The notes beneath the pieces are model-generated. The model was given only the letters and a program-made list of their open reading frames with translations. It was not told where the DNA came from and ran no database searches. This document shows, piece after piece, positions 1-63,477 of a DNA stretch of 63,477 bases. This stretch comes from Opitutales bacterium (GTDB lineage Bacteria > Verrucomicrobiota > Verrucomicrobiia > Opitutales > Seribacteraceae), in assembly GCA_029254745.1 (NCBI GenBank), contig JAQWWZ010000065.1:1-63477 (forward strand). Direction: 5' to 3'. Every line of letters starts with the position of its first letter. Position 1 is the stretch's first letter. A program made the position numbers and the translations under genes.

Positions 1-23
1 AAAACAAACCAAAAGTAATTAAA

Positions 24-99
<76 letters not shown>

Positions 100-139
100 T
101 AAAAAATAGAGTAACAAAAGGAAAGGGACAGTCAAGATG

Positions 140-553
140 CTACCTTGTCTTTGATTTTGCAATTTTTTGAGCAAAGGCAAAGCGGGAAGCTGCCTCTAAT
201 CTGTCAATTTTAGCTTGATCAAAGTTGTCATTTTTAGCTTTTTTAAGTGCTATTTCCGCCCGATTGATCGCTTCTTCTATTTCGGATTCATCTGAATTTT
301 TAACATCAATAGCTTGGTCTGTTAAAAGCGAAACTTTTTCTGCATAAACTTCAACAAAACCTGATCCAACTGCTAGGTAATTAGTTAATCCGTCTTTTTC
401 AACTTTGATATCTCCAGCAGCAAGGGTATCTATAATGGGAACATGATGAGGGAGAACATCGATCTTCCCTCTAGATGTAGGAATGACAACATGATCAACT
501 TGCTCGGAGTAAATTACTTCGCTCGGAGTAACAATTTCTAGGGAAATAGGCAT
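140..553 (-). CDS. atpC: F1Fo ATP synthase epsilon subunit
   Basis: This is the epsilon subunit of the F1 central stalk, which couples gamma rotation to the c ring and can inhibit ATP hydrolysis. The N-terminal beta-sandwich is recognisable (MPISLEIVTPSEVIY, then a VLPHHVPII segment), followed by a helical C-terminus of about 45 residues rich in A, E and K. I chose the ATG at 553 (137 aa, a normal length). A longer reading to 604 adds 17 unconserved residues and would overlap the end of atpD. The gene is last in the atp operon, 13 bases after atpD. No clear Shine-Dalgarno site precedes it, so translational coupling to atpD is plausible. Confidence 0.93.
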   Translation of the reverse strand: MPISLEIVTPSEVIYSEQVDHVVIPTSRGKIDVLPHHVPIIDTLAAGDIKVEKDGLTNYLAVGSGFVEVYAEKVSLLTDQAIDVKNSDESEIEEAINRAEIALKKAKNDNFDQAKIDRLEAASRFAFAQKIAKSKTR

Positions 554-566
554 TTGAAAAGTTTGT

Positions 567-2024
<1,458 letters not shown>

Positions 2025-2900
2025 TTAATCAGAGAAGGCAGCAGCAGATATTTCAAGAATTTCCTGAGTAATCGCAGCTTGTCTTGCTCTGTTGTATTGC
2101 AGGGTTAAGTCATCGATAAGATTACCAGCATTGTCTGTTGCTGTTTTCATCGCAACCATTCGGGCACTGTGTTCTGAAGCTTGTGCTTCGAGAATAAGTT
2201 GAAATATTTCTTGTTTTAAATAAAGCGAGGATATTTCGGACAGAATTTTGTCTCGATCTTCAATTAAGATCTCACGATTATCTTTAGGAACTTCATGCTC
2301 TAAACTCCCGAATCTTTGATGAAGCTTTTCATTCATTTCATCAAGGCTGTTAAGTGGAAATAGTCTTACAAGTTCAGGTTCTTGTTGTAAGGTATTAATA
2401 AAACTTGTGAAAAGTACTTCAATCGTATCAATGCGACCTTCATCGTAACTGCGAAGAAGAAAATCTACAATTTTTCTAACATCATTAAAAGTTGGTTTAT
2501 CTGGTAAAGTGAAATCTGCGAGTAAATCTTTTCGAGTACGACTCAAATATTGGGTAGCTCGTTTACCAACTGCTACAAATTTTGCGGAACTTTCAATATC
2601 AGATAACTTCCTAAACAAATTTCCATTAAGTGCTCCACAGAGGCCTTTATCTGTACCAATAACCAAAATACCTCTATGTTTAATTGGTTTTTGAATATAA
2701 TGTGAGCTAGTAATCTCCTCGAATTCGTCTGCGATAGAGACAATAATATCTGACAGCAGTAACGCATAAGGTCTTCCTGATTTTGCACTATCCTGAGCCT
2801 TTTTCATTTTAGATGTGGCTACCATCTGCATAGCACGCGTGATTTGTCGCGTGCTTTTAACACCCTTTATTCTGTTTCGAATGTCTTTGGAGGAGGCCAT
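2025..2900 (-). CDS. atpG: F1Fo ATP synthase gamma subunit
   Basis: The gamma subunit is the rotating central shaft of F1. The conserved N-terminal helix (SSKDIRNRIKGVKSTRQITRAMQMV) and C-terminal helix (ARMVAMKTATDNAGNLIDDL...YNRARQAAITQEI) that form the coiled-coil rotor are both present, with the Rossmann-like middle domain marked by GTDKGLCGALN. At 291 residues it matches the family. It lies 19 bases after atpA and 21 bases before atpD. Confidence 0.96.
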   Translation of the reverse strand: MASSKDIRNRIKGVKSTRQITRAMQMVATSKMKKAQDSAKSGRPYALLLSDIIVSIADEFEEITSSHYIQKPIKHRGILVIGTDKGLCGALNGNLFRKLSDIESSAKFVAVGKRATQYLSRTRKDLLADFTLPDKPTFNDVRKIVDFLLRSYDEGRIDTIEVLFTSFINTLQQEPELVRLFPLNSLDEMNEKLHQRFGSLEHEVPKDNREILIEDRDKILSEISSLYLKQEIFQLILEAQASEHSARMVAMKTATDNAGNLIDDLTLQYNRARQAAITQEILEISAAAFSD

Positions 2901-2919
2901 CTTATAAATCTATAGAAAT

Positions 2920-4452
2920 TTAGGCAAAAGTTCTCTTCCAGTCTTCAAAAGCAACTCGGAGTTTCTGGGCTGTTGAATCTTCCAACTTCCCAGAATTATA
3001 AATTTCGTCACAAGCTTCTTTTCCTTGTGCAGAAAGATACTCTTTTAAGCTTTCAACTGCCCGTTGGATGTCTTGGACTGCAACGGAATCAAAGAAGTCA
3101 TTTTGCATACCCCACATAATTGCGGATTGTACTTCAACAGGTATGGGAGAATATGCACCTTGCTTGAACATTTCAACAATACGAGCACCGCGGTCCAGCC
3201 GAGCTTTAGTAGAAGCATCCAAGTCAGATTCAAATTGAGAGAAAGCGGCAAGTTCACGAAACTGAGCGAGCTCAAGCTTGACTTTACCAGCTACCTTTTT
3301 ATAGGCCTTAATTTGAGCAGCAGAACCAACCCGAGAAACAGATAATCCAACAGATACTGCTGGTCTTATTCCTTTATTGAATAAATCAGTTTCGAGGAAA
3401 ATTTGTCCATCTGTAATTGAAATTACATTGGTTGGTATGTACCCTGAAACATCTCCCATTTGGGTTTCAATAATTGGAAGAGCAGTGAGCGAGCCATTTC
3501 CGCTGTTTTCATTGAGTCGGGCAGAACGCTCAAGAAGCCTAGAATGAAGATAGAATACATCACCTGGGTATGCTTCTCTTCCGGATGGACGCTTTAGAAT
3601 GAGCGAGATTTGCCTGTAAGCAACAGCATGCTTGGATAGGTCATCATAAACGATCAGTGCATCCATCCCGTTTTCCATAAACCATTCTCCCATGGCACAC
3701 CCAGAGTATGGAGCAAGATATTGATTGGCTGGGTTATCTGCTGCCGGAGCAGAGACTATAATTACATATTCAAGGGCCCCTGCCTCTTCGAGGATCTTGA
3801 TGGTTCTTGCAACATTTGAATTTTTCTGGCCAACGGCAACATAGATACAGTAAACAGCTCGAAAATCTGGGTCTCCTGATTTTTCTCCCTGTTTGTTAAT
3901 CTTGGCTTGGTTGATGATCGTATCAATCGCAATTGTAGTTTTTCCTGTCGACCTATCTCCGATGATGAGTTCTCGTTGCCCCCTACCAATTGGCACCATT
4001 GAGTCAACGGCCATTATACCAGTTTGAAGTGGTTGATCTACAGATTTCCTTGGAATAATACCAGGAGCAATTTTTTCAACAGGGGAGCTTAGGTCGGAAT
4101 CGATGGCTCCTTTATCATCTATCGGCCTTCCCACTGCATCCACTACCCTGCCGAGTAATGCCTTTCCAACTGGAACTGATAATAATTTGCCTGTAGTACG
4201 AACTTCATCCCCTTCTTTAAGAGAACTCGTGTTTCCGAGCAAAACACAGCCAACGGAATCTTCGTCTAAATTGAGGGCAATCCCTAAAATATTATTAGGG
4301 AATTCGACCATCTCATTGAACATGACCTTTGATAGCCCGTCAACTTTAGCAACACCATCAGCGAGGGTCGTAATGGTTCCGACATTTGTGCGGGTAGCGT
4401 CGGTAGAGAGGTTTTCAATTTCCTTACGGATAAGATCAGTGATGGAACTCAT
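2920..4452 (-). CDS. atpA: F1Fo ATP synthase alpha subunit
   Basis: The alpha subunit (510 aa) carries the non-catalytic nucleotide sites of F1 and supplies the arginine finger. The P-loop GDRSTGKT is at residues 165-172. The [13 protein letters not shown] segment, which contains the expected arginine finger, is present near residue 370. The N-terminal region after [14 protein letters not shown] is the usual delta/b docking helix followed by the beta-barrel. The gene lies 16 bases after atpH in the canonical order. Confidence 0.98.
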
Positions 4453-4468
4453 ATTTTATATATGTCGG

Positions 4469-4867
4469 TTAGTGAAATGATTTTTCAAGTTTTTGAAGCC
4501 TGCTTTGAAGAGAATCTTCATAAACATCATCTTTTAGGCGGATCCTGCAACCAGATATGATTTGCGGATTTTCAATAACGGTAAGCTTGATATTTTTGCC
4601 GATATTACTTTCAAGTCTTTTAACAATTGAATTGGTTATACTCGGATCATCTTTACACCCAATTTCTGCCACTGCGTGATAAGTATATTCGTGTCTACGA
4701 ACTTCAGTGTAAAAATATCTTAAGAGAGACTTTAGACCAGTAGGATTTGATGATCTCAGAGAGCTGAGAATTTCTTCGATCTTGGATTCAACGATGTGGC
4801 CTTCTTCATTAAGTGATAAATGAAGAAGACTTTTAGCTAATCTTTTATGTTTAGAGGAAAAAGTCAT
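4469..4867 (-). CDS. atpH: F1Fo ATP synthase delta subunit, short form
   Basis: The delta (OSCP) subunit clamps the peripheral stalk to the top of F1. Position between atpF and atpA and the C-terminal segment IISGCRIRLKDDVYEDS, which matches the conserved GG(V/I)RI...D...D(G)S motif, support the call. At 132 residues it is well short of the usual 175-180. The missing length appears to be in the N-terminal alpha-bundle that binds the alpha subunits. The frame is open from an ATG with no in-frame upstream extension evident, so this looks like a genuinely reduced subunit and not a frameshift. The N-terminus is otherwise poorly conserved. Confidence 0.88.
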   Translation of the reverse strand: MTFSSKHKRLAKSLLHLSLNEEGHIVESKIEEILSSLRSSNPTGLKSLLRYFYTEVRRHEYTYHAVAEIGCKDDPSITNSIVKRLESNIGKNIKLTVIENPQIISGCRIRLKDDVYEDSLQSRLQKLEKSFH

Positions 4868-4882
4868 CAGCGAGACACAAAT

Positions 4883-5419
4883 CTAGTTAGTAAGATTTAA
4901 GTTATCGATGGCGGATTGAGAAAACCTCGATCTATCATCTTCGCTCAATTCTTTTTGAAGGACTTTAGTCGTGGTTAGAATTACTAAAGAAGCAATTTCG
5001 TCTTTTGCTTCAGCAAGAACTTTCTCACGTTCCAAATCCATTGCTAATTTAGCTTTAGCTATAATTTCCTCCGCTTGTTTGCGGGCACTCTCTTTTTGCT
5101 CTTCTATGAAAGCTTTGGCTTTTACTTGGGCTTCTGAGACGGTTTTTTTCGCAGAAAGCGAGGCTTCTTGCAAAGTCTCATGCTGTTTTTTTTCCGTTTC
5201 TTCTAGTTCAAGTTTAATACGATCGGCATTCTTTAAAGAATCGGCAATTTGTTGCTCTCTCTCTTTAATTGTTGAAAGAACATTTCGAAAGGCAAATTTC
5301 CAAATAACAAATGCAACTAATAAAAAATTAATGGATTGGGCAATAAGCATTGGCCAATCGACGCCAAAGGTATCAGCGATACCTTGAGCGGTTTCTGTAA
5401 TGCTTGCTAATGTGCTCAT
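4883..5419 (-). CDS. atpF: F1Fo ATP synthase b subunit
   Basis: The b subunit is the peripheral stator stalk (178 aa). A single hydrophobic segment (WPMLIAQSINFLLVAFVIWKF) lies near residues 21-41, followed by a long charged helix (IKEREQQIADSLKNADRIK...) predicted to dimerise and reach up to delta. Only one b-type gene is present, so the stalk is probably a homodimer. It lies 18 bases after atpE and 15 before atpH. Confidence 0.95.
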   Translation of the reverse strand: MSTLASITETAQGIADTFGVDWPMLIAQSINFLLVAFVIWKFAFRNVLSTIKEREQQIADSLKNADRIKLELEETEKKQHETLQEASLSAKKTVSEAQVKAKAFIEEQKESARKQAEEIIAKAKLAMDLEREKVLAEAKDEIASLVILTTTKVLQKELSEDDRSRFSQSAIDNLNLTN

Positions 5420-5437
5420 GCCCTATCCAGGTAAAAA

Positions 5438-5659
5438 TTATAGAAATAGGGAGTAAAAAGCTACGGCTTCTGCAAGAGCCATTCCGAGGATGGATTGAAC
5501 TAATATTTTACCGCCTGCATCTGGGTTGCGACCAACGGCTTCCACGCCTTTCATTCCTACAATGCCAACGCCTATTGCTGCACCTAAGCAACCAAGTGCC
5601 CCTTGAATGCTACCTGTGATTTGTGAAACTTGATCTGCTTGTGCTAGTATATCGTACAT
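5438..5659 (-). CDS. atpE: F1Fo ATP synthase c subunit (rotor ring)
   Basis: This 73-residue two-helix proteolipid forms the rotor ring. Helix 1 has the glycine-rich packing face GALGCLGAAIGVGIVG. The polar loop is GRNPDAGG (usually RQP). The ion-binding carboxylate is Glu64 in MALAEAVAFY. Residues next to the Glu (A-E-A, without the E-S/T pair of Na+ rings) suggest proton coupling; that is inference from residue patterns known in the family. It lies about 70 bases after atpB. Confidence 0.95.
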   Translation of the reverse strand: MYDILAQADQVSQITGSIQGALGCLGAAIGVGIVGMKGVEAVGRNPDAGGKILVQSILGMALAEAVAFYSLFL

Positions 5660-5731
5660 AATTTGTTGTAATTTGAGTTTATGATGGTGAACGCACGCCT
5701 ACAATTTGATTTATAGTCACGATACGAAAAA

Positions 5732-6595
5732 TTAATGATTATCCCCTTCTTCATGATTGCAGATTAAGCCAATGTAAACAGCTACTAAGAGTGTAAAGAC
5801 AAGAGCTTGTACGAGCCCAATTAACACTTCCATGAAGTAAAAGGGTACTGGAAGAATCCAATTTATCTGAGGAACTAAATAAAACATGCTATGAAGAAGA
5901 CTTTCGCCCCCAAAAACATTGCCAAATAATCTGAATGTGAGGGATACAGGTCGGAAAACAATGGAAAGTACTTCAATGAATCCAACGGCGATAAAGATTA
6001 AAGACAGGGCGGAAAACATGAGGAAATGAACTTCTTTTTTATCTGCTTTGTTTCCAAACCAATCTTTAATGATAGCTTTCAGTCCAGCGTATTTAACGAT
6101 AAAATATACCCAAAATAAATTAGCAACCAAGGCTAATGCTAGGGTCATATTTATATCTGCATTGCCAGGTCTTATTAGTGGTTTCGAAATACTAAAATGG
6201 TCGTCGACCATGCTTCCATAACCAATTGTACCAACCCCTGGCATAAGACCAGACCAATTCTGGACGATGATAAATATAAATAAACCGCTTAGCAGCCAAA
6301 AGGATGGGAAGAAGACCTTTTTGCCAACGATAGGTTCCAACATACCCCTTAAACCAGAGACAACGGATTCAACCAAAATCTGACCTTTACTTGGAACAAG
6401 TTGTGGTTTACCAGCTAAAAGTTTGATTAGAACAACAATGAAAAGAGAAACAATCCAGCTGGTAACCATTGAGTTCGTGATAGGAAAACCAGCAATTTCG
6501 AAAATGGAATCAGCTTTTAGATGTACACCATCACCAGCCGCCAAAAGAGGAACGGTTGAAAAAAGTAAAGCAATAACTGTAGCTAATGGCTTCAA
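5732..6595 (-). CDS. atpB: F1Fo ATP synthase a subunit
   Basis: The a subunit is the membrane stator that forms the two proton half-channels. The essential arginine is in SLTFRLFGNVFGGE, and several long hydrophobic helices surround it. An N-terminal hydrophobic leader (KPLATVIALLFSTVPLLA) resembles the extra signal-like segment seen in some bacterial a subunits. Two TTG codons can start the frame, at 6607 and 6595. I favour 6595 (287 aa) because a good promoter ends at 6610, which would place the transcript start near 6603, inside the longer reading. No atpI gene precedes it. Confidence 0.93.
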   Translation of the reverse strand: MKPLATVIALLFSTVPLLAAGDGVHLKADSIFEIAGFPITNSMVTSWIVSLFIVVLIKLLAGKPQLVPSKGQILVESVVSGLRGMLEPIVGKKVFFPSFWLLSGLFIFIIVQNWSGLMPGVGTIGYGSMVDDHFSISKPLIRPGNADINMTLALALVANLFWVYFIVKYAGLKAIIKDWFGNKADKKEVHFLMFSALSLIFIAVGFIEVLSIVFRPVSLTFRLFGNVFGGESLLHSMFYLVPQINWILPVPFYFMEVLIGLVQALVFTLLVAVYIGLICNHEEGDNH

Positions 6596-6609
6596 GATAA
6601 AAAACAAAT

Positions 6610-6638
6610 CTTATAGTTAAACAAACACCCTGGGTCAA
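6610..6638 (-). promoter_or_regulatory. Sigma70-like promoter of the atp operon
   Basis: Reading the minus strand, TTGACC (6638-6633) is separated by exactly 17 bases from TATAAG (6615-6610). Each hexamer matches the sigma70 consensus at five of six positions. It lies in the roughly 100-base gap between trmB and atpB, so the ATP synthase genes can be transcribed independently of the recA-mnmE-mnmG-trmB genes upstream. The predicted leader before the TTG at 6595 would be only about 8 bases. No transcript data support it; this is a pattern match. Confidence 0.6.
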
Positions 6639-6710
6639 ACATCAACATATAAAAAGATTTAAAAGCAGCTATCTCTAATTATATCTTACTTAGCTCATAA
6701 GCTAAACTTT

Positions 6711-7313
6711 TCATTTTTGTCTGATAGCTACTAAAAAATTGTTCTTAGGCAATAAATCCTGAAAATAGCTTGTTTCAATATGTGGCCATTCCTCGGTTGT
6801 AAGATTCCAATACTTAGACTGTAGAATTAATGATTTTGACCAAACGAAGTATTCTGTATGGTCAGTCATGAAATATAACTTCGAAGAATTCGTACTTTTT
6901 TTGAAAAGTAAGTCTAAAAAATCTAAATTGATTAATCTTTTTTTATGATGACGATTTTTTGGCCATGGATCTGGATACATCACAAAACAATCCTGTAATA
7001 GTGCTGTTTGTGGTAGAGCATGTAGAAACTCTAAAGCATCCGCCTTGAGAAATGAAACATTAGGCAACAATCGTTTAGAAGCTTTGTTCCTAGCTTTTTC
7101 TATCCTTTTTGTAATTAGATCAATCCCAATGAAATTTCTATTCTGATCCTGTTCTGCAAATGATGTCAACCAGTGACCATGCCCACATCCAATTTCTAAA
7201 TCTAAAAGTTTAGTGGCGTCGTGATTTAAATCATCCAAAGAAGTGATTATGGTTTTTTTTAATAAAACCATCCTTTCCGATTTCCGTAATAGTATATCCT
7301 CTGGCGTACCCAT
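6711..7313 (-). CDS. trmB: tRNA (guanine-N7-)-methyltransferase
   Basis: TrmB methylates G46 in the variable loop of tRNAs using SAM. The SAM-binding motif LEIGCGHGHW is at residues 38-47 and the family signature YPDPWPKNRHHKKRL follows in the middle of the protein. At 200 aa it is a typical length, slightly trimmed at the N-terminus. It starts 3 bases after mnmG stops, and so appears to share a tRNA-modification operon with mnmE and mnmG. Confidence 0.95.
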   Translation of the reverse strand: MGTPEDILLRKSERMVLLKKTIITSLDDLNHDATKLLDLEIGCGHGHWLTSFAEQDQNRNFIGIDLITKRIEKARNKASKRLLPNVSFLKADALEFLHALPQTALLQDCFVMYPDPWPKNRHHKKRLINLDFLDLLFKKSTNSSKLYFMTDHTEYFVWSKSLILQSKYWNLTTEEWPHIETSYFQDLLPKNNFLVAIRQK

Positions 7314-7316
7314 AAG

Positions 7317-9191
7317 TTATCTACCAAGCATTACCATTAAGACATTTATGTCAGCGGGGTTAACACCGGGTATTCTTGATGCTTGGGCTATTGTCTCGGG
7401 ACGAATACGCGAAAGGTTTAAAGAGGATTCGTTCTTTAAACCTGGAACTCTCGAATAGTCATAATCAATTGGAATTTTAATGTTTTCTGCTGCTTTCATT
7501 TTACTAATATTTTTAGTCTCACGCTGCAGGTAACCATCATATTTTATTCGATAAAGTACTTCATTCTTTATTTGGTCACTAAGATTTGTGAATTCTGGGT
7601 AAAATGCTGTTTCTCCCCTCCCCTTTCGAATTAAGTCGGCATATGAGTCGTTACCTCTGTACTTCTCACTACTTGCCTTGAAAAACCATTTTTCAATATG
7701 AGATTTTTTAAGTAAAATATTTTCTAATCTTTGTGGTGATATTAAACTGTTTGCTTGTAACTTTTCTATATATCTAAGCTCGCTACTACCGTGGTTAAAT
7801 AATAAACGATACTCAGCTCTGCTTGTGAACATCCTGTAAGGCTCATTAGTGCCCTTAGTTATCAGATCATCGATCAAAACTCCAATGTAGCCCTCATTGC
7901 GATGGAATCTAACAGATTTAGCTCCTTTACTCTTTTGTGTTGCATTAATACCAGCAACAAGCCCTTGAGCCGCCGCTTCTTCATAACCAGATGTACCATT
8001 GATTTGACCTGCAAAAAAAAGATTTTCAATTTTGAGAGACTCAAGTGAACACGATAATTGGGTAGGCATAGCATAATCGTATTCAACAGCGTAGGCAGGC
8101 CTAAGTATCTGTGTGTTTTCAAGACCAGGAATTGTCTTTAGTATATCTTTTTGTACAGAAAAAGGCAGGCTTGTCGAAAGACCGTTGATATACCATTCAT
8201 CTGTGTCAAGTCCTTCAGGTTCTAGGTAAACTTTATGATTATCTTTTTGGCTAAATTTGACTGTTTTGTCTTCGATACTTGGACAGTATCTCGGACCTGT
8301 TCCAATAATATCGCCTTTATATAGAGGTGATAGATGTATATTTGCCTCAATAATATCTTTTGTTTCTTTTTGCGTGCTACTAACAAAGCAATCAATTTGT
8401 CTAGGCATAAATGGTTTGCGTTCCACATGGAACCACCGAGAGTTTTGTTCCACGTGGAACAATTCTTCTTCGGTCCTTGTATCATAAAAGGCAAATTTTG
8501 TAGGATTCACATCTCCAGATTGCTTCTCTAGTTTACTGAAATCTATAGTTCCTCCATGAAGACGCGGGGGTGTTCCTGTTTTAAACCTACCCAGTTCAAT
8601 CCCGTATTTGATAAAGTCTTTTGATAGTCCTGTCGCTACATGATCACCCAACCTCCCTCCTTGACTTTTCTGTTGACCAATATGCATTAATGCTTGTAAG
8701 AAAGTCCCCGTGGTAACGATCGTGGTTTTACCGAAGAATTTGATTCCAATAGAGGTTTTAACTCCAATACATTTATCCTTCTTAATAATCAAGCCATGCA
8801 CTAGTCCTTGGAAAATCGAAATATTTTTCTCGAGTTCAAGAATATGTTTCATCCTTAATTGATACCTTTTTTTATCACACTGGGCTCTCGGTGCTTGGAC
8901 CGCTTCTCCTTTGGATGTATTTAGCAGTTTGTACTGAATTGCAGATGCATCTGTATTTAAAGCCATACCACCGCCTAAGGCGTCAATTTCTCTCACAATT
9001 TGTCCCTTAGCTTGCCCTCCAATTGCTGGGTTGCAACTCATTTGGGCTATTGTGTCAAGGTTACCAGTTAGTACTAATACTTTAGATCCTAGTCTTGCTG
9101 ATGCAAGTGCGGCTTCGCATCCTGCATGTCCTGCACCGCAGATTATAACATCGAATGAATAGTCCTCTTTTTCTCCAATCATAGTAATCAT
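7317..9191 (-). CDS. mnmG: tRNA uridine-5-carboxymethylaminomethyl modification enzyme MnmG (GidA)
   Basis: MnmG is the FAD protein that, with MnmE, installs the carboxymethylaminomethyl group on U34 of certain tRNAs. The FAD motif [10 protein letters not shown] is at residues 19-28. CNPAIGG, LKTGTPPR-like FKTGTPPR (203-210) and [11 protein letters not shown] are all present; total length is 624. Between the FAFYD segment and RQIDCF (about residues 236-266) there is a stretch longer than in E. coli MnmG that contains FHVEQ at 245-249 and FHVER at 254-258. These are the translations of two parS-like palindromes. The start overlaps the mnmE stop by 4 bases. Confidence 0.97.
8419..8434. promoter_or_regulatory. 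Degenerate second parS-like site inside mnmG
   Basis: CGTTCCACATGGAACC keeps both GTTCCA/TGGAAC arms of parS but has CA instead of CG at the centre and changes at both outer bases (13 of 16 identical to its neighbour). Its centre is 27 bp from that of the perfect site. This is exactly nine codons, so both copies are read in the same frame as F-H-V-E. It may be a weaker ParB site or a decayed duplicate. Confidence 0.5.
8446..8461. promoter_or_regulatory. parS centromere site (ParB-binding) inside mnmG
   Basis: TGTTCCACGTGGAACA is a perfect 16-bp palindrome; one further T:A pair on each side extends it to 18 bp. It fits the bacterial parS consensus TGTTNCACGTGNAACA, and the first 15 bases equal the Pseudomonas parS. 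ParB would bind here to load the segregation complex. It is in frame in mnmG and encodes F-H-V-E. parS sites cluster near oriC in most chromosomes, so this window is probably origin-proximal. Confidence 0.85.
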
Positions 9192-10543
9192 TTACCAATG
9201 CAAAAATTCTTAAACAATTTATCGAGCATTTCTTCGTTGTCCGCATGTCCGATGATTTCTCCAATATGACTAAGAGCTTCATTCAATTCAATTGAAGCCA
9301 ATAAGTAATCATCACAATCAGATAATATATTTTTTGCTTTTTTTATAGATTCATTTGCTGATGAAAGACAGTCGAATTGCCGTAAATTTATCAAAACATC
9401 AAAACAGTGATCGGAATGACTTTGAGATTGTATGCATTTGTCACACACATCAATTACATCATTAATACCTCTATTCTTTTTTGCACTTATATTTACAACC
9501 TGAAAGCTTTCTGGATAATCCTGATTCGATATTTCACGATTTAAATCATTTTTGTTTTCAATGATAATTATTTTATTACTTTCAATATTATTGTGTGTGT
9601 ATTGAAAAATTGAAGAAGGGTAGGGGAGGGAAACATCAACTACTATAAAAATAACATCTGCATTTTCTAACTGATTAATGGTATTTTGAACTCCAGCTGA
9701 TTCTATTTTTTCAATTGTGTCTCGTAATCCTGCTGTATCAATTAAATCAATCTTAAAGTCATTAATAATTATTTCTTGGGAGACATAATCCCTTGTAGTG
9801 CCTGGAGTTGCACTGATGATAGATCTATCGTAACCAACAATGCAGTTAAAAAGTGTACTTTTTCCTGCATTCGGGCAACCTATCAACACCACTTTTCGTT
9901 TCGACGATAAAGATGAGTTTCTGTGGTAAGCCGTCGCTAGTGTTTCTATAAAGTTTTCAATATCTGTAGTTTCCGATATTAATAGGTCGCTTTTACTTTC
10001 GCCTAAATCATCTTCAGGGAAATCAATAAAAGCTTCAATTTTTGAAATCAAATTCAGAATATTTTGCTGAATAAGCGAAATTTTTTCTGATAGGTTTCCT
10101 TCTAGGTTTCTTTTAGAAAGTCTGGCTTCTCTTGTACTTTGAGCAGAAATTAGTTGTGCAACAGCCTCAGCTTGGGCTAAATCAATTTTTTCTGATAAAA
10201 AAGCTCTTTTTGTAAATTCACCTGGTTCCGCCGATCGGATGTCATAGGCTAGTAAATCATCCATGATTGCCTTTAGAACAAACTGGTTGCCGTGACAGGA
10301 GATTTCAAGCATCTCTTCCCCCGTGTACGACTTTCCGTGTGCGTAAAAACACCAAACAACTTGATCCAGGCATTCCCCGCATAAGTCTCTATATTCTGAG
10401 ACATATGAGTGCCTTGGGGTAGGGGAGGGTACACTAAAACATTTGGAGGTAATCTTTGAACATAAATCACCACTTAATCGTAAAATTGCCAGAGCAGACT
10501 CACCTGGTGGAGTCGCTATCGCAACAATCGTGTCAGTCATCAA
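9188..10543 (-). CDS. mnmE: tRNA modification GTPase MnmE (TrmE)
   Basis: MnmE is the GTPase partner of MnmG in U34 tRNA modification. The N-terminal tetrahydrofolate-binding domain starts [23 protein letters not shown]. The G domain has the P-loop GCPNAGKST near residue 224, the TPGTTRD switch and DTAGLR, and NKxD-like ENKNDL. The protein ends in the family's FCIGK motif with its catalytic-region Cys. Two adjacent ATGs (10543 and 10540) can start it; 451 aa is normal. It follows recA by 18 bases and overlaps mnmG. Confidence 0.97.
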
Positions 10544-10561
10544 TTATTGCCTTCAATTTCC

Positions 10562-11623
10562 TTAATCAGAATCTTCGTCTTTAGCTTGCGCTAGGACTGA
10601 ACCGACTGAAACTTCAACTTTCTCTAGAATTGCTTCGGTGATTTTTTCCATCAATTTTGAATCTTCAGAAAGTGCTATTTTTGCCGCTTCTCGACCTTGT
10701 CCAATTAGGTTTCCATCAAACGAAATCCAAGCACCTTTTTTAGTAATAATATTATGCTCAATTCCGAGGTCAAGTATCGAACCTGTTCTTGAAATTCCTT
10801 CATTGTACATTATGTCAAATTCACATGCAGTAAATGGAGGTGCTACTTTATTTTTTACTATCTTTAATCTTGTTCTTGATCCTGTTACCGTGCCATTTGC
10901 TTCCTTAATCTGTCCAATTCTTCTTATATCCATTCGAATTGAACAAAAGAATTTCAAAGCTCGGCCTCCTGGTGTAGTTTCAGGACTCCCGAACATTACG
11001 CCTATCTTTTCTCTGATTTGGTTCGTAAATATACACACACAATTTGTTTTAGAAATGGCAGCGGTCAATCTACGCATAGCTTGACTCATCATACGAGCTT
11101 GTAGTCCAACCGTGGCATCTCCCATCTGACCGTCTAATTCCTGCCTAGAAACGAGTGCGGCGACAGAATCTAAGACGATAACGTCTATTGCACCTGACCT
11201 TATCAGTGTTTCTGTGATATTTAGGGCGTCTTCCCCGCTTTCAGGCTGGGAAACCATGAGGTTATCAAGGTCTACCCCAACAATTTTTGCGTATCTTGGG
11301 TCCAATGCGTGCTCTACATCCACAAACACTGCATTCCCTCCCTTGCGCTGTGATTCAGCAATAACGCTCAGGCAAAACGTGGTTTTTCCAGATGATTCAG
11401 GACCATAGATCTCGACAATTCTTCCTCTTGGTAGTCCTCCGGCACCTAGCGATAAATCAACAGCCAGGGAACCGGTTGAGATAACCGAAACATTCATTTT
11501 CTTAGCATCTCCAAGCTTCATGAGTGCTCCATCACCGAATTTTTTATTAATGCCTTGAAAGGCTAGATCTAAATCTGAAGTTTTTGTGTCTGCTTGGGTT
11601 TTGCTCTGAGTTTGTTTGGACAT
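10562..11623 (-). CDS. recA: Recombinase RecA
   Basis: RecA (353 aa) forms the nucleoprotein filament for homologous pairing and SOS signalling. The P-loop GPESSGKTT is near residues 75-83. The segment [11 protein letters not shown] (usually AFIDAEHALDP), the L2 region with [19 protein letters not shown] and the IDLGIEH-type C-terminal core are present. The acidic tail ends KDEDSD. No LexA-type box is obvious in the 120-base gap to the divergent gene, so SOS control cannot be read from the sequence. It heads a minus-strand run leading into mnmE, mnmG and trmB. Confidence 0.98.
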
Positions 11624-11744
11624 ATTAAAATTTGGGTTTAAACCTCTACCTTGTAATCATTTCGCCGATAAGCAAGTTGTTTTGAACTTTTATCCATTGC
11701 CTTTTTTAGGTTAGATTAAAGAATGTGATCATAGAGTTTTAAAA

Positions 11745-12383
11745 TTGAATTATGAACACATTATATGGGATTGGAACGGCACTGTAATTGATGACGCTCG
11801 GTTATGCGTACAAATTCTTAACGATGAACTTTTAAAGAGGGGATTACCCGTCATCAATCTTGAGTTCTATCAAGAAAATTTTAGTTTTCCAGTTAATTTG
11901 TTTTATAAAAAAATCGGCTTACCCAGCATGGGAATTCGTTACGAGGAATTAAATCTTGTATTCATTACCCAGTATAAAAAATATTGTTATTTCTGCAATT
12001 TACATGCAGATGTCCAATTTGTATTAAATAAATTAACAAATGCAGGGGTTGCACAATCTGTTTTGTCTGCCGGAAAAGAGACCGATATAATCGAATTTGT
12101 GAAATACTTTAAGTTATTGCATTGTTTTTCAACTATTTCAGGAGTACGAAATATCCGAGCATCTGGTAAGAAGGAAATTTCTGAATCTCATCGGCAAAAG
12201 ATCCGGTGCTCAACCGATAAGATTTTGCTTATTGGTGACACTGTTCATGATCTTGAGATTGCAGATCATTTAGGTATTGATTGTATTTTATTTTCAAATG
12301 GGCATAATAGTCACGATGTTTTATTGGCTAAAACTTCTCGTGTTATTAATAGTTATGAAAAACTGCTACAATTTATTTCATAA
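11745..12383 (+). CDS. HAD-superfamily hydrolase (phosphoglycolate phosphatase-like)
   Basis: A haloacid dehalogenase-type phosphatase of 212 aa. Motif I is DWNGTVID at residues 9-16, in which the second acidic residue of the usual DxDxT is Asn, a variant known among HAD_2 proteins. Motif II is the LSAGKE serine and motif IV is GDTVHD near residue 165. The substrate is unknown. The start is TTG at 11745. It lies 24 bases upstream of miaB on the same strand and divergent from recA; the context does not reveal a pathway. Confidence 0.8.
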   Translation: MNYEHIIWDWNGTVIDDARLCVQILNDELLKRGLPVINLEFYQENFSFPVNLFYKKIGLPSMGIRYEELNLVFITQYKKYCYFCNLHADVQFVLNKLTNAGVAQSVLSAGKETDIIEFVKYFKLLHCFSTISGVRNIRASGKKEISESHRQKIRCSTDKILLIGDTVHDLEIADHLGIDCILFSNGHNSHDVLLAKTSRVINSYEKLLQFIS

Positions 12384-12407
12384 TTAAGAAACTTTTTTGA
12401 GCTAACT

Positions 12408-13751
12408 ATGAACCGTGTATTTATAAAGACCTATGGATGTCAGATGAATGAAAGAGATTCTGAGGAAGTAGCTTCCAGTTTAATTGAGCGTGGTTATTCT
12501 TTAGTTGAAAATGAAAAGGAAGCGGATATTGTTCTGCTCAATACCTGCAGTGTGAGAGAGCAAGCAGAAAGCAAAGCAATTGGGAAAGCAGGTCATGTAT
12601 TATCCAAAAAAAAGAAAGATAAGAAATTCATTTTGGGCATCATGGGGTGTATGGCTCAGAATAAAGGGGCTGACCTTTTGAAATCTCTGCCTAAACTTAG
12701 TTTAATAGCAGGCACCCAAAAATTTCACCACATTCCTGATTATTTAGATACACTTACAAAACAAGATTCCAACAATAAGTTACCTATTATTGATCTTGAT
12801 GAAGAAGCGAATTCTCAAAGTCATATCAAAAATCATTTAGATTCCTCAAGTAAAACTGTCTCTGCCTTTGTTTCAATTATGCAGGGATGTAATATGAATT
12901 GTTCTTTTTGCATTGTTCCGAAGACAAGGGGTAATGAAAGGTACCGAGCGATGGATGAAATTGTTGCTGAGGTCGAAGCACTCGCTCGTAACGGGGTAAA
13001 GGAAGTAACTTTGCTAGGGCAGATAGTAAATGCATATGGTAGAGGTGAGTTTGCACGTATTGATAATAAGTCTCCTTTTGTGCAACTGTTGGATAAACTT
13101 CATGCAATTGATGATATTAAACGCATTCGGTTTACTTCGCCTCACCCTGTTGCTTTTGGTGATGATTTAATTGCTGCATTCACGCGTCTAAACAAACTCG
13201 GAAGTCATGCGCACATTCCAGTTCAGAGCGGTTCAGATAGGATTTTAAAATCTATGAACCGACCTTACACGCGAAGTAAATTTATAGACCTTGTTAAAAA
13301 GTTAAGAGCTTCTAATCCCGAAATGCGATTGAGTACCGATGTCATTGTAGGCTATCCAGGTGAGGAAGAAGAAGACTTCGAGGCAACTAAAGATCTTTTT
13401 GTGGAAGCTGGCTTTGAAATGGCTTTTATTTTCAAATACAGTGAAAGGTCAGGCACCCCTGCTGCTGAGCTTAGTGACCAAGTTCCTCAGCATGTAAAAG
13501 AAAAACGTAATCAAGAACTTTTGCATTTATTAGAACAACAATCTACGGTATCAAATGAAAAACTGGTTGGTTCTGATTTAGAAGTTCTTGTCGAAGGTAA
13601 GGCACGAAAAGGGGAGGGCAACTTGATTGGTCGCACTCCATGCTTTAGGAAAGTAATTTTCTTAGGTCCAGATAAGTTGATTAGTAACATCGTAACAGTT
13701 CGTATAGCCCGCATTTCACCCAATACGCTTTTTGGCGATTTAATTACATAG
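12408..13751 (+). CDS. miaB: tRNA-2-methylthio-N6-dimethylallyladenosine synthase MiaB
   Basis: MiaB is a radical-SAM methylthiotransferase acting on i6A37 of tRNAs. The first cluster ligands are Cys11 (TYGCQMNERDS), Cys47 (NTCSVRE) and Cys81 (GIMGCMAQ). The radical-SAM CxxxCxxC is at 161/165/168 (GCNMNCSFCIVP). A TRAM-like C-terminal region follows (GSDLEVLVEG...IGRTPCFRKV). Length 447 aa matches MiaB and not RimO. It is followed 4 bases later by a membrane protein and then gmk. Confidence 0.96.
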   Translation: MNRVFIKTYGCQMNERDSEEVASSLIERGYSLVENEKEADIVLLNTCSVREQAESKAIGKAGHVLSKKKKDKKFILGIMGCMAQNKGADLLKSLPKLSLIAGTQKFHHIPDYLDTLTKQDSNNKLPIIDLDEEANSQSHIKNHLDSSSKTVSAFVSIMQGCNMNCSFCIVPKTRGNERYRAMDEIVAEVEALARNGVKEVTLLGQIVNAYGRGEFARIDNKSPFVQLLDKLHAIDDIKRIRFTSPHPVAFGDDLIAAFTRLNKLGSHAHIPVQSGSDRILKSMNRPYTRSKFIDLVKKLRASNPEMRLSTDVIVGYPGEEEEDFEATKDLFVEAGFEMAFIFKYSERSGTPAAELSDQVPQHVKEKRNQELLHLLEQQSTVSNEKLVGSDLEVLVEGKARKGEGNLIGRTPCFRKVIFLGPDKLISNIVTVRIARISPNTLFGDLIT

Positions 13752-13755
13752 CATC

Positions 13756-14295
13756 ATGCATTTATCAGATTTCACGATTCTTACCGGATTTTTCCTTGTC
13801 CTTTTTGGGACCCCCTTTTTATCTAAAAAAGAATCTATTCGGGCAAAAGTGCTTTCATTTCCTCGCTCAAGATTACTTGCTTTTATTCTTATGATTACAG
13901 GAACATGCTGGTTTATTTTTGGTCATGTTATGCATTTAGGAGAAGCGGATTTTGGAGAGTTCAAAACAATCATTGTGTTGATTTCAGTTTGCATATTAAT
14001 TTTGTCCTTTTTTTTAACCAAGGATTTCCTTGCCGTTCGTGCTCTTTCAATCTTAATCCTGTTGTATTCCCGAGAGGTCTTAGACGCTGCATTTCTGCAG
14101 GAACCAAGTGCTAGACTTGTTTTGGTATCTATAATTTACATTTTAATCTCTGTAGCTTTATACCTAGGAGCTTATCCATACAGAATGAGAGATTTTTTAA
14201 CCTTTGTTTATAGTGAAAAAAACCGGCCCAAATATGTCGGATTTTATTTCATTCTCTGTGGATTAAGTGTAGGTTTTTCTGTGCTAAGTTACTAG
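13756..14295 (+). CDS. Polytopic membrane protein of unknown function
   Basis: I do not recognise the family. The 179 residues include about five hydrophobic segments, around residues 7-23, 39-57, 70-87, 91-105 and 123-140, with a further one near the C-terminus (VGFYFILCGLSVGFSVLSY). Short basic loops such as SKKESIRAK and YRMRDF separate them. No catalytic motif is visible. It is tightly packed between miaB (4-base gap) and gmk (5-base gap), so it is almost certainly co-transcribed and translated, but the context gives no functional clue. Confidence 0.8.
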   Translation: MHLSDFTILTGFFLVLFGTPFLSKKESIRAKVLSFPRSRLLAFILMITGTCWFIFGHVMHLGEADFGEFKTIIVLISVCILILSFFLTKDFLAVRALSILILLYSREVLDAAFLQEPSARLVLVSIIYILISVALYLGAYPYRMRDFLTFVYSEKNRPKYVGFYFILCGLSVGFSVLSY

Positions 14296-14300
14296 TATTA

Positions 14301-14882
14301 ATGGTCCGGTATATTATTATCATTTCTGGTCCTGCAGGTGTTGGTAAAACAACGATCTGCGACAGATTAGTTGAGGAATTTTCACTTCATCTTTATCGTT
14401 TAATTACTGCTACATCTAGGCAAGCTAGAAGTAACGAAGTCGATGGAGTTGATTATATATTTTTATCCTCAAAAGACTTCATGCAAAAAATTGGTGAAGA
14501 TGAATTTGTTGAGCATGAGATGATACATGGTAATTATTACGGAATATTAAAAAACTCCTTATTTGAATCTTCTTCTGATAAAAACTTGTTAATCAATATC
14601 GATGTAAACGGAGCACAATCGATACAGAATATTGTATCCAATTCTGAGGCGAAGGGTTTTCAGACCCTGAGTATCTTTATCCGACCAAAGTCGATAGAAG
14701 ATTTAAAAGATAGGTTATCGAATCGTGGCACGGATGAAGAAGATGAAATCAATCGTAGAATGGAAACGGCCAAGCAAGAAATAGCTCAAGCCAACTCGTT
14801 TGACTTTATAATCGATTCAACAAATAAAGCTTTAGATTACAATTTAGTTAAAAACTTTTTCGTGAAATCTGTTGGCCTGTAG
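14301..14882 (+). CDS. gmk: Guanylate kinase
   Basis: Guanylate kinase phosphorylates GMP to GDP. The P-loop SGPAGVGKTT is at residues 9-18. The GMP-binding segment TATSRQARSNEVDGVDYIFLS corresponds to the family's TTRxPRxGEVxGxDYxFV, and the lid arginine region DRLSNRGTDEEDEINRRM is present. The length of 193 aa is normal. Some usually conserved residues of the TTR-P-R motif are changed (prolines to Q and S). It ends 20 bases from the convergent gnd gene. Confidence 0.9.
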   Translation: MVRYIIIISGPAGVGKTTICDRLVEEFSLHLYRLITATSRQARSNEVDGVDYIFLSSKDFMQKIGEDEFVEHEMIHGNYYGILKNSLFESSSDKNLLINIDVNGAQSIQNIVSNSEAKGFQTLSIFIRPKSIEDLKDRLSNRGTDEEDEINRRMETAKQEIAQANSFDFIIDSTNKALDYNLVKNFFVKSVGL

Positions 14883-14901
14883 AAGTCAATAAGCAAAAGG
14901 G

Positions 14902-16395
14902 CTAAACTTGATGTTCTGGCCTTTTGGGGTGTGGCCAATCCAAATGATAAAATTGCCCTCTATCTTGATCTGTTCTTTCGTATGTGTGTGCACCAAAATA
15001 ATCTCTTTGAGCTTGTAGTAAGTTCTGAGGTAAGCGAGCGGACCTGTAACCATCGTAGTAGGAGAGGGCAGAGGAAAAAGTAGGGGTAGGGATTCCACTT
15101 TCTACAGCCATTGAAACCACTTTTCTCCAGTTTGGTTGGTACTCTGTGATACAATCTTTGAAATATTGATCCAAGAGTAGGTTTGGCAGGTTTTTATCTC
15201 TTTCAAACGCTTCAGTAATTTTCTGTAGGAAGGCTGCTCTTATAATACAGCCACCTCTCCATATTTGAGCAATCTCCCCAAAGTTTAAACTCCAATGGTA
15301 TTCATTTTGAGCTTCTCTCATAAGTTGAAACCCTTGTGCATAGGAACAAATTTTAGAGCAATACAATGCATCTCTTACAGATTTAACCAACTCCTCGATA
15401 TTCACATTCGAATTATCTACAGTGGGACCTGTTAGTTGCGTTGATGCCGCCACACGTTCTTCTTTAACAGCACTTAAACATCTAGCAAATACTGCTTCCG
15501 AAACTGTGGGTGCTGGAACGCCCATATCTAAAGCATTTACTGATGTCCATTTTCCTGTTCCTTTTTGCCCAGCGGTATCAAGTACAATATCAACAAAAGG
15601 TTTATTTGTTGTTGGATCTGATTGGCATAAGATATCACCAGTTATTTCGACTAAAAATGAATCAAGAATTTCTTCATTCCATTGTTTGAAAACTTCACCA
15701 ATTTTATAGGAATCCATCCCCCCAATTGAGGAAAGAATGTGATAGGCTTCACAAATCATTTGCATATCACCATATTCAATACCGTTATGAACCATTTTCA
15801 CATAATGGCCTGCACCATTTTCTCCAATGTAAGCAGCACATGAAAATCCACCAGAAACTGGAGCACCTGGCTTACCACCTGCTAACGGCTTTCCTGAGTT
15901 TTGATCAACTTTTGCAGAGATACTTGTCCAAATGTCTTTAATTAAATCCCATGACTTTAAGGTTCCACCAGGCATGAGGGAAGGACCTAAACGGGCGCCT
16001 TCTTCGCCACCGCTTACTCCAGACCCGACAAAGTAAAAGCCTTTCGCGTCAAGATCTTTTTCACGCCTTATCGTATCTGTCCACTTAGCATTACCACCGT
16101 CGATAATGACATCCCCCCGGTCGAGTAGAGGAGTTAAACTTTCGATAACTGCATCGGTCGCATTACCGGCTTGAACCATGATAATGATTTTTCGAGGTTT
16201 GGTAATTGATTCAACAAAATCTTTCAGGCTTTCGAAGCCATCTAAATTAGCGTGATTATTATTTTGGAGGAATTGTTCAGTCTTACCAAATGTTCTGTTG
16301 AAGACAGAAATGTGAAAACCATGATCTGCAATATTAAGTGCTAAGTTTTGCCCCATTACGGCAAGACCAATTAAACCTATGTCAGAATTTTTCAT
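14902..16395 (-). CDS. gnd: 6-phosphogluconate dehydrogenase, decarboxylating
   Basis: This oxidative pentose phosphate enzyme converts 6-phosphogluconate to ribulose 5-phosphate, CO2 and NADPH. The nucleotide motif [12 protein letters not shown] is at residues 9-20, the substrate motif [17 protein letters not shown] near 130-146, and the catalytic Lys/Asn segment [15 protein letters not shown] near 200. The C-terminal tail ([14 protein letters not shown]) that reaches into the partner active site is present. At 497 aa it is somewhat longer than the 468-482 typical, with an extended end ([13 protein letters not shown]). No zwf is nearby. Confidence 0.97.
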
Positions 16396-16468
16396 TGTAT
16401 CATAAAGTGAGTTTTACTAAGAGGAAATACTCTTAGTAATAGTTTTACAATCAAATGTCCAATGAGAA

Positions 16469-18559
16469 CTAGATAGGTGAGGCGACTTTTAACTCTTCTT
16501 TAAAAAGAAAATCATCCTCTTCGTTTTTTGTAGTTTTTTTGTTAAAAATTCTAGTTGGATTTGTGAGGCGGGGGTTAATGCCAAATTTTTGCATTAGTAA
16601 TAACATATCTGAAGTGCTTGTCTTGATAGCTTTTGTTGCCATCGAACTACTGGCGTTAGCAGCAGCTTGTGCATTGGTTTCAGCAACGGTTTTGATTATA
16701 GAAGATTTTGCCCGTAGTTCGCTGACATCCGCATTTTCTTCCGACATGCCGCTTCCAAGGCTTGCCCCGCTGAGAGCCCCTTCTATTGCCCCTTGTTTCG
16801 TAGCTTGTTTGAAGACGAGAGCATCAGCAACAGGTGCATCATTGTCATCTCCAGCAGTAATAGCACCATAGGTAGACCCATAAGTTACTGCTTGGACCAC
16901 GGAAGTTGTCGTAATATCGCTTGAGAAGTCTTTCGGGTTTGCATCTGTTAGGGCAACTGTTTCAAAGACAGCGCCAAAGGAAGCTCCTTGCGTGCTGGAT
17001 CGGGCGATTTCAATATCAAAAGTTTCTGTAGATGTTTGTCTTTTTAAGTCTATTTCACTTGTCCCTGATATGCTTCCTGTAGTAGCACCCTGTGCAGCAA
17101 AGTTTATGAGAGCTAATTTATCCATCGGGTTTGGATAATACACCGACATGCCCACATTACCAATTAACGAGCCCATTGAGCTGTGCTGAGAAATTGAAAG
17201 CAGGTCGACTCTTGCTCTCTCTGCAATGATTAGGCTTTCTTCCTCATTGGTGGCAGCATCTAAGTCCTCTTTAGCAATGCTAATTCTTGCAATAGTCGAC
17301 CCAAGGGCACTACCTTCAGCGGTAGACTTGGCCAACTGTTTTCTTTCATAGCTCTCCCAACTTTCTGTATAATTTAAAGATTTGTCTAGAACCGCTGCCA
17401 ATTGTGCACCAGTAGCACTACCAAACGCAGTTGATTCAGCAATTCTTTTCAATTCCCAACTATCTTCTTTTTCTAGTTCTAAAGCTTTGTTGATCGATGC
17501 AAATGCCAAGTGTTCAGACAATAATTTCGCGGTAGCCGCAGGCAGTTCTTGCTTATTGCTTTCTTCGTCTCTTGCCAATGATGATACCGCACCTAGAAGT
17601 AATCCGTTAGAGATGACCTTCGTTACTTCATTCACAAAAAAAATGTGGTTCGCCCCATCATTTTCATTTTCAACGCGGTCAATAAATGAAAATGCACCGT
17701 TGATAACGGCATTCGATAAGGATGAAGAGTATTTCTCTAAGTTATTTTCATTAATTAATGAGCCCGAGAAAATCGCAGTTGAAATGCCGTAAGTTACGGA
17801 TTTAATAATTTCGGTTTTACTTGGATCAAATTTCATGAATTGATCTAATTCACCATCGAATTTCATGGAAGTATTGGGTGTTCCATCATTTATAATCGGT
17901 TCGATTCCAGGGTAGATTCCAATATCTACAAATAGTGGATTATCACTTTCATAAAAAGCTAAGGTTGATTCAATAATTGTTTCAGAGAGTGATTCCAGTT
18001 GTTCTTCATTAGAAATATTATCTGTGTAAGGGATAGATGATATAATTGATTGGGCAATTTTCGCGCCCCAAGTGTTTGCTCCACCACCCCATTCATAAAT
18101 TCTATCAGGTATTAATGTGCTAAAGACAGCTTGAGGAATCTTTTTAATTTGGTCATCTTCAGGAAAAGTTTCCGCAAAAGCTTTTATAATCGATGTTAAT
18201 CCTGATAAGAATTCCTGGTCGGACAGGGAGAAATCTATCTTTTTATCCGATAAATAATCCACAGCATGTGAAAATGCTTCTATTGGTTGATCGGTCCCAA
18301 TGCTACTAAAAGTTTCTTTCATCCCCACCGTCAAATCTGGATTTAGTTCAGGAATATTAATGTCATCTTGGTAGATGGATGCCTCTACCAATGATTGATT
18401 AATCTCGGACAATCTTCGTTGTGAAATAAAACCGTTTTTGCCTTCCTTTAAAGAATTGATATTAATTAAAATTGCACTCTCAATCAGGGAAGAATCAAGT
18501 GACTTTGCGGCTAAAGGCAATACCAATGCATTAACCGCCGCCAAAAAATACTTAGCCAT
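16469..18559 (-). CDS. Secreted protein with glycine-zipper-like repeats, function unknown
   Basis: I do not recognise the family. I chose the ATG at 18559 because it begins a plausible signal peptide (MAKYFLAAVNALVLPLAAKS); a GTG at 18580 would add seven residues. The region covering roughly residues 250-605 contains about ten loosely spaced units of the form A/S-x-T-x-G-A/S-x-x-G-A/S, for example ESTAFGSATGA, KSTAEGSALGS, RSSTQGASFGA and QAVTYGSTYGA, about 30-45 residues apart. Small residues every three to four positions suggest tightly packed helices. The C-terminus is basic then acidic. It lies between gnd and the polysaccharide cluster, with no obvious link to either. Confidence 0.75.
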   Translation of the reverse strand: MAKYFLAAVNALVLPLAAKSLDSSLIESAILININSLKEGKNGFISQRRLSEINQSLVEASIYQDDINIPELNPDLTVGMKETFSSIGTDQPIEAFSHAVDYLSDKKIDFSLSDQEFLSGLTSIIKAFAETFPEDDQIKKIPQAVFSTLIPDRIYEWGGGANTWGAKIAQSIISSIPYTDNISNEEQLESLSETIIESTLAFYESDNPLFVDIGIYPGIEPIINDGTPNTSMKFDGELDQFMKFDPSKTEIIKSVTYGISTAIFSGSLINENNLEKYSSSLSNAVINGAFSFIDRVENENDGANHIFFVNEVTKVISNGLLLGAVSSLARDEESNKQELPAATAKLLSEHLAFASINKALELEKEDSWELKRIAESTAFGSATGAQLAAVLDKSLNYTESWESYERKQLAKSTAEGSALGSTIARISIAKEDLDAATNEEESLIIAERARVDLLSISQHSSMGSLIGNVGMSVYYPNPMDKLALINFAAQGATTGSISGTSEIDLKRQTSTETFDIEIARSSTQGASFGAVFETVALTDANPKDFSSDITTTSVVQAVTYGSTYGAITAGDDNDAPVADALVFKQATKQGAIEGALSGASLGSGMSEENADVSELRAKSSIIKTVAETNAQAAANASSSMATKAIKTSTSDMLLLMQKFGINPRLTNPTRIFNKKTTKNEEDDFLFKEELKVASPI

Positions 18560-18626
18560 TGTTGAAATGAAAGGGGGCACTTAGATAATGTGAATGAAAT
18601 AGGGTGTTTTTGGCAATAGAATTTTC

Positions 18627-20078
18627 TCAAATTTTTTTATTGAGACTCAATTCTGTATATTTTGAAGATATTCCGACAATTACAGAAAATATAATTAGAC
18701 AGGTTGGAGATCTGGTTGGAAAATCGAAGCAACAGAAAAGTAGAAAAGATAATCCCCCGATTGAAATTATTTGAGAAAATATTGATTTGGACAAAATCAA
18801 ATTCCTGCAAACCAACAATATTACTGGCAAAACAAATATAGATAAGCCAAACCATCCAAATTCACTTATCCATTCAAGGATATCACTATGTCCATATCCA
18901 ATGAGCGGAATGTACGGATTATGGGCATTTGCTAGTCCAATTGCCCGTTGTTCTCTAATCTCTTTAGACTGAAAAATTGGGTTAATTGTGCTGTATGAAT
19001 TATAACCATAACCCCAAAATGTTTTTTTCGATATTTGCCTAGTAAGATCTTTCCATAGGAGTAATCTAAGTGGAGGTTGTTTGTTTTGAATTTGAGAAAT
19101 GGTGTTTGAAAGCATTTCTTTAGTCGTCTCTTTATTGAGAAAAAAGCCCCCGATAATAAATACTACAACGACTAAGCATAAACCTGAAAATGTTTTCGCT
19201 TTAAACCTTAAAATCTTTTGTTTCAACAAAACTAGAATTAATAAAAATAATAAAACAACGACTCCTGATCTAGAACCAGAATGGGGGATTGATATAATTA
19301 ATATGCCAAGTCCCAGAATGTAAGAAAAGTTTTTCAAGTTGTAATTGTTTAAAAAATTATATTTTAGAGAGACCCTGATTTTCAAAGCGAGTAGACAGGA
19401 GATGATGAGTATCACAAAAGCACTCCAGTGATTTTTATAGGTAAAGCTTGCGTAAAAATACCTAGGTTCGGGCGTGTCCCAAATACCAAAAATCTCTTTC
19501 ATGTTTTCAGCTGGGATATAATTTAATTTTTGTACAATTCCGATAATTGCTAAAATTACAGCGGAAATTCCAAGTAAAAGAGCAAATTTTCTAATTTCTA
19601 CTCTCTGTTTCAAGTAATGAAAGGCAAGAAAACCTACACTTATTTGACTTATAAAGTATAAAAAACTACCCCAACTCTCTGTATTTGTAAGAGGAACTGT
19701 GGGTAAGTAGGGATTGGGGTCACCTTCAATTTGCTTACTGATATTTTTTAGCAGTACCGCACCTTCATCAGAAGACCCATATTTATCTGAGTAAAGGTTT
19801 TTAAAATCTAAAAAAACACTTATTGCCTGGTTTGGATTGCTTGAAGTAAAGGGAAGTATTTGCTTGATCCCTTTTGAAATCATGAGTGTTTTCGCCAGAT
19901 TTTTTTCAGTAGAAAGGTATTTGGCTATTTGTACTTCTTCGAAGGTTTGAATACTTAACTGGTTAAAAGTTTGATTTTTTGTAGAAGTATAAAAAATAGT
20001 TAGTAAAATGCCTACGCAAATAATAAATGATATTTCTCTTTTGTAGGATACCCTTTTTACCTTTATCAAAAGGCACAA
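18627..20078 (-). CDS. O-antigen ligase/polymerase-family membrane protein (Wzy/WaaL-like)
   Basis: A polytopic membrane protein of the Wzy_C type, which polymerises or transfers lipid-linked sugars at the periplasmic face. It has about ten or more hydrophobic segments. Typical marks are FTYKNHWSAF, the loop SGSRSG and the large periplasmic region GYGYNSY...AHNPYIPLIGYGHSDILEWISEFGWFG, matching the family's AHN-x-YL...E-x-G pattern. The coordinate given is the first common start codon, TTG at 20078. That codon lies inside a hydrophobic helix, and the same frame stays open to a TGA at 20201-20199, so the true start is probably upstream at a rare codon. It diverges from the EPS export genes. 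Confidence 0.85.
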   Translation of the reverse strand: MCLLIKVKRVSYKREISFIICVGILLTIFYTSTKNQTFNQLSIQTFEEVQIAKYLSTEKNLAKTLMISKGIKQILPFTSSNPNQAISVFLDFKNLYSDKYGSSDEGAVLLKNISKQIEGDPNPYLPTVPLTNTESWGSFLYFISQISVGFLAFHYLKQRVEIRKFALLLGISAVILAIIGIVQKLNYIPAENMKEIFGIWDTPEPRYFYASFTYKNHWSAFVILIISCLLALKIRVSLKYNFLNNYNLKNFSYILGLGILIISIPHSGSRSGVVVLLFLLILVLLKQKILRFKAKTFSGLCLVVVVFIIGGFFLNKETTKEMLSNTISQIQNKQPPLRLLLWKDLTRQISKKTFWGYGYNSYSTINPIFQSKEIREQRAIGLANAHNPYIPLIGYGHSDILEWISEFGWFGLSIFVLPVILLVCRNLILSKSIFSQIISIGGLSFLLFCCFDFPTRSPTCLIIFSVIVGISSKYTELSLNKKI

Positions 20079-20225
20079 ACATAGGAATGCAATGATTGAT
20101 ATCCAGGTGGTTTGTACCCATTGTAAGCCAAGCCCAGCACGAAACCATGCAATGCATATTATTGAGAGAAGTAGAATTTTTTGAAAAATATTCAGTTTTC
20201 AATCCAAAGCACGCTAACGATGTTA

Positions 20226-20254
20226 TTGACAAGTATTAATTCGTTAAATTCAAT
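20226..20254 (+). promoter_or_regulatory. Candidate sigma70-like promoter of the EPS export genes
   Basis: A perfect TTGACA at 20226-20231 is followed after 17 bases by TTCAAT (four of six matches to TATAAT) at 20249-20254, 15 bases before the ATG of the outer-membrane protein at 20270. The weak -10 element makes this tentative. The short intergenic region must also serve the divergent polymerase gene. Confidence 0.35.
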
Positions 20255-20269
20255 CATATACTCAATGTT

Positions 20270-21529
20270 ATGATATTTAGACTATCCAACATCCTACTGC
20301 TTAGCTTTTGTATATTTCACCTCAGCCTCGAGGCTGAGTGGGATAGTCCCATACTCGGGCAAATCAAGACATCTGCATCTGCATCCGCAACCTATGACTC
20401 TAGAGTTTTCGGTATTCCAAGTTCTTATTACAATCAACTTAAAACAAATCCTGGCAGTAATAATGCCGGTGTTCCGGTTAATGAATTGAAAAGCGAAGAC
20501 GATTTCATCTTGAAATTTTCTCCTGCTGTTCACCTCGCAAAAAAAATTAGTCTTCTTAAGTTTTCTGGATCTGCAGGGGTAGAGATCGCCCAGTACATAA
20601 AAAACGATGACAAAAGCTATGTTGTTCCAGTTACAACCTTTAGCATAGATTTTGACGAAACCTTATCAAAAAATAAGCGTATTTCAAATAATGCAAAAAT
20701 TCGCTTCGAAGCTGTTTTTGACTTAGGGCAGACAGTTTCTGCGAGTGTTCTTGAGCAAGATCTCACTTCATACACATATTTTACAGCGGGTATGAATGTG
20801 AGGTATAACCATAGCCCTAAATTTGGGGTAAGTGGGGGTACGAACTATAGTCTTCAACAATACCAGGCTGGATCAACAGGACCTCGACCTTATCAAGATT
20901 TTTCGACTTTACCTCTGAATTTCAAAGCGTTTTACATTTACTCAGAGAAGCTTGATATTTACACGAATTACATATTCTCCAAGTCTAAGAGTAAAAGTAA
21001 TCAACCCAATTTAATCGATAGTACATCACATTCTATTTCTTTCGGTGCGAATGGGGAATACTCAAGCAAACTGTCTGGTGATGCTAGCGTGGGATATACT
21101 CTCCTTACATTTGACCAAGGTGGTAATCCGAATCAGGACAACCTCACCCTTGGACTCGGGTTGTCATATAAGTATAATTCGAAAACTTCATCTACCTTTT
21201 CCCTCAACCGCTCTTTTTCGCCCTCTGCGCAGGGATTTTCCTCATTTACGACTTCTGCCCGTGCTGGCTTATCGCATCGATTTGTCGAAAGTCTTTCTGG
21301 TTCAGCTTATTTGAGTGCTAGTGCCGTGGACTACACTTATCCAGCAAGTACAGTCTCTGTCGCTGGTGAATCAAGTTCTATGAATACTTACGGTTTGGGT
21401 TTTTCGATCAATAAAAATATCAATAAATTTTTGACCGCTAGTGGAGGTTATGACTTTAGTATAATAGACAGGAATTCTGACTCCTACGGAAGGCACATAA
21501 TCCAAGCTCTGATATCGGGTAGATTTTAG
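20270..21529 (+). CDS. Outer-membrane beta-barrel protein of an exopolysaccharide locus
   Basis: A 419-residue exported protein. The N-terminus is a signal peptide (MIFRLSNILLLSFCIFHLSLEA). The rest is mostly alternating polar/aromatic strands (for example SISFGANGEYSSKLSGDASVGYTLL and LTLGLGLSYKYNS) and ends in a phenylalanine (ISGRF), the usual signature of an outer-membrane barrel recognised by BamA. It heads an apparent operon with Wza-like and Wzc-like genes, so a role as an outer-membrane channel or accessory for polysaccharide export (EpsL-like) is likely but inferred from context. Confidence 0.8.
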   Translation: MIFRLSNILLLSFCIFHLSLEAEWDSPILGQIKTSASASATYDSRVFGIPSSYYNQLKTNPGSNNAGVPVNELKSEDDFILKFSPAVHLAKKISLLKFSGSAGVEIAQYIKNDDKSYVVPVTTFSIDFDETLSKNKRISNNAKIRFEAVFDLGQTVSASVLEQDLTSYTYFTAGMNVRYNHSPKFGVSGGTNYSLQQYQAGSTGPRPYQDFSTLPLNFKAFYIYSEKLDIYTNYIFSKSKSKSNQPNLIDSTSHSISFGANGEYSSKLSGDASVGYTLLTFDQGGNPNQDNLTLGLGLSYKYNSKTSSTFSLNRSFSPSAQGFSSFTTSARAGLSHRFVESLSGSAYLSASAVDYTYPASTVSVAGESSSMNTYGLGFSINKNINKFLTASGGYDFSIIDRNSDSYGRHIIQALISGRF

Positions 21530-21532
21530 GAT

Positions 21533-22180
21533 ATGCCCGCGATATTCTTGCCCTTTATATGGTTTGCTTTCATTTTAATGAAAGTTTTTACGGTTTCTGC
21601 ACAAAGCCAATACAGTAATGACCCCTCTGTTTTAAGGGATCCATCGGGTTACAAAATTCGACCTAGTGACAGAATTCGTATATCCATTTTCGGCCAACCC
21701 GATTGCTCCACGGAAGTAAAGATAAATAATCAAGGGTTAATCAGACTTACATATGTTGGGGAAATTAAGGTAAGTGGATTAAATGTTAAGTCGATTGAGT
21801 CGTTAATTACTCGCAGGTACCAAGCTGAACTTATTTTTCGTAATCCAAAGGTAAATGTCTTTGTAGCAAAATATTCTGAAAGGGTCGTTTTTCTAAATGG
21901 GTCTGTTAACAGGCAAGGCCCTTACAATTTTCCTCCTGAAGTAGAGGCAATGAACATAGTGGAAGTGATATCAAGAGCGGGTGGTTTCTCAGATATTGCA
22001 AGGAAAAATAAAGTGTATGTTACGCGAACGATTTATGATTCGAGTGGAAGTGCAACAAAAACTGAAACTTACACCGTAGATGTAGAAGCCTTGAGTAAAG
22101 GTCTTATCAAATTTGGTACTAAAAAAAGATTTTGGATTTATCCTGGTGATCGGATACAGGTCCCCGAGCGACTAATATAA
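21533..22180 (+). CDS. Polysaccharide export protein (Wza-like, Poly_export/SLBB)
   Basis: A periplasmic/outer-membrane polysaccharide export protein of 215 aa. After a hydrophobic leader, the Poly_export domain is clear: YKIRPSDRIRISIFGQPDCSTEVKIN, then GLIRLTYVGEIKVSGL. The following SLBB-like domain has VFLNGSVNRQGPYNFPPEV...NIVEVISRAGGFSDIARKNKVYVTR and ends with IYPGDRIQVPERLI. No lipobox Cys is seen at a conventional place in the leader, and it is shorter than E. coli Wza (379 aa), lacking the C-terminal outer-membrane helix. It starts 3 bases after the barrel gene and its stop overlaps the wzc-like start (TAATG). Confidence 0.9.
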   Translation: MPAIFLPFIWFAFILMKVFTVSAQSQYSNDPSVLRDPSGYKIRPSDRIRISIFGQPDCSTEVKINNQGLIRLTYVGEIKVSGLNVKSIESLITRRYQAELIFRNPKVNVFVAKYSERVVFLNGSVNRQGPYNFPPEVEAMNIVEVISRAGGFSDIARKNKVYVTRTIYDSSGSATKTETYTVDVEALSKGLIKFGTKKRFWIYPGDRIQVPERLI

Positions 22181-24432
22181 TGGACGAAAACTTCGATGGA
22201 AACAATCAAGGACCTGGAATTAAGCCTAAAGGAAAGATACGTGGCATATCTGATTTCTTACTTATTATCAGGGATAGGTGGCTACTTGCGATTACCTTAG
22301 CTTTACCCATTGCCCTTGGTTATGTTTATAATGAACTCCAAGTCCCAGAATACTACAGTTCTAGTGCTACCTTCCGATTGATACCCCCTCCTTCATTGCT
22401 TAATTTACAAAAAGTAGAAAGAGACAATCAAGTCCAGACACTGATTACACGACACTTAGATGGGATAAATAGCCAAGAGTTACGTGTTAATGTAGTACAG
22501 AAAATTGCAGAAAACCCAGAATATAAATCCATTCTTTTGGCACCATTCCTCAAGGACGGTATTCCGATCGGTGTTGCTAACACGATTAATTTCTCAGTCA
22601 ATATATCCCCACCAAGTGCTGGAAACCCAAGAATTACCATCACTGCAAACTCTAGGAGTGGGAGAGGAGCTCAGATTATAGCAGATACTGTACAAACTGA
22701 ATACGAAAAACTTCACAAAAGCAGAAAAAGTGAAAAAGTAGAGTCAGCACGAAATTTGTTAGAGTTATTGCTTGAAAATAGACAGTCCGAAGAAAAGAGG
22801 ATCGCTCAATCGATATCGTCTTTTAAGAAGAGTAAAAATATACCTTATTTAGAAGACGCAAAACAAAGTATTTTTGGCAGAAAGAGTCAGTACCAAAGTG
22901 AAATAACAAGCTCTAAGCTTGCCCAAATAAAAATTACAACTTTATTGAAACAAATTCTCAATATCCGCGTTAATATTGGTGTTCAAAATGATTCTCTTAA
23001 ATCTCAAGATATTGAATCTGAAATTGCAATTATTAAGCAATTTTTTGAAATTGATGCGATAGAATCTTATGGGAATGTTCCCTCTCTCCGTAAGAGTCTG
23101 TTCGATTTAGAGAAAAAAAGAAGGGATTTTCAAGAACTTGCCCCTGGTTATCTGGAAAGGCACCCAAAAATGCTAGACAATGCCCGACAAGTAAAAGATG
23201 TTAAAAAGGCACTTACCAAAGAAGTTCAATCTGCTATTGATGATTTTAGGGACAAGCTAGTAGAACTCCAGCACCAAGAAAGCGAATTCACGAAAGCTAT
23301 GGAGTCGATGCAACTTCAGTCAGCTAACCTAATGGATGTTGAAGAAAAACTTGAGGATTACAGCCGTGAACTCAGTATTGTTAGGGGAAGTACAGATCAA
23401 ATACATAAAAGATTAAATGATGTGAAGATTGAGCAATCTCTCCCTTCAGAACAAGATGATCCCTTGCATAGAGAGAATTTTGCGTCCTTAGCTTCTAGCC
23501 CTTATACGCCAGACAAAATGGCAATTAGAAAAAATGGAATTATTTTATTTTTTGCAGTATTTTTAGCGATCCCCATTCTACTAGAATTTATTGATAATCG
23601 GGTGAAATCGCCTTGGGATGTCGATGTTTTTATTGGAAAAGATTTAATTGGCGGTATTCCTCAAATTTCTCAGGTTGAGGAAACTAAACGGCCCCTCATT
23701 GTAGGAAATGACTTGGATGATGGACTCACAGAATCATTCAGGAGCATGTATAGTCGGATTCAAATGAACTCCAACGCAGATTACCCCAAAATCATTTTGG
23801 TTACTTCTGCCATACCAAGTGAAGGCAAAAGTTTAATTTCAGCGAACCTGGCCTATAGTTGTGCGAATCATGGAAGAAAAACAATTCTTATAGACTTTGA
23901 TCTAAGAAGACCAGGGTTACACAAGTTTTGTGGTATTGAAAATAACACAGGTTTAGTAACTTTAATTAATGAAGCTAAACACGGAATTGATCGCCTTAAA
24001 GACCTTACAGAGAAAACTCTGCATCCGATTCACGATAATTTATTTTTACTACCCTCTGGTGGTAAAACTCGTGCAGCTACCGAGATGCTTGAAAGTAACG
24101 AGTTTGAAATGGTTATTAATCATGTACGGACATTGGCTGAGGTTATTATTATCGACAGTCCACCCATTGGACTTTTTCCCGATTCACTTGCCATCGCGAG
24201 AAAGGTTGAAGAAGTTCTTTTCGTCACAAGATATGGTAAGGTCTCTCGAAAAATTGCTAAAAATTTAATCGAGAATATCGAAGAAACTGGGGCAAATGTT
24301 TTGGGTGTTGTATTAAATGATTTGCCTCAAAAAAAGACACCCGGTTATTATTATTCCGGTTATTACGGGTACGGTTATTTCCGATACAAATACTACAACA
24401 AATATTACGGCTCCGATAGTGAAAAAAGTTAG
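22180..24432 (+). CDS. Wzc-like polysaccharide co-polymerase with tyrosine kinase domain
   Basis: An inner-membrane chain-length regulator and BY-kinase (750 aa). Two transmembrane segments (near residues 30-47 and 450-468) flank a Wzz domain and a long coiled-coil periplasmic region. The cytoplasmic kinase has Walker A SAIPSEGKS near residue 545, Walker A' ILIDFDLRRP about 25 residues later and Walker B VIIIDSPP. The C-terminal tail is a tyrosine cluster (about 12 Tyr within 28 residues, such as GYYGYGYFRYKYYNKYYG), the autophosphorylation site typical of BY-kinases. With the Wza-like gene it would form the trans-envelope export complex. Confidence 0.93.
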   Translation: MDENFDGNNQGPGIKPKGKIRGISDFLLIIRDRWLLAITLALPIALGYVYNELQVPEYYSSSATFRLIPPPSLLNLQKVERDNQVQTLITRHLDGINSQELRVNVVQKIAENPEYKSILLAPFLKDGIPIGVANTINFSVNISPPSAGNPRITITANSRSGRGAQIIADTVQTEYEKLHKSRKSEKVESARNLLELLLENRQSEEKRIAQSISSFKKSKNIPYLEDAKQSIFGRKSQYQSEITSSKLAQIKITTLLKQILNIRVNIGVQNDSLKSQDIESEIAIIKQFFEIDAIESYGNVPSLRKSLFDLEKKRRDFQELAPGYLERHPKMLDNARQVKDVKKALTKEVQSAIDDFRDKLVELQHQESEFTKAMESMQLQSANLMDVEEKLEDYSRELSIVRGSTDQIHKRLNDVKIEQSLPSEQDDPLHRENFASLASSPYTPDKMAIRKNGIILFFAVFLAIPILLEFIDNRVKSPWDVDVFIGKDLIGGIPQISQVEETKRPLIVGNDLDDGLTESFRSMYSRIQMNSNADYPKIILVTSAIPSEGKSLISANLAYSCANHGRKTILIDFDLRRPGLHKFCGIENNTGLVTLINEAKHGIDRLKDLTEKTLHPIHDNLFLLPSGGKTRAATEMLESNEFEMVINHVRTLAEVIIIDSPPIGLFPDSLAIARKVEEVLFVTRYGKVSRKIAKNLIENIEETGANVLGVVLNDLPQKKTPGYYYSGYYGYGYFRYKYYNKYYGSDSEKS

Positions 24433-24474
24433 ATTTACATTGAAGTTTTCAGGCTACATACCCGACAATTTATT

Positions 24475-24699
24475 TTGACAAAAGAATATAAAGTTTTTGT
24501 GATTGGTCCGGAAGGCTTAAGAGTTAAGGGTGACGATAACTCGGATGTAATTTCAAAGCTATTAAACCAAAAACTAAATTTTTACTCAGAAAAGGGTTGG
24601 CAACTTGCGAAATTAGTTCCCACGATGACGAGTGAAGGGTCAGTTGTTAAACTAATCGTTACTCTACATAGAGAAAAAATAAATGTTAAGGCCAATTGA
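24475..24699 (+). CDS. Small DUF4177-like protein
   Basis: A 74-residue protein beginning at a TTG. The pattern EYKVFVIGPEG...LLNQKLNFYSEKGWQLAKLVPT...LIVTLHREK matches the DUF4177 layout: an N-terminal strand, a helix, GW(E/Q)L and a final strand ending ERE/HREK. The function of the family is unknown. It lies 42 bases after the wzc-like gene on the same strand, and its last 14 bases overlap the end of the convergent lipoprotein gene. Confidence 0.7.
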   Translation: MTKEYKVFVIGPEGLRVKGDDNSDVISKLLNQKLNFYSEKGWQLAKLVPTMTSEGSVVKLIVTLHREKINVKAN

Positions 24700-25171
24700 T
24701 TGAGACGATTCTTATCTCATTGGCGGTGACTTCAACATAAGGCTTTGCCTTCGATGAATATCTGTATTCTGGCGAGTCCGTACTGAAATGATAAGCTACA
24801 ATGTCATGCCAATTGTAGCTTACAGTCACCCACTCATTGTCACCTTCAATTTTTCGGGCAATTGTATTTCCAATAGAACCTACTAAGTTATTAAATGCAG
24901 AAATTTCTAGGCCTGGATACAAGGAACTTTTTAGTTCTCTATCCAAAGATCTTAGCTTATCTTTTGCGAGACTTTCGTTTAATAAAACCGAAGCTTCTCT
25001 TTTTTGAATAATTTCACTAACCTCGTTTGTGAATTGTTTATCAGGGTCCCATTGCTGACGACAACCGAGTAGAAGTAACAAAGCTGGTATTGCCGAGATA
25101 AAAAATGAGTAATGCCAAATTGTTAGCGCTTGGCATCGTTCGTGCTTTATATTGTTTCGCTTTATAGTCAT
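24686..25171 (-). CDS. Putative lipoprotein, function unknown
   Basis: A 161-residue protein whose N-terminus holds a hydrophobic segment ending in a good lipobox, LLLLLGC (Cys near residue 37), followed by RQQWDPD. The mature part has a charged helix (SEIIQKREASVLLNESLAKDKLRSL) and a C-terminal beta-rich region (EWVTVSYNWHDIVAYHFS). The reading frame is open much farther upstream, to 25669, but that part is antisense to another plausible gene and looks like noise, so I start at the ATG at 25171. Its start codon lies in the same CATG as the start of the opposite gene. Confidence 0.65.
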   Translation of the reverse strand: MTIKRNNIKHERCQALTIWHYSFFISAIPALLLLLGCRQQWDPDKQFTNEVSEIIQKREASVLLNESLAKDKLRSLDRELKSSLYPGLEISAFNNLVGSIGNTIARKIEGDNEWVTVSYNWHDIVAYHFSTDSPEYRYSSKAKPYVEVTANEIRIVSINWP

Positions 25172-25685
25172 GATTTTCCCCAAAAAACTCGAAAGATATA
25201 ATGCAAGTATAATTGCTAACTTAGATTTGCCGACACCAAAATCAGGCAAATTTTTATTTCGACTTTGTCGATTTCCCCTTTCGGGCTTTGAGACCACCAT
25301 TGACCTTGTCGACTGCAGGAACAGAGTTATGTTGAGGGTTTCTAGGGTTTTATCTCCATTGCGGCAAAAAATCATGGATCCGAATCTGGCAATCATTCCA
25401 AAAGTTGAAATTTCAACTGGATACATTAGCAAAGATGAGTACCTACTTAGTGAATTTAAAAGATTGAAAAGCGAAAATTTATGTAATGATTTACAGGATT
25501 CTCCTTCATCATCGCACTTTTTTTTATTTTTCACAAACTCGGTTGATTGTGTCGCTGCCGGTATATCTGATCCCCACGATAAAAGCTGGGCTGAATTATG
25601 GCAAAGGGTTATAAACAGAACATATGGGATAGAGCATAGAGTTGCTCGCAGGCATTTGCGGACTTGCAACTTATTGCATACCTAG
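25170..25685 (+). CDS. Hypothetical protein upstream of pssA
   Basis: I do not recognise this 171-residue protein. It contains mixed strand/helix character, for example KLERYNASIIANLDLPTPKSG at the start and SSHFFLFFTNSVDCVAAGISDP followed by the helix KSWAELWQRVINRTYGIEHRVARRHLRTC. No signal peptide is evident. The ATG is at 25170; a TTG at 25152 is an alternative. Its 3' end overlaps the pssA reading frame by up to 44 bases, which suggests coupled expression. A long opposite-strand frame covers the same DNA, so there is real doubt about which strand is coding, although amino-acid composition favours this one. Confidence 0.5.
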   Translation: MIFPKKLERYNASIIANLDLPTPKSGKFLFRLCRFPLSGFETTIDLVDCRNRVMLRVSRVLSPLRQKIMDPNLAIIPKVEISTGYISKDEYLLSEFKRLKSENLCNDLQDSPSSSHFFLFFTNSVDCVAAGISDPHDKSWAELWQRVINRTYGIEHRVARRHLRTCNLLHT

Positions 25686-26481
25686 TTTAAATAAAGTCAT
25701 CAGTCCGAGAGCAAAAAGTCTTTCTTTCACAAAACTCTTACCGAATATTTTTACAACGATCGGCCTTTGTACAGGCTTGACAGGTATAAGGTTTGCTTTG
25801 GATTCTGATTGGGAAAATGCAGTCATATGTATTCTTGTTGCAGCGTGCTTCGATATGATCGATGGGTTGTCTGCAAGACTGTTAAGAGCATTTTCAAAAT
25901 TTGGTGCCGAACTTGATAGCCTTGCTGATGCCATTAGTTTCGGCGTTGCTCCTTCTATAATCTCTTTTTTGTGGATAAAAAGTTCCCTCATGATAGATAA
26001 CAGTAGCGAAATTCTTGGTTGGTATTGGATACCCTTTTTGTTTTATACAATGTGCTGTGCATTCCGTTTAGCCCGTTTTAATGTCATGGCTCAGGACAAC
26101 TCCAATACTTTGTCTCCGAAAGGATATTTCACCGGTGTACCAGCCCCCGCTGGTGCAGGCTTGGTCCTATTACCTTTAGCATTTAGTTTTATTTGTGATC
26201 GTTTTGAATTAGATTATAATATTCTTGATCACTCTTCTTTGTTATTATTTTGGGTAGGCTTTATTTCAGTTTTGTTGATTTCCCAAATCCCAACATTTTC
26301 CTTCAGAAATATTCGATTGAGTGTTTCGTCACGAAAAGCATTGATTGTGCTGCTTGTTGTCTGCTTGTTTGTGGCAGTTTTTTTTAAAGAAATGTGGTTA
26401 TCTTTGTTTGCTGTAGGAATCTTTTATTTGTGCAGTATTCCAGTGTCTCTGATATCTTACAAAAGAGATTTACTAAATTAG
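25642..26481 (+). CDS. pssA: CDP-diacylglycerol--serine O-phosphatidyltransferase
   Basis: PssA makes phosphatidylserine from CDP-diacylglycerol and L-serine in the inner membrane. The CDP-alcohol phosphatidyltransferase signature is exact: D-x2-DG-x2-AR-x8-G-x3-D-x3-D, read here as DMIDGLSARLLRAF followed by SKFGAELDSLAD. About seven hydrophobic segments follow, and the FTGVPAPAGAG motif of the bacterial type II enzyme is present. The start is a TTG at 25642; no ATG occurs before the core domain. Its TAG stop overlaps the TAA of the convergent TPR gene (TTAG). Confidence 0.92.
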   Translation: MLAGICGLATYCIPSLNKVISPRAKSLSFTKLLPNIFTTIGLCTGLTGIRFALDSDWENAVICILVAACFDMIDGLSARLLRAFSKFGAELDSLADAISFGVAPSIISFLWIKSSLMIDNSSEILGWYWIPFLFYTMCCAFRLARFNVMAQDNSNTLSPKGYFTGVPAPAGAGLVLLPLAFSFICDRFELDYNILDHSSLLLFWVGFISVLLISQIPTFSFRNIRLSVSSRKALIVLLVVCLFVAVFFKEMWLSLFAVGIFYLCSIPVSLISYKRDLLN

Positions 26482-27764
26482 TCTTTGAGAATTTGTTTAA
26501 TTATTTGCTCATGAAGTAAAGAGTTTTGAAGTTGACCAAGTTCTTTATATGCAAGTGAAAGTTGCTCGTGTGCATTTTTATTATCCCAATCATATTGTGC
26601 AGACTTTAAAAAATAAACCAGTGCCTCTTGCGTACAATTATCTTTGTGCAACAAACCCATTTTAAGAAGGGCATCGCTATTTTGACTATTTATATTTAAC
26701 GCCAATTGAAGGAAGTCTCTCTGAATCGGCATGGTTTTAAAACTATGAAATATTAGGCATATGTTTGACATGCAAAGCTTTGCCTTATTTTTTTTGACTA
26801 TAAGCTTCTTTGCTTTCCTAAATTGATTTCTTGAAATAAAAAGATCATATTCATCATTAATATTACTTAGCAGATTATTGTACTGGTTAAATGATTCGAG
26901 TAGATATTTTTTCGCTCGGGATTTTTTATTTAGCTTTAAAAAGCAAATACCTTTCTTTTCATTCAGGAAAAAAGAATTTTTTCCAGTCGACCCAATCTTA
27001 TTATAATATTCAAATGCTAGCTGGAAGTTCTTTTTTTTAAAATAACAATCTCCGAGTAATTTGAGCGATTTATTTGATTCAACTTGCTGTTCTAGTATTT
27101 TAATCGCTTCATCAAATCGCCTTTTTCGATAACTAATTTTAGCAATGTAGAATCGTAACTCGTTATTAAAAGGATATTTTTTGATTATCTTACCAAAATC
27201 TTCAAATATTTGACACTCACTTCTATAAAACGGAGTTCCTCGAAGGAAATCACTGTATTCAATTAAGATATTGTACTTAAGAATTAGTGGTTTTTCGACT
27301 TCCTGAAGCAGAGAAATACTTGTTTCAATTAAGTAAAATATTCTTCGGAAATCAGATTCAGTATCTAGAGATTTAGCGAGCTCATAGTAATGCCAACCAT
27401 TTCTGGAGTCATTTTCTACAAGTAGGTTGAGGTAGGTGAAAAGATTCTCTGTATTCCCACGACAACTTTCAATCTCATGTCCTTTGGTGAGAAATTCAAC
27501 GGTGGGTTTCAACCTTATTGACAGTGCTATGTAATAAGATGCTTCGTCATACTCCTTTTTTTTAAATGCGAGAAGAGATTTTATAAAGCAAACATTTTCA
27601 CATTCCGTTTCTGATTCAAACTTTTGAAGAGTATCTTCTACCTTAGCAAGATCGTTATTACTTAGATGAAACATGCAAGATAGTTTAAATATATCTTGGT
27701 TTTTTCGGTCGCTAGTAAGAGCTTTTTCTAAGTGATAAGAAATTTCTTTTTCACATACTTGCAT
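26478..27764 (-). CDS. TPR-repeat protein (428 aa)
   Basis: A soluble helical-repeat protein with no signal peptide, made of degenerate tetratricopeptide repeats, for example SFFLNEKKGICFLKLNKKSRAKKYLLESF and NSDALLKMGLLHKDNCTQEALVYFLKSA. The N-terminal half is poorer in consensus residues than the C-terminal half. TPR proteins act as scaffolds for partner proteins; no enzyme domain is visible. It is the last gene of a minus-strand set after the rod protein, the adenylate cyclase and another TPR protein, 23 bases downstream of the latter, so it probably serves the same assembly. Confidence 0.8.
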   Translation of the reverse strand: MQVCEKEISYHLEKALTSDRKNQDIFKLSCMFHLSNNDLAKVEDTLQKFESETECENVCFIKSLLAFKKKEYDEASYYIALSIRLKPTVEFLTKGHEIESCRGNTENLFTYLNLLVENDSRNGWHYYELAKSLDTESDFRRIFYLIETSISLLQEVEKPLILKYNILIEYSDFLRGTPFYRSECQIFEDFGKIIKKYPFNNELRFYIAKISYRKRRFDEAIKILEQQVESNKSLKLLGDCYFKKKNFQLAFEYYNKIGSTGKNSFFLNEKKGICFLKLNKKSRAKKYLLESFNQYNNLLSNINDEYDLFISRNQFRKAKKLIVKKNKAKLCMSNICLIFHSFKTMPIQRDFLQLALNINSQNSDALLKMGLLHKDNCTQEALVYFLKSAQYDWDNKNAHEQLSLAYKELGQLQNSLLHEQIIKQILKD

Positions 27765-27787
27765 ACGAGCATTTATAACTTTTTATT

Positions 27788-29299
27788 TTAAGGAAGTATT
27801 TGATCTTTTTTTTTGATAAGTAGGAGTGCGATTTCGTAATGTGCTTTTGCGAACTCATTGTCAATCTTGATGCTTTTCTGAAAGTTTGCTAAAGCTTGTG
27901 AATATTTCTCTTGGATATTTTGTATCTTGCCAATTTTGTAGTAAGCTCTGTAAAAATTAGGATTTTCTCTTATAGCTAATTTTAAGTGTTTTTCCGCCAA
28001 AATTAAATCTGGTTCTTTTACCAAAGTCCCATCATTTTTCAGTTTTTCACCTTTAATTAATAAACAAGCAAAATTATAGTGACATTCAGACATACCAGGG
28101 TCGATTTCAAGGGCAGTTTCATAATTCCGGAAAGCTTGATCAAATTCTGAAGGGTTTCTTAGCGATTTTGCTAAGTGATAATATGCTTTCGAGAAATTTT
28201 GGTCTATATCTGTAGTTTTTTGGAAATGAATTTTTGCTTCATTAACTTCGTTAAAGTTTAGACAATGATGGGCTAATTCATAGTACGCATTTGCATACTC
28301 TGGATCAATTTCGAGTGACTTGTAAAAATGCTTCTTTGCTGTGGCGGAATCACCATTTTCGCTGTTAATCTTTGCTAGATAATAATGTGCTTCAGCGTTT
28401 TCATCTTCATGGGTGATCGATTTCCCTAGATTGTCTGCAGCTGTTTTATGTGAATTCTGATAATAATAAATTTTCCCAATTTGGAAGTATGATTTCGGAT
28501 TACATTCATTATTAATAATAGATTCTTGAAAGTATTTTTCGGCATTTTTGATATCATCAATCTTTAAATAAATCATTCCTAGCAAGTACTGTGCTTTCCA
28601 ATATTTAGGACTTAGTCTTATTGCTTTACTGAGATTTTTTTTTGCAGAATTTAATTCACCTTTTTGATAGTCAATTTTAGCAATGTTGTAGAGTGCTTTA
28701 AAATTGTCAGGTTTATATTTTAAGACCTTCTTAAAGTGACTCTTAGCTTCGGGAATATTTGTTCGATCAATAATTGTACCTTCTTTGTCCGTGGCTATTC
28801 CTCCTGTTAAAAGTTTTGCCATGTAGTAGTGAGCATCCGTATATTTTTCGTCGATATCGATTGCTGTTTCATAGTTTTTCCTGGCAGATTCAAAATCGTC
28901 AGGATGAGTAAGTAATCTAGCTTTATGAAAATATGCCTTTGCGTAGTTCTGATCAATTTCGGTTACCTTATCAAAGTTATTTTTTGCTTCCTCTATATCC
29001 TTAAGTTTAGTTAATAGCTTTCCATAATAAAAATAAGCATCAGAAAAATTAGGGTTTATTTCTAGTGAGTTAAGAAAGTGATTTCTAGATTCCTCTAATT
29101 CATTTGATTTCATCAACGAGACAGCCAACTCGCATTCTGCTTCGGCAAAATTTTTATTTATCGATACCGCCTTTTGGAATAAAGAGAGCGCATCTTGCTC
29201 ATTACCTTCCAGCTTATTTAACAGACCAAGTTCAAAGTATGCTTCTGAATAATTTGGATCTAAATTAATCGCTTTCTCCAAATGTGTTCTCGGGTTCAT
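27788..29299 (-). CDS. TPR-repeat protein made of a duplicated seven-TPR block (503 aa)
   Basis: Nearly the whole protein is about 13 consecutive 34-residue TPRs (consensus A-x-A-x-Y-x-x-A-K...A-x-x-x-F-x-K-A-x-x-I-D-x-x-Y). Two repeats carry a 12-residue insert after helix A (LLTGGIATDKEGTIIDRTN and LLIKGEKLKNDGTLVKEPD), and they are seven repeats apart. Their neighbours also match pairwise (DDFESARKNYETAIDIDE with SEFDQAFRNYETALEIDP), so an approximately 250-residue block has been duplicated. No signal peptide or catalytic motif is present. It begins 13 bases after the cyclase gene, which suggests a scaffold for that enzyme or the rod protein. Confidence 0.85.
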   Translation of the reverse strand: MNPRTHLEKAINLDPNYSEAYFELGLLNKLEGNEQDALSLFQKAVSINKNFAEAECELAVSLMKSNELEESRNHFLNSLEINPNFSDAYFYYGKLLTKLKDIEEAKNNFDKVTEIDQNYAKAYFHKARLLTHPDDFESARKNYETAIDIDEKYTDAHYYMAKLLTGGIATDKEGTIIDRTNIPEAKSHFKKVLKYKPDNFKALYNIAKIDYQKGELNSAKKNLSKAIRLSPKYWKAQYLLGMIYLKIDDIKNAEKYFQESIINNECNPKSYFQIGKIYYYQNSHKTAADNLGKSITHEDENAEAHYYLAKINSENGDSATAKKHFYKSLEIDPEYANAYYELAHHCLNFNEVNEAKIHFQKTTDIDQNFSKAYYHLAKSLRNPSEFDQAFRNYETALEIDPGMSECHYNFACLLIKGEKLKNDGTLVKEPDLILAEKHLKLAIRENPNFYRAYYKIGKIQNIQEKYSQALANFQKSIKIDNEFAKAHYEIALLLIKKKDQILP

Positions 29300-29312
29300 T
29301 TTTCCTAATTAT

Positions 29313-31577
29313 TTACTTAGTTGTCATAACCCAAACTCCAGACCAATCCCCTTTGGGGGGATTTTTTTTCATGTGAGCACACCGATCAAGATAGAGTTGG
29401 GCGGCTTTATCGTTAGGGTTTATTTTTTGAACATTTTTAAAAGATTTTATGGCCTGATCCCATTTTCCGTCTGTCCATGATCTATACCCTTCGTTAAAGA
29501 CTCCAAGGGCGTCTGCTAGGTTTGGGTACGAATTTTCGTCATGATAGTCTAAGACCTCATATACCCCAACGGGCACTGTTTTTCCTTTCACGATCATATA
29601 GTCGACTTGGCGGGTTCTGTATGTAGCTTTTACAGCTTTTTGGGTGAACTCGCTTATCAGAATTTGTGCGCCGTATTGCTTGCATGCACTTTCAATACGA
29701 GCTGCCAAGTTCACCCCATCTCCAATAACAGTGTAGTCCATCCTTTTGGGCGAACCAATATTTCCAGAAACAATAGAGTCCGTATTAATACCCATTCCAT
29801 GATCAATGGGCATTTTCCCTTCCGTCGCTCTTTTTTCATTAAATACAATTAAATCTGTCATCATTCTGATAGCAGCCCTTACTGCCCGATCAGGATCGTC
29901 ATCATGGGGAACTGGAGTGCCAAAAATACACATCATTGCATCGCCAATAAATTTATCAAGCATTCCTCCTTCATCTGTTATACAGTCCACCATGATTGTA
30001 AAGTACTCGTTCAATAGCTTGACTGTTCCTTGCGCGCCAAGTTCTTCAGTAATGGTAGTAAAGCTTCTGACGTCTGAAAATAGGACAGTCCCCACGCTTT
30101 GCTTTCCACCCATTATGTCATTCCCGTCTCCACCCATCATAAGCTGGTCGGCAAGTTCTGGGTCCATGTATCTTGACATTGTGGACTTCATCCTTTTCTC
30201 GGAACTGATATCTTCGATCATAAGCATTACTCCGAGACTTTCTCTCTTTTGACCTACTAATGGCATCACTGACACATTTACTGAAAGTGTTTCATCTTCA
30301 ATTTTTATTTCAGCATCTAAAAAGTCTTCCTGTTCTTCGACTGAACCTAGTTTTTGGAGTAACCATGAATTTGCATCAGTCAGTACGTCAGAAGCTTTTC
30401 TTCCTAAAACCTCATTCAAAATGGGAGATTTAAGAATGCGGAGTCCAGCCGTATTACATGTTCTGATAATACCGGTTTCATCTAAGGTAAGAACGGCATC
30501 GTGCATACTAGATAAAATGCTCTCAGAATAATTTTTCTGATTTTGAACATCGTCGAATAATTTTGCATTCTCTATGCCCATTGAAATTTGAGATGTAAAG
30601 GCTGCTAGTCTTTTTTCATCCTCTGCGTTAAAAGATCCGCCTCTTTTATTAAGCACTTGGCTGACTCCAATGGTTTTACCTTCTTTGTTAAATACCGGCA
30701 TGCACAAAATTGATCTTGTAAAAAAGCCAGTTTGTTTATCAAAGCTTGGGTTAAACCTAAGGTCTGCATAGGCATGGGGAATATTTACAGCTTTTCCCGA
30801 AGTAAAAACAGTGCCAGCTATGCCGAGGTGGTTAGGGAATTTTATAACAGATTTTTCGTCAAGCCCTTCGCCAACTTCTGTGTATAATTCATTTGTTTTT
30901 TCATCATTGATGAAAAGAGTAGCTCTCTCACAATCAAGCATCGTAGAGATTGTGGTGATAATTTTCTGTAATAGGGGAGTGAGTTCTAGTTCAGAGGAAA
31001 CTTGAGATACAACATCCAGAAATTCCAATTCTTGCTTTCTCGCAGCTTCAATTTGCTCGACGATAATATTTCCCTGAATGGCAATAGCAGCCTGCTCCGT
31101 CATAGCTTCAAGTAAGTCTAGGTCTTCTTGTTCAAATTCACCGTCTATCTTGTTGAGTATCTGAGATACGCCAATTTCTTCACCTGAAACAGTCCTAAGG
31201 GGAGCACAAAGGATACTTTTCGTTCGAAATCCCGTTCTGACATCAACTGCTTTGTTAAACCTCTCGTCTTTGTATGCGTCGTGAATAATAACACCTTCAT
31301 CTTGAGTAAAGACCCATCCGGCGACGCCTTTCGTATTTAGAATTCTTATTTCACGCCTGAAATTTCCCTGAGCAATTCGGGAGTATAGCTCACCGGTGGA
31401 TGCATCATTAAGAAAAATTGTTCCTCTTTCTGCACCGATGGTTGAAGTGGTTATTTTTACTAAAACTTCAAGAGCTTCATCTAGTGATTTGGTCTTTGCT
31501 AGATCGTTGGTTACCTGCAGGAGCATTTCAGCGAATCTAGATGTTCTCTTAGATTTATTATCTTTTTTTTCTGCCAT
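29313..31577 (-). CDS. GAF-GAF-PAS class III adenylate cyclase with TPR-like tail (CyaB1-like)
   Basis: A 754-residue soluble cyclase: GAF at about 34-170, GAF at 202-340, PAS at 350-460, catalytic domain at 493-650 and a TPR-like helical pair at 687-735. This is the layout of cyanobacterial CyaB1. The second GAF holds the cyclic-nucleotide motif NK-x4-F-x3-DE exactly (N310, K311, F316, D320, E321); the first has NK-x4-F-x3-DL. Metal ligands D502 and D546, adenine-selecting K542 and D614, and N623 and R627 are all in place, so it should be active and make cAMP. I start at ATG 31577, one base after the rod-protein stop. The upstream TTG-type extension is rejected. Confidence 0.93.
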   Translation of the reverse strand: MAEKKDNKSKRTSRFAEMLLQVTNDLAKTKSLDEALEVLVKITTSTIGAERGTIFLNDASTGELYSRIAQGNFRREIRILNTKGVAGWVFTQDEGVIIHDAYKDERFNKAVDVRTGFRTKSILCAPLRTVSGEEIGVSQILNKIDGEFEQEDLDLLEAMTEQAAIAIQGNIIVEQIEAARKQELEFLDVVSQVSSELELTPLLQKIITTISTMLDCERATLFINDEKTNELYTEVGEGLDEKSVIKFPNHLGIAGTVFTSGKAVNIPHAYADLRFNPSFDKQTGFFTRSILCMPVFNKEGKTIGVSQVLNKRGGSFNAEDEKRLAAFTSQISMGIENAKLFDDVQNQKNYSESILSSMHDAVLTLDETGIIRTCNTAGLRILKSPILNEVLGRKASDVLTDANSWLLQKLGSVEEQEDFLDAEIKIEDETLSVNVSVMPLVGQKRESLGVMLMIEDISSEKRMKSTMSRYMDPELADQLMMGGDGNDIMGGKQSVGTVLFSDVRSFTTITEELGAQGTVKLLNEYFTIMVDCITDEGGMLDKFIGDAMMCIFGTPVPHDDDPDRAVRAAIRMMTDLIVFNEKRATEGKMPIDHGMGINTDSIVSGNIGSPKRMDYTVIGDGVNLAARIESACKQYGAQILISEFTQKAVKATYRTRQVDYMIVKGKTVPVGVYEVLDYHDENSYPNLADALGVFNEGYRSWTDGKWDQAIKSFKNVQKINPNDKAAQLYLDRCAHMKKNPPKGDWSGVWVMTTK

Positions 31578-31578
31578 G

Positions 31579-33972
31579 TTAATTTTCAAGTTTAATTCGT
31601 AAGTCAATTATAGTCGACTGTAACTGCAACATTTCCGATTCTTTTTTTTGCAGATCGTCTTGCCTTAATTGTTCGTAATGTGCTTTGTTTTGTTCAAGCT
31701 CATCGCGGAGATTTGAAACCATTCTTCGAAAATGGTTAATTTCATTTTGATTCGAGCTCACAATATTTTGGACTGCTTCCTGTTTATTAATTTCTGAACT
31801 TTCTAAGTTCAATCGAAGTTCCGCTAGATTTTTTTGCAAAGCTTTTATCTCATTCTCTCGTTTAAGTTTTGACCGTTGAAGCTCTACTTCTTTGGAAACT
31901 TTGATTGCTTCAAGTTTATTCCGCAAATCTAAAATTGACTTTTTTAAATGGGAGTGCTCATCCAAATGCGTTGATATCGATTTTTGGATAGCTTCGGAAT
32001 TTTGATGTTTCTGAAATTCTATTTCTTTTCTTAGTTGAGATATACTTTTTTGTAATTGTTGAATTGTAGATTCTCTTTGAGAAATAGCGTTTTGCACTCC
32101 AATGTCTTTTTCACTTTGAAGGCGGTCCATTTTTTCTCGAGTTTGGATGAGACTTTTCCTGAGTGAAACTTGTTGGGCATTTGAACTGGCTTCTGCTTTT
32201 TGTAATGAATCTTGAAATTTAAATTCGGTCTCATCAAGTTTTGTTCTCAAAGTTGAAATGGTGCTCTTAAGATTCGCGTTTTCTCTCTCATTTTGAGCTT
32301 CTGACATTTGAAGTTTGTCCGCCTCATAATCTTTCATTTTCTGAAGCTGTTCACGCATTCTATAAAGGGACGATTTAAGCTGATTAATTTCGGATTGAGA
32401 TTCACTTTTGCCCTTCTGCACTAGGTCATCAGTTACAACTTTAGAATGTTCTAATTCATTTCTTAAGCTTTGTGCTAAACTTTTAAGAGTAAAAACCTCA
32501 CTTTCTTTCGAAGCCTTAACTTTTTGAACGCTATCCTCGTATCTAGCCTTTTGTTGATCAAGTGATTCACGAGTTTGGCTCAGTGAAAATTTGAGTTGTT
32601 GGATTTCTCTATTGGTTGAAGATTTGAACTCTTGTATTTTGTTATCTTTGTCCGAGGATTCCTTTTCCAGTTCTTCTCTTAATTCAATAATTGTATTTTG
32701 AAAGGATTTGTTTTCGCTATTAATGGCTGAGGTTGCCCTTTGAATTTTTTCTTCCTCTTTAGCTTTTAGGGCTTCAAGATTGCCACGTGCTGTTGATAAA
32801 GATTGTTTCAATAACGAAATTTCAGAGCGGTATCCGTTTTCTACCTTTTGAATAGCTGAGTTTTTTTCAAAAGATGATTTATCTAGTTCTTCCCTGAGTT
32901 CTTGCATCGAATTCTTCAAAACTGTAACTTCAATCTCAGAATTAGCTTTTACTTTCTGTATTCTATCCTCTTCTAAATTCTTCTGAAGCTCGAGATTATC
33001 ACGAGTCTTTGAGAGAGTCTGTTTAAGCTGCTTAATTTCGTCGTATGTCTCTTTTTTTGCTGATTGGGCAATTTCTGCTGCTTTATTTTTTTGATTTTCT
33101 AGTTCATTACGAATGCTCGTGACAGTATCTTTAAGACTTTTGATTTCGAGTGTGTAAGTAGAGTATCTTGTTCGAACTTTGTCCTCCTCCTCTTCTCTTG
33201 TTTTGACTAGTTTTTCTCGTGTATTAGTTATTGATAGCTTAAGAGAAGAAATTTCCTTAGACTTACTTGAAATCGCTTTCTGAACCGCATCATCTCTCGA
33301 GTTCTCAAGTTTTTCTAATTCATATCTTAGGTTTGCGATCGTAGTTTTAAGAGCTCTGCCTTCAATTTCTGACTCTGTCTTAATCTTTTGTGCTTTTTGA
33401 TCATTTGAATTATTTAAATCTTCGATTTTTTGCCGTAGTCTTAATAGAGAGTTTTTAAGTTCGGTAATTTCATTTGAAGCATTTCTTGTAGATGCCTGAG
33501 CAGCGTCTTGAATTTCACACTGGCTTTTATCAAGTGCTTCTCGAAGCACCTCTACCTGTTTTTTTAAACTATTTAGTTCAACATTAAAAACGGAGGTCAA
33601 CTGTTGTTTTTGTTGATCCGCAGTTTGAGACTTCTTCTCTAATGAAGACCTTAAATCAAGGATAAGTTTTTTTAGCTGCTTTTGTTCATCAAGGGACTTT
33701 TGGATAACTTCATGATTTTCTTTTTCATGAGTTACAATTTTATGGTCCAATTCGTCCCTTTGCTTTTCAATTGAGGTCTTTAAGAAATTAATCTCCAGTT
33801 GCAGCTCCTTTTCTTTAAATTGAACTAATTCCTCTGATTCAGTCTCCTTTTTAACAAGTTCATCTCTAAGGGATAAAATTGTTTGCTTGAGAAAACGATT
33901 CTCATGGCTGAGTAAATCGGCCTCTTCTTGTGTGTGCGGAGACATCTCATTTAATATTTCAGAAATAAACAT
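31579..33972 (-). CDS. Giant coiled-coil rod protein of 36-residue repeats (797 aa)
   Basis: After a 23-residue head, the whole protein is 21 complete tandem repeats of exactly 36 residues plus a final half repeat of 18 (23 + 756 + 18 = 797), with no insertion or deletion. The consensus is E-I-x-x-L-K-x-S-L-x-x-x-R-x-x-L-E, then about 13 charged residues, with Q-K near position 28. Units alternate between a LREELE type and a TRExL type. There is no signal peptide, membrane segment or catalytic motif. The cyclase gene starts one base after its stop, so the two are translationally coupled. The family is unknown to me; a cytoplasmic filament or scaffold is the likely role. Confidence 0.85.
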   Translation of the reverse strand: MFISEILNEMSPHTQEEADLLSHENRFLKQTILSLRDELVKKETESEELVQFKEKELQLEINFLKTSIEKQRDELDHKIVTHEKENHEVIQKSLDEQKQLKKLILDLRSSLEKKSQTADQQKQQLTSVFNVELNSLKKQVEVLREALDKSQCEIQDAAQASTRNASNEITELKNSLLRLRQKIEDLNNSNDQKAQKIKTESEIEGRALKTTIANLRYELEKLENSRDDAVQKAISSKSKEISSLKLSITNTREKLVKTREEEEDKVRTRYSTYTLEIKSLKDTVTSIRNELENQKNKAAEIAQSAKKETYDEIKQLKQTLSKTRDNLELQKNLEEDRIQKVKANSEIEVTVLKNSMQELREELDKSSFEKNSAIQKVENGYRSEISLLKQSLSTARGNLEALKAKEEEKIQRATSAINSENKSFQNTIIELREELEKESSDKDNKIQEFKSSTNREIQQLKFSLSQTRESLDQQKARYEDSVQKVKASKESEVFTLKSLAQSLRNELEHSKVVTDDLVQKGKSESQSEINQLKSSLYRMREQLQKMKDYEADKLQMSEAQNERENANLKSTISTLRTKLDETEFKFQDSLQKAEASSNAQQVSLRKSLIQTREKMDRLQSEKDIGVQNAISQRESTIQQLQKSISQLRKEIEFQKHQNSEAIQKSISTHLDEHSHLKKSILDLRNKLEAIKVSKEVELQRSKLKRENEIKALQKNLAELRLNLESSEINKQEAVQNIVSSNQNEINHFRRMVSNLRDELEQNKAHYEQLRQDDLQKKESEMLQLQSTIIDLRIKLEN
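31582..33903 (-). repeat. Tandem 108-bp coding repeat array (36-residue coiled-coil units)
   Basis: The array runs from codon 24 to the last codon of the rod gene: 21 units of 108 bp and one of 54 bp. Units begin with E (or Q/T in two cases) at strict 36-residue spacing, for example EISLLKQSLSTARGNLE, EIQQLKFSLSQTRESLD and EIKALQKNLAELRLNLE. Sequences have diverged well beyond DNA-level identity, so the array is old, yet the length of each unit is conserved perfectly. Confidence 0.9.
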
Positions 33973-34048
33973 TTTGTAAATAACAAGTTAAGCATCTCCA
34001 TTATTGTGCTTGCAAAGAATTGAACAGATATTTTGGTAAGTGATAGTT

Positions 34049-35251
34049 ATGTCCCCAAAGCTCAAAGATTCCTTATTTATTTGCATTGTTTTAGTGTTGG
34101 CAATGTCGACTTATTCTTGCGGAAATTCTGACCCTCAAGTGGTGAGTGAGAGCTCACGAGATAATCCAGCAGACAGAAAAGTAACAAATCTTTTAATGTC
34201 CTCTGCGAGTAATGTGAGTGACCTTGAGGATCTTTTAAACGACAGCGATGAGTCCATTTCTCTTGTCGTTGAAGGAGCAGAACCCATTTCTGAGCGCATA
34301 CTTCCAGTAAATTTTAAAATCATTGAAGCTGAGGAAGTGCTTGAAATTCCAACTAATACCGAAGCCGAGGTTGCCTTACAAAACCTTGAAGAATCCACGA
34401 TTGAACATCGAAGAAGTATCGAAGAATTGAGGAAAATTAATGCAAATAAAGATACAACTATCGCTTCACTTTCTTCAATTAATGACGAACTTCTCGCTGA
34501 GGTTCGACGATTGAAAGGAATGCCTGCAAGAGAAGCCAAAATTATTTCATCTCCTGCCGAGTTACTTGCCTCGGAAGAAGTTGTAGATCCAGGGCTTCAC
34601 TCAGAGATAAATAATCTTAAAAATAGTCTGTTTCTAAAGTCTAATGAAATCAAAGATCTAAGGTATCGAAATGATTCCCTAGAAGCTCGGATTTCCAGCC
34701 TTGAAAATAGCCCAAAAACGAAGATATTTCTTGCTGATCCAGAACTCAATTCGCAGGAAAACCGATTCAGTCAGAATTACGAAAGGGTATCAAAAGGATC
34801 GTTCCTCGGAACATGTTCAATAAACTTTGATGCAGTTGTCACTTCGTACAATGGAAAAAGTAAGGAAGCTTTTTACACTGAATTTTTTGTGCTAAACACT
34901 AACCTTGATTCAATTCTATCCGCCGGTAATCTCAACCTATCTGAATTTTCAGCTCTCGAATCATTTTCAGAGTTGTGGGCACGTTCTAGAAAAAATTCTT
35001 TTCTTTACCCTAAACTCCAAAAGAATATCAGAACTTTGCTCCTCTCTGAGGTCGAGAAGGGCAATGGTAGGAGAGTTAGAACCGATATAAACGGATCGGC
35101 ATCTATTTCAGGGATTAATAAAGGTAACTATTTTATCATCGGTACTGCAGCTCTTGGTAAAATTGGGGTAACATGGAATGTTCCAATTGTTTTAGACCAA
35201 GGGGTGAACAAAGTCTCTTTGACTCTTGCAAATGCATCATGGAGTATGTGA
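34049..35251 (+). CDS. Putative lipoprotein with central coiled coil
   Basis: A 400-residue exported protein. The N-terminus (SPKLKDSLFICIVLVLAMSTYSC) looks like a lipoprotein signal with Cys near residue 24, although Tyr at -2 makes the lipobox imperfect. Residues of about 115-230 hold two coiled-coil stretches (IEHRRSIEELRKINANKDTTI and SEINNLKNSLFLKSNEIKDLRY). The C-terminus ends in a beta-rich domain (GSASISGINKGNYFIIGTAALGKIGVTWNVP). Start is ATG 34049; GTG at 34040 is possible. It diverges from the rod gene with only 76 bases between them, so shared regulation is plausible. Function unknown. Confidence 0.75.
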   Translation: MSPKLKDSLFICIVLVLAMSTYSCGNSDPQVVSESSRDNPADRKVTNLLMSSASNVSDLEDLLNDSDESISLVVEGAEPISERILPVNFKIIEAEEVLEIPTNTEAEVALQNLEESTIEHRRSIEELRKINANKDTTIASLSSINDELLAEVRRLKGMPAREAKIISSPAELLASEEVVDPGLHSEINNLKNSLFLKSNEIKDLRYRNDSLEARISSLENSPKTKIFLADPELNSQENRFSQNYERVSKGSFLGTCSINFDAVVTSYNGKSKEAFYTEFFVLNTNLDSILSAGNLNLSEFSALESFSELWARSRKNSFLYPKLQKNIRTLLLSEVEKGNGRRVRTDINGSASISGINKGNYFIIGTAALGKIGVTWNVPIVLDQGVNKVSLTLANASWSM

Positions 35252-35336
35252 TCTATCGAGGAATAAGCTTTCCCTTTTGCTTAAAATACTTTTAATAATT
35301 ATTAGATAATCTTAACACCATATAAACTTTAGTATT

Positions 35337-37505
35337 ATGACGGCACAACAATCATCTGACCAAAAGAAACTCCAACTTACCCTAAAACAGAAGATTAGCA
35401 TTTTGCTGTCATTTTCGAAAGATAAGGTTGTAGAACAAATTCAATGTGTATGGTTCATCATTTTATACCTCATCGTTTTCCAAGTACTTGTCCTCGGGTT
35501 GCCTATTGTATATTCTCTAATGATAGCCGTTGGCATCATGATTGTTATAGTTGGTTTGGCTTTTTTTATGGAAGGTCTCAGGCTTGGATTGATGCCTCTA
35601 GGCGAGACTTTAGGATCTACTTTACCTAGAAAAAAGATCTTTGGAATTCCTTGTTTGCCAGCAAGTTTGGCGTTTGGTTTTGTTTTGGGAGCATTTGCAA
35701 CTTTTGCTGAACCAGCGATTGGAGTGCTGAGAGCCGCAGGTTCTGGCGTGGACCCAACTGCAGCACCTCTCCTGTGGACTATTTTAAATACTGGAGCTGC
35801 TATGCTTGTAAATTGTGTCGGGGTAGGGGTAGGCATCGCCGTCCTACTCGGAGTGTTAAGATTTTACAAAGGTTGGTCTCTTAAACCATTTATATATGCG
35901 GGTGTAATTATACTTTCATGCATTACTTTATATATGCAGTTTTCAGACGATAGGCTGAGGCATGTATTGGGACTTGCTTGGGACTGCGGTGCAGTCACGA
36001 CTGGACCGGTTACAGTACCCTTGGTTCTTGCACTAGGCATAGGAGTGTGCCGGATTGTATCTACAGGAGGTTCTAGCAATACGGGATTTGGTGTGGTAAC
36101 CTTAGCATCATTATTTCCGATCTTAGCTGTAATGTGCTATGCCCTTTATTTATTTAATGGAGATAATTATTACATGGCCAAACTCTCCAAAGCAGAATGG
36201 CATTTGAATGCAGGAGAATACGGAAAAAATTACCCTAAAAACTACCAGAAGTTTGGCGATATTGTAGCAGCTGAAAGGATGGCAGCCTCTGGAGATGTTG
36301 ATGAAGATGCTTTGTTTTGGTCTCTTTCGAAAGTTGAAAGAGAGAATGTAGACCAATACTTACAGAAAAACAAAAAGCTTCCTGAGGGTTACACAATTAA
36401 AACCAGAATCACAGAAGGGAAGATTGTACCGAGTGCGTTGCCTAGCGATAGTGATGGTGTACGCGAGAATGTGGAAGTCCAAGGTGCGAAAGCTTATGTT
36501 GTGAGAGAGGGGTTTAAAGCACCAGATGGAGTGTGGGATGAAGGGACAGATATTGCGACTGCGTTTACTAATAACTTCGATTTCTTCCCCAACACTTTTA
36601 AACCACAAGAGGATAAAAATGGAAACGGCATCCTTGATCCTGGAGAAGACTTTTATGGTTTCAATCAAGACGGTAGCGTTGATTATAATGAAAAAAATGG
36701 TGAACTTGATGGTCCTGATCAGGACAGAGGAGCATTAGAAGGGGCGGTTTGGGCGATAGTTCCACTGTGTTCTATTTTACTACTTGTGTTAATGGTGGGA
36801 CTTAGGCAGAAACCAAAATATTTAGACGAGTTATTTATCGGGATTGGATGTGCTGTCATTGGGATGTGCCTTTTTAATCTCGGAATAGCCTTGGGTTTAA
36901 CTCCGTTGGGTGAACAGTTAGGTGGAAATGTAGTGTCTAGCTTTACCTCAATTCAACCTTGGCAAAGCGAAGGATTTGTTGATCCTCTATTTAAGTCATC
37001 CACCGCCGGCAAGTGCCTTGCTATTCTCTTTGGCTTCATATTAGGTTATGGAGCAACTTTGGCAGAGCCAGCGTTAAATGCACTAGGATCTACCGTAGAA
37101 AAAATAACGGTTGGTGCGTTTAAGAAAAACCTATTGATGCAAGCAGTTGCAACTGGAGTTGCGTGTGGAATTGCCACAGGTGTTGCCAAAATCGCTTTTA
37201 ACTTAGAATTATGGTACTTGTTGATACCTCCGTATGCTTTACTCCTAGTATTAACTTTCTTTTCAAGTGAAGACTTCGTTAACTTTGGCTGGGACAGTGC
37301 GGGTGTCACAACAGGACCAATTACCGTGCCTCTTGTTCTTGCTATGGGGTTAGGCATAGGGGCCAAGACTGGTGCTATTGACGGCTTTGGAGTTCTTTCA
37401 TTGGCCTCAGTCGGGCCTATCATTACAGTCCTCACAGTTGGTCTGCTTGTTCGCAAAAAACCCAAAGTAGATGACGCAACAGAACTAGAAATGGAGAAAG
37501 CATAA
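35337..37505 (+). CDS. Duplicated DUF1538 membrane protein with EF-hand-like insert
   Basis: A 722-residue polytopic membrane protein with two DUF1538 modules, about residues 40-290 and 485-710. Each carries the family marks EGLRLGLMPLGE/ALGLTPLGEQLGG, FAEPAIGVL/LAEPALNAL and an AxTTGPxTVPLVLAxGxGI segment. Between them lies a roughly 190-residue soluble insert with DKNGNGILDPGE at 426-437, a good EF-hand calcium loop, and a second acidic DGSVDYNEKNGE stretch. DUF1538 proteins are thought to be transporters, but the substrate is unknown. A PII-like regulator gene starts 2 bases after its stop, which suggests gated transport. Confidence 0.88.
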   Translation: MTAQQSSDQKKLQLTLKQKISILLSFSKDKVVEQIQCVWFIILYLIVFQVLVLGLPIVYSLMIAVGIMIVIVGLAFFMEGLRLGLMPLGETLGSTLPRKKIFGIPCLPASLAFGFVLGAFATFAEPAIGVLRAAGSGVDPTAAPLLWTILNTGAAMLVNCVGVGVGIAVLLGVLRFYKGWSLKPFIYAGVIILSCITLYMQFSDDRLRHVLGLAWDCGAVTTGPVTVPLVLALGIGVCRIVSTGGSSNTGFGVVTLASLFPILAVMCYALYLFNGDNYYMAKLSKAEWHLNAGEYGKNYPKNYQKFGDIVAAERMAASGDVDEDALFWSLSKVERENVDQYLQKNKKLPEGYTIKTRITEGKIVPSALPSDSDGVRENVEVQGAKAYVVREGFKAPDGVWDEGTDIATAFTNNFDFFPNTFKPQEDKNGNGILDPGEDFYGFNQDGSVDYNEKNGELDGPDQDRGALEGAVWAIVPLCSILLLVLMVGLRQKPKYLDELFIGIGCAVIGMCLFNLGIALGLTPLGEQLGGNVVSSFTSIQPWQSEGFVDPLFKSSTAGKCLAILFGFILGYGATLAEPALNALGSTVEKITVGAFKKNLLMQAVATGVACGIATGVAKIAFNLELWYLLIPPYALLLVLTFFSSEDFVNFGWDSAGVTTGPITVPLVLAMGLGIGAKTGAIDGFGVLSLASVGPIITVLTVGLLVRKKPKVDDATELEMEKA

Positions 37506-37507
37506 TC

Positions 37508-38632
37508 ATGACTGACTTAGTAAAATCATCTGGGGTTTCCCTTTTAAACTTAATTCTTCCAAAGGAATCAGTTGTACGCGTTTCCAATGCAGTTTCTAAA
37601 GCTGGTGCGAAAGGCGTTTTTCAAATATCTGCACGTGGTTCTGTTCTCACTGAAGGTGGATTTCTTCAAAGAATGTTTCCACCTCCTGCTCCAGAACAAT
37701 TGCTTTTACAAGCCCTTGTACCTGACGACATTATTAACCAAGTTACTGAAGCCGCCATCGAATCTGGAAGCCTCGATAAGGTGGGCTCAGGTGCCGTATT
37801 TAGTATGAGTTGTAATGATGCTCAAGTTTCAAAATCTTTTCCTACTAATATTTCGTCCGATTCTAACAATAGTGAAGACAATCAAAGTGCTGCAAGCTTA
37901 GAGGCAATATGCTGTATTTGCGAAAAAGGTATTGCCGATGATATTGCAAAGGCAGCCCTTCAAAGCGGTGCACCTGGGCCAACAGTTACTTTTGGAGAAG
38001 GTGGTGGTGTTCGAGATAAAATTCCAATGCTTCGTATTACTAAAGGTCCTGAAAAAGAATTTGTTTGGTGTGTTGTCGATAAGTCAGAAGCAGATGACAT
38101 ATTTAGCAACATGGCGAGGGCGGGAAGAATTACAGAACCGGGTCGTGGGTTTATGTATTCAATCCCAGTTCATTCCGGTCTTATTAATGTATCAAGCACA
38201 GTTTCTTCCTCTACGCATGGAGCGAATATGGAGCAGGTCATTTCTGCTTTAGACGATTTGAAAGGCGGTAAGGATTGGCGAGTAACGCCTGATGTATCCA
38301 AATCGAAGTCTCTCAAATCCACTTTCCTGAATGACCTAGTTGGACTCTATTGCATTGTACCTAGAGACCACTACGATGAAGTGTATGATGCTATTTTAGA
38401 AACAGGTGCACCCGGTGTTAGTACAAACTTCGGTGTCATGATTGATGCGGAGTCTGATGACAATGAGCAGCAACAAAATGAAGAATGGGCATTGGTTTAT
38501 ACTTCAGTTGGACCTGATAGTGTTGAGTCGTTAAGGGATGTGGTATCGAGCAAGATATCTTCACTTGGTATCAAGCAATTCGCTTTTTACACATTGCCTA
38601 TCCCTAAGGCCCTTACCTATCTCGGGGGATAG
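37508..38632 (+). CDS. Protein with three tandem PII-like domains
   Basis: A soluble 374-residue protein. Three PII (GlnB)-like units can be traced, at about residues 10-102, 131-221 and 276-368. Each has a first strand followed by a helix of the type P-x-E/D-x-x-x-x-V-x-x-A-x-x-x-A/S-G-A (PKESVVRVSNAVSKAGAKG, CEKGIADDIAKAALQSGAPG, PRDHYDEVYDAILETGAPG) and a second half-repeat ending in a strand such as GRGFMYSIPV. The T-loop positions vary (the second holds FGEGGGVRD). Linkers are Ser/Asn/Gln-rich. Directly downstream of the DUF1538 gene, it is probably its regulatory partner. The ligand is unknown. Confidence 0.8.
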   Translation: MTDLVKSSGVSLLNLILPKESVVRVSNAVSKAGAKGVFQISARGSVLTEGGFLQRMFPPPAPEQLLLQALVPDDIINQVTEAAIESGSLDKVGSGAVFSMSCNDAQVSKSFPTNISSDSNNSEDNQSAASLEAICCICEKGIADDIAKAALQSGAPGPTVTFGEGGGVRDKIPMLRITKGPEKEFVWCVVDKSEADDIFSNMARAGRITEPGRGFMYSIPVHSGLINVSSTVSSSTHGANMEQVISALDDLKGGKDWRVTPDVSKSKSLKSTFLNDLVGLYCIVPRDHYDEVYDAILETGAPGVSTNFGVMIDAESDDNEQQQNEEWALVYTSVGPDSVESLRDVVSSKISSLGIKQFAFYTLPIPKALTYLGG

Positions 38633-38638
38633 AGAACT

Positions 38639-39523
38639 CTACGCAGAAATGGAGAATCTAATCAAACTCCATTCGCCATCTGCCTTGATGACTGAATTGT
38701 AGCTCAATTTTCTTTTTTCAAGTTCTTGGGAGTATGCCTCTTCAACACTTTTGGCTTCCATCGTTAAGATACCTGATAAAATAAGAGCTGAATTTGTTTT
38801 GGTTGTATTAACGATCGAAATTTTATTTTCGATCAAAACATCTGATTGTATGTTAGCAACGACTAGATCATACTTAACATTTGCTTTAAGTAATTCAATA
38901 CCGAGGTTCATAAAGATGATGTTGTGCCCCGTATCGTTGATAATTGCATTTTCTGCAGATATTCTCACGGCATCTTCATCATTATCAATGCCGAGAATGT
39001 TTTTGTATCCTAATTTTGCTGCAGTGATTGATAAAATTCCAGATCCGCATCCTATATCAAGTACATTTTGTTTAGAAGAGTGATTTAAATTCAATTCAAC
39101 TATTTCTTCTAAGCAAAGTTTTGTAGTTTCATGATTTCCAGTTCCAAAGGCCATACCTGGATCTAATAGGAGAGATTTTCCCCCTTCCGGAATTAAATAT
39201 TCATTTTCTAGCCATGTTGGAATCCAATGGAATCCTTTATGACTCCATGGTTTAAAGTGAATCTTATAGGATTCAGTCCAATTAGTATCCGAGATTTGCT
39301 GAATTTCTATGTTCTTATTACAGCTTAATATATCCGCAAAATATAAGTCTATTTCTTTGTTTATTTCATCTGTGGATATGTCGTTTTCAAAATAGCCTTC
39401 CAATTTAAAATCTAATTTTATTTTGTTTTGTAAGATAATCCATCTAGATGGAGCAATTTCATAAAGACAATCCTCCAATCGATCTACAGAATCAGCACTA
39501 ATGGTAATACTTACCTTGATCAT
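38639..39523 (-). CDS. prmA: Ribosomal protein L11 methyltransferase
   Basis: PrmA trimethylates ribosomal protein L11 with SAM. The class I motif VLDIGCGSGILSITAAKLG and the family segments LLDPGMAFGTGNHETTKLCLE and VVANIQSDVL (NPPY-type position) are clear. The start is ATG 39523 (294 aa), which overlaps the purN stop as ATGA; an upstream extension in the same frame runs through purN and is rejected. It ends 6 bases from the convergent PII gene. Confidence 0.93.
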   Translation of the reverse strand: MIKVSITISADSVDRLEDCLYEIAPSRWIILQNKIKLDFKLEGYFENDISTDEINKEIDLYFADILSCNKNIEIQQISDTNWTESYKIHFKPWSHKGFHWIPTWLENEYLIPEGGKSLLLDPGMAFGTGNHETTKLCLEEIVELNLNHSSKQNVLDIGCGSGILSITAAKLGYKNILGIDNDEDAVRISAENAIINDTGHNIIFMNLGIELLKANVKYDLVVANIQSDVLIENKISIVNTTKTNSALILSGILTMEAKSVEEAYSQELEKRKLSYNSVIKADGEWSLIRFSISA

Positions 39524-40110
39524 GAGTTTTTGTATGTGTGAGTGTCGGCAATTGCACAGACAACTTGTGATAATAAGAAATGTTCCTTTGCATGCATTCG
39601 TGAGGTAAGGCTTTGTAAGCAATCATTTTCCAGGATCTGAACGCCAGCTTGTGCGATAATATCGCCCCCATCAATGGTGTCATCAACCCAATGTACTGTA
39701 CAACCGGTTCTGGTGGCTTTCGCTTTATATGCATTTTCAATGGCATTCAGCCCTTTAAACTCTGGAAGTAAACTAGGATGTAAATTAATTACTTTACCAT
39801 CAAAGTGGTTAATGAAATTTATGCCTACAATCTTCATGAAACCAGCAAGAATGATTAGATCGGGTTGGGTTCCTGATAGTGTGCTGATCCAGTCAGCCTC
39901 ATGTTGTCCTTTAATAAAAGCACTTGTCGTAGGTGAAGGCACAAGTTTTGCGTTGCATCGAAATTCTGAAGCTAGCTTTAAAAACTGTGAGTCTTCAGAA
40001 TCGGTAAAAAGCGAAATATCTTGGACTTTACTAAGTTTGCCGCTTTTAAATTCAGATAGCAGATATCTTGCATTAGAACCTTTACCCGACCCAAGAATTG
40101 AAATTTTCAA
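39520..40110 (-). CDS. purN: Phosphoribosylglycinamide formyltransferase
   Basis: PurN transfers a formyl group from 10-formyltetrahydrofolate to GAR, the third step of purine synthesis. Motifs are the phosphate loop GSGKGSNA at residues 7-14, LAGFMKIV, NLHPSLLPEFKG with the catalytic His, and TGCTVHWVDDTIDGGDIIAQ. At 196 aa it is slightly short but complete. The start is a TTG at 40110 that overlaps the preceding stop (TTGA), an arrangement that implies coupled translation. Confidence 0.94.
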   Translation of the reverse strand: MKISILGSGKGSNARYLLSEFKSGKLSKVQDISLFTDSEDSQFLKLASEFRCNAKLVPSPTTSAFIKGQHEADWISTLSGTQPDLIILAGFMKIVGINFINHFDGKVINLHPSLLPEFKGLNAIENAYKAKATRTGCTVHWVDDTIDGGDIIAQAGVQILENDCLQSLTSRMHAKEHFLLSQVVCAIADTHTYKNS

Positions 40111-40607
40111 GATGAGGGTGGATTTATTGATTGAGTGATTTTAGAAATAACATCCGTTGTACTTTTTCCCGCCAACATACTGACAAATTTTATTTCGGCA
40201 CCGACCTCTTTCAATGCATGCTTTTCTTCCTTGTTTATTGAATTTAGGGAATAATCTGCAGATTTAATATAGTAGTCAGGCTTAAGTTTAAGAATTTCAT
40301 ACTTTAGGTTTGGTGTACTAAATAAAACTATTTCATCCACGCAACTTAATGCTGATAGCATATATGCTCGCTCTTTTTGGGTAATAATAGGCCGTAGTTT
40401 ACCTTTTAGAATTTTGATACTCTCATCAGAATTAAGTGCAACCCATAAATGGTCGGCATATTTTGCTGCTTCCTTTAAACTATGCACATGCCCTGCATGT
40501 AAAAGGTCAAAGCATCCATTTGTCAGTGCTAGAGTCTTATTCCTTTTTCTTAAATCTGACCTTTTCTGAACCGCTTCATCTATTGAGATATAACACTCCG
40601 CAATCAT
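40107..40607 (-). CDS. rfaE2: D-glycero-beta-D-manno-heptose 1-phosphate adenylyltransferase-like nucleotidyltransferase
   Basis: A 166-residue cytidylyltransferase-like protein matching the HldE C-terminal (RfaE2) domain, which makes ADP-heptose for lipopolysaccharide core. The signature NGCFDLLHAGHVHSLKEA (HxGH type) is at residues 30-47, followed by VALNSDESIKILKGKLRPI and the GKSTTDVISKI tail. No RfaE1 kinase domain is fused or adjacent. The close relative glycerol-3-phosphate cytidylyltransferase is possible but less likely. It lies 11 bases after dnaJ. Confidence 0.85.
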   Translation of the reverse strand: MIAECYISIDEAVQKRSDLRKRNKTLALTNGCFDLLHAGHVHSLKEAAKYADHLWVALNSDESIKILKGKLRPIITQKERAYMLSALSCVDEIVLFSTPNLKYEILKLKPDYYIKSADYSLNSINKEEKHALKEVGAEIKFVSMLAGKSTTDVISKITQSINPPSS

Positions 40608-40618
40608 TGCAGCGTAAA

Positions 40619-41767
40619 TTAGAGGATTTTTTTCATTTTATCTATAAATCCTTCATCTGCCTCAATGTCTTTTTCCCCGCAAGACTTCCCAAAATCTGCG
40701 AGTTTACTTCTTTGTTCTTTTGTAAGTTTAGAAGGTACAAGGATACAAATCTTTACATACAAATCACCAACTCTTCCCCTAGATCTAAGGTTAGGCATAC
40801 CTTTATCTCGAATCCGAAAAGTCTTGTTTGATTGGGTCCCACTTGGAATCTTTAATAAAACTTTTCCTTGCAGGGTAGGTACATTAACATTCCCACCCAA
40901 CGCCGCCAAGGTAAACGGTATCATTAGTTCATGGAAAAGATCATCCTCATCACGATCAAACTGTTCGTGTTCTTTTATATTAATATCAACATAGAGATCC
41001 CCACTCGATCCACCATACATACCCGCATCTCCTCTGCCCCTTGAGCAAAGACGATTACCATCACTAACGCCTGCGGGGATATCAACTTTTATTGAGTCAG
41101 ATATTTTCTTTCTACCCTCTCCGCGGCATTTTGTACATGGGTTTTCAATCATCACTCCAGACCCACTACAAGTGGGGCAGGTTCTTCTTATACTTATAAA
41201 ACCTTGATTTGAAGCAACTTGTCCAATCCCTCCGCAAGTTGAGCACATCGATTTTCCTGAACCTTGAGCAGAGCCAGAACCTGAGCAAGGGTCACATTCC
41301 ACATGGTGATGATATTTAATTTCTTTTTCAATTCCAGATGCAGCTTGTTCTAAGGAGATGGTAACACTCACACGCAAGTCTGCTCCTCTTTTTCCAGGAT
41401 CGTTTCCTGTATTTTGCCCACCTCCAAAAAAATCTTCAAAAATGCTACCGAAACCACCCCCACCACCACCGGTGTTGTTCCCTCCAAAAGCATCGCGAAA
41501 TAAGTCAAATGGGTCTACGCCTTGCCCAGATGGGCCGCCACCCCTGAAAGCATCATGACCAAACTGATCATACTTTCTTCTTTTTTCACTGTCCTTCAGG
41601 ATTTCAAAAGCACCAGATATTTCTTTAAATTTTTCTTCTGCTTCCTTGTCACCCTGATTTTTGTCAGGATGATACTGAATCGCTAGTTTGCGATAAGCTT
41701 TTTTAATATCACTATCTGATGAATCTCTGGCAACACCAAGAACATCGTATAAATCTTTGTTAGACAT
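40619..41767 (-). CDS. dnaJ: Chaperone DnaJ
   Basis: DnaJ (Hsp40, 382 aa) delivers substrates to DnaK and stimulates its ATPase. The J domain with YHPDKNQGD is at residues 31-39. A Gly/Phe-rich linker follows (FGGNNTGGGGGGFGSIFEDFFGGG). Four CxxCxGxG-type zinc motifs are seen (CDPCSGSG, CSTCGGIG, CPTCSGSG, CTKCRGEG), then the substrate-binding C-terminal domains. It follows grpE by 29 bases. dnaK is not in the window. Confidence 0.97.
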   Translation of the reverse strand: MSNKDLYDVLGVARDSSDSDIKKAYRKLAIQYHPDKNQGDKEAEEKFKEISGAFEILKDSEKRRKYDQFGHDAFRGGGPSGQGVDPFDLFRDAFGGNNTGGGGGGFGSIFEDFFGGGQNTGNDPGKRGADLRVSVTISLEQAASGIEKEIKYHHHVECDPCSGSGSAQGSGKSMCSTCGGIGQVASNQGFISIRRTCPTCSGSGVMIENPCTKCRGEGRKKISDSIKVDIPAGVSDGNRLCSRGRGDAGMYGGSSGDLYVDINIKEHEQFDRDEDDLFHELMIPFTLAALGGNVNVPTLQGKVLLKIPSGTQSNKTFRIRDKGMPNLRSRGRVGDLYVKICILVPSKLTKEQRSKLADFGKSCGEKDIEADEGFIDKMKKIL

Positions 41768-41796
41768 GTTATAATTTGATGTAAGTGGTTAGGTAA

Positions 41797-42372
41797 TTAT
41801 TCACTAACTTGATTTTTTACTAGAATTACCGAAGCAGGTCGGAGAAGATTATTTTTTAATTTGTAACCTGTTCGAATGGTTTTGAGAACAATACCATCTT
41901 CATTTCCTTCGGATGCTTCATACCCAATGGCTTCGTGCAAACTAGGGTCAAAACTTTCGACAGACGGCTCGATGATGTTTAGTCCATTTTCTTTCATCGC
42001 ACCTTCGAATTGATTCATTGCCATAACAAAGCCTTGAACAACTTCTTTTCCATTTTCTGTTTTTTCAGCTTCCTTTAATCCTAGGTTGAAAGCGTCAAGA
42101 ATGGGAAGTAAGTCCGTAAACAATTGTACCCTTGTTCTTACAACTGATTCTTCTCTTTCCCGTATAGATCTTTTGCGAATGTTTTCAATATCAGCTAGTG
42201 CACGTAGATATTTATTCTGAACGGATTCATGTTTTTCGTAAGCATTTTGGAGCTTAGTATGGAGATCATTATCCTCAGAATTTTTTGGTGGTTCATTTGT
42301 ATCTTCAACCACCTTCTTTTCATTCAGATTTTCGTTTTCGTTTAGATTATTTTTTTCTTCTGTATCGCTCAT
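41797..42372 (-). CDS. grpE: Nucleotide exchange factor GrpE
   Basis: GrpE releases ADP from DnaK. The 191-residue protein has a charged, disordered N-terminus (about 45 residues rich in E, N and K), a long coiled-coil helix (YLRALADIENIRKRSIREREE) and the C-terminal beta-domain with SFDPSLHEAIGYE and GYKLKNNLLRPASVIVVK-like ending LLRPASVILVKNQ. It precedes dnaJ, a common pairing. No CIRCE inverted repeat is visible in the 50-base gap upstream, so HrcA control is not supported here. Confidence 0.95.
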   Translation of the reverse strand: MSDTEEKNNLNENENLNEKKVVEDTNEPPKNSEDNDLHTKLQNAYEKHESVQNKYLRALADIENIRKRSIREREESVVRTRVQLFTDLLPILDAFNLGLKEAEKTENGKEVVQGFVMAMNQFEGAMKENGLNIIEPSVESFDPSLHEAIGYEASEGNEDGIVLKTIRTGYKLKNNLLRPASVILVKNQVSE

Positions 42373-42422
42373 TAGGAATTATTTTCAACACAATATCATT
42401 AATTTGAATTGTGTAGAGTTAA

Positions 42423-43379
42423 TTACGTAGGTTTGTTAAATCTGTCTGTAACAAGTAAAGTTGAGTTATGAGTAGCTTTTATGGTGCATTCTGCGGAAAA
42501 GGGGGATAGTCCGTGCTCACCTACTTCAATCTTTTCTTTACCTACATTGACCCTGCCTGATATTAGATGAATAATCGAACAGTCAGAATTTCTGTCTTTT
42601 AGTTGAATTTTTTCACCATTTATGAGATTAAACTTTCTGATCCTAAATTCATTACAATCTGCAAGAACTTGAGACTTTAAATTAGTAGTGGTTTTCAAGG
42701 TACTTGGTTCATAGTCATTAAAATCGATGCTTTGCATCGATTTATCGATATGCAATTCTCGGGGGATTCCATTAAGGCCATTCCTATCCCAATCAAATAC
42801 TCGAAAGGTAGTGTCTGAGTTTTGCTGAATTTCTAGAATCAAATTCCCCGAGTCGATTGCATGAATTCTACCACTTTCAATTAGAATCGATTCTCCTTCT
42901 TTTGAGCTGATTCGGTGACAACAATTTTCAGCAGATCCGTTTTCAATTGCTTTTCTGAAATTATATTTTGTCGTTCCTTTTTTAAAGCCAACAAAGAGGC
43001 CAGCCTTATTAGTAGTGTGGGCAATATACCAGTTTTCAGTTTTGGGTTCACCAGAAAGTTTCTGAGCAATTTGTTTTGGTGGATGAACTTGCAGGCTTAA
43101 CCGCTCTGTGCAATCAAGCCATTTTACTAAAATTGGGAATTTTTGATCAGATAACCAATTTGGTCCCATCATTAATCTAGGATTTTCTTGAATTAATGAT
43201 CTCAAAGACTGTGATTTTTTTAAAGGATGTAATAGGATAGAGTTTATATCATCACGGTCGACAAGATCCCATGATTCGCCAATTTTAACATTTCGGGGGA
43301 TATTACGCTGAAGTTTTGTTCTGAGCAACTGGCCACCCCAAACTCTTTCTTGGTAAATCGGTTCAAACTTGAAAATCAT
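42423..43379 (-). CDS. manA: Mannose-6-phosphate isomerase, class I
   Basis: This zinc enzyme interconverts mannose 6-phosphate and fructose 6-phosphate and so feeds GDP-mannose and exopolysaccharide synthesis. Recognisable sites are VWGG near the N-terminus, the zinc ligands in LSLQVHPP and PKTENWYI, and SGRIHAIDSGNLILEIQQNSD. The start is ATG 43379 (318 aa), which is the usual length of the short bacterial form; a TTG at 43415 would add 12 residues. It heads the minus-strand set manA-grpE-dnaJ-rfaE2-purN-prmA. Confidence 0.92.
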   Translation of the reverse strand: MIFKFEPIYQERVWGGQLLRTKLQRNIPRNVKIGESWDLVDRDDINSILLHPLKKSQSLRSLIQENPRLMMGPNWLSDQKFPILVKWLDCTERLSLQVHPPKQIAQKLSGEPKTENWYIAHTTNKAGLFVGFKKGTTKYNFRKAIENGSAENCCHRISSKEGESILIESGRIHAIDSGNLILEIQQNSDTTFRVFDWDRNGLNGIPRELHIDKSMQSIDFNDYEPSTLKTTTNLKSQVLADCNEFRIRKFNLINGEKIQLKDRNSDCSIIHLISGRVNVGKEKIEVGEHGLSPFSAECTIKATHNSTLLVTDRFNKPT

Positions 43380-43440
43380 GCTAAAGTTTTGTTCTATGTG
43401 TGATGAGTTACTCAATGAGGAAATTAATCCTTATTAATAA

Positions 43441-46059
43441 ATGAAAAAGATGGCGAAACGAAACACAAAAGAAAGCAAGAAAACACAGTCCGATTCAATT
43501 AAAGCCCATAAGAATCCCCTCTTACCTGCCTTTCTAGTATTGCTTGCAATTTGTTTATTCTTATCAGTAATTTCTTTTGAGCCTAGTGCTCTCCATGTTA
43601 TTGGATCCTTGGATGCTGTTGTTCAAAGTGATGATCAGACGGTACCGCTTCTTGGTAAATTTGGGAATTACTTAGCATATTATAATTTAGCTCTTTTAGG
43701 AGTTTCTTCCTGGTTGCTGCCTTGGGCTTTGATTTGTTTAGCTTACTCTATTTACTACAAAACTAGTATTATTTTTAAATGTAAAAAAGTAGGTAGTGTT
43801 TTACTTTTTATCATTTCAATATGTGCATTTTCAGATCTCAATTTTTCTGAAAGTTTCAATAAACAATATTTCATATCCGGACCAGGTGGCTATTTGGGGT
43901 GCTTTTTATATTCGGGTTTGCCTTTTACTTCTACAATTGGTGTTCCCCAGGGAATTATTGGAGCTTTCTTTGGTCCACTCGGCACTTATCTTTTAAGTAT
44001 CATTTTATCTGTTTTTTCGTTACTGCTCCACTTTTCCTTGTCTATTTCAACAATTAGAGGTCTTTATGCAAAAATCCCTCTTTTGAAATTGCCACGAAGC
44101 AAAGAGGCCAAAAGTGAAACCTTGGATCAAACTACAATAATGGAAAAAAAACCATCTTCTGCCAAATCCTTATTTAGTAAATTGTTGTCTGCTATGCCAA
44201 AGTTGAATGTGAATGCAGAGGACGATCTTTTATTTAGTGATGTATCTAAAAGTCAAACTGCCAAAGAGACAAATGTACATGGAGAGCTAATTAAACCCAA
44301 ATCCAGCTTTAAGCCAATGAAGGCAAAGAATAAAGAGCAAGCAAATCATAATGATAATGCGATTGAAGTTAAGGCTGTGGAAGGTGTTACATCAGATTCT
44401 AATTTAACGAGTGAATCACTTGAAGAAAACCTTGTTCCAGCAGAAATAACCAGATCTAATCAAGTTGAAATGGATGGGTTTAAAGTTGTTCGAGCAGCTA
44501 AAACTGAAAAAGCAGGTGATCTTTTTCCCGAGAGAAAAGGCGACTATCAATTCCCTACATTGGATTTATTGATGGAACCCCCTGAAGAAGTTGGAAATGC
44601 CGATGATGACCACATGGAGAAAGCTCGTAATTTAAAAGAGACCCTTGCTCAATTCAAAGTAGATGTTGAACTTGGTGAAGTGCACACAGGACCAGTCATC
44701 ACTAGATATGATGTGCACCCTGCTGCAGGAGTACGCGTGGAGAAAATTGCAAATTTAGATAAGAATTTGGCGATGGCTCTCCGAGCAGATAGCGTTCGAA
44801 TATTAGCCCCTGTACCAGGGAAAGGTTGCGTAGGGATCGAAGTCCCAAATTCAGATCCCGCTGCAGTTTGCCTTAAAGAGATATTACAGTCAAAGGCATG
44901 GGCTGATTCAGGTGCGGAAATACCAATTGTGCTTGGTAAAGAAGCAAGCGGAAAAGCTCTAGTTGCTGATTTAACAAAAATGCCCCATCTTTTAGTCGCT
45001 GGTTCTACAGGCTCGGGTAAGACTGTTTGCATCAATGCAATCATTGCTTCACTTTGTTATCATTCTAGTCCCGAAGATGTTAGATTCATAATGGTTGATC
45101 CAAAGATTGTAGAGATGAAAATCTATAATGATTTGCCTCACATGTTAATTCCGGTTGTAACTGAACCTAAGAAGGTACCAGGTGCGCTAAAATGGCTTCT
45201 TATTGAAATGGAAAGAAGGTACCAAATCTTTTCAAAGGTCGGTGTTAGAAATATTGCAGGTTTCAATGCTAAAATATTAAAAGACAAAGAAGAAAAGGAA
45301 AAGGCTCAACTACTTGATGCTGAGATGACTGCTGAAGAACGTGCGGCATTGTCGAATATACAAGTTCCTAGAGATGATGATGCCTTGGAGATCCCAGAGA
45401 ATAAGCTTCCATATATTGTTTGTATTATTGATGAATTGGCTGACTTGATGATGGTTGCACAAGCGGATGTAGAAACTGGTATTGCCAGACTTGCTCAACT
45501 TGCAAGGGCAGCTGGCATTCATCTTATTATTGCAACACAAAGACCATCTGTAAATGTCATCACCGGTGTGATAAAAGCAAACTTACCAAGTAGAATTTCT
45601 TTCAGAGTCGCTTCTTATCGTGATAGTCAGACAATTTTAGACGGGAAAGGTGCAGAAGCATTGATTGGTAGAGGAGATATGCTATTTATACCCCCTGGCA
45701 GTGCGACTTTTGTTCGTGCACAAGGTGCATTTGTCAGCGATGATGAAATTAATGGGATTGTTGATTACCTAAAGATTAATGGTCCACCCGAAATTATTGA
45801 AGAAGTCCGTGAGCAAATTGAATCTGCAGGAGAAGATGATGTATTAGGGCAAGGAGGCGATGATGGAGATGAAGACCCAATGGTACGGAAAGCAATCGAG
45901 GTAATCAGGACAACCAAACGAGCTTCCACCTCAAACCTGCAAAGGAAATTAAGTATCGGGTATAATCGTGCTGCAAGAATAATGGATGATCTCGAAGACA
46001 GAGGAATGATAGGTCCTGATGTTCCTGGCCAAGGAAGAGAAATTCTTATGGACCTCTAG
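43441..46059 (+). CDS. ftsK: DNA translocase FtsK/SpoIIIE
   Basis: FtsK is a hexameric DNA pump at the division septum that clears and resolves chromosome termini. The 872-residue protein has about four N-terminal membrane helices (residues 28-200), a variable linker (200-400) and the motor domain with Walker A GSTGSGKTV, Walker B VCIIDELADLMM and RLAQLARAAGIHLIIATQRPSVNVITG. The winged-helix gamma domain at the C-terminus (STSNLQRKLSIGYNRAARIMDDLE) reads KOPS-type DNA signals. The linker is short compared with E. coli. It diverges from manA. Confidence 0.97.
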   Translation: MKKMAKRNTKESKKTQSDSIKAHKNPLLPAFLVLLAICLFLSVISFEPSALHVIGSLDAVVQSDDQTVPLLGKFGNYLAYYNLALLGVSSWLLPWALICLAYSIYYKTSIIFKCKKVGSVLLFIISICAFSDLNFSESFNKQYFISGPGGYLGCFLYSGLPFTSTIGVPQGIIGAFFGPLGTYLLSIILSVFSLLLHFSLSISTIRGLYAKIPLLKLPRSKEAKSETLDQTTIMEKKPSSAKSLFSKLLSAMPKLNVNAEDDLLFSDVSKSQTAKETNVHGELIKPKSSFKPMKAKNKEQANHNDNAIEVKAVEGVTSDSNLTSESLEENLVPAEITRSNQVEMDGFKVVRAAKTEKAGDLFPERKGDYQFPTLDLLMEPPEEVGNADDDHMEKARNLKETLAQFKVDVELGEVHTGPVITRYDVHPAAGVRVEKIANLDKNLAMALRADSVRILAPVPGKGCVGIEVPNSDPAAVCLKEILQSKAWADSGAEIPIVLGKEASGKALVADLTKMPHLLVAGSTGSGKTVCINAIIASLCYHSSPEDVRFIMVDPKIVEMKIYNDLPHMLIPVVTEPKKVPGALKWLLIEMERRYQIFSKVGVRNIAGFNAKILKDKEEKEKAQLLDAEMTAEERAALSNIQVPRDDDALEIPENKLPYIVCIIDELADLMMVAQADVETGIARLAQLARAAGIHLIIATQRPSVNVITGVIKANLPSRISFRVASYRDSQTILDGKGAEALIGRGDMLFIPPGSATFVRAQGAFVSDDEINGIVDYLKINGPPEIIEEVREQIESAGEDDVLGQGGDDGDEDPMVRKAIEVIRTTKRASTSNLQRKLSIGYNRAARIMDDLEDRGMIGPDVPGQGREILMDL

Positions 46060-46124
46060 TAAATTTATTGATTGTAAAAATCTCTTCTTGCAATCATCAA
46101 TAACCATTGAAATTATTACATAAG

Positions 46125-46898
46125 ATGGGATTAGGACAAAAATTAGAAGAAGCTAGAAATCGAAAAGGCATTTCCATTCGTGAAGCAACTGAAAGTACCA
46201 AAATCAGAAGTGATTATCTTTCATCTTTTGAATCTGGTGATTTTAATATCAATCTGCCTGTCGTTTACCTACGAGGATTTGTCAGGCTTTATTCAAGATT
46301 TCTAGGGTTAGACCAAGAAGGAATTATGACTGATTTGGATGTTGAACTTGGTTCTATTAGTTCCAAGAATCAGAGGAAATCGCTAGGTTCTATTGCGTCA
46401 AATGATCAAACTGAAAAAAAAGTATCTGCAGTTACTTCATCCAGTACCAATAAAAGTTCGAAAGGTATTCCAGTACCTAAACTTATTTTTTCAGCATTGG
46501 GTCTAGCATTAATTCTGGTTGTTGCTCTAATCATCAGTTCTGCTTTGTCGGAGGATAATTTGGATGAAACCGCCGTAAACGAATCTCAGCAAATTGTGGA
46601 AAAAATACAACCTTTATCAGTTCCTGTTGCAAACGCTGTTTTGATTGATGTAAATTCTCTTAACTTAGCAGCAATTGGTCCAATAGACAGGTTAATTGTT
46701 TGTGATGAAGGTGAAATGCCTAAGAAATATCACGAATTTAACTCCTTAGCTGAAGGCTGGGAAATAACCATTCAATTTAAGAAATCATTTAAATGTTACA
46801 GCTCATCCTTGGAAAGTCTTCGTTTTGCTGTAGACGATGGGTTGGAGAAAAAAGCCCAGGGTGTTGGTGCTGGTAATTTTAGTTGGTCAGCAGAATAA
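46125..46898 (+). CDS. RodZ-like membrane protein with N-terminal helix-turn-helix
   Basis: A bitopic protein of 257 aa resembling RodZ, which links MreB to the elongation machinery. The N-terminal HTH_25 domain reads GLGQKLEEARNRKGISIREATESTKIRSDYL, followed by FESGDFNINLPVVYLRGFVRLYSRFLGLD. A single transmembrane helix (KLIFSALGLALILVVALIISSAL) is near residue 125. The periplasmic part is a beta-rich domain ending ...AGNFSWSAE. Start is ATG 46125; a TTG at 46107 would add six residues. It lies 65 bases after ftsK. Confidence 0.85.
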   Translation: MGLGQKLEEARNRKGISIREATESTKIRSDYLSSFESGDFNINLPVVYLRGFVRLYSRFLGLDQEGIMTDLDVELGSISSKNQRKSLGSIASNDQTEKKVSAVTSSSTNKSSKGIPVPKLIFSALGLALILVVALIISSALSEDNLDETAVNESQQIVEKIQPLSVPVANAVLIDVNSLNLAAIGPIDRLIVCDEGEMPKKYHEFNSLAEGWEITIQFKKSFKCYSSSLESLRFAVDDGLEKKAQGVGAGNFSWSAE

Positions 46899-47139
46899 AT
46901 TCACTTTTATAAGGCTAATCACCTACTAAAATTTCGGTTGTAAGTGCATTATTCAATTGCAAGAAGTAGCAATGTTAGAACTTTAGTATTTTCTTGAATG
47001 TTGTTCTAATACGACTTCTAAAACCCTTCGGCTTAAAAAGTAATATGTCAGATGTTAACCGAGCACCACAAAAAAACGTGACACGGCTAGCATAAGAAAT
47101 TAGCAATTCTTAATTGTTCAATCCAAATACAATCGCGGA

Positions 47140-48294
47140 TTATGCCATTACAGTAATTTTGCGGGCAAACCAAAACCATGCCTTACCTTTAATTAGTGCA
47201 GAAAACTCAATACTCACTATTTCGCCGGACTTATTGATTAAATCAACTGCTATGTCCTGAACATTTTTCCCGTCAACGATGTTATTTATCGCTTCTTTTG
47301 CAATTTCAAGGTGGGTAGGGGATACAAAATTAAAGAAAGGTTTATTTTTGATACTATCAGCATCGTATCCGAGAAAGTCATTCCACTGCTGGTCTGTACC
47401 ATTCAAAAATATTTCACCTTTATCGATTTCAATGGTGCCAACAAAATCTGCTTCAAGAGACAACCCATCTAATGTGAAGGTTTTATCTTTAGATGGAATG
47501 GATCCTTTCATCGAGAGTTTATGGTTTTGAAAGTGTTTAGGTGTTATGTTGTTTCGTTTTTTAAATGCTCTGTGGAAATAATGAACACTCTCAAATCCGC
47601 ATGCTAATGAGACTTGTTTAACACTTACCTTAGTGGTTGATAACATTCTTTTGGCTTGATCAATGCGCGTACGAATCAAATCTTCGGTAGGGCTAGTATC
47701 GAATTCTTTTTTATACAGAGAGGCAAATCTACTTGGGCTGAGTTTCATTTTATCTGCCATTTGGCCGATAGTCCAAGGCTTGGAGAAACTTTCATGAACT
47801 TCGGATCTTAAATCCCGTAATTTTTGAGCATGATCGGGCATCGAGAGTACAAAATCCTGCTTTGAAAAACGATATACTTTGCTTAGCAACTCATCTAGGC
47901 AACCTGCAACAATTCTTTCCCAAAGTAAATCGCTAGCTCGCGTTTCTTTTGTGATTCTGTCCAGAATCGAATCAATGAAGAAGGTTTGTATTGGTGTATG
48001 GAGGGTGTTAAGCTCTAATCCCACTTGCTGTACTAGTCTTGTGGCATCAGCACCTTTAAAGGAAACAACATCGTAAGCAATATCGTCTTGCTTGCATTTG
48101 ATATATATTGGAAAGGCAGGGTCTAACAATATGCAGTCACCCGCACTAAAATCACTAAGCCCAATTGAAGTCTTTAACAAACCGGAAGATTTAAAAAAGT
48201 AGAGAGAATACGAGAGGCCTCCCTTGGGGCGGTCAATAGAAGAGTTATTATTTAAGATTTTGTCTACTTCTAAGGAGAGAATACGAATTTTCAT
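47140..48294 (-). CDS. AraC-family transcription regulator with C-terminal PAS domain
   Basis: A 384-residue regulator. An N-terminal cupin-like sensor region (about 1-145) precedes an AraC-type double helix-turn-helix at 157-257, with the signature ACGFESVHYFHRAFKKRNNITP. A PAS-type domain follows at about 278-384 (FLGYDADSIKNKPFFNFVSPTHLE...). AraC proteins usually end at the HTH, so a C-terminal PAS sensor is uncommon. Targets are not evident; the neighbours are a ferredoxin and a glutaredoxin on the same strand upstream and rodZ convergent downstream. Confidence 0.88.
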   Translation of the reverse strand: MKIRILSLEVDKILNNNSSIDRPKGGLSYSLYFFKSSGLLKTSIGLSDFSAGDCILLDPAFPIYIKCKQDDIAYDVVSFKGADATRLVQQVGLELNTLHTPIQTFFIDSILDRITKETRASDLLWERIVAGCLDELLSKVYRFSKQDFVLSMPDHAQKLRDLRSEVHESFSKPWTIGQMADKMKLSPSRFASLYKKEFDTSPTEDLIRTRIDQAKRMLSTTKVSVKQVSLACGFESVHYFHRAFKKRNNITPKHFQNHKLSMKGSIPSKDKTFTLDGLSLEADFVGTIEIDKGEIFLNGTDQQWNDFLGYDADSIKNKPFFNFVSPTHLEIAKEAINNIVDGKNVQDIAVDLINKSGEIVSIEFSALIKGKAWFWFARKITVMA

Positions 48295-48401
48295 AATCTC
48301 AATATTGTACGGGCAGGAGTATAAGTCAACAAATAATTATTGCTTTATCTATTTACATTGTAAAATAACATAAAAAAGGCGTCTTTTGCCTTAAGCTAAG
48401 G

Positions 48402-48704
48402 TTATTGGTCAGCATTTGGGTCAACACATTTTGGGCCTTTTAGTGCATCAATTTGTCCGATGAGTTGAGGGTAGTCCTCTGCTTTTTCATTATGTTCAAT
48501 CCATTCTTGTAATTCATCTGGCACATCCATGTCCGGAAAAATTGCTTCGACAGGACACTCGTCCATGCATGCATTACAGTCGATGCAGCTTTCAGGGTTT
48601 ATGTACAATCTGTCTGGGAGCTCGTGAAATGCATCAACGGGGCAAACAGAGACACAACTCGTGAATTTACAATCTACACATTTTTCAGTTACTACATATG
48701 TCAT
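48402..48704 (-). CDS. fdxA: 7Fe-type ferredoxin (FdxA-like)
   Basis: A small electron-transfer protein of 100 aa. The first cluster motif is C-x2-C-x4-C-x3-CP (CVDCKFTSCVSVCP), as in FdxA proteins that hold a [3Fe-4S] or [4Fe-4S] centre, and the second is C-x2-C-x2-C-x3-CP (CIDCNACMDECP). The start MTYVVTEKC is the family's usual N-terminus. It lies 23 bases downstream of a glutaredoxin gene on the same strand, suggesting a small redox unit. Confidence 0.93.
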   Translation of the reverse strand: MTYVVTEKCVDCKFTSCVSVCPVDAFHELPDRLYINPESCIDCNACMDECPVEAIFPDMDVPDELQEWIEHNEKAEDYPQLIGQIDALKGPKCVDPNADQ

Positions 48705-48727
48705 GGTATTAATTTGTATAATTTACT

Positions 48728-49078
48728 TTAAAAGAATCTTACTGGAGAAGTTTGAGATCTTTCAATCCTTTGTCTTTCGTGTTCCTCGTCGGTGCAAGGA
48801 GAATTGGTTGGAACAGAAGTTTCGTTTGCAGATTCATCGACAAGTTTGTTAGAAATAAGATAATTTTCAACTTCTTCACCGCTTACATCAGCTAACATAA
48901 CACCATCAACTTCGACGCATGGGGAAAGTGGTTGTCCTGATTTTTCTACCATTTCGGCGTATATATCCGGGTTGTTGATAATATCTAAATCTTTATATTC
49001 TAAGGAGTATTTATCCATTATGGCACGAACGCCCATGCTCCATCCACATTGTGGTTTTAAGTATGCTTTAATTTCCAT
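48728..49078 (-). CDS. Glutaredoxin with CGWS active site
   Basis: A thioredoxin-fold protein of 116 aa. The active site is CGWS in YLKPQCGWSMGVRA at residues 5-18, so it is of the CxxS (monothiol-like) type. GQPLSPCVEVDGVMLADVSG supplies the usual loop and glutathione-binding segment, although the cis-proline loop carries an extra Cys (SPC). A C-terminal tail of about 40 polar residues (SANETSVPTNSPCTDEEHERQ) is unusual. I start at ATG 49078; the frame extends 15 residues upstream without conservation. It is adjacent to the ferredoxin gene. Confidence 0.85.
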   Translation of the reverse strand: MEIKAYLKPQCGWSMGVRAIMDKYSLEYKDLDIINNPDIYAEMVEKSGQPLSPCVEVDGVMLADVSGEEVENYLISNKLVDESANETSVPTNSPCTDEEHERQRIERSQTSPVRFF

Positions 49079-49134
49079 ATTTGCATTTTTATTCCTTTTT
49101 TTTTCAAATTGCAAATCTAACAATTCATTATTCC

Positions 49135-49956
49135 ATGGTTAAAAGATTTTGGTTTTTTGTGAACGATTACAGCCTTGAGCCTCCTCTTGTAATTTGTACT
49201 TGGTATAGTGCCGTTTGTTTAGCTTGTGGGTTCCGCTGTGAACTAATTAGCTTAGCCGTTCTTTATATAACTATATTTTTAGGTTACTCGTTAGATCGAT
49301 TTTTCGAACCTGACGAGAATGGTTTCGTATTAGCAGAAAGGCACCGGTTAACAAAAGAATCAAGAAAAACTACTTTTATCATTTTTTCCATTATCTTGCT
49401 CCTTGAATCTTTTTTAATGATAAAATTCTATGATTCAAAATTTATAATTAGTGTAGTAACTGTCTGCATTATATCGTTAGTAAACTTACTTTTCCCAAAG
49501 ATATTTCATAAATACTGTGAATCATTATTTTTAGGAAAAGAATTTAGAAATGCAATTTTGCTAACAGTTTTTGTATGTTTATTTATTATTGAATCCGAAA
49601 AGTCTAAAATTTTTTCTTTAACTCATTTTATTTTGATATTCAGTATTTTTTTATTCAACCTATTGTTAATTTCATTAATCGATAAAAGTAATGACAGTAT
49701 AACAAGTCTAACAAAATTACAAAAAAATCCTTTAATTTTAAATAAATTAATTTTATATATATTTTATATTCCAATTATTTGTGCAATTATTTTTGAGTTT
49801 AGTCTTTCTTTTTTGGTGTTTCTAATCTTCGTGGAAATTACATTTTGCTTGAGTTATTTAACAAGTGTTTTTTCTTCACCAATTTTTCGAAGAAGACTTG
49901 TTGACACAATTTTTTGGTTCATACCTTTACTATATATACTATTTAACATAGCATGA
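49135..49956 (+). CDS. Polytopic membrane protein, distantly UbiA-like
   Basis: A 273-residue integral membrane protein with about eight hydrophobic segments. The motif YSLDRFFEPDENG...AERHRLTKES after the second helix resembles the DRxxD...ERHR pattern of UbiA-like proteins, but the two canonical aspartate-rich prenyl-diphosphate motifs are not convincingly present, so prenyltransferase activity is uncertain. The start is ATG 49135. Base composition is strikingly AT-rich compared with neighbouring genes, with long A and T runs. Its last 4 bases overlap the following methyltransferase gene (ATGA), so the two are coupled. Confidence 0.7.
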   Translation: MVKRFWFFVNDYSLEPPLVICTWYSAVCLACGFRCELISLAVLYITIFLGYSLDRFFEPDENGFVLAERHRLTKESRKTTFIIFSIILLLESFLMIKFYDSKFIISVVTVCIISLVNLLFPKIFHKYCESLFLGKEFRNAILLTVFVCLFIIESEKSKIFSLTHFILIFSIFLFNLLLISLIDKSNDSITSLTKLQKNPLILNKLILYIFYIPIICAIIFEFSLSFLVFLIFVEITFCLSYLTSVFSSPIFRRRLVDTIFWFIPLLYILFNIA

Positions 49957-50582
49957 ATGATTTTAATAGCATAGCTCCTTTTTATAATTTTTTAGAGAAA
50001 ATTGGTTTTGGTGATTATCTTCAGAATATCAGGAAATCCTATTTATATAACATAGAAAATAAAGAAATATTATTGATTGGGGAAGGGACTGGTAAGCTGC
50101 TTACTTACTTTTTATCATTACCCACTTCTTGTATAACAATAGTTGATTCTTCTTCCGAAATGTGTGAAATCCTGAAAGGATTAAATTTAAATCAAAGAAA
50201 AAAAATTTCAATAATTAATCAATCTTTTTTAGATTTCAATATCGATAAATATTATGATTTTGTATCGACATGTTTTTTTTTGGACTGCTTTTCTCAAATT
50301 GATAGTGATTTATGTAGGGACAAAATTACAAATCTCTTAAAAAGCGGTGGTTTTTGGTTTGATGTAGATTTTTATGATCCGAAAAACTGTTCTTTTTCGG
50401 GATATTATTTTAAGTTTGTTATGAAAATCCTTTTTTGTTTTTTCCGTAAAAGTACCCATTTAGGATCACACTCCTTACCGTGTGGTCCTCAAAGGTTCTG
50501 TAAAAATTTTGTTTTGAGAAATAAATCTATTTGTTTGTCTCCACCACTCAACGCTAATCTAAGAGAGAAGGTTGGCTCTTAA
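49953..50582 (+). CDS. SAM-dependent class I methyltransferase
   Basis: A 209-residue protein with a degenerate class I SAM-binding motif EILLIGEGTGKLLTYFLS at about 38-55 and the acidic second strand ITIVDSSSEMC. SFLDFNIDKYYDFVSTCFFLDCF corresponds to the motif IV region and SGGFWFDVDFYDP to the post-catalytic strand. The substrate is unknown. Overlap with the upstream membrane protein suggests they act on the same, perhaps lipid-like, substrate. The gene is extremely AT-rich, like its partner. Confidence 0.78.
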   Translation: MNDFNSIAPFYNFLEKIGFGDYLQNIRKSYLYNIENKEILLIGEGTGKLLTYFLSLPTSCITIVDSSSEMCEILKGLNLNQRKKISIINQSFLDFNIDKYYDFVSTCFFLDCFSQIDSDLCRDKITNLLKSGGFWFDVDFYDPKNCSFSGYYFKFVMKILFCFFRKSTHLGSHSLPCGPQRFCKNFVLRNKSICLSPPLNANLREKVGS

Positions 50583-50641
50583 ATTGAGCTAATAGCCTTG
50601 ACCGCATATCGTCATAGAACAAAATGTTTTAATTCCGCGTT

Positions 50642-50669
50642 TGTTTCTTCAACATCAAATGCCTATAAT
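50642..50669 (+). promoter_or_regulatory. Candidate promoter of gltB, almost abutting the start codon
   Basis: A perfect TATAAT lies at about 50664-50669, with a weak TTGTTT (three of six matches) about 17 bases upstream. The -10 element ends only about 8 bases before the gltB ATG at 50678, so the transcript would start at or within a base or two of the ATG and have essentially no leader. Positions are accurate to about one base. Confidence 0.45.
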
Positions 50670-50677
50670 TATTTATA

Positions 50678-53600
50678 ATGAAAAAATCCCCGCAAGAACA
50701 AGGACTTTACAACCCATCTCTCGAACACGAAAATTGTGGCATTGGCCTTATCGTTGACCTCAAAGGTCGTAAATCTCACGCAATTGTTCAAGGTGCTTTA
50801 GAAATTTGTGTTAACCTTGATCACCGAGGTGGTTGCGGTTGCGACCCCATAACAGGGGACGGAGCTGGTATATTTATTCAGTTACCTCATAAGTTTCTCA
50901 CCCAAGCCTGTGCGGATGAAATTTCATTACGCCTACCATCATCGGGCGATTACGGAGCCGCCTTTATATTTCTCTCTAAGGATCAAGATCTTTATGCTCA
51001 TGAAAAGAACATTATTGCAGAGGTGCTTGGTGAGGAGGGTGTAGAGTTACTTGGATGGAGGACGGTGCCAGTCAAGAGTAGTATTTTAGGTAAAGCTTCC
51101 TCAGAATCAGAACCTACGATGGAACAACTTTTTGTTAAGCGACCTAAGCACATTGATGCTGGACTAGCTTTTGAAAGAAAACTCTATCTCATTCGGAGAA
51201 TTATTAGTCATCGTTTACGCTTTAGTTCAGATGACCCGGATGTCAGTTTCCATGTAAGTTCTTTCTCATCCAAGACAATGACCTACAAGGGTATGCTTAC
51301 TACCCAGCAACTTTCAGATTACTTTCCTGACCTGAGCAACCCACTCATGGAGTCTGCCCTTGCCTTAACTCACTCGAGATTTTCAACTAATACTTTTCCT
51401 AGTTGGCACCGAGCCCAACCGTTTAGATATCTTTGCCATAATGGCGAAATTAATACTGTTCGAGGTAATGAAAATTGGCTCTATGCTCGTCAAATGCAGC
51501 TTGCAAGTGATGCTTTCGGGGAGGATGTTAAAAAATTATTACCTATTATAAGGGAAGACGGTTCAGATTCCCAGAAGTTTGATAATTGCTTGGAGTTTTT
51601 AACCCTGTCAGGTCGTAGTCTTTCCCATGCCATGATGATGATGATACCTGAACCGTGGGAAAAACACCAGGATATGCCACAATACAAGAGAGATTTTTAT
51701 GAGTTTCATGCCTGCGTGATGGAACCCTGGGATGGTCCAGCCTCGATTGCATTTTCAGATGGTACGCAAGTTGGCGCTGTTCTCGATCGTAACGGTCTTC
51801 GTCCGTCAAGGTATTATGTTACCAAGGACGACAAAGTGATTTTAGCATCAGAGGTTGGGGTTCTTTCTTCAATCGACCCGTCAGATGTGGTAAAGAAAGG
51901 TCGCCTGGAGCCAGGTAGGATGTTTATGATTGATATGAATCAGGGCAGAATAATTGATGATGCTGAGATCAAAGAATCTGTTGCACAAAAAGAGCCCTAT
52001 GGTGATTGGCTAAGAGAGTCCTTGGTAGATTCCACAACTTTGCCCCTTCCTGAGACTAACAAAAAAGATGATTTTAGCTCAATTGTTACGAAGCAAAAAT
52101 CTTTCGGCTATACTTTTGAAGATTTGCGATTTTTGATTGGGCCAAGCGCACAAGTTGGAAAGCAACCACTTGGTTCAATGGGGAATGATTCACCCCTCGC
52201 CGTGCTTTCAGACAAATCTCAATCGCTTTATAATTATTTTAAGCAACTATTTGCCCAGGTAACAAATCCGCCGATTGATCCAATTCGTGAAGAGCTAGTC
52301 ACAGCATCGATAAGTTTTGTCGGTTCAGAGGGAAACCTTACCAATCCTGGGCCAAAAAGTTGTAGACTTTTAAAATATGAATCTCCCCTTGTAGACGATA
52401 CACAAGTTGCGCAATTGAGAGGTAAATTACCTGTTGGATTTATGGCTTCAACTTTGCCAATTTTATTCAAACCTGATAACGCTAAACTTCATGGAGAGGA
52501 CTTGGAAATTGCTTTAGAAGCTCTTTTCCGGAAAGCAGATGATGCAATCATTGAAGGTGTGAATATTCTTATTTTATCTGATCGTGATGTTTCATCTGGT
52601 TACGCCGCAATGCCTGCACTTCTAGCATGTGCTGGCTTGCATCATCACCTGATACGAAATGGTACAAGAACAAAAGTATCTCTTGTTATTGAATCCGGAG
52701 AACCTCGTGAAGTTCAGCATTTCGCGCTGCTCGTTGGCTACGGTGCAGATTTAATCAATCCATATTTATCTCTTGAAACCGTTCGTCACATGATCGCTTG
52801 CGGTGATATTAACGAAGACCCTAAAGTTGCCTGCAAAAATTTTCTAAAAGCTAACCTCAATGGGGTTATCAAGACCATGTCCAAAATGGGGATCTCTACG
52901 GTCGCATCCTATCGAGGTGCTCAGATTTTCGAATCTATAGGGTTGAATCAGCTTATTATAGATAAATTCTTCACCAAAACTGCTACCCGAGTTGAGGGAA
53001 TTGGAATGGACGCGATTGCGTCTGAGGCCAGGCACCGACATGGTTTTGCATTTGCCCCAAGACCAGATGAGCGTTCCCTTCCTCTCGATCCAGGCGGTGT
53101 TTATCAGTGGAGAGCAACGGGAGAAAAGCATTTGTTTAATCCAACAACCATTCACAAATTGCAGAAAGCTACGAGGCTTGGTAACTTCGAAGTGTTTAGG
53201 GAATACTCAAATGCTGTAAACGATCAGTCCCGCGACCTTTACACTTTGAGAGGTCTGATGGAATTTAATTTTGATGAACAGAAGGTTGTACCGCTTGATG
53301 AAGTAGAACCAGCAAGTGAAATTGTCAAAAGATTTAAGACCGGTGCAATGTCCTATGGCTCTATTTCCAAAGAGGCTCATGAAAGTCTTGCGATTGCGAT
53401 GAATCGACTTGGTGGTAAATCAAACACGGGTGAAGGTGGGGAAGATTTGGATAGATTCACACCGGACGCTGATGGTAATTCAAGAAGATCTGCGATCAAG
53501 CAAGTTGCGAGTGGCAGGTTTGGAGTAACAAGTTACTACCTTGTCAATTCTGATGAGATTCAAATCAAAATTGTCCAAGGTGCAAAGCCTGGAGAAGGTG

Positions 53601-55282
53601 GTGAACTACCAGGTCATAAGGTATTGCCTCCGATTGCCAAGACAAGAGGGACTACTCCCGGTGTTGGTTTGATTTCTCCTCCTCCTCATCACGACATATA
53701 TTCAATCGAAGATCTTGCTGAACTCATTCACGACCTTAAGAATTCTAACATTCATGCCCGAGTGAATGTGAAATTAGTTTCGGAGGTAGGAGTAGGCACC
53801 GTTGCTGCAGGCGTAGCAAAAGCGAAAGCAGATGTTATTCTTGTGTCTGGCTATGATGGCGGCACCGGAGCTTCACCCCGTTCATCAATTCAACATGCAG
53901 GAGCTCCCTGGGAGCTTGGTGTTGCTGAAACAAATCAAACTTTGCTGTTAAATGATTTGCGTAGTCGTGTCGTTTTGGAGACAGACGGACAACTTAAAAC
54001 TGGACGGGATGTTGCTATTGCTTGTTTGCTTGGAGCTGAAGAATTTGGCTTTGCTACTGCACCTCTTGTTACACTCGGTTGTTTAATGATGAGGGTTTGT
54101 CACAAGAACACCTGTCCTGTTGGCATTGCTACTCAGGATCCGCGTCTCCGCGAAAAGTTTGCAGGTGGTGCAGATGCAGTGATTAATTTTATGAATTTTA
54201 TTGCTGAGGAAATGAGAGAAACAATGGCAAAACTAGGTTTCCGATCCATAAACGAAATGGTTGGAAGAGTTGATAAGCTTAGATTACGCAAAGCAGTAGA
54301 TCATTGGAAAGCTAAAGGCTTAGACTACTCAAAGATCTTGTACCGTCCTGATGTTGCACCAGAAGTTGGAACTTATTGTCAGGTGAAACAGGATCATCTT
54401 ATTGATCGTTCACTTGATATGAGGACCATACTAGACGCATCTCAATCTACAATCAAAGGCGGTCAACCAGTAACTATAGACCTTCCCGTTGTTAACACCG
54501 ACCGTGTGGTTGGAACAATAACAGGTGCTGAGCTGTCCAGAGTAAACGGTCCTGATGGTTTACCTGATGATTCCATTCGAGTTAACCTCGTTGGCTCGGC
54601 TGGACAAAGCCTTGGAGCTTTCTGCCCAAGAGGCATGACATTTACAGTTGAAGGAGATACCAATGACTATTGCGGCAAAGGACTTTCTGGTGCTAAAATC
54701 ATTGTCCGCCCTCCCAAAGGTGCATCATTCATTGCTCACGAAAACATAATCACAGGCAATGTTTGTTTTTATGGTGCAACAGCAGGGGAAGCATTTATAG
54801 CTGGTGTTGCAGGCGAAAGATTTTGCGTTCGTAATTCCGGTGTTTCCGCTGTTGTCGAAGGTGTTGGCGATCATGCCTGTGAGTACATGACTGGAGGAAG
54901 TATTTTATGCTTGGGGAAAACTGGCAGGAATTTCGGGGCAGGCATGTCTGGAGGCGTCGCATATGTATTCGATGAAGATGGTGATTTTGTTAATAAGCGA
55001 CTTAATCGTGAGATGGTAAAAGTGTACCCTCTTGTTGAATGCGATGATGATGAAATTTCAAAAGTCAAAAATTTGATTTCCGATCATGTCAGATACACTC
55101 AATCAGCTAGGGGGCAAGATGTGCTCGAAAACTGGGACTCTTTTAGCGGTAAATTTCTTAAAATTCTACCGGAGGATTACGAAAGAGTGTTACTTGCATT
55201 GAAAAAAGCCGAAGAAAGAGGTTTGGAAGGTGATGAAGCAATCCAAGCGGCTTTCGAAGAAAATGTTGCTGCTGGTCACTAA
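50678..55282 (+). CDS. gltB: Glutamate synthase large subunit (NADPH-type)
   Basis: GltB (1534 aa) makes glutamate from 2-oxoglutarate and glutamine-derived ammonia. The class II amidotransferase nucleophile is Cys20 (EHENCGIGL), exposed after removal of a 19-residue propeptide. The FMN-binding synthase domain includes the [10 protein letters not shown] and [15 protein letters not shown] motifs. A C-x5-C-x4-C cluster motif ([21 protein letters not shown]) binds [3Fe-4S]. The C-terminal beta-helix domain has repeated G-x-x-G units ([33 protein letters not shown]). gltD follows 25 bases later. Confidence 0.98.
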
Positions 55283-55307
55283 TACGAATTAAATAGGAGA
55301 ATTTACT

Positions 55308-56789
55308 ATGGGAAAACCAACTGGATTTTTAGAATACGACAGAAAGCCAATACCAGATCGCCTGCCTATGGAACGGGTTAAAGATTGGAACGAAATCCAT
55401 GAAGATTTCGAAGAAGATAAGGTCCGCAAGCAAGGTGCTCGTTGCATGGATTGTGGTACGCCTTATTGCCATACTGGAATGACATTGAGTAACATGGCCA
55501 GTGGCTGTCCGATCAATAACTTAATTCCAGAATGGAATGATTTAGTTTATCAAAATAAATGGCGGGAGGCTTTGGACAGGCTTCACAAAACGAATAACTT
55601 TCCAGAATTTACTGGTAGGGTTTGCCCTGCACCCTGTGAAGGTTCATGTGTTTTGGGTGTCATCGAACCTCCTGTTGCAATCAAGAGCATTGAGTGTTCT
55701 ATCATTGATAAAGGCTTTCAAGAAGGTTGGGTTAAAGCCAATCCTCCTCAATCCAGATCGGGTAAAAAGGTCGCGGTTGTTGGTTCCGGTCCTGCCGGGT
55801 TGGCCACTGCTGACCAACTCAATAAAGCAGGTCATTTAGTTACTGTTTATGAAAGAGCAGATCGTATTGGTGGTCTCTTGCTTTACGGAATCCCCAATAT
55901 GAAACTGGATAAGCAAATCGTTCAAAGACGGGTTGATTTAATGGCAGAGGAAGGAATTAAGTTTATTGTTTCTACAGAAATTGGAAAAGATTTACCGGCC
56001 AAAAAACTAATTGATGATTTCGACTCTGTCATTCTTTGTTGCGGAGCAACTAAACCTCGGGACTTGCCCATCGAAGGAAGGGAGTTGAAAGGTGTCCATT
56101 TTGCAATGGAATTCCTTACCAAAAACACCCAAGGACTTCTTGAGTTGAAGGACATCACTGCCTTTGAAGCTGCTGCCCAAGGAAAAGACACGGTTGTTAT
56201 CGGAGGAGGAGATACGGGTACTGATTGCGTTGGAACTTCTCTTCGTCACGGTTGTAAAAGTATCACCCAGCTAGAAATCATGCCTCGTCCTCCGGAGGAA
56301 AGGGCAGAAAGCAACCCATGGCCCGAATGGCCAAAGGTTTACAAGATGGATTATGGGCAAGAAGAGGCCAAGGAAATTTTTGGTGCTGATCCACGAAAAT
56401 ATTTAACGGCCACCAAAAAGTTTATCGGTGATGAAAGTGGTAATTTGAAATCAATCCTTATTCACGAAATTGAATGGAAGCAGGAAAATGGACGATTTCT
56501 CCCTGTAGAAGTTCCAGGTAGTGTGCAAGAAATCCCAGCACAAGTTGCTTTTCTTGCCATGGGCTTTTTAGGACCTGAAGATATTATAGCTGAGGAGTTA
56601 GGCTTGGAAAGAGATTCAAGATCAAATATTAATGCAGAATATGGTAAGTTTGCTACTAATATAGATGGTGTTTTTGCTGCAGGTGATGTTCGCAGAGGGC
56701 AGTCATTGGTCGTATGGGCAATCAATGAAGGTAGGGCAGTGGCACGCGAATGTGATCGTTATCTAATGGGCGAAACTTCTCTGCCCTGA
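55308..56789 (+). CDS. gltD: Glutamate synthase small subunit (NADPH dehydrogenase)
   Basis: GltD (493 aa) passes electrons from NADPH through FAD and two [4Fe-4S] clusters to GltB. The N-terminal cluster region has [26 protein letters not shown] and [14 protein letters not shown]. The FAD motif [15 protein letters not shown] is at about residue 149 and the NADPH motif [12 protein letters not shown] at about 291. A final FAD segment reads [20 protein letters not shown] clear Shine-Dalgarno AGGAGA lies 7 bases before the ATG, one of few in this window. Confidence 0.98.
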
Positions 56790-56807
56790 GCAAGTTACTG
56801 TAATAAA

Positions 56808-57407
56808 ATGCGTATAGTCTGTTTAGATTTGGAAGGTGTATTGATCCCAGAAATGTGGATCGCTTTCGCTCAAAAGACTGGTGTTTCTGAGTTAAACCGA
56901 ACTACTCGTGACGAACCAGATTATGAGGTTCTCATGCAGTATCGACTTGATATTCTGAAGTCTCACGGTTTCACACTTGATCAAATACAAGAGGTTATTA
57001 AAACCCTTGATCCTTTGCCTGGAGCACTCGAATTTTTAAATGAGTTGAGAGCAAAGCACGAGTTACTCATTCTCTCAGACACCTTTCGTGAATTTGCTGG
57101 GCCGCTTATGAAGAAGCTCGGTTTTCCCACGCTTTTTTGTCATGAACTTGAAATAGTGGGTAAATCAATTGAAGCGATTAAATTGAGGCTCGACGACCAC
57201 AAGCGAAAAAGTGTGCAATATTTGCAAAAGCTAAACTTTGAAGTGACTGCAGCTGGAGATAGTTACAATGATTTGGGCATGTTGAAGACCGCCGATCATT
57301 GCATGCTATTTAATCCTCCAAAGCAATTAACCATAGATTATCCAGATATACCGGTTGCTAGAGACTATACTAAGCTTATGTCTTTTATTGAAAGCCCAAA
57401 TTCATGA
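56808..57407 (+). CDS. thrH: Phosphoserine phosphatase/homoserine phosphotransferase ThrH
   Basis: A 199-residue HAD-family protein that closely follows Pseudomonas ThrH, which dephosphorylates phosphoserine and can transfer the phosphate to homoserine. Matching stretches are CLDLEGVLIPEMWIAFAQKTG, TTRDEPDYEVLMQYRL, ILSDTFREFAGPLMKKLGFPTLFCH and AAGDSYNDLGML. The motif I nucleophile is Asp6 (DLEGV). It follows gltD by 18 bases and overlaps the next gene by 4 bases, linking serine/threonine metabolism to the glutamate synthase operon. Confidence 0.93.
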   Translation: MRIVCLDLEGVLIPEMWIAFAQKTGVSELNRTTRDEPDYEVLMQYRLDILKSHGFTLDQIQEVIKTLDPLPGALEFLNELRAKHELLILSDTFREFAGPLMKKLGFPTLFCHELEIVGKSIEAIKLRLDDHKRKSVQYLQKLNFEVTAAGDSYNDLGMLKTADHCMLFNPPKQLTIDYPDIPVARDYTKLMSFIESPNS

Positions 57408-57949
57408 TTGTTATCATTTCAGGTACAAATCGGGAGGGAAGTTTATCATCCGTTTTTTCGCATTTACTGCATGAAATTTATCAGAAAAAAGGGATAAAAA
57501 GTAAGATTCTCGAGCTTTCTGATTTGCCGCAAGAAACTTTTTCACCAAACGCATACACTGATAAGCCACCTGCAGTTTTGAAATTTACCCAAGACATACT
57601 AAATGCATCTGGTTTGGTTATTGTCGTGCCGGAGTACAATGGAAGCATGCCGGGTGCCTTGAAGCTTTTTATTGATTTGCTTCCATACCCTGACAGTTTT
57701 GAGGGTCGCCCAATTTGTTACATTGGTATTGCATCGGGCCAATTTGGTGGGTTGCGTCCTGTCGAGCATCTGCAGCAGGTATTCGGATATCGAAACGCTT
57801 ACAACTTTCCCAAGCGTGTATTTGTACCAGCTGTTCATAATGTTGCTTCACACGAAAATGGTATTATTGATATCGATTTAAAGAGCAGGCTTAGCAGTCA
57901 GGCAGAGCAGTTTATTCAGTTTTGCCGATCTTTGGGCAAAGTAATTTAA
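57404..57949 (+). CDS. NAD(P)H-dependent FMN reductase family protein
   Basis: A flavodoxin-like flavin reductase of 181 aa. The FMN phosphate loop is ISGTNREGSLSS at residues 5-16 and the second binding segment VVPEYNGSMPGALKLFIDLLP is near 76-96; a third, GIASGQFGGLRPVEHLQ, follows. The family reduces FMN, quinones or azo compounds; the particular substrate cannot be told. It overlaps thrH by 4 bases (ATGA) and is probably co-expressed with it. Confidence 0.88.
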   Translation: MIVIISGTNREGSLSSVFSHLLHEIYQKKGIKSKILELSDLPQETFSPNAYTDKPPAVLKFTQDILNASGLVIVVPEYNGSMPGALKLFIDLLPYPDSFEGRPICYIGIASGQFGGLRPVEHLQQVFGYRNAYNFPKRVFVPAVHNVASHENGIIDIDLKSRLSSQAEQFIQFCRSLGKVI

Positions 57950-58054
57950 TATTTCTACAATCGGCTGACTACTTTATGGAGAGAGCTGGTTTTGTTTGAA
58001 TTTGTCTATTGATTATTATTCTCACTAAAAAATTGATTTCTTCTTTTTCATTGT

Positions 58055-59104
58055 ATGAATGATCTTTTGGTTATTGCGACTGACTGTTGCGGTTGGCCAA
58101 ACCTTACGAAGCTTGAAAATGGTCATATCCTCTGCACATATTTTAATGCCCCTAGCCATGGGCTAATTGAAGGAGACTTAGTTTGCTCTATCAGTGACCG
58201 TAAAGGTCAAAACTGGAAAAAACTTTCAGTTGTGGCAAAGAGACCTAACGGTGGAAATCGCATGCATTTAGCTGTTGGACTCGGTCATAATGGAGATATT
58301 CTGTGTTTCAATAGCGGATTTTTTGTTAAAGATAAAAAGTTTGTTAGGTTTTCCGGTCACTGGCTATCAAGGTCAAATGATCAAGGTAAGTCTTGGAAAT
58401 CTGAACCCAATCCTGTGATACCGAAAGGAATTGAGTCTACGATCCCATTTGGGCGAATCATTCAAACCGGGCCAAATCAATTGGCTTATTCATCGTATCG
58501 TTCCCAAGGCAGAGGGAACCCTAGTCAGACTTGGATGATTTCATCTTACGACGATGGACGCACTTGGACTCAAAAATCAAAATTTGGCTTTGGAGATTCG
58601 AATGAAGCCACATTATGTAATCTGGAAGGAGGTCCGGTACTGGCTGCTACGCGTACTCATACTGATCACCATGTGAAACTTTGCGAGTTCTCCAAGACTG
58701 GCAAGCGATGGAAAGAAAAATGCCCGCTTACCTTACCCATGCAACACCCGGCAGATTTGATTGTACTTTCCACCAATTGCTTGTTGCTGACCTATGGAAT
58801 TCGAAATCTCGGACTTATGGGTATTGGGGCAAGAGTAAGTATTGATGGGGGGGAAACTTGGATGCCTCCTTGGGTGATACATCAATTTGGAGATCATGCC
58901 AAAGATATTGGATATCCGTCCACAATTAGCTTAGATAAAAAGGGTAACCTGCTGACAGCCTTTTATTCTGATTATGAACCTTGCATCAATACAAGGCCAA
59001 GCCGTTATCGAGTACTTGCTAAACATTGGTCGCTGCGTGATTGGCTTCCCTTGAGTACCTTAACTTTAATCTTGGCTGAAAACGATCTCAGCTTTCGCAA
59101 TTAA
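58055..59104 (+). CDS. BNR-repeat / sialidase-like beta-propeller protein
   Basis: A 349-residue predicted six-bladed beta-propeller. Three Asp-boxes (S/T-x-D-x-G-x-T/S-W) are seen: SNDQGKSW, SYDDGRTW and SIDGGETW. An exo-sialidase-type function is possible, but the family also includes other glycosidases and lyases. I cannot identify the catalytic Arg triad or Tyr with confidence. No signal peptide is present, so the protein is probably cytoplasmic, unlike most sialidases. It stands alone between the FMN reductase and a convergent sulfatase-like gene. Confidence 0.75.
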   Translation: MNDLLVIATDCCGWPNLTKLENGHILCTYFNAPSHGLIEGDLVCSISDRKGQNWKKLSVVAKRPNGGNRMHLAVGLGHNGDILCFNSGFFVKDKKFVRFSGHWLSRSNDQGKSWKSEPNPVIPKGIESTIPFGRIIQTGPNQLAYSSYRSQGRGNPSQTWMISSYDDGRTWTQKSKFGFGDSNEATLCNLEGGPVLAATRTHTDHHVKLCEFSKTGKRWKEKCPLTLPMQHPADLIVLSTNCLLLTYGIRNLGLMGIGARVSIDGGETWMPPWVIHQFGDHAKDIGYPSTISLDKKGNLLTAFYSDYEPCINTRPSRYRVLAKHWSLRDWLPLSTLTLILAENDLSFRN

Positions 59105-59240
59105 ATTAGCACAAAAGTATTCCAATACCGCAAAATCAGCTCAAAATAATGTAATTTAATGTCTAATTTAGAAGCCCTGTGCTTTGAAGCACTGCATCTA
59201 ATTTCATTGTCAATATGCATGCTCAAAAAATTGGGCAAAG

Positions 59241-59285
59241 TTTAAAAAAGATGAAAGGCACCGTCCTCCCAAACGATGCCTTTCA
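59241..59285 (-). terminator. Rho-independent terminator downstream of the sulfatase-like gene
   Basis: A 9-bp perfect stem TGAAAGGCA/TGCCTTTCA (59252-59260 with 59277-59285) encloses a 16-base loop. Two more G:C pairs can form inside it after one mismatch. Read on the minus strand, it is followed by a run of six T residues (complement of 59244-59249). It lies about 100 bases past the stop of the minus-strand sulfatase-like gene. No T run follows on the plus strand, so it is directional. Confidence 0.65.
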
Positions 59286-59383
59286 GGATATGCATTCCTT
59301 TGTTAGATTATCATAACTTTTATCTCAGGATACAATTCCTTTTTTAAAAATATAATAAAAATCAACAAAAAATAAATAAAAAA

Positions 59384-60970
59384 TTAGGGTGGCTCGATTC
59401 TCTCTTTTTTTCGTGCATTGGGACCCCTGTAAATTCTGCGCCATTCTTCCGGCATTGGTTCCGTAAGCTTATCGTATCCTTGCTTCCTCCTTTCATGAAG
59501 AAGAAGTTTTGTAAGATGGCTTACCAATGATTCATTTTCCGTTCCATCAAAAATGTTATTCTGTTCGCTGGGGTCTTTCTTTAAGTCAAATAATTCCCAT
59601 TCATTGAATTGGTGATAATGAATCAGTTTGTGTCTATCTGTTCTTATTCCGTAATGCTTGGCTACCATGTTGATGTCTGGGAAGATGCAGTGTTCAAAAT
59701 AGAGAATGTTTTGATTTCCGGAGCTATTTTCGTCTAGTATCGGTATGAGCCTGTTACCTTCTATATTTTGCGATAAGAGTGTAGGGTAAAGGTCAGTAAC
59801 CTGGATTGATGCATTATATTTTTTATTCTTCGGGTATTTACTCCCGGTAATAATTAGAGGAATTTGTATAGTGGGTTCATATATCCAACTTCCGCTAAAC
59901 CATCCGTTCTCACCCAAAAAGTTTCCTTGGCATGCGGAGTATATGAAGGTCCAATCGGTCGTCATGCCTTCCTGAATAATCGTATTATAAAGCCTGCCAA
60001 TATTTTCATCGATTGCATGAACACATCTTAGGTAATTTTTTGCGAAGCGTTGATATTTCCAATTTAAGTTGTCATCTGAATCTCGATTTAGTCGAACAAA
60101 TGCTTCATTTTGTGGCCGGATTCCAAGTTGCCATGCAGATAATTGTTCATCATTCAATCGATCAAAAGGGGTAGGTTTATCTAGGTTTAATGCTGCACTA
60201 TTATCGAGTGATTTTTCATCTGTTTCCACAAAAAGATCCGAAACTAAATCGAGGTTCCTGAGGATTTCAACTTCTTGATATCTTGAAGGGGGAGCCTTAC
60301 CTGAGTAGTCGGTGTGTAGAGTTTCTGGTTCGGGTAACAGCCTATCGTTGTATAATTCTAAAAATCGTATGGGCGGTATCCATGGCTTTAAGGTTCCATT
60401 AAAAAAAGTGATCAGAAATACCGGTTTTTCTGTATTATTTTGTTCGTTTATCCATGCAATTGTACGATCTGTGATGACATCTGTAGCATGTCCTTCTATC
60501 TCGTGAGTACTGTGCGGAGATATTATCTTTGGGTTGTAAATGTCTGTAGAATCTTCCAAGATTTCCCAGTAATCAAAATTCTTTGGCAAGAGCTTAAATG
60601 GCCATTTACCAAAAAAAGCAGTTTGGTATCCTAAGACTTGAAACAATCGTTGAACGCTTTGGGTGTCATTCAATCCATTTTGAGCTAATTGTGTGCGAGT
60701 TGATTTTGTTCCGGTTAGAATGGTTGCCAAAGTTAATTTTGCTGATCCCTGAGAAGTAAATGCATTTTTAAAAAGTACACCTTCTGTCGCAATACGATCT
60801 AGATGTGGAGTAACATTAAATTCTTGATATCTCCCTCCATACGCGGAGATGGATGAGATTGCGTGGGTTTGGCTTAGACAAAGAAAAACATTTTCTTTGC
60901 CACACAGTGTCATCCCTAAGAGTAGGGATATAACTAAGGTGATGTAATTGATTTTTTTAGAATGTATCAA
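59384..60970 (-). CDS. Sulfatase-fold protein lacking all catalytic motifs (pseudoenzyme)
   Basis: A 528-residue exported protein (signal MIHSKKINYITLVISLLLGMTLC) with the sulfatase fold: NVFLCLSQTH near 27, VTPHLDRIATEGVLFKNAFTS at 53-73, LATILTG at 81-87, and NFLGENGWF...WIYEPTIQIPLII near 351-375. The residues needed for activity are gone. The metal DD is LSQ, the formylglycine motif C-x-P-S-R is AKLTL (77-81), GKWH is GKWP (121-124), and DHG is CQG (348-350). The frame is intact, so it has probably been kept for a non-catalytic role such as binding sulfated glycans. That role is inference. Confidence 0.88.
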   Translation of the reverse strand: MIHSKKINYITLVISLLLGMTLCGKENVFLCLSQTHAISSISAYGGRYQEFNVTPHLDRIATEGVLFKNAFTSQGSAKLTLATILTGTKSTRTQLAQNGLNDTQSVQRLFQVLGYQTAFFGKWPFKLLPKNFDYWEILEDSTDIYNPKIISPHSTHEIEGHATDVITDRTIAWINEQNNTEKPVFLITFFNGTLKPWIPPIRFLELYNDRLLPEPETLHTDYSGKAPPSRYQEVEILRNLDLVSDLFVETDEKSLDNSAALNLDKPTPFDRLNDEQLSAWQLGIRPQNEAFVRLNRDSDDNLNWKYQRFAKNYLRCVHAIDENIGRLYNTIIQEGMTTDWTFIYSACQGNFLGENGWFSGSWIYEPTIQIPLIITGSKYPKNKKYNASIQVTDLYPTLLSQNIEGNRLIPILDENSSGNQNILYFEHCIFPDINMVAKHYGIRTDRHKLIHYHQFNEWELFDLKKDPSEQNNIFDGTENESLVSHLTKLLLHERRKQGYDKLTEPMPEEWRRIYRGPNARKKERIEPP

Positions 60971-61170
60971 TCCTTTCTTATCTCAAGCATTCTCGCAAAC
61001 GGGTCGAGCTAATTGTACTTGTACAGCAGCATTCTTTTCTCAATTCAAAACTTTGATAAATAATTTCGTGCTTTCTAATGTATTCATCTATTACCTGAGA
61101 AATTGGCTATGTATCTTTTGATGGAAATACAATTGATAGAATCAATTTATTTCTCTAGGTGATAGATCAT

Positions 61171-63015
61171 ATGTGTGGAATAATTGGATATTTAGGTAAA
61201 GGATGTGCACAAGAATCTCTAATTGATGGTCTTAGAAGACTTGAGTATAGGGGCTATGATTCAGCCGGTGTGGCTTTTCACGAAGGTAAAAGTTTTTCCA
61301 TGACCCGTGAAACTGGTCGTGTAAAAAATCTAGCAACTTCCGTACAGAAAAATAGTTCTTCTTCTTCACTTGGTATAGCCCATACAAGATGGGCTACACA
61401 TGGTGAGGTAACGGTTTCAAATACTCACCCTCATGTCAGCAATGATGGTAAGTTTGTCATGGTACACAATGGGGTCATCGAAAATTTTAATACCCTGAAA
61501 AAGTTTCTTATTGGTAAGGGCTTTGAATTTTCTTCGGAAACAGATTCCGAAGTACTGTGTAATTTAATTGCGTATAATTATTCTGAGATTGAACCGAGTG
61601 AAGCTCGTTTCATTGATGCCATTCGTATGACCCTGCCTCAGTGTCGAGGTGCTTATGGTATAGCTGTTCTTTGTTTGGACTTCCCTGATACCATGATTGG
61701 GGCACGTAGAGGTTCTCCTTTGGTTGTTGGTCTCGGAGATGATGCAAACTTCATCGCAAGTGATGCTTCAGCTTTTGTGGGGCGTGCCAAGGAGGCTGTT
61801 TTCTTAAATGATGGTGAGCTCGCAGTTTTACATGGTAGTGAATTTAGAATAACCACTCTTGAAGGGCATGAAACACAGGCTGTGTCTCAACCTTTAGACC
61901 AGATTTCAGAAGAGGTAGAACTCGGAGATTTTGGTTCATACATGGAAAAAGAAATTTACGAACAACCATCCGCTTTAAAAAATACATTGCGTGGTCGTTT
62001 TGGTGATGATGGAACCACTGCTAAGTTAAGCGGACTCGAAGGACACGAAGAAGAATTACGAAACCTAGACCGTATTATTTTCGTTGCTTGTGGAACTGCT
62101 AGGCATGCCTGTATGGTTGGTGAGTATCTGATTGAAAAATTGGCTCGAGTACCCGTTGAGGTCGAGCATGCTTCGGAATTTCGTTATCGTAATTCACCGA
62201 AAGCAGGAAAGTCTTTAGTCATAGCGGTAAGTCAATCAGGGGAAACACTTGATACGCTAGAGGCGGTCCGTGAAGCTAAAACAAAAGGTTTACTTACTCT
62301 TGGCATTACGAATGTAGTTGGATCATCATTAGCTAGAGAGACGGACGGGGGAGTTTATCAAAGAGTGGGGCCAGAGATTGGGGTTGCATCAACTAAAGCA
62401 TTTTCTTCCCAAGCTTGCTTGTGTGCGATGCTTGGTCTTGCTTTGGGTAGGATGCGTGAACTTTCGCCTTTGGATGGTCAAGCTATTGTAACCGCTTTGA
62501 ATGCTCTTCCTGATTTGGTCGCACAAGTACTTCAGCAGGGGGAACAAATTCGTGAATTAGCTGTTAAGTATTCAAAGGCTGAACATCTTCTTTTTCTTGG
62601 CCGACAAAGCTTATATCCGGTAGCGTTAGAGGGGGCCTTAAAATTAAAAGAAGTTTCATACGCTCATGCAGAGGGCTATCCTGCCGCTGAGTTGAAGCAT
62701 GGCCCGATTGCCTTAATTAGTCCAGAATGCCCATCCGTCTTTGTTGTCGAAGGAACAGAACTTTCAGCCAAAACAATTGCCAATATGCAAGAGGTAAAAG
62801 CTAGAAAAGGTCCAGTTATTGCAATCGCACCACAAAGTGTGGAAATCCCTGAAGAAGCGGCAGATGATATCCTTCGATTACCTGATGCCCATGAAGTGAT
62901 TCGGCCTATTTTAGCAAATTTACCTCTTCAATTATTTGCCTATCATTTTGCCCGACTACGAGGATTGGATGTGGACAAACCCCGCAACTTAGCAAAGTCA
63001 GTTACTGTAGAATAG
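61171..63015 (+). CDS. glmS: Glutamine--fructose-6-phosphate aminotransferase (isomerizing)
   Basis: GlmS makes glucosamine 6-phosphate, the first step toward UDP-GlcNAc. I start at ATG 61171 because the amidotransferase needs Cys as its first mature residue (MCGIIGYLG); an upstream GTG in frame is rejected. LRRLEYRGYDSAG and HTRWATHG complete the glutaminase site. Two SIS domains follow, with CGTARHACMVGEYL, AVSQSGETLDTL and the final FAYHFARLRGLDVDKPRNLAKSVTVE. AGGTGA lies 8-9 bases upstream as a good Shine-Dalgarno. No glmS ribozyme is visible in the 200-base upstream gap. Confidence 0.97.
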   Translation: MCGIIGYLGKGCAQESLIDGLRRLEYRGYDSAGVAFHEGKSFSMTRETGRVKNLATSVQKNSSSSSLGIAHTRWATHGEVTVSNTHPHVSNDGKFVMVHNGVIENFNTLKKFLIGKGFEFSSETDSEVLCNLIAYNYSEIEPSEARFIDAIRMTLPQCRGAYGIAVLCLDFPDTMIGARRGSPLVVGLGDDANFIASDASAFVGRAKEAVFLNDGELAVLHGSEFRITTLEGHETQAVSQPLDQISEEVELGDFGSYMEKEIYEQPSALKNTLRGRFGDDGTTAKLSGLEGHEEELRNLDRIIFVACGTARHACMVGEYLIEKLARVPVEVEHASEFRYRNSPKAGKSLVIAVSQSGETLDTLEAVREAKTKGLLTLGITNVVGSSLARETDGGVYQRVGPEIGVASTKAFSSQACLCAMLGLALGRMRELSPLDGQAIVTALNALPDLVAQVLQQGEQIRELAVKYSKAEHLLFLGRQSLYPVALEGALKLKEVSYAHAEGYPAAELKHGPIALISPECPSVFVVEGTELSAKTIANMQEVKARKGPVIAIAPQSVEIPEEAADDILRLPDAHEVIRPILANLPLQLFAYHFARLRGLDVDKPRNLAKSVTVE

Positions 63016-63153
63016 GCCCGAATCAATTACTTTTGTTTTCCAGTTGAGGTCAGATTAGTTCCAGGATTCGGATGGGGTAAATATTCAACTTCCTATTCTT
63101 GAGGGGAGAAACTTGAGGCATTTATTATATTTTCGTCAAAAATTTTTTTACAA

Positions 63154-63460
63154 AGACTTTAGACGATCTATTTATTCGCAGGGAAAGTTGACGAAGGCAA
63201 ACTATGGACGCGATCATCATCCCCTTTGCGTTAGTATATTTTGGCCGGTGCTGGGGTGAAAAAAGGTTTTTCATTGGGGGCGACTGATGAACTATTGCTA
63301 CAATATCACCGAAGGTCCTGTTCATGTACACAACTTGAATGGCCACCATCATGCACTTGCTTGGGACTGATTATAAAAAGTTAACATTTAACATATCGTT
63401 TCTAAAAAAAGAGACTTCCGCCTTACTGGTATACACGGTCATGTGGTAAAAAACTCCTAG
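63154..63460 (+). pseudogene. Frameshifted C-terminal remnant of a DUF1501 protein
   Basis: Pieces of the DUF1501 C-terminus appear in order but in different frames: SIYSQGKLTKANYGRDHHPLC (about 63163-63225), LAGAGVKKGFSLGATDE (63241-63291), YNITEGPVHVHNLN (63299-63340), ATIMHLLGTDYKKLTF (63342-63389) and DFRLTGIHGHVVKNS with a stop (63413-63460). At least four small indels separate them. The family is expressed with DUF1553/cytochrome partners in Planctomycetota and Verrucomicrobiota. The 140 bases between glmS and this remnant hold no recognisable domain; either the 5' part is deleted or too decayed. Sequencing error near a contig end is the alternative. Confidence 0.8.
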
Positions 63461-63477
63461 CTAAAAAAGGAATACAA

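What the first reader, a model, noticed from the sequence alone, without database searches (positions are those of the whole stretch)
31579..33972. Gap-free array of 36-residue coiled-coil repeats forming a predicted ~115 nm rod
I aligned the protein by eye. After 23 residues it divides into 21 exact 36-mers plus 18 residues, with no indel in 774 residues. 36 residues equals ten helical turns at 3.6 residues per turn and is neither a heptad multiple (35 or 42) nor a pure hendecad. Such a period predicts an almost unsupercoiled, straight bundle. At about 0.15 nm rise per residue the array would be roughly 115 nm long. Strict unit length despite strong sequence divergence implies selection on register, as in filaments with regular binding sites.
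Basis: partly seen in the sequence, partly recalled or inferred. Interest (0 to 1): 0.75.

Follow-up and report, generated by a model that had tools for sequence, protein, structure and literature searches.

The report
Straight 36-residue helical rod beside cyclase
The window encodes a long protein made almost only of one helical unit of exactly 36 residues repeated 21.5 times; in at least eight bacterial phyla this kind of protein sits beside one particular cAMP-making enzyme, so it is probably that enzyme's dedicated rod-shaped partner or scaffold, a pairing I found described nowhere.

Summary
The protein is 23 + 21x36 + 18 residues without an indel (the real start is probably Met10). Self-similarity peaks at every multiple of 36 (z 17-21) and hydrophobic residues recur every 3.60 residues. 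AlphaFold2 folds the last 171 residues as one unbroken helix (pLDDT 94.8). Starting from the cyclase, 72 of 73 relatives with upstream DNA and at least about 50% identity carry a 36-residue array just upstream; three ~40%-identity relatives do not. Starting from the array, all 43 positive genomes among about 840 sampled in four phyla carry it beside this cyclase, once as a fusion. Arrays hold about 4-26 units; of 915 spacings 912 are exactly 36 and 3 are 72. In Opitutales the true period is 72 and all 33 complete arrays have even unit numbers. No Pfam, curated NCBIfam, PDB-sequence or paper match describes it. Best reading: a conserved signalling module in which a nearly straight helical rod organises or regulates the cyclase. 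That function, the number of strands and any filament are inferred, not shown.

The parts
31579..33972 (-). 36-residue-repeat coiled-coil rod protein (open frame 797 aa; probable real start Met10 at 33945)
31582..33903 (-). the array itself: 21 full 36-residue units and a final half unit of 18 residues, no indel
33904..33945 (-). 14-residue head (MSPHTQEEADLLSH) kept in Opitutales homologues
29313..31577 (-). GAF-GAF-PAS class III adenylate/guanylate cyclase; ATG one base after the array's stop codon (open frame reaches 31607)
27788..29299 (-). TPR protein, next gene downstream; TPR genes also follow the cyclase in other Opitutales, in Fidelibacterota and in one Magnetococcales locus (orthology not tested)
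26478..27764 (-). second TPR-like protein, probably the same operon

Best explanation
The protein is a dedicated, rod-shaped helical partner of the GAF-GAF-PAS adenylate cyclase encoded directly downstream. Shown: an exact 36-residue unit; one continuous helix in prediction; near-obligate gene neighbourhood across phyla; one natural array-cyclase fusion. Inferred: chains associate in parallel through a stripe of hydrophobic columns (2, 5, 9, 12, 16, 27, 30) into a nearly straight rod, about 5.3 nm per unit; the fixed polar residues (Glu1, Lys6, Arg13, Glu17, Gln28) recur along one flank at each step and serve as regularly spaced sites for self-assembly or for docking the cyclase dimer; the rod thereby clusters or positions the cyclase and tunes cAMP output. 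The confidence refers to 'dedicated rod-like partner or scaffold of this cyclase'; the docking geometry alone I would put at about 0.3.
For: From the cyclase side, 72 of 76 relatives with usable upstream DNA carry an array; the four without are three at ~40% identity and one with a truncated cyclase match. From the array side, an array profile found 43 genomes (5/194 Verrucomicrobiota, 24/299 Pseudomonadota, 4/199 Planctomycetota, 10/149 Fidelibacterota), all with the cyclase beside it. Order is always array then cyclase, often with touching or overlapping stop and start. One open frame holds both (L119). A cNMP-binding protein gene overlaps the array start in L068; a metallo-beta-lactamase-fold domain is fused to four units in L046. 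The g/e charges favour parallel pairing: Glu1-Lys6' score 0.82 in Opitutales. Arg13 is 99-100% conserved in 919 units.
Against: No direct evidence of physical contact. The full-length model is poor (pLDDT 73) with two low-confidence breaks at 243-310 and 512-527. The cyclase is far more constrained (dN/dS 0.016) than the rod (0.12), and closely related arrays hold 16 to 24 units, so exact total length is not critical. Column 23 is polar, so the hydrophobic stripe has a gap.
Confidence: 0.5

Rival explanations
1. Cytoskeletal filament: rods polymerise with a stagger of whole units into an intracellular filament, and the cyclase only reads its state or is co-regulated with it.
For: Exact unit length; in Opitutales the 15-20' charge pair is attractive at odd unit staggers (+0.24, +0.18) and repulsive in register (-0.13).
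Against: The staggered preference is absent outside Opitutales; arrays of only 4 units (about 20 nm) occur; every array found lies by one cyclase type, which a general filament would not need.
Confidence: 0.2
2. Direct allosteric regulator: the rod acts as an N-terminal coiled-coil extension in trans, pairing with the cyclase's N-terminal helix to set the register of the GAF dimer; the number of units hardly matters.
For: The natural fusion places the array N-terminal to the GAF domains; most arrays end in the same half unit 18-38 residues before the C-terminus; unit number varies.
Against: A regulator of this sort would not need up to 26 strictly periodic units under selection; no repeat-like segment was seen in unfused cyclases.
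Confidence: 0.2
3. Plain spacer or single stable helix with no specific binding, kept periodic mainly by repeat duplication.
For: Highly charged sequence; repeat number changes between relatives; weaker constraint than the cyclase.
Against: Units within the window array share only about 26-30% identity, so recent duplication does not explain the exact period; Arg13 and Gln28 are kept across phyla; conserved polar columns have the lowest dN/dS, 0.03-0.05.
Confidence: 0.08

Closest known systems
CyaB1/CyaB2 adenylyl cyclases of Anabaena (tandem GAF, class III cyclase)
   Same: The neighbour gene has tandem GAF domains, a PAS domain and a class III catalytic domain; its second GAF carries a full NKFDE-type motif, NK-x4-F-x3-DE. 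CyaB2's tandem GAFs bind cAMP, which raises activity (PMC4411481).
   Different: No rod partner is reported for CyaB1/CyaB2 in what I could search; cAMP binding by this cyclase is untested.
FimV/FimL hub proteins of the Pseudomonas aeruginosa Chp-CyaB pathway
   Same: Non-catalytic proteins that localise a pathway which activates an adenylate cyclase (PMC12632253).
   Different: From memory: not built of 36-residue coiled-coil units and not gene neighbours of the cyclase; they act through PilG. No sequence comparison was run.
Coiled coils with 18/5 periodicity (7+7+4 residues)
   Same: The 36-residue unit is two 18/5 blocks, 3.60 residues per turn.
   Different: 18/5 is described there as a local effect of a stutter in a heptad background (PMC4786415); here it runs through the whole protein.
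Generic long bacterial coiled coils (SMC, coiled-coil-rich filament proteins)
   Same: Long charged helical protein; weak SMC-like score, 25 bits.
   Different: Far below the SMC cut-off of 567 bits; no ATPase heads; strictly periodic.

Membership tests
36-residue-repeat cyclase-associated rod (family proposed here) | at least 3 consecutive units spaced exactly 36 with Arg at column 13 | tested here: met
36-residue-repeat cyclase-associated rod (family proposed here) | gene directly upstream of a GAF-GAF-PAS cyclase | tested here: met
CyaB1-like class III adenylyl cyclase (neighbour gene) | tandem GAF, PAS, class III catalytic domain with metal-binding Asp, substrate Lys and Asn/Arg motifs | tested here: met
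   domains; FSD 510, KFIGD 552, GDGVNLAAR 629 read directly
CyaB1-like class III adenylyl cyclase (neighbour gene) | activation by cAMP bound to GAF | not testable with these tools
   motif only: NKFDE-type motif complete in GAF-B, incomplete in GAF-A
SMC / Rad50-type ATPases | score above the curated cut-off; ATPase heads | tested here: not met
   25 bits against 567; the whole protein is repeats
Alpha-solenoid repeat (TPR-like, 34-36 residues) | two helices per unit joined by turns | tested here: not met
   no Pfam match; one uninterrupted helix over 4.75 units
Straight multi-stranded coiled coil | oligomeric bundle with near-zero supercoil | tested here: inconclusive
   3.60 period and charge pattern fit; oligomer not modelled
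Intermediate-filament-like cytoskeletal protein | polymerises into filaments in vitro | not testable with these tools

The most novel reading that the evidence does not exclude
A previously undescribed bacterial cAMP-signalling scaffold found in at least eight phyla: rods with one docking or assembly site every 5.3 nm array adenylate cyclase dimers, and evolution sets the array size by adding or removing whole 36-residue (in Opitutales 72-residue) units.
Probability: 0.3. Interest if true: 0.85.

Novelty: new variant of a known kind. Interest (0 to 1): 0.6.

Why it matters
If the pairing is functional, a widespread class of bacterial adenylate cyclases has a dedicated rod-like partner that has gone unannotated, perhaps because coiled coils are treated as low-information sequence. 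It gives a simple genetic handle on how bacteria localise or cluster cAMP production, and a natural series of nearly straight helical rods of about 4 to 26 equal steps, useful for studying coiled-coil register and as building material.

Tried and rejected
Alpha-solenoid (TPR-like) reading: rejected, one unbroken helix. SMC fragment: rejected. Programmed frameshift joining rod and cyclase: rejected, because the distance from the array end to the aligned start of the cyclase varies from -37 to +180 bases. Antiparallel pairing: e columns are basic and g columns acidic, which disfavours it in a two-stranded coil; a whole-residue lateral score does favour antiparallel contacts (0.12 against 0.065), was not tested for significance and is left open. 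PDB sequence search: no hit. Plasmid search with a short homologue: no hit. Literature searches for the pairing: nothing relevant. Fold search not run: a lone helix would match any helix.

Full report
OBSERVATION. The open frame 31579-33972(-) encodes 797 residues that divide exactly into 23 + 21 x 36 + 18. Mean BLOSUM62 self-similarity at lags 36 to 288 in steps of 36 is 0.9-1.2 against -0.38 for shuffles (z 17-21); no other lag up to 300 exceeds z 6.3. Hydrophobic residues show one dominant period, 3.60 residues, the tenth harmonic of 36. Two refinements: similarity at 72 exceeds that at 36, and close homologues begin at the equivalent of Met10, so the real start is probably 33945.

STRUCTURE. 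AlphaFold2 on the last 171 residues with 41 homologues gives one helix from residue 2 to 170 with mean pLDDT 94.8. The full-length prediction is helical but of low confidence, with two uncertain breaks at 243-310 and 512-527; I do not read these as real hinges, since these stretches hold no Pro and a single Gly (521). The hydrophobic columns 2, 5, 9, 12, 16, 27 and 30, with weaker 19 and 34, fit a 7+7+11+11 register, that is 36 residues in ten turns. [quoted passage not shown] Acidic g columns (Glu1 0.91, Glu15 about 0.45) and basic e columns (Lys/Arg6 0.88, Arg13 1.00) fit parallel pairing of chains. Strand number is not determined.

NEIGHBOURHOOD. The array's stop codon is followed one base later by the ATG of a GAF-GAF-PAS class III cyclase. 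Its catalytic motifs look intact and its second GAF has a complete NKFDE-type motif. Two TPR proteins follow on the same strand.

RELATIVES, CYCLASE FIRST. A scan of 84,980 species genomes with the cyclase returned 78 loci. Two start at a contig edge. Of the other 76, 72 have an adjacent or nearby array (up to about 1 kb away in L033 and L042); the exceptions are L071, L077 and L079, only about 40% identical, and L069, whose cyclase match is truncated. The genome of L071 has a second cyclase, 56% identical to the window's, and that one does have an array. Hosts include Verrucomicrobiota, Pseudomonadota (alpha, beta, Magnetococcales, Mariprofundales), a deltaproteobacterium placed in Myxococcota, Margulisiibacteriota/UBP8, Fidelibacterota (Neomarinimicrobiota), Armatimonadota, Planctomycetota and Riflebacteria.

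RELATIVES, ARRAY FIRST. A profile of array C-termini was run on about 840 genomes of four phyla with no reference to the cyclase. It found 43 genomes (5 of 194, 24 of 299, 4 of 199, 10 of 149), and in every one the array lies beside this cyclase. In G744 the array is cut by a contig end and apparently resumes on another contig that carries the cyclase. The sample centres were genomes already known to hold the pair, so the frequencies are not unbiased; the linkage does not depend on that. In G243 (L119) three degenerate units and the cyclase form one open frame; there the third unit is at spacing 38, the only departure from 36 that I saw.

STRICTNESS. With a position matrix and no constraint on spacing other than a minimum of 25, 912 of 915 successive spacings are 36 and 3 are 72, each a unit below threshold and still in phase; further loci gave 180 and 2 (partly the same genomes). 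The matrix was built from the same data, which could favour good-looking units, but the spacings were free. Unit numbers run from about 4 to 26.

EVOLUTION. Between the window and L043 the array has dS 0.90 and dN 0.11, the cyclase dS 0.91 and dN 0.015. Within the array the conserved polar columns have dN 0.03, core columns 0.085, the rest 0.137: constraint falls on the repeat-defining positions. In Opitutales units of the same parity are more alike than units of different parity (0.319 against 0.288), not so elsewhere (0.393 against 0.398), and all 33 complete arrays have an even number of units (16, 18, 20, 22 or 24), although the tree implies several independent changes. This may reflect duplication in 216-bp steps rather than function. 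Columns 15 and 20 alternate in charge so that parallel pairing is attractive at odd staggers and repulsive in register; related sequences are not independent, so I treat this as a lead only.

MECHANISM. Shown: the repeat, its helicity in prediction, its conservation, its linkage with the cyclase. Inferred: physical association and a scaffold or regulatory role. Supporting hints are the fusion, the overlap with a cNMP-binding protein gene in L068 and the fusion of four units to a metallo-beta-lactamase-fold domain in L046. I rate a dedicated rod partner or scaffold at 0.5, a filament at 0.2, a trans allosteric arm at 0.2.

KNOWN OR NEW. No Pfam family matches the protein, NCBIfam gives only far-below-cut-off SMC scores, no PDB sequence matches, and the literature searches aimed at the pair or its parts found no account of it (open-access papers only). 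CyaB1/CyaB2 are the nearest known cyclases; FimV/FimL are the nearest known non-catalytic organisers of a cyclase pathway that I found. I call it a new variant of a known kind: coiled-coil partners of signalling enzymes are familiar, this strictly metric, phylum-spanning one is not.

Noticed in passing
L046:6683-7969: Metallo-beta-lactamase-fold domain (HWHWDH motif) fused to four 36-residue units, directly before the cyclase; possibly an opposing hydrolase tethered by the same rod.
   Followed up: partly
L119 (G243:C36): Single open frame joining a degenerate three-unit array to the GAF-GAF-PAS cyclase.
   Followed up: partly
L068:6002-6946: Protein with cyclic-nucleotide-binding domains whose stop overlaps the start of the array gene.
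   Followed up: partly
L036:6545-7201 and L034:768-1505: Fidelibacterota carry a further gene of about 200-245 aa, without Pfam match, immediately before the array (four loci).
   Followed up: no
window 31582-33903 and Opitutales homologues: 72-residue alternation with even unit numbers and alternating charge at columns 15 and 20.
   Followed up: partly
window 34040-35251 (+): Divergent gene for a putative lipoprotein (lipobox-like N-terminus) with a coiled-coil segment.
   Followed up: no
window 35337-38632 (+): Tandem DUF1538 membrane protein with a Ca-binding-like insert (DKNGNGILDPGED...NQDGSVD), followed by a P-II-like protein of 374 aa.
   Followed up: no
L168 (G823) and L169/L170 (G744): Fidelibacterota arrays of 26 and probably 30 or more units, longer than the window's.
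   Followed up: partly
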